A stretch of 7,852 bases of DNA from Deltaproteobacteria bacterium. GTDB taxonomy: Bacteria; Myxococcota_A; UBA9160. The DNA lies in the NCBI GenBank assembly GCA_003520425.1, contig DOUU01000083.1, positions 1 to 7,852 on the forward strand. The letters are read 5' to 3'. The first letter of the stretch is position 1. The number at the start of each line of letters is the position of its first letter. This document shows, piece after piece, positions 1 to 7,852 of the stretch. The notes below the pieces were generated by a model. It was not told the DNA's origin and ran no database searches. It worked only from the letters and a program-made list of their open reading frames with translations. A program made the position numbers and the translations under genes.

Positions 1-179
1 CACTGGCCGCCGGGCCTGCCGCGGGCGGCGAGAGCTGGGAGTCACGGACAGCTCGGGCGGTAGAGCACGACCCGTGAAGGTGGCGTCGGATGCCGGGCGA
101 GCGAATCGCGTGATTCGCGCGGGATGAACTTCCCGGCCACATTCCTTGCCGCGCCGGTGTCATCGAGTAGCGTGGTGGC
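1..179. other. Upstream region of the LMF-family gene, no supported gene
   Basis: No reading frame here looks like a real protein. Two minus frames stay open to the window edge, but their composition is uninformative. A 7-bp dyad (GCGAATC at 101-107, GATTCGC at 112-118, 4-base loop) lies about 60 bp before the next gene. It has no T-tract on either strand, so a terminator role is doubtful. I see no convincing -35/-10 pair. The promoter of the following gene is probably here but cannot be pinpointed. Confidence 0.4.
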
Positions 180-1709
180 GTGAGCGAAGCGCCCCGAGCC
201 GCGACCACGTGGTGGCTCACGCGCTTTGCCATCCTGCGCCTCCTCGGCGCCGTCTACGCCGTGGCGTTCCTCGCCGCGGCGCTGCAGCTCGTGCCGCTGA
301 TCGGCGAGCACGGGCTCACGCCGCTCTCGCTCTACCTCGAGCGCGCGCGAGAGCAGCTCGGCTCGCCGCTCGCCGCCTTCCAGGCCGTGCCGTCGCTCTT
401 CTGGATCGATCCCTCGGATCTCGCGCTGCGCGCGGTCGCCTGGACGGGCTTCGCGCTCTCCTGCGCCGTCGCTGCGGGCTACGCGAACGCGCTGATGATG
501 GCGGCGCTCTGGCTGCTCTACTCGTCGATCGTGCACGCCGGCCAGGAGTGGTACGGCTACGGCTGGGAGATCCAGCTGATCGAAACGGGGTTCCTCGCGA
601 TCTTCCTCTGCCCGCTGCTCGATGCGCGGCCCTTCCCGCGCCGCGCGCCGCCCGCAGCGGTCCTCTGGCTCTTCCGCTGGCTGATCTTTCGCATCATGCT
701 CGGCGCCGGGCTGATCAAGCTGCGCGGCGATCCCGCCTGGCGCGACCTGACCGCCCTCTTCTACCACTTCGAGACGCAGCCGCTGCCCAACCCGCTGAGC
801 CGCGCCTTCCACTTCCTGCCGCACCCGCTGCTGCGCGCGGGCGTGCTCTTCAACGACCTCGCCGAGCTAGTCGCGCCCTGGCTCGCGCTCGGGCCGCGCC
901 GCGTCCGGCGCGTCGGCGGCGCGCTGATCGTCGCCTTCCAGGGCACGCTGATCCTCTCCGGCAACCTGTCCTTTCTGAACTGGCTCACCATCGTCCCTGC
1001 GCTCGCCTGCTTCGACGACGCCGTGTGGGCGAAGGTGCTGCCCCGGGCCCTTTCCGCGCGCGCAGCGCGCGCCGCGGCCGAGGCGACGCCGAGCCTCGCC
1101 ATGCAGCGCGTCTCGTACGCGCTCGCGGCGCTGGTGGGGCTCCTCAGCGTCGGGCCGGTGCTCAACCTGGCCTCCTCGCGCCAGATCATGAACAGCTCGT
1201 TCGAATCGCTCGCGCTGGTCAACACCTACGGCGCCTTCGGATCGGTCGGCCGCGAGCGACTCACCGTGGTGTTCGAGGGCACCGACGCGCCCGAGCCCGG
1301 GAAGGACGCCGTGTGGAAGGAGTATCCGTATCTCGCGCAGCCGGTCGCGCAGGACGAGCGGCCGCGCCAGATCGCACCCTACCAGCCGCGCCTCGACTGG
1401 CAGATGTGGTTCGCCGCGATGGGCTCGCCTGCGCGCTACCCGTTCACGCTGAATCTCGTCTGGAAGCTCCTCCACAACGACGCCGGCGCCCTGTCGCTCT
1501 TCCGCAGCAATCCCTTCCCCGCGCAGCCGCCGCGCTTCGTGCGCGCGACGCTCTACCGGTACGCCTTCAGCCCGCCTGGCGATCCGAGCGGCCTCTGGTG
1601 GACGCGCGAGCTCCTCGCGCCCTGGCTGCCCCCGCTCTCGGCCGACAACCCGCGCCTGCGCGCCTACCTCGACGAAGAGGGCTGGCTCGACGAGACGTCG
1701 GCCCACTGA
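180..1709 (+). CDS. Lipase maturation factor (LMF1) family membrane protein
   Basis: Integral membrane protein of 509 residues that aligns by eye with the lipase maturation factor family. Eukaryotic members sit in the ER membrane and help fold lipases; the role of bacterial members is not established. Family signatures are easy to see: GAGLIKLRGDPAWRDLTALF at about 175-194, followed by the YHFETQPLPNPLSR block (195-208); NTYGAFGSVGRERL at 348-361; and PYQPRLDWQMWFAAMGSP near 400-417. Hydrophobic segments fall at about 16-40, 84-118, 128-146, 160-179, 245-277 and 311-331, and the C-terminal third is soluble. Length is in the normal range for bacterial members. The start is GTG; no strong Shine-Dalgarno is visible, but the first helix begins soon after it. 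The gene stands alone, with 80 bp to the next one. No lipase gene lies next to it, although an alpha/beta hydrolase occurs about 1.7 kb downstream. The family call is firm; the substrate is unknown. Confidence 0.9.
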   Translation: MSEAPRAATTWWLTRFAILRLLGAVYAVAFLAAALQLVPLIGEHGLTPLSLYLERAREQLGSPLAAFQAVPSLFWIDPSDLALRAVAWTGFALSCAVAAGYANALMMAALWLLYSSIVHAGQEWYGYGWEIQLIETGFLAIFLCPLLDARPFPRRAPPAAVLWLFRWLIFRIMLGAGLIKLRGDPAWRDLTALFYHFETQPLPNPLSRAFHFLPHPLLRAGVLFNDLAELVAPWLALGPRRVRRVGGALIVAFQGTLILSGNLSFLNWLTIVPALACFDDAVWAKVLPRALSARAARAAAEATPSLAMQRVSYALAALVGLLSVGPVLNLASSRQIMNSSFESLALVNTYGAFGSVGRERLTVVFEGTDAPEPGKDAVWKEYPYLAQPVAQDERPRQIAPYQPRLDWQMWFAAMGSPARYPFTLNLVWKLLHNDAGALSLFRSNPFPAQPPRFVRATLYRYAFSPPGDPSGLWWTRELLAPWLPPLSADNPRLRAYLDEEGWLDETSAH

Positions 1710-1789
1710 CCCCTTCGCTTGCCCGACGGGCTGCGCGTCGCGCTCTTGCTTTTGAAGGAGCAGGCCAGGTTGTGAGACGGTAGGGCGCT

Positions 1790-2014
1790 ATGAGCGGAAC
1801 GACGTATGAAAGCCTTGTTGGAGTCTCCTTCGTTGTGCTTGGAACCTACATGTTCCTAGTAGGAAGTGGGAGATTGTCGGGTTCCAAGAAAACTGCGGAT
1901 CCCGAGAAGGTGGCAGAATGGCGCCAAAAATGGGGACGCACCGTGATGCTGGGTGGTGCGTTGGCAGCGGCAATCGGAGCGTTGCGCATATTTTTGGCAA
2001 TAGCGGCGCGTTGA
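1790..2014 (+). CDS. Small two-helix membrane protein of unknown function
   Basis: A 74-residue protein with two predicted membrane helices (about residues 8-25 and 51-71). A charged linker containing DPEKVAEWRQKWGR (about 37-50) joins them. The linker style is seen in many small bacterial hypothetical membrane proteins. Base composition drops below that of the neighbouring genes, which suggests a different origin. The ATG has only a weak purine-rich stretch (TAGGG) before it. It ends 58 bp before the cos-like palindrome and 144 bp before the terminase gene. In lambda-like genomes the lysis genes lie just before cos, so a class II holin-like role is conceivable, but nothing in the residues proves it. 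An ordinary host membrane protein is equally likely. Confidence 0.6.
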   Translation: MSGTTYESLVGVSFVVLGTYMFLVGSGRLSGSKKTADPEKVAEWRQKWGRTVMLGGALAAAIGALRIFLAIAAR

Positions 2015-2071
2015 GCCAGCGTGGCGGCGTGACGCTCGGCGGTGTTGAATGGAAGTCGCTCAGTGTGCCGC

Positions 2072-2089
2072 GGGTCCTTCCAAGGACCC
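2072..2089 (+). other. Palindrome resembling lambda cosQ (candidate phage cos site)
   Basis: GGGTCCTTCCAAGGACCC is a perfect 8-bp dyad around two bases. Its left half is nearly identical to the GGGTCCTTTCC of lambda cosQ as I remember it. Lambda order is cosQ, cosN, cosB, then the small terminase gene, and here the motif lies 70 bp before a Nu1-like small terminase start. The stretch after it (2090-2130) is GC-rich and could hold a nicking site, but I cannot place cosN. A transcription hairpin is the alternative; no T-run follows directly. Confidence 0.45.
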
Positions 2090-2158
2090 CTACCACGCGG
2101 GTCGACGCGGCGCGCTTACCGCAGCCGTACACGACACAAAAAAATCGCAAGGCGAGGC

Positions 2159-2641
2159 GTGAGTGACGCCTTTTCGGTGCTCGAGCTTTCTAGGTTGACC
2201 GGCCACGCGCGGAGCTTTGTGCAAAAGCGGATCGCTGGCCTCAAAGCATCCGGCACGCGCGATGGCGCGCGTGTGTATCCCGCGAAAGCGGCGCTCGAGC
2301 GCATCTTCGGCAAGCCGAACGGGCCGGCCGACGCGCTCACGGCGGCCAGGGCGAAGCTCTACAAAGCGCGCGCCCAGGCAATGGAGCGCCGCAACCGGAT
2401 CGAGGCCGAAGAGGTGATCGAGCTGCCGATCCTCGAGGAATTTCTGAGCGCGGCCATTGTGAACGTGCGGCAACGCCTCATGGCGATCCCGCGCAGCGCG
2501 GCGCTGGCCGTCGCTGCGGAGGCCGGCGCCCCGGAGCGGATCGCCGCAATCGAAGCGATTTTGCAGCGCCACGTCCACGAGGCGCTCGAGGACCTCGCGG
2601 CCGGGGACATCGTGCGCAGGGCCGCGCGCTCGGGGCGGTGA
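2159..2641 (+). CDS. Phage terminase small subunit, Nu1-like
   Basis: A 160-residue protein resembling the Nu1 family of DNA-packaging proteins, which bind the phage cos site and recruit the large terminase nuclease/ATPase. The N-terminus (about 4-30, FSVLELSRLTGHARSFVQKR onward) looks like the winged helix-turn-helix of the family. A lysine/arginine-rich helical stretch follows (about 60-85, ARAKLYKARAQAMERRNR). The C-terminal part contains LMAIPRSAALAVAAEAGAPE (about 110-130), matching the family's conserved 'ARQRLLALPSR.A..LA' region. I chose the GTG at 2159 because AAGGCGAGG lies just before it and the family begins at this point; an in-frame GTG at 2042 would add 39 residues of implausible, arginine-rich sequence covering the palindrome. 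No large terminase follows: 11 bp downstream a minus-strand gene ends. It is therefore probably a relic of a prophage. Confidence 0.7.
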   Translation: MSDAFSVLELSRLTGHARSFVQKRIAGLKASGTRDGARVYPAKAALERIFGKPNGPADALTAARAKLYKARAQAMERRNRIEAEEVIELPILEEFLSAAIVNVRQRLMAIPRSAALAVAAEAGAPERIAAIEAILQRHVHEALEDLAAGDIVRRAARSGR

Positions 2642-2644
2642 AGG

Positions 2645-2657
2645 CTTGATCATCAAG
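2645..2657. repeat. Short dyad between convergent stop codons
   Basis: CTTGAT-C-ATCAAG lies between the terminase stop and the SIR2-like stop, overlapping the latter. It is short and lacks a T-run, so it is at best a weak bidirectional terminator. Confidence 0.25.
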
Positions 2658-3186
2658 GCGAAGGGATGTGCTCGGTCGAAAAGTAGTCCTGACTATAGTC
2701 GATCGCCGGACTGACTTGCGTGAAGCAGCGGGCGGCGACGGAGGGATCTGGATCGATGAGCCAATAGCGCAACCGGCGAAGGCGGGCGCGCACATTCAAT
2801 GTGCTCAGGAGTGTTCGGGCCTGCGGGTCGTCCAGTGGAGCCGAGTAACCTACGACGGTGACGCTTTCAGCCTCGACGAGCGCATTGAAGGCCTCCTGCC
2901 AAAGGTTTGTCAAAAAGGGCTCTGCAAGCGGCTGCTTGCCTAGAATGGGACGCACGATAAACGGCGGCTCGTCGAGAGCGTCCCAAAGATTGTACGGCCC
3001 GAAGTCTCGAGTAGAGGCGATGCGTTTGTCGCTGAGCCAGATGACGGCGTCGGGATCCACGAGGCGCTTTCCCTCTGGAATCAGAGCCCACGTCATACTT
3101 CCGTGAAGCTTCAGAACGGTGACACCTTCGGGATCGCGATTGAGGAAATGGAGCCGCCGCTTCAAAATCCAGGGGGCGATCTTTCC
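2653..3186 (-). pseudogene. SIR2-like domain protein, 5'-truncated remnant
   Basis: The frame encodes the C-terminal half of a SIR2-like (SIR2_2 type) protein. Counting from a TTG at 3165, VLKLHGSMTW (17-26) is the family's 'KLHGS.nW' motif. NLWQEAFNALVEAESVTVVGYS (about 87-108) followed by APLDDPQARTLL (109-120) is the typical final Rossmann strand and helix, 'i.viGYSlp..D'. The coding look continues upstream to about 3186, where an in-frame TAA stops it. The N-terminal part that should carry the NAD-binding FLGAGAS motif and catalytic region is absent from every nearby frame. The natural C-terminus seems present. SIR2-like domains are common NADase effectors in anti-phage defence systems, so this may be the relic of a defence gene next to a phage relic. 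It is very unlikely to be active. Confidence 0.65.
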
Positions 3187-3373
3187 TTAGCCCTCCGATC
3201 GAGACGGTCCTGCCATTCGCCCCTTGAAAACCGCGCCTGGAATGGCTCGATGGCGACCGTGCGCAAGGGTTGAAATAGCTAGAGAGCTCACGGGGTATCA
3301 TTCGGCGAACACTGGCCTTCGAAGGCGGCAAGCCTCGCGGCCCACCGTGAGCAGCCCATCGCAGGAGCGCAGC

Positions 3374-4162
3374 TTGGATCCGGCATCAATCCACATCACT
3401 CGGTGGGGCGACTCTGGACCGCGAGTGATCATGGTCCATGGCGGCGCGCAGGGCAGTGCGGTGGGCGGCGAGCGCAATTTCTCCGCGCAGAAACCTCTGG
3501 CGGAGCGAGGCTGGCAGCTAATCGTCCCGGACCGACCCGGCCATGGACAGAGCCCGAACCCCGGCCGACCAGACGATGCCGAGGCGGACGGCGCGTGGGT
3601 CGCTGAGCTTGTGGGCGATGGCGCGCACCTGGTTGGACATTCATTTGGTGGCTGCGTCGCCCTGGCGGCAGCGGCGAAGCGACCGGCGGTGGTGCGTTCA
3701 CTCACGCTCATCGAGCCGGGCATGCTGAAGTTCGCGACGAGCAATCCACACGTCAAACGGTTCGTGTTCCGCCTGCTGCTGACGACCCTGTTCTCGCCGT
3801 CCGCAGTCAGGCGAGCCGAACGCTTCGCGAACCTTATCGGCCTCCCTCCCGAGATAAGGGGACGTTACGACCGCGAGGAGCTCAAGCGGGTGGGCCGGAG
3901 CCTTGCCCGCGGCAAGATTCCGTCCAAGTCTGCGATCGCGCGAGAGCTGACTGAGACCAAGCGAGCGGAGATTCCCTTGCTTGTGGTGACGGGGGGCTGG
4001 AGCCCTGCCTTTGAAGCGACGGGCGACATGGTCGCGGCCGCCGGGGGTGGCCACCGGGTTGTCATCAAATCAGGGCACCACTTCCCGCACTTGATGTCCG
4101 ACGAGTTCAACCAGATTCTGACGGTTTTTCTGGAGAAGAGCGACGCGAGGCAAAAGGCGTAA
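3374..4162 (+). CDS. Alpha/beta hydrolase
   Basis: A 262-residue hydrolase of the alpha/beta fold, probably cytoplasmic, substrate unknown. Visible elements in order: strand plus oxyanion-hole motif VIMVHGG (18-24); the LIVPDRPGHGQS turn (49-60); nucleophile elbow GHSFGG with Ser90; a cap-like region (about 110-190); LLVVTGGWSPAFE after strand 6, where the acid residue normally sits; and the catalytic His in SGHHFPHL (His235). The acid is not a plain GxxD aspartate, so its identity is uncertain. I chose TTG at 3374 because AGGAG (3363-3367) lies six bases before it and the homologous part begins with SIHITRWGDSG. GTG at 3347 is the alternative, and a longer frame from 3224 adds unconvincing sequence. 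It is transcribed alone, divergent from the broken SIR2-like gene. A hairpin lies 37 bp after the stop. Confidence 0.85.
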   Translation: MDPASIHITRWGDSGPRVIMVHGGAQGSAVGGERNFSAQKPLAERGWQLIVPDRPGHGQSPNPGRPDDAEADGAWVAELVGDGAHLVGHSFGGCVALAAAAKRPAVVRSLTLIEPGMLKFATSNPHVKRFVFRLLLTTLFSPSAVRRAERFANLIGLPPEIRGRYDREELKRVGRSLARGKIPSKSAIARELTETKRAEIPLLVVTGGWSPAFEATGDMVAAAGGGHRVVIKSGHHFPHLMSDEFNQILTVFLEKSDARQKA

Positions 4163-4198
4163 CGCGAGTCTCCCCGGCTCGGAAGGGGCCGAAAAGAG

Positions 4199-4233
4199 GA
4201 AGCCCCCGGAATCTTCGCGATTCCGAAGGCTTC
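4199..4233 (-). terminator. Long hairpin, possible minus-strand terminator
   Basis: GAAGCC (4199-4204) pairs with GGCTTC (4228-4233), and CGGAATC (4207-4213) with GATTCCG (4219-4225). A CC/AA internal mismatch separates the stems and TTCGC forms the loop. Read on the minus strand the hairpin is followed by CTCTTTT, a short T-run; on the plus strand, behind the hydrolase gene, there is none. No minus-strand gene ends here, so it may instead belong to the repeated structure that starts 3 bp later. Confidence 0.4.
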
Positions 4234-4235
4234 GT

Positions 4236-4254
4236 CAGGTAGCGGGGGGGCGCT
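4236..4254 (+). repeat. 19-bp direct repeat, copy 1
   Basis: CAGGTAGCGGGGGGGCGCT, identical to 5056-5074. It directly follows the 3' arm of a hairpin. In this copy only the inner AGCG/CGCT part of the small stem around the G-run can pair. Confidence 0.8.
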
Positions 4255-4354
4255 TTGGAACATGCGAGTCCGCGGATTTCCACCAGTTCTTCGGCGCATA
4301 TGCCCCACCTGGCGATGCGTAGCGTAACGAGGCGAGGGCGGGAGCTTGAAGTGT

Positions 4355-4407
4355 GTAGGAAGTCAGACTTCCAGCAGGTCCTACGGGTCCCCCGCGTAGG
4401 CAGACCT
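4355..4407. other. Overlapping, mutually exclusive hairpins
   Basis: Three dyads overlap in 53 bp. GGAAGTC-A-GACTTCC lies at 4358-4372. GTAGGA (4355-4360) pairs with TCCTAC (4379-4384). AGGTCCTACG (4376-4385) pairs with CGTAG (4395-4399) and GACCT (4403-4407), with a 3-base bulge. The second competes with both others. This lies within the 360-bp gene-free stretch 4163-4522, in which I see no gene. It could be a leader structure for the DUF167 gene or debris of a mobile element. Confidence 0.4.
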
Positions 4408-4522
4408 CGAGCAGTTCGGCCCGCATCATCGGAGACAGAGAGGTCCCTTTACCACAAGCTGAGGCGGGGCGGACGGCCCCGGCCCGATGCCTTATCCTGC
4501 GTCGATCCGAGCGGAGACCGGA

Positions 4523-4819
4523 ATGCCGACCGCTTGCTACCTGCGCGCCATCGAGGGCGGGGTCCTGTTGACCGTCCGCCTCCAGCCGCGCGCGGGCCGC
4601 AACGAGATCGGCGCGCCCCACGGCGACGCGTTGCGCGTCCGCGTGACCGCGCCGCCCCACCGGGGGGCGGCAAACGAGGCGCTGCTCCGGCTCTTGGCCT
4701 ACACGCTGCAGTGCGCGCCGAGCCGAGTCCAGCTCGTGCGCGGCGCCGCCGCGTCGCAGAAGCGGATCCTGCTGCACGGATTCACGGAGGAGGAGGTGCT
4801 GCGCGGGCTCGAGACATGA
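4523..4819 (+). CDS. DUF167 / YggU (UPF0235) family protein
   Basis: A 98-residue protein of the small YggU family, whose biochemical role is not established. Family features: a strand LLTVRLQPRAGRNEIG (15-30) matching 'l.vrv.P.a..n.i'; DALRVRVTAPPHRGAANEAL (35-54) matching the signature 'l.vrv.apPv.GkAN.al', with the usual lysine replaced by alanine; and LVRGAAASQKRILLHG near the end, matching 'G..sr.K.v.i.g'. Length is typical. The start at 4523 has GGAG at 4513-4516 with six bases of spacing; an in-frame ATG at 4487 is the alternative and would add 12 poorly conserved residues. In many bacteria this family is encoded near yggT and yggS-like genes, but here it stands alone. Its stop overlaps an ATG (ATGA) that opens an 11-codon frame. 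Confidence 0.85.
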   Translation: MPTACYLRAIEGGVLLTVRLQPRAGRNEIGAPHGDALRVRVTAPPHRGAANEALLRLLAYTLQCAPSRVQLVRGAAASQKRILLHGFTEEEVLRGLET

Positions 4820-4851
4820 GCTCGCTCCCCCCGGTCGTGTTCGTCAGCTAG
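4816..4851 (+). pseudogene. 11-codon ATGA-coupled reading frame (possible truncated gene start)
   Basis: ATG overlaps the DUF167 stop in an ATGA arrangement, the usual geometry of a translationally coupled downstream gene. The frame reads MSSLPPVVFVS and then hits TAG at 4849-4851. The hydrophobic PPVVFVS looks like the first strand of a larger protein. It may be the start of an operon partner cut off by a rearrangement near 4850. It is too short to be sure. Confidence 0.25.
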
Positions 4852-4922
4852 AGCAGCTTGTCGACGATCTTGCGTTTGCGCTTGTGCTCCGAGTAGGGCG
4901 GATACTTGACACGGGGATCGAT
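4848..4922 (-). pseudogene. Orphan C-terminus of an unidentified protein
   Basis: Read on the minus strand, the last codons encode YPPYSEHKRKRKIVDKLL preceded by IDPRVK, then TAG. The balanced, lysine-rich and amphipathic sequence looks like a real protein end, unlike the random arginine/proline-rich shadows around it. The frame is open back to about 5071 but contains no ATG, GTG or TTG start. The upstream part turns into proline/alanine-rich sequence overlapping a hairpin. I infer a fragment whose body was lost. I do not recognise the family. Its stop and the plus-strand TAG share the palindrome CTAG. Confidence 0.35.
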
Positions 4923-5017
4923 CCGAGATGTCCGCGCGCTCCAGTGCGGTGCTCCGGCTTGTGGAGGATGGGGGCAGGGCGCCGGAGCGGACGCCGGGGC
5001 GCTGCGGGTGCGGCTTG

Positions 5018-5052
5018 AGCCCTCCGCCCGCGCGGGGGCGGAGCGGAGGGCT
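5018..5052. repeat. Strong GC hairpin before direct repeat copy 2
   Basis: AGCCCTCCGC (5018-5027) pairs perfectly with GCGGAGGGCT (5043-5052), and the 15 bases between them are also GC-rich. An alternative inner pairing CTCCGCCC/GGGCGGAG is possible. It has terminator-like strength, but no T-run follows on either strand. It lies 3 bp before the 19-bp repeat, the same arrangement as at 4199-4254. Apart from these structures and the orphan C-terminus I see no gene in 4820-5359. Confidence 0.6.
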
Positions 5053-5055
5053 AAG

Positions 5056-5074
5056 CAGGTAGCGGGGGGGCGCT
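5056..5074 (+). repeat. 19-bp direct repeat, copy 2
   Basis: CAGGTAGCGGGGGGGCGCT, identical to 4236-4254 and 820 bp from it. Here the repeat continues into AC, so GTAGCG (5059-5064) can pair with CGCTAC (5071-5076) around a loop of six G. Confidence 0.8.
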
Positions 5075-5264
5075 ACAACCGGGTCGCACGTGCCTTCCCA
5101 GACGGTGGCATTCCCCTGAAATGCACCAGCTGAGAATCTCCCCACCCGCTATGCAGGGTTGGAGGCAACGGTCGTGCTCGCAGCGTTCGCGCTATCGGAG
5201 CGAAGCGCCTCGCGCATGGAGGCGTCGGACGGCGAGGCCCGCGAGCCCGCCGCAGAAACCGAAA

Positions 5265-5288
5265 ACGCCCCGACCGAAGCCGGGGCGT
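5265..5288 (-). terminator. Rho-independent terminator of the DUF374 gene
   Basis: On the minus strand ACGCCCCG pairs with CGGGGCGT around the 8-base loop GCTTCGGT and is followed at once by TTTTCGGTTTC. It lies about 70 bp after the DUF374 stop codon in the correct orientation. Confidence 0.8.
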
Positions 5289-5359
5289 GTCAAATCACGC
5301 AGCGACGCAGCAATTCAACACACGCGTCGCCACCGCCTTCGGCCGAGGCCCGCCAGAGC

Positions 5360-6160
5360 TCACGTCGGCCCCGCGGGTATCTGCGGAGCGCGCCGCTTCA
5401 AAAGGTTCACCGGAAGGGACCGATTCATCGCCGCGTAGCTCTCCGCCGCGAGATCGATCAGATCGCATTCGAGATCGTACCGGAACCGCTCGAGAGCGGC
5501 ACAGTCAGCGAGACTCTCTGGCGCGAAGTACGGGCCGCGGCAGGCGTAGACGATCTGATTGAAGGGGAGTGGAATCGCGGTGTGGTCCCACGTAGGGAGG
5601 CGGAGGTAGCGGCGATACCAGGTACGCACGAGCGCGATCGGCTTCCCGCATCTACTCGCGATGACGATTTCGCCAGTTTTCATTCGATAGGCGGGACCCT
5701 TCGACCCGTCGACGGTAAGCCCGTACATCACCCCGTGATGGGAGCGCATGTGCGCTACGAGGTCGTCGATCACACCCTCACGGTGACGTGAGCGCGACGT
5801 CGTCGAGCCACCGCGGAAGACGGTGTATCCGCAGCGCAGGAGCAGTCGCGTGATCACCTCACCGACGTCACCGCGGCTGGCCAGCGTGTGCCCATGGATG
5901 CCGGCCCACCAATATCCATAAGCGACGGTGAACACTTCCTCGTGCCAGAGAAGCGCAACCACGCCGTCGTACTTGTCGCACAAGCGCTGGAGGTCCCCGA
6001 AGTTCCCAAGATCGACTTGACTCGTCGACCACACAAACCGCATGTACAGCATGTAGAGCGGCGGTGCGACGGCCGCGGTGAGTGCTGCGAGCGGCCGCGT
6101 GAAGAATCGGCGCACGCGGCGGCGTACGCGCGTCCATGCGCTGCGGATCCTGGCCTTCAT
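5360..6160 (-). CDS. DUF374 family protein (lysophospholipid acyltransferase-like)
   Basis: A 266-residue protein of the DUF374 family, related to the lysophospholipid/lipid A acyltransferase superfamily. These probably act at the inner face of the cytoplasmic membrane in lipid or LPS synthesis. A basic N-terminus (1-22) precedes one hydrophobic anchor (about 22-44). The family core follows: VVALLWHEEVF (67-77), where His73 is at the place of the acyltransferase histidine; HTLASRGDVGEVITRLLLRC (91-110); YTVFRGGSTTSRSR (112-125); and GLTVDGSKGPAYRMKTG (147-163), the most diagnostic block. Length is slightly above the usual 200-230. The ATG is preceded by GGAG with seven bases spacing. The start overlaps the stop of a short upstream frame (ATGA). 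A clear terminator follows. The precise substrate is unknown. Confidence 0.88.
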   Translation of the reverse strand: MKARIRSAWTRVRRRVRRFFTRPLAALTAAVAPPLYMLYMRFVWSTSQVDLGNFGDLQRLCDKYDGVVALLWHEEVFTVAYGYWWAGIHGHTLASRGDVGEVITRLLLRCGYTVFRGGSTTSRSRHREGVIDDLVAHMRSHHGVMYGLTVDGSKGPAYRMKTGEIVIASRCGKPIALVRTWYRRYLRLPTWDHTAIPLPFNQIVYACRGPYFAPESLADCAALERFRYDLECDLIDLAAESYAAMNRSLPVNLLKRRAPQIPAGPT

Positions 6161-6258
6161 CGTGACACTCCACAGGGCACGAGATTTGGGCTTCTCTCGG
6201 CGTCCTCCTCCGGGCGGGTCATGCCCCGCCCTGGGACGAAGGCTGTGACGGCGAGCAT
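6157..6258 (-). CDS. Possible short coupled reading frame upstream of DUF374
   Basis: A 33-codon frame from ATG at 6258 ends in TGA overlapping the DUF374 ATG (ATGA). It contains MTRPEEDAERSPNLVPCGVSR, which has more balanced composition than a random GC-rich frame. In-frame sequence before the ATG (SGESLQLKDLPEDM) also looks protein-like and is open back to a TAG near 6317. It could be a small coupled protein, the tail of a lost upstream gene, or chance. No good Shine-Dalgarno is seen. Confidence 0.25.
   Translation of the reverse strand: MLAVTAFVPGRGMTRPEEDAERSPNLVPCGVSR
6212..6231. repeat. GC hairpin upstream of DUF374
   Basis: GGGCGGG (6212-6218) pairs with CCCGCCC (6225-6231) around TCATGC. 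It lies about 50 bp before the DUF374 start on the minus strand and could affect its leader, or be a by-product of coding sequence in the short frame. The rest of 6259-6411 shows no further gene. Confidence 0.35.
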
Positions 6259-6414
6259 GTCTTCGGGAAGATCCTTCAGTTGAAGAGATTCGCCACTCTC
6301 AGCGGAGTCCCGAGGCTAGCGGCGCTGCACCCGGTGGGGGTCTTTCGCGTGATCCGCCCATCCCACACCACAGTGGACGCAACGCGCCTCCGTGCGTGCA
6401 CTCGCTATCGTATC

Positions 6415-6425
6415 TGGACTCCTCC
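6415..6425 (+). repeat. Right subterminal inverted repeat of the IS
   Basis: TGGACTCCTCC matches the reverse complement of 7770-7780 at all 11 positions. It sits about 235 bp beyond the transposase stop, the position expected for the right end. Confidence 0.8.
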
Positions 6426-6658
6426 TGCAAGCTAGTTCCTTCTTCTCGACGGATCGGCTGCTCAAGGTCCGACTGCAATCGTATCTTCGGCCTCGTGTGT
6501 GGAGCGCTTGCGCTCCGGGCGATGATGGAAATCCGCGCGCTGGGAGCCATTCAGGACACCGGCCTTAGCGGCCAACGATTCCCATCGGCTTGTCCCTGCG
6601 CCGGTCAGGACCGGTGCGCCATCACCGTCGTGCACTCGAAAGCAGTCTGTTCGGTGGA
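6426..6658 (-). ncRNA. Predicted IS1111 seek/bridge RNA region
   Basis: IS110-family elements make a structured guide RNA that pairs with both the target and the element ends; in the IS1111 group it is encoded between the transposase stop and the right end. This non-coding stretch fits by position and size. Visible dyads: GGAGCGC/GCGCTCC (6501-6507, 6510-6516); GGCC/GGCC around 6561-6573; and GCGCCGGT with ACCG..GCGC (6598-6619, two-base bulge). Short exact matches to the IS-flank junctions occur at 6478-6486 and 6551-6558. Exact RNA ends cannot be read from sequence alone. Confidence 0.5.
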
Positions 6659-7697
6659 TTACTCCTTCGTTGTTGGGGCGGCGACGTCGAAGGGGCGTTC
6701 GTTGCGCCACACTGCCCAGACGATCCGAGCCAGCTTGTTGGCGAGTGCGACCGCAGCCTTGTTATGGCCCCGCACCCGCTCACGATCGAGCACCCATTTG
6801 CGTAGGCGATCACCGTCGACGGTTCTCTTCTTCGCGTTCCAAAGCACAGCCCTGGCACCGTGAATCAGCAGCATCCGTAGGTACGGATCCCCGCGTTTAC
6901 TGATCGCTCCCAGGCGCCGCCGCAGCCCACTCGACGACTCCCGAGGCGTCAGACCGAGGTAGCTCGCAAAGTGGCGTCCCGACGGGAAGCGCTGGACGTC
7001 GCCCACGAAGGCGACGAGCGCGGTCGCCGTAAGCAGGCCCACGCCGGGGATCGTGCGCAGTCGGGTGAGGACTTCGCTCTCCCTCGTCATGTTCTCGAGC
7101 GAGCACTACCTCATGCACGCGTACCTCGAGCTCGCGGATCTCGCGCGTCGTCTCGGAAAGCACGGCCCGCAGCGCGTCGGGGAGCCTGGAGTCGGCGTCC
7201 GAGACGAGCGCAACCACGAAAGGCACGACCTGGCGGGCACCGACCGGAATCGCGAAGCCGAGCTCACGCAGCAGCCCCCGCAGCGTGTTGAGCCGCGCGG
7301 TCCGCGTGGCCATCCAGGCCGAGCGGAGACGATGGAGCCCCGCGAGCACATGCTGATCAACGGACTTGACCGGGACCGGGCGGACGCCGTCGTTGCGAAT
7401 CGCCTCGAGCAGGCCTTTGGCGTCCGCGCCATCGGTCTTGTTGCGCAGCACGTAAGGGCGTACTGCGTGCGGTGGGAGCAGCACCACCCGGTGGCCGCGA
7501 GCTCCCGCCTCACGACCCCAGTAGTGCGCCGTCCCGCAAGCCTCCATCACCACCGTGGCCGGAGCCTGCTCCGCAAGGAAACGCGAGAACTGTCCCCGCG
7601 AAGGTCGCCGGCGCAGGCTCACCTTCCCGGGTCGTACCGATACCGCGACCTCGAACACGGACTTCGCCAGATCCACTGCGATCGTCGTAGAATGCAT
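6659..7697 (-). pseudogene. IS1111-group transposase with one-base frameshift
   Basis: The first segment, from ATG at 7697 with GGAGGAGGAAG before it, carries the RuvC-like DEDD domain. Asp9 is in IAVDLAKSVFEVAV, Glu52 in VVMEACGTAHYW, and Asp89 and Asp92 in NKTDGADAK. The MEACG.AHYW form is typical of the IS1111 branch. Around residue 200 (7091-7104) the sequence jumps by one base. The second frame then supplies the C-terminal Transposase_20 domain: LRTIPGVGLLTATALVAFVG, the Ser region LGLTPRESSSGLRRRLGAIS and KRGDPYLRMLLIHGA, ending at 6659. Together the segments give about 343 residues, a full-length family member. The pattern is one extra base relative to an intact gene. Programmed frameshifting is not usual in this group, so it is probably a recent inactivating mutation or a sequencing error. 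The first frame alone runs on to 6897 in nonsense sequence. Confidence 0.85.
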
Positions 7698-7769
7698 CTC
7701 GGACTTCCTCCTCCCCGGAGCTGTCCAGGGCGCAAGGCGACTCTGGCACTTGATGCCGCGCGAGTCGCT

Positions 7770-7780
7770 GGAGGAGTCCA
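7770..7780 (-). repeat. Left subterminal inverted repeat of the IS
   Basis: GGAGGAGTCCA on the plus strand is the exact complement of 6415-6425. It lies 73 bp before the transposase start. The short leader leaves little room for a guide RNA on this side, which agrees with the IS1111 rather than the IS110 layout. Confidence 0.8.
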
Positions 7781-7787
7781 TCTCATC

Positions 7788-7852
7788 AGGACAGCAGCGC
7801 GGCATGATTCAAAGCGCGGCCAGCGCGTCTTAGAGGGCCGGAAGGGAGTTAA
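7788..7852. other. Left flank of the IS, no feature recognised
   Basis: Sixty-five bases beyond the IS with no reading frame, RNA gene or repeat that I can support. Joining it to the other flank (before 6412) does not rebuild an obvious gene. Confidence 0.4.

What the first reader, a model, noticed from the sequence alone, without database searches (positions are those of the whole stretch)
6426..6658. Putative IS1111 guide RNA containing matches to both IS-flank junctions
The nine bases across the right junction, ATCGTATCT (6407-6415: flank, predicted IS end and first base of the repeat), recur at 6478-6486. The eight bases across the left junction, TCAGGACA (7786-7793), recur at 6551-6558. 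Both copies lie in the non-coding stretch where IS1111 elements encode their guide RNA. By simple counting a 9-mer match of this kind is expected about once in 50-100 such comparisons, so it is suggestive and not proof. Guides in known bridge RNAs pair with opposite target strands, whereas both matches here are in the same sense; that is either a misreading or a real difference in layout.
Basis: partly seen in the sequence, partly recalled or inferred. Interest (0 to 1): 0.72.

Follow-up and report, generated by a model that had tools for sequence, protein, structure and literature searches.

The report
IS1111 guide RNA, four predicted guides
A jumping DNA element in this bacterium carries a stretch predicted to make a guide RNA whose short segments match the element's own insertion site, as in known programmable insertion elements, while one of the two matches first noticed likely reads the element's own end instead.

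Summary
The window holds a 1,378-bp IS1111-family element (6411-7788, minus strand) with a frameshifted transposase. Its downstream non-coding region encodes a conserved structured RNA (13 of 23 predicted pairs show changes on both sides). 6551-6558 is the left-target guide: it varies between copies and follows each copy's left flank. 6478-6486 is not a right-target guide: it stays nearly unchanged when flanks change and follows the element's right end. The right-target guide is at 6575-6584, across the same internal loop and in opposite sense, so the 'same sense' puzzle disappears and the layout is the published IS1111 one. A 90%-identical second copy in the same genome has different guides fitting its own flanks. 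In a held-out set found by RNA model, left guides match their own flanks 6.72/10 against 3.39/10 for other flanks, right guides 4.24 against 2.83 (n=25, 0 of 20,000 permutations each), and the right-end guide equals the element's end in 28 of 30. A new member of a known kind; the additions are donor-guide evidence and natural retargeting between near-identical copies.

The parts
6411..7788 (-). whole IS1111-type element, 1,378 bp with 7-base left and 3-base right extensions
   Evidence: inverted repeats; second copy L002 with other flanks fixes the ends except for a shared GAT
6415..6425 (-). right subterminal inverted repeat (11 bases)
   Evidence: exact 11-base inverted match to 7770-7780
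7770..7780 (-). left subterminal inverted repeat (11 bases)
6659..7697 (-). transposase gene in two frames (frameshift near 7107)
   Evidence: PF01548 and PF02371; tblastn in two pieces
6461..6620 (-). guide RNA core, match to covariance model R1 (132.5 bits; the window is one of the 15 training sequences)
6575..6584 (-). right-target guide TGGGAATCGT, 5' side of the target loop; 7 of 10 complementary to the top strand (IS sense) of the right flank, 6402-6411
6523..6529 (-). putative left-end (donor) guide TCCATCA, 5 of 7 against the left IS end
   Evidence: modest: own 5.5 of 7 against 5.0, 97 of 20,000 permutations, n=14
6595..6600 (-). outer stem of the target loop, 5' arm (pairs with 6538-6543; one A-A mismatch in the window)
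   Evidence: helix 1, 6 of 6 pairs with changes on both sides
6538..6543 (-). outer stem of the target loop, 3' arm

Best explanation
The window carries a frameshifted IS1111-family insertion sequence whose downstream non-coding region is predicted to be transcribed into a bridge/seek-type guide RNA that likely pairs with opposite strands of the two target flanks through one internal loop and with the element's own two ends through a second loop. Shown from sequence: a conserved structure; two target guides that follow each copy's flanks; a segment that follows the IS right end. Inferred: that the RNA is made, that these segments pair with DNA, and that the transposase of the intact sister copy L002 could act on this copy in trans. 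[quoted passage not shown] The order in both loops would be the reverse of IS621. If the IS ends abut in a circle, TTGCAG and TGAGAT 17 bases apart would form a promoter, the published way such RNAs are thought to be made.
For: Structure: 23 pairs, 13 with changes on both sides; 94.1% of cells paired against 79.5% in shuffles and 31-43% in slid controls. Target guides: left 7.06 of 10 against 4.97 with other flanks, 0 of 20,000 permutations, n=17; right 6.5 against 5.03, 1 of 20,000, n=10; window and L002 rank first for both. Scan of 4,822 combinations: the nine best all lie at these two places. Sister copies differ in 12 of 24 guide columns but only 20 of 226 others of the non-coding region, Fisher p 2.4e-6. 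Held out: left 6.72 against 3.39, right 4.24 against 2.83, 0 of 20,000 each, n=25; right-end guide 28 of 30. Right-end guide: own end type in 37 of 40, other types 2 of 240. Layout agrees with PMC11187229 (top-strand match 5' of bottom-strand match).
Against: No expression data. The window's transposase is frameshifted. Single-sequence folds are not exceptional (z -0.86 and -1.72). The window's right guide matches only 7 of 10. Own flank is not preferred by L046 on the left or L047, L071, L013, L082 on the right. In the held-out set the own right flank is best or tied in only 7 of 25 (9 of 25 with three registers), and 42 of 72 matches had no ends found and were left out. Some held-out elements (L115, L144) share the left guide of the training element L087. 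The left-end guide is weak. Related elements are not independent, so permutation counts overstate certainty. The published 82-nt ISEc11 RNA was enough for transposition, so a donor loop further downstream may not be essential.
Confidence: 0.9

Rival explanations
1. One reading: 6478-6486 and 6551-6558 are the two target guides, both in the same sense, a layout unlike known bridge RNAs.
For: Both exact matches exist; the 9-base one arises in 9 of 2,000 resamples.
Against: The 6478-6486 segment is conserved in relatives with other right flanks; from the last IS base outwards it prefers its own flank only 4.5 against 4.1 of 8; a better right guide exists at 6575-6584.
Confidence: 0.02
2. The 6478-6486 segment follows the IS right end for another reason than pairing, for example because RNA segment and end are copied together when elements diverge, or because the same protein surface reads both.
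For: IS end and RNA change together along lineages, so the 37 of 40 and 28 of 30 reflect fewer independent events; the published 82-nt RNA is sufficient for ISEc11.
Against: Eight right-end types are mirrored over the two sets (GATA, TATA, TACA, TCTA, TAGA, TGTA; CATA, CACA added); [quoted passage not shown]
Confidence: 0.2
3. The region is decayed and the matches in the window are coincidence.
For: The window transposase is frameshifted and the single-sequence fold is not exceptional.
Against: Covariation, own-flank preference in both sets, and the window's rank 1 for both guides; an intact sister copy exists.
Confidence: 0.03

Closest known systems
IS1111-family seekRNA (ISEc11, ISPa11, ISKpn4, ISPst6; Siddiquee et al. 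2024, PMC11187229)
   Same: Non-coding region downstream of the transposase, subterminal inverted repeats with 7- and 3-base extensions, two target segments with the top-strand match 5' of the bottom-strand match, natural retargeting among relatives.
   Different: Here the two retargeted copies are 90% identical and in one genome (the published ISEc11/ISXne4 transposases are 72% identical); a further segment follows the right IS end, which that paper's sections that I read do not describe.
IS621 / IS110 bridge RNA (Durrant et al. 2024, PMC11208160)
   Same: Two loops, one for target and one for donor, each with a left and a right guide pairing with opposite strands; [quoted passage not shown]
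   Different: RNA lies in the right end, not the left; the 5' side of the loops would pair with the top strand here and with the bottom strand in IS621.
IS1111 elements that target attC sites (ISKpn4, ISPst6, ISPa25, named in PMC11187229)
   Same: Relatives L008, L009, L013, L047, L071 and the L078-L086 group have GTTRRRY-like right flanks next to the IS and AAC-rich right guides (the attC label is recalled knowledge applied to these letters).
   Different: The window and L002 right flanks do not look attC-like by eye, and their right guides lack the AAC segment.

Membership tests
IS1111 family | subterminal inverted repeats of about 11-13 bp | tested here: met
   11 bases, exact
IS1111 family | 7-base left and 3-base right extensions beyond the repeats | tested here: met
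   TGATGAG and ATA, the same in L002 with other flanks; a GAT shared by both ends leaves a 3-base ambiguity and no empty site was found
IS1111 family | DEDD transposase of 330-350 aa with a GL-P----S(T)G motif | tested here: met
   PF01548 and PF02371 pieces; sister protein 346 aa with GLTPRESSSG; the window's own gene is frameshifted
IS1111 family | long non-coding region downstream of the transposase gene | tested here: met
   6414-6658, downstream of the stop at 6659-6661
IS1111 seekRNA | two target matches, top-strand match 5' of bottom-strand match | tested here: met
IS1111 seekRNA | RNA made and bound by the transposase | not testable with these tools
   needs RNA sequencing of the purified complex
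IS1111 family | promoter formed when the ends abut in a circle | tested here: inconclusive
   TTG box at 17-base spacing in 14 of the 15 closer elements and 0 of the 20 more distant ones at that same spacing; activity untested
IS621-type bridge RNA | RNA encoded in the left end, 5' side of each loop pairing with the bottom strand | tested here: not met
   RNA lies in the right end and the strand order of the target loop is reversed; so not filed as IS621-type
bridge RNA in the wide sense | a donor loop matching both IS ends | tested here: inconclusive
   right end strongly supported, left end weakly; pairing not tested

The most novel reading that the evidence does not exclude
IS1111 RNAs are full four-guide bridge RNAs whose two loops both run in the opposite strand order to IS621, and near-identical copies retarget by replacing about 24 guide bases while the rest of the element, including the donor guide, is kept; the 'long seekRNA' of unknown role is the form that carries the donor loop.
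Probability: 0.55. Interest if true: 0.6.

Novelty: new member of a known kind. Interest (0 to 1): 0.45.

Why it matters
It gives a model (R1) of an IS1111-type RNA that matched 55 of 398 sampled genomes of one phylum, the training genome G382 among them, while no Rfam 15 family matched window 6300-7852 at E up to 1. It supplies donor-guide evidence over eight right-end types, and a pair of near-identical copies in one genome with different targets. [quoted passage not shown]

Tried and rejected
Same-sense two-guide layout: rejected (L002). Empty-site search: parts of the flank next to the right end recur elsewhere in the genome (G000:C189, C97), but none of the pieces examined spans the insertion point. 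Rfam: nothing at E up to 1. Viral contigs: two distant relatives only. A 10-base repeat CGTGCACTCG (6395-6404 and 6629-6638) was considered as a guide; L002 has a different word there and an unrelated flank, so I take it as chance. A first motif search for the right-end guide gave 39 of 42, with several motif tries per element and two counted matches (L016, L027) that the stricter form did not keep; the stricter form with a control gave 37 of 40 (L032 and L047 not in it, misses L071, L016, L027). An attC-like target for the window was looked for by eye and not seen.

Rows dropped: for I picked 23 loci by eye from the listings (protein identity at least 47%, an RNA loop or an end present); L066 had no RNA loop; one search used 17 (left) and 10 (right) after leaving out four further copies (L078, L080, L085, L086), and repeats the test with them (21 and 14; left 7.43 against 5.34, right 6.29 against 5.01). 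A1 holds 15 sequences; L064 was in the trial alignment but not in A1. One search used 30 of 72 held-out matches (both ends found) and 25 distinct guide pairs; L104 and L111 had no ends found by the script. Of the hits without an automatic locus I fetched 40 places, not every one.

Full report
What is there. On the minus strand the window holds an IS1111-type element. Its 11-base subterminal inverted repeats are at 6415-6425 and 7770-7780; with 7- and 3-base extensions the ends are 7788 and 6411. The transposase gene (7697 to 6659) has both IS110/IS1111 domains but lies in two frames. A second copy, L002 (G000:C476), is 90% identical with an intact 346-aa protein that NCBIfam names 'IS110 family RNA-guided transposase'. 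The copies have different flanks: in IS sense GCTGTCC before and CGATAGC after in the window, GTCACC before and CATGTCTTA after in L002.

By resampling, the right match is a 9-in-2,000 event and the left one 89-in-2,000.

The RNA. I collected relatives with the L002 protein and aligned 15 non-coding cores (A1). RNAalifold gives 23 pairs, 13 with changes on both sides; the five measures exceed nearly all shuffles (0 to 4 of 500 reach them) and the slid controls. The structure is a stem closing a large internal loop, then a multiloop. Folding single sequences is unremarkable (z -0.86 and -1.72), so the case rests on covariation.

Which segments read the target. For each element I compared the 10 bases on either side of the internal loop with its own flanks and with those of the others. 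Left guide: 7.06 of 10 against 4.97, 0 of 20,000 permutations as high, n=17. Right guide: 6.5 against 5.03, 1 of 20,000, n=10. The window scores 8 and 7, L002 7 and 8, both ranking first. Not every element fits: L046 on the left and L047, L071, L013, L082 on the right do not prefer their own flank. A scan without preset positions (4,822 combinations) put these same two places in its nine best: the left flank in sense, overlapping 6550-6559, and the right flank in antisense, overlapping 6575-6584.

What the 6478-6486 match is. The segment AGATACGA is kept in the closest relatives whatever their right flank; from the last IS base outwards it hardly prefers its own flank (4.5 against 4.1 of 8). 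But its GATA equals the last four bases of the IS. Across more distant elements the ends TATA, TACA, TCTA, TAGA and TGTA are each mirrored in the RNA: own type found in 37 of 40, other types in 2 of 240 trials; the misses are L071, L016 and L027. This is what a donor guide would look like, and Durrant et al. [quoted passage not shown] A segment for the left end (TCCATCA type) has modest support (own 5.5 of 7 against 5.0, 97 of 20,000, n=14).

Held-out test. I built a covariance model from A1 and searched genomes with it: matches in 5 of 79 genomes of the order (E up to 0.001), 4 of 90 of the class and 55 of 398 of the phylum of G382 (E up to 1e-8; these sets include training genomes). In 72 matches other than the window and L002 I read guides from the model positions used before. 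Both ends were found for 30. The right-end guide equals the IS end in 28 of 30; for the two misses (L149, L169) the ends called by the script look wrong to me. For 25 distinct guide pairs the left guide scores 6.72 against 3.39 and the right 4.24 against 2.83, 0 of 20,000 permutations each; the own left flank is best or tied in 19 of 25, the own right flank in 7 of 25, or 9 of 25 with three registers. The right-guide signal is real but weaker, partly because its register shifts (L181: 0 fixed, 8 shifted). Some of these elements (L115, L144) carry the left guide of the training element L087 and are not fully independent.

Retargeting between sister copies. Over the columns of the two target guides the window and L002 agree in 12 of 24, against 206 of 226 in the rest of the non-coding region (Fisher p 2.4e-6). 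So two nearly identical elements in one genome carry different guides, each fitting its own site. A published natural pair is more distant (ISEc11 and ISXne4 transposases 72% identical, PMC11187229).

Expression. If the ends abut in a circle, the window would form TTGCAG, 17 bases, TGAGAT. A TTG box at that spacing is present in 14 of the 15 closer elements and in 0 of the 20 more distant ones listed. This is inference from sequence. The window's own transposase is frameshifted, so movement of this copy would need another protein such as the sister's.

Limits. There are no expression data; related elements inflate significance; the published 82-nt RNA with target matches is enough for ISEc11, so whether a donor loop is needed is open. 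Literature on IS1111 RNAs was searched only, in an open-licence library, and figures were not visible to me, so I make no claim of priority for the donor guides.

Verdict. A real guide RNA of a known kind, misread in one of its two halves. Interest comes from the donor-guide covariation and from the near-identical pair of copies with different targets.

Noticed in passing
window 6141-6326 and 6335-6383: Parts of the flank beside the right IS end recur in the same genome: 90% at G000:C189:1-183 and 84% at G000:C97:113-161; neither reaches the insertion point.
   Followed up: partly
window 6395-6404 and 6629-6638: A 10-base word (CGTGCACTCG) occurs in the right flank and in the non-coding region; not kept in L002, likely chance.
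   Followed up: partly
L075 and L163: In L075 the 3' part of the RNA and the right end are repeated in tandem; L163 holds two RNA matches 353 bases apart. Possibly recombination at the element's own guide or end.
   Followed up: no
L003 (G000:C348): A more distant transposase piece, 35% identical to residues 140-338 of P0001, in the same genome.
   Followed up: no
P0001 (L002:157-1194): The C-terminal part weakly matches the NCBIfam model of TIGR-Tas endonucleases (34.2 bits, cut-off 100).
   Followed up: no
window 5360-6160, minus strand: An open frame of 266 aa next to the IS has no NCBIfam match at E up to 0.001.
   Followed up: no
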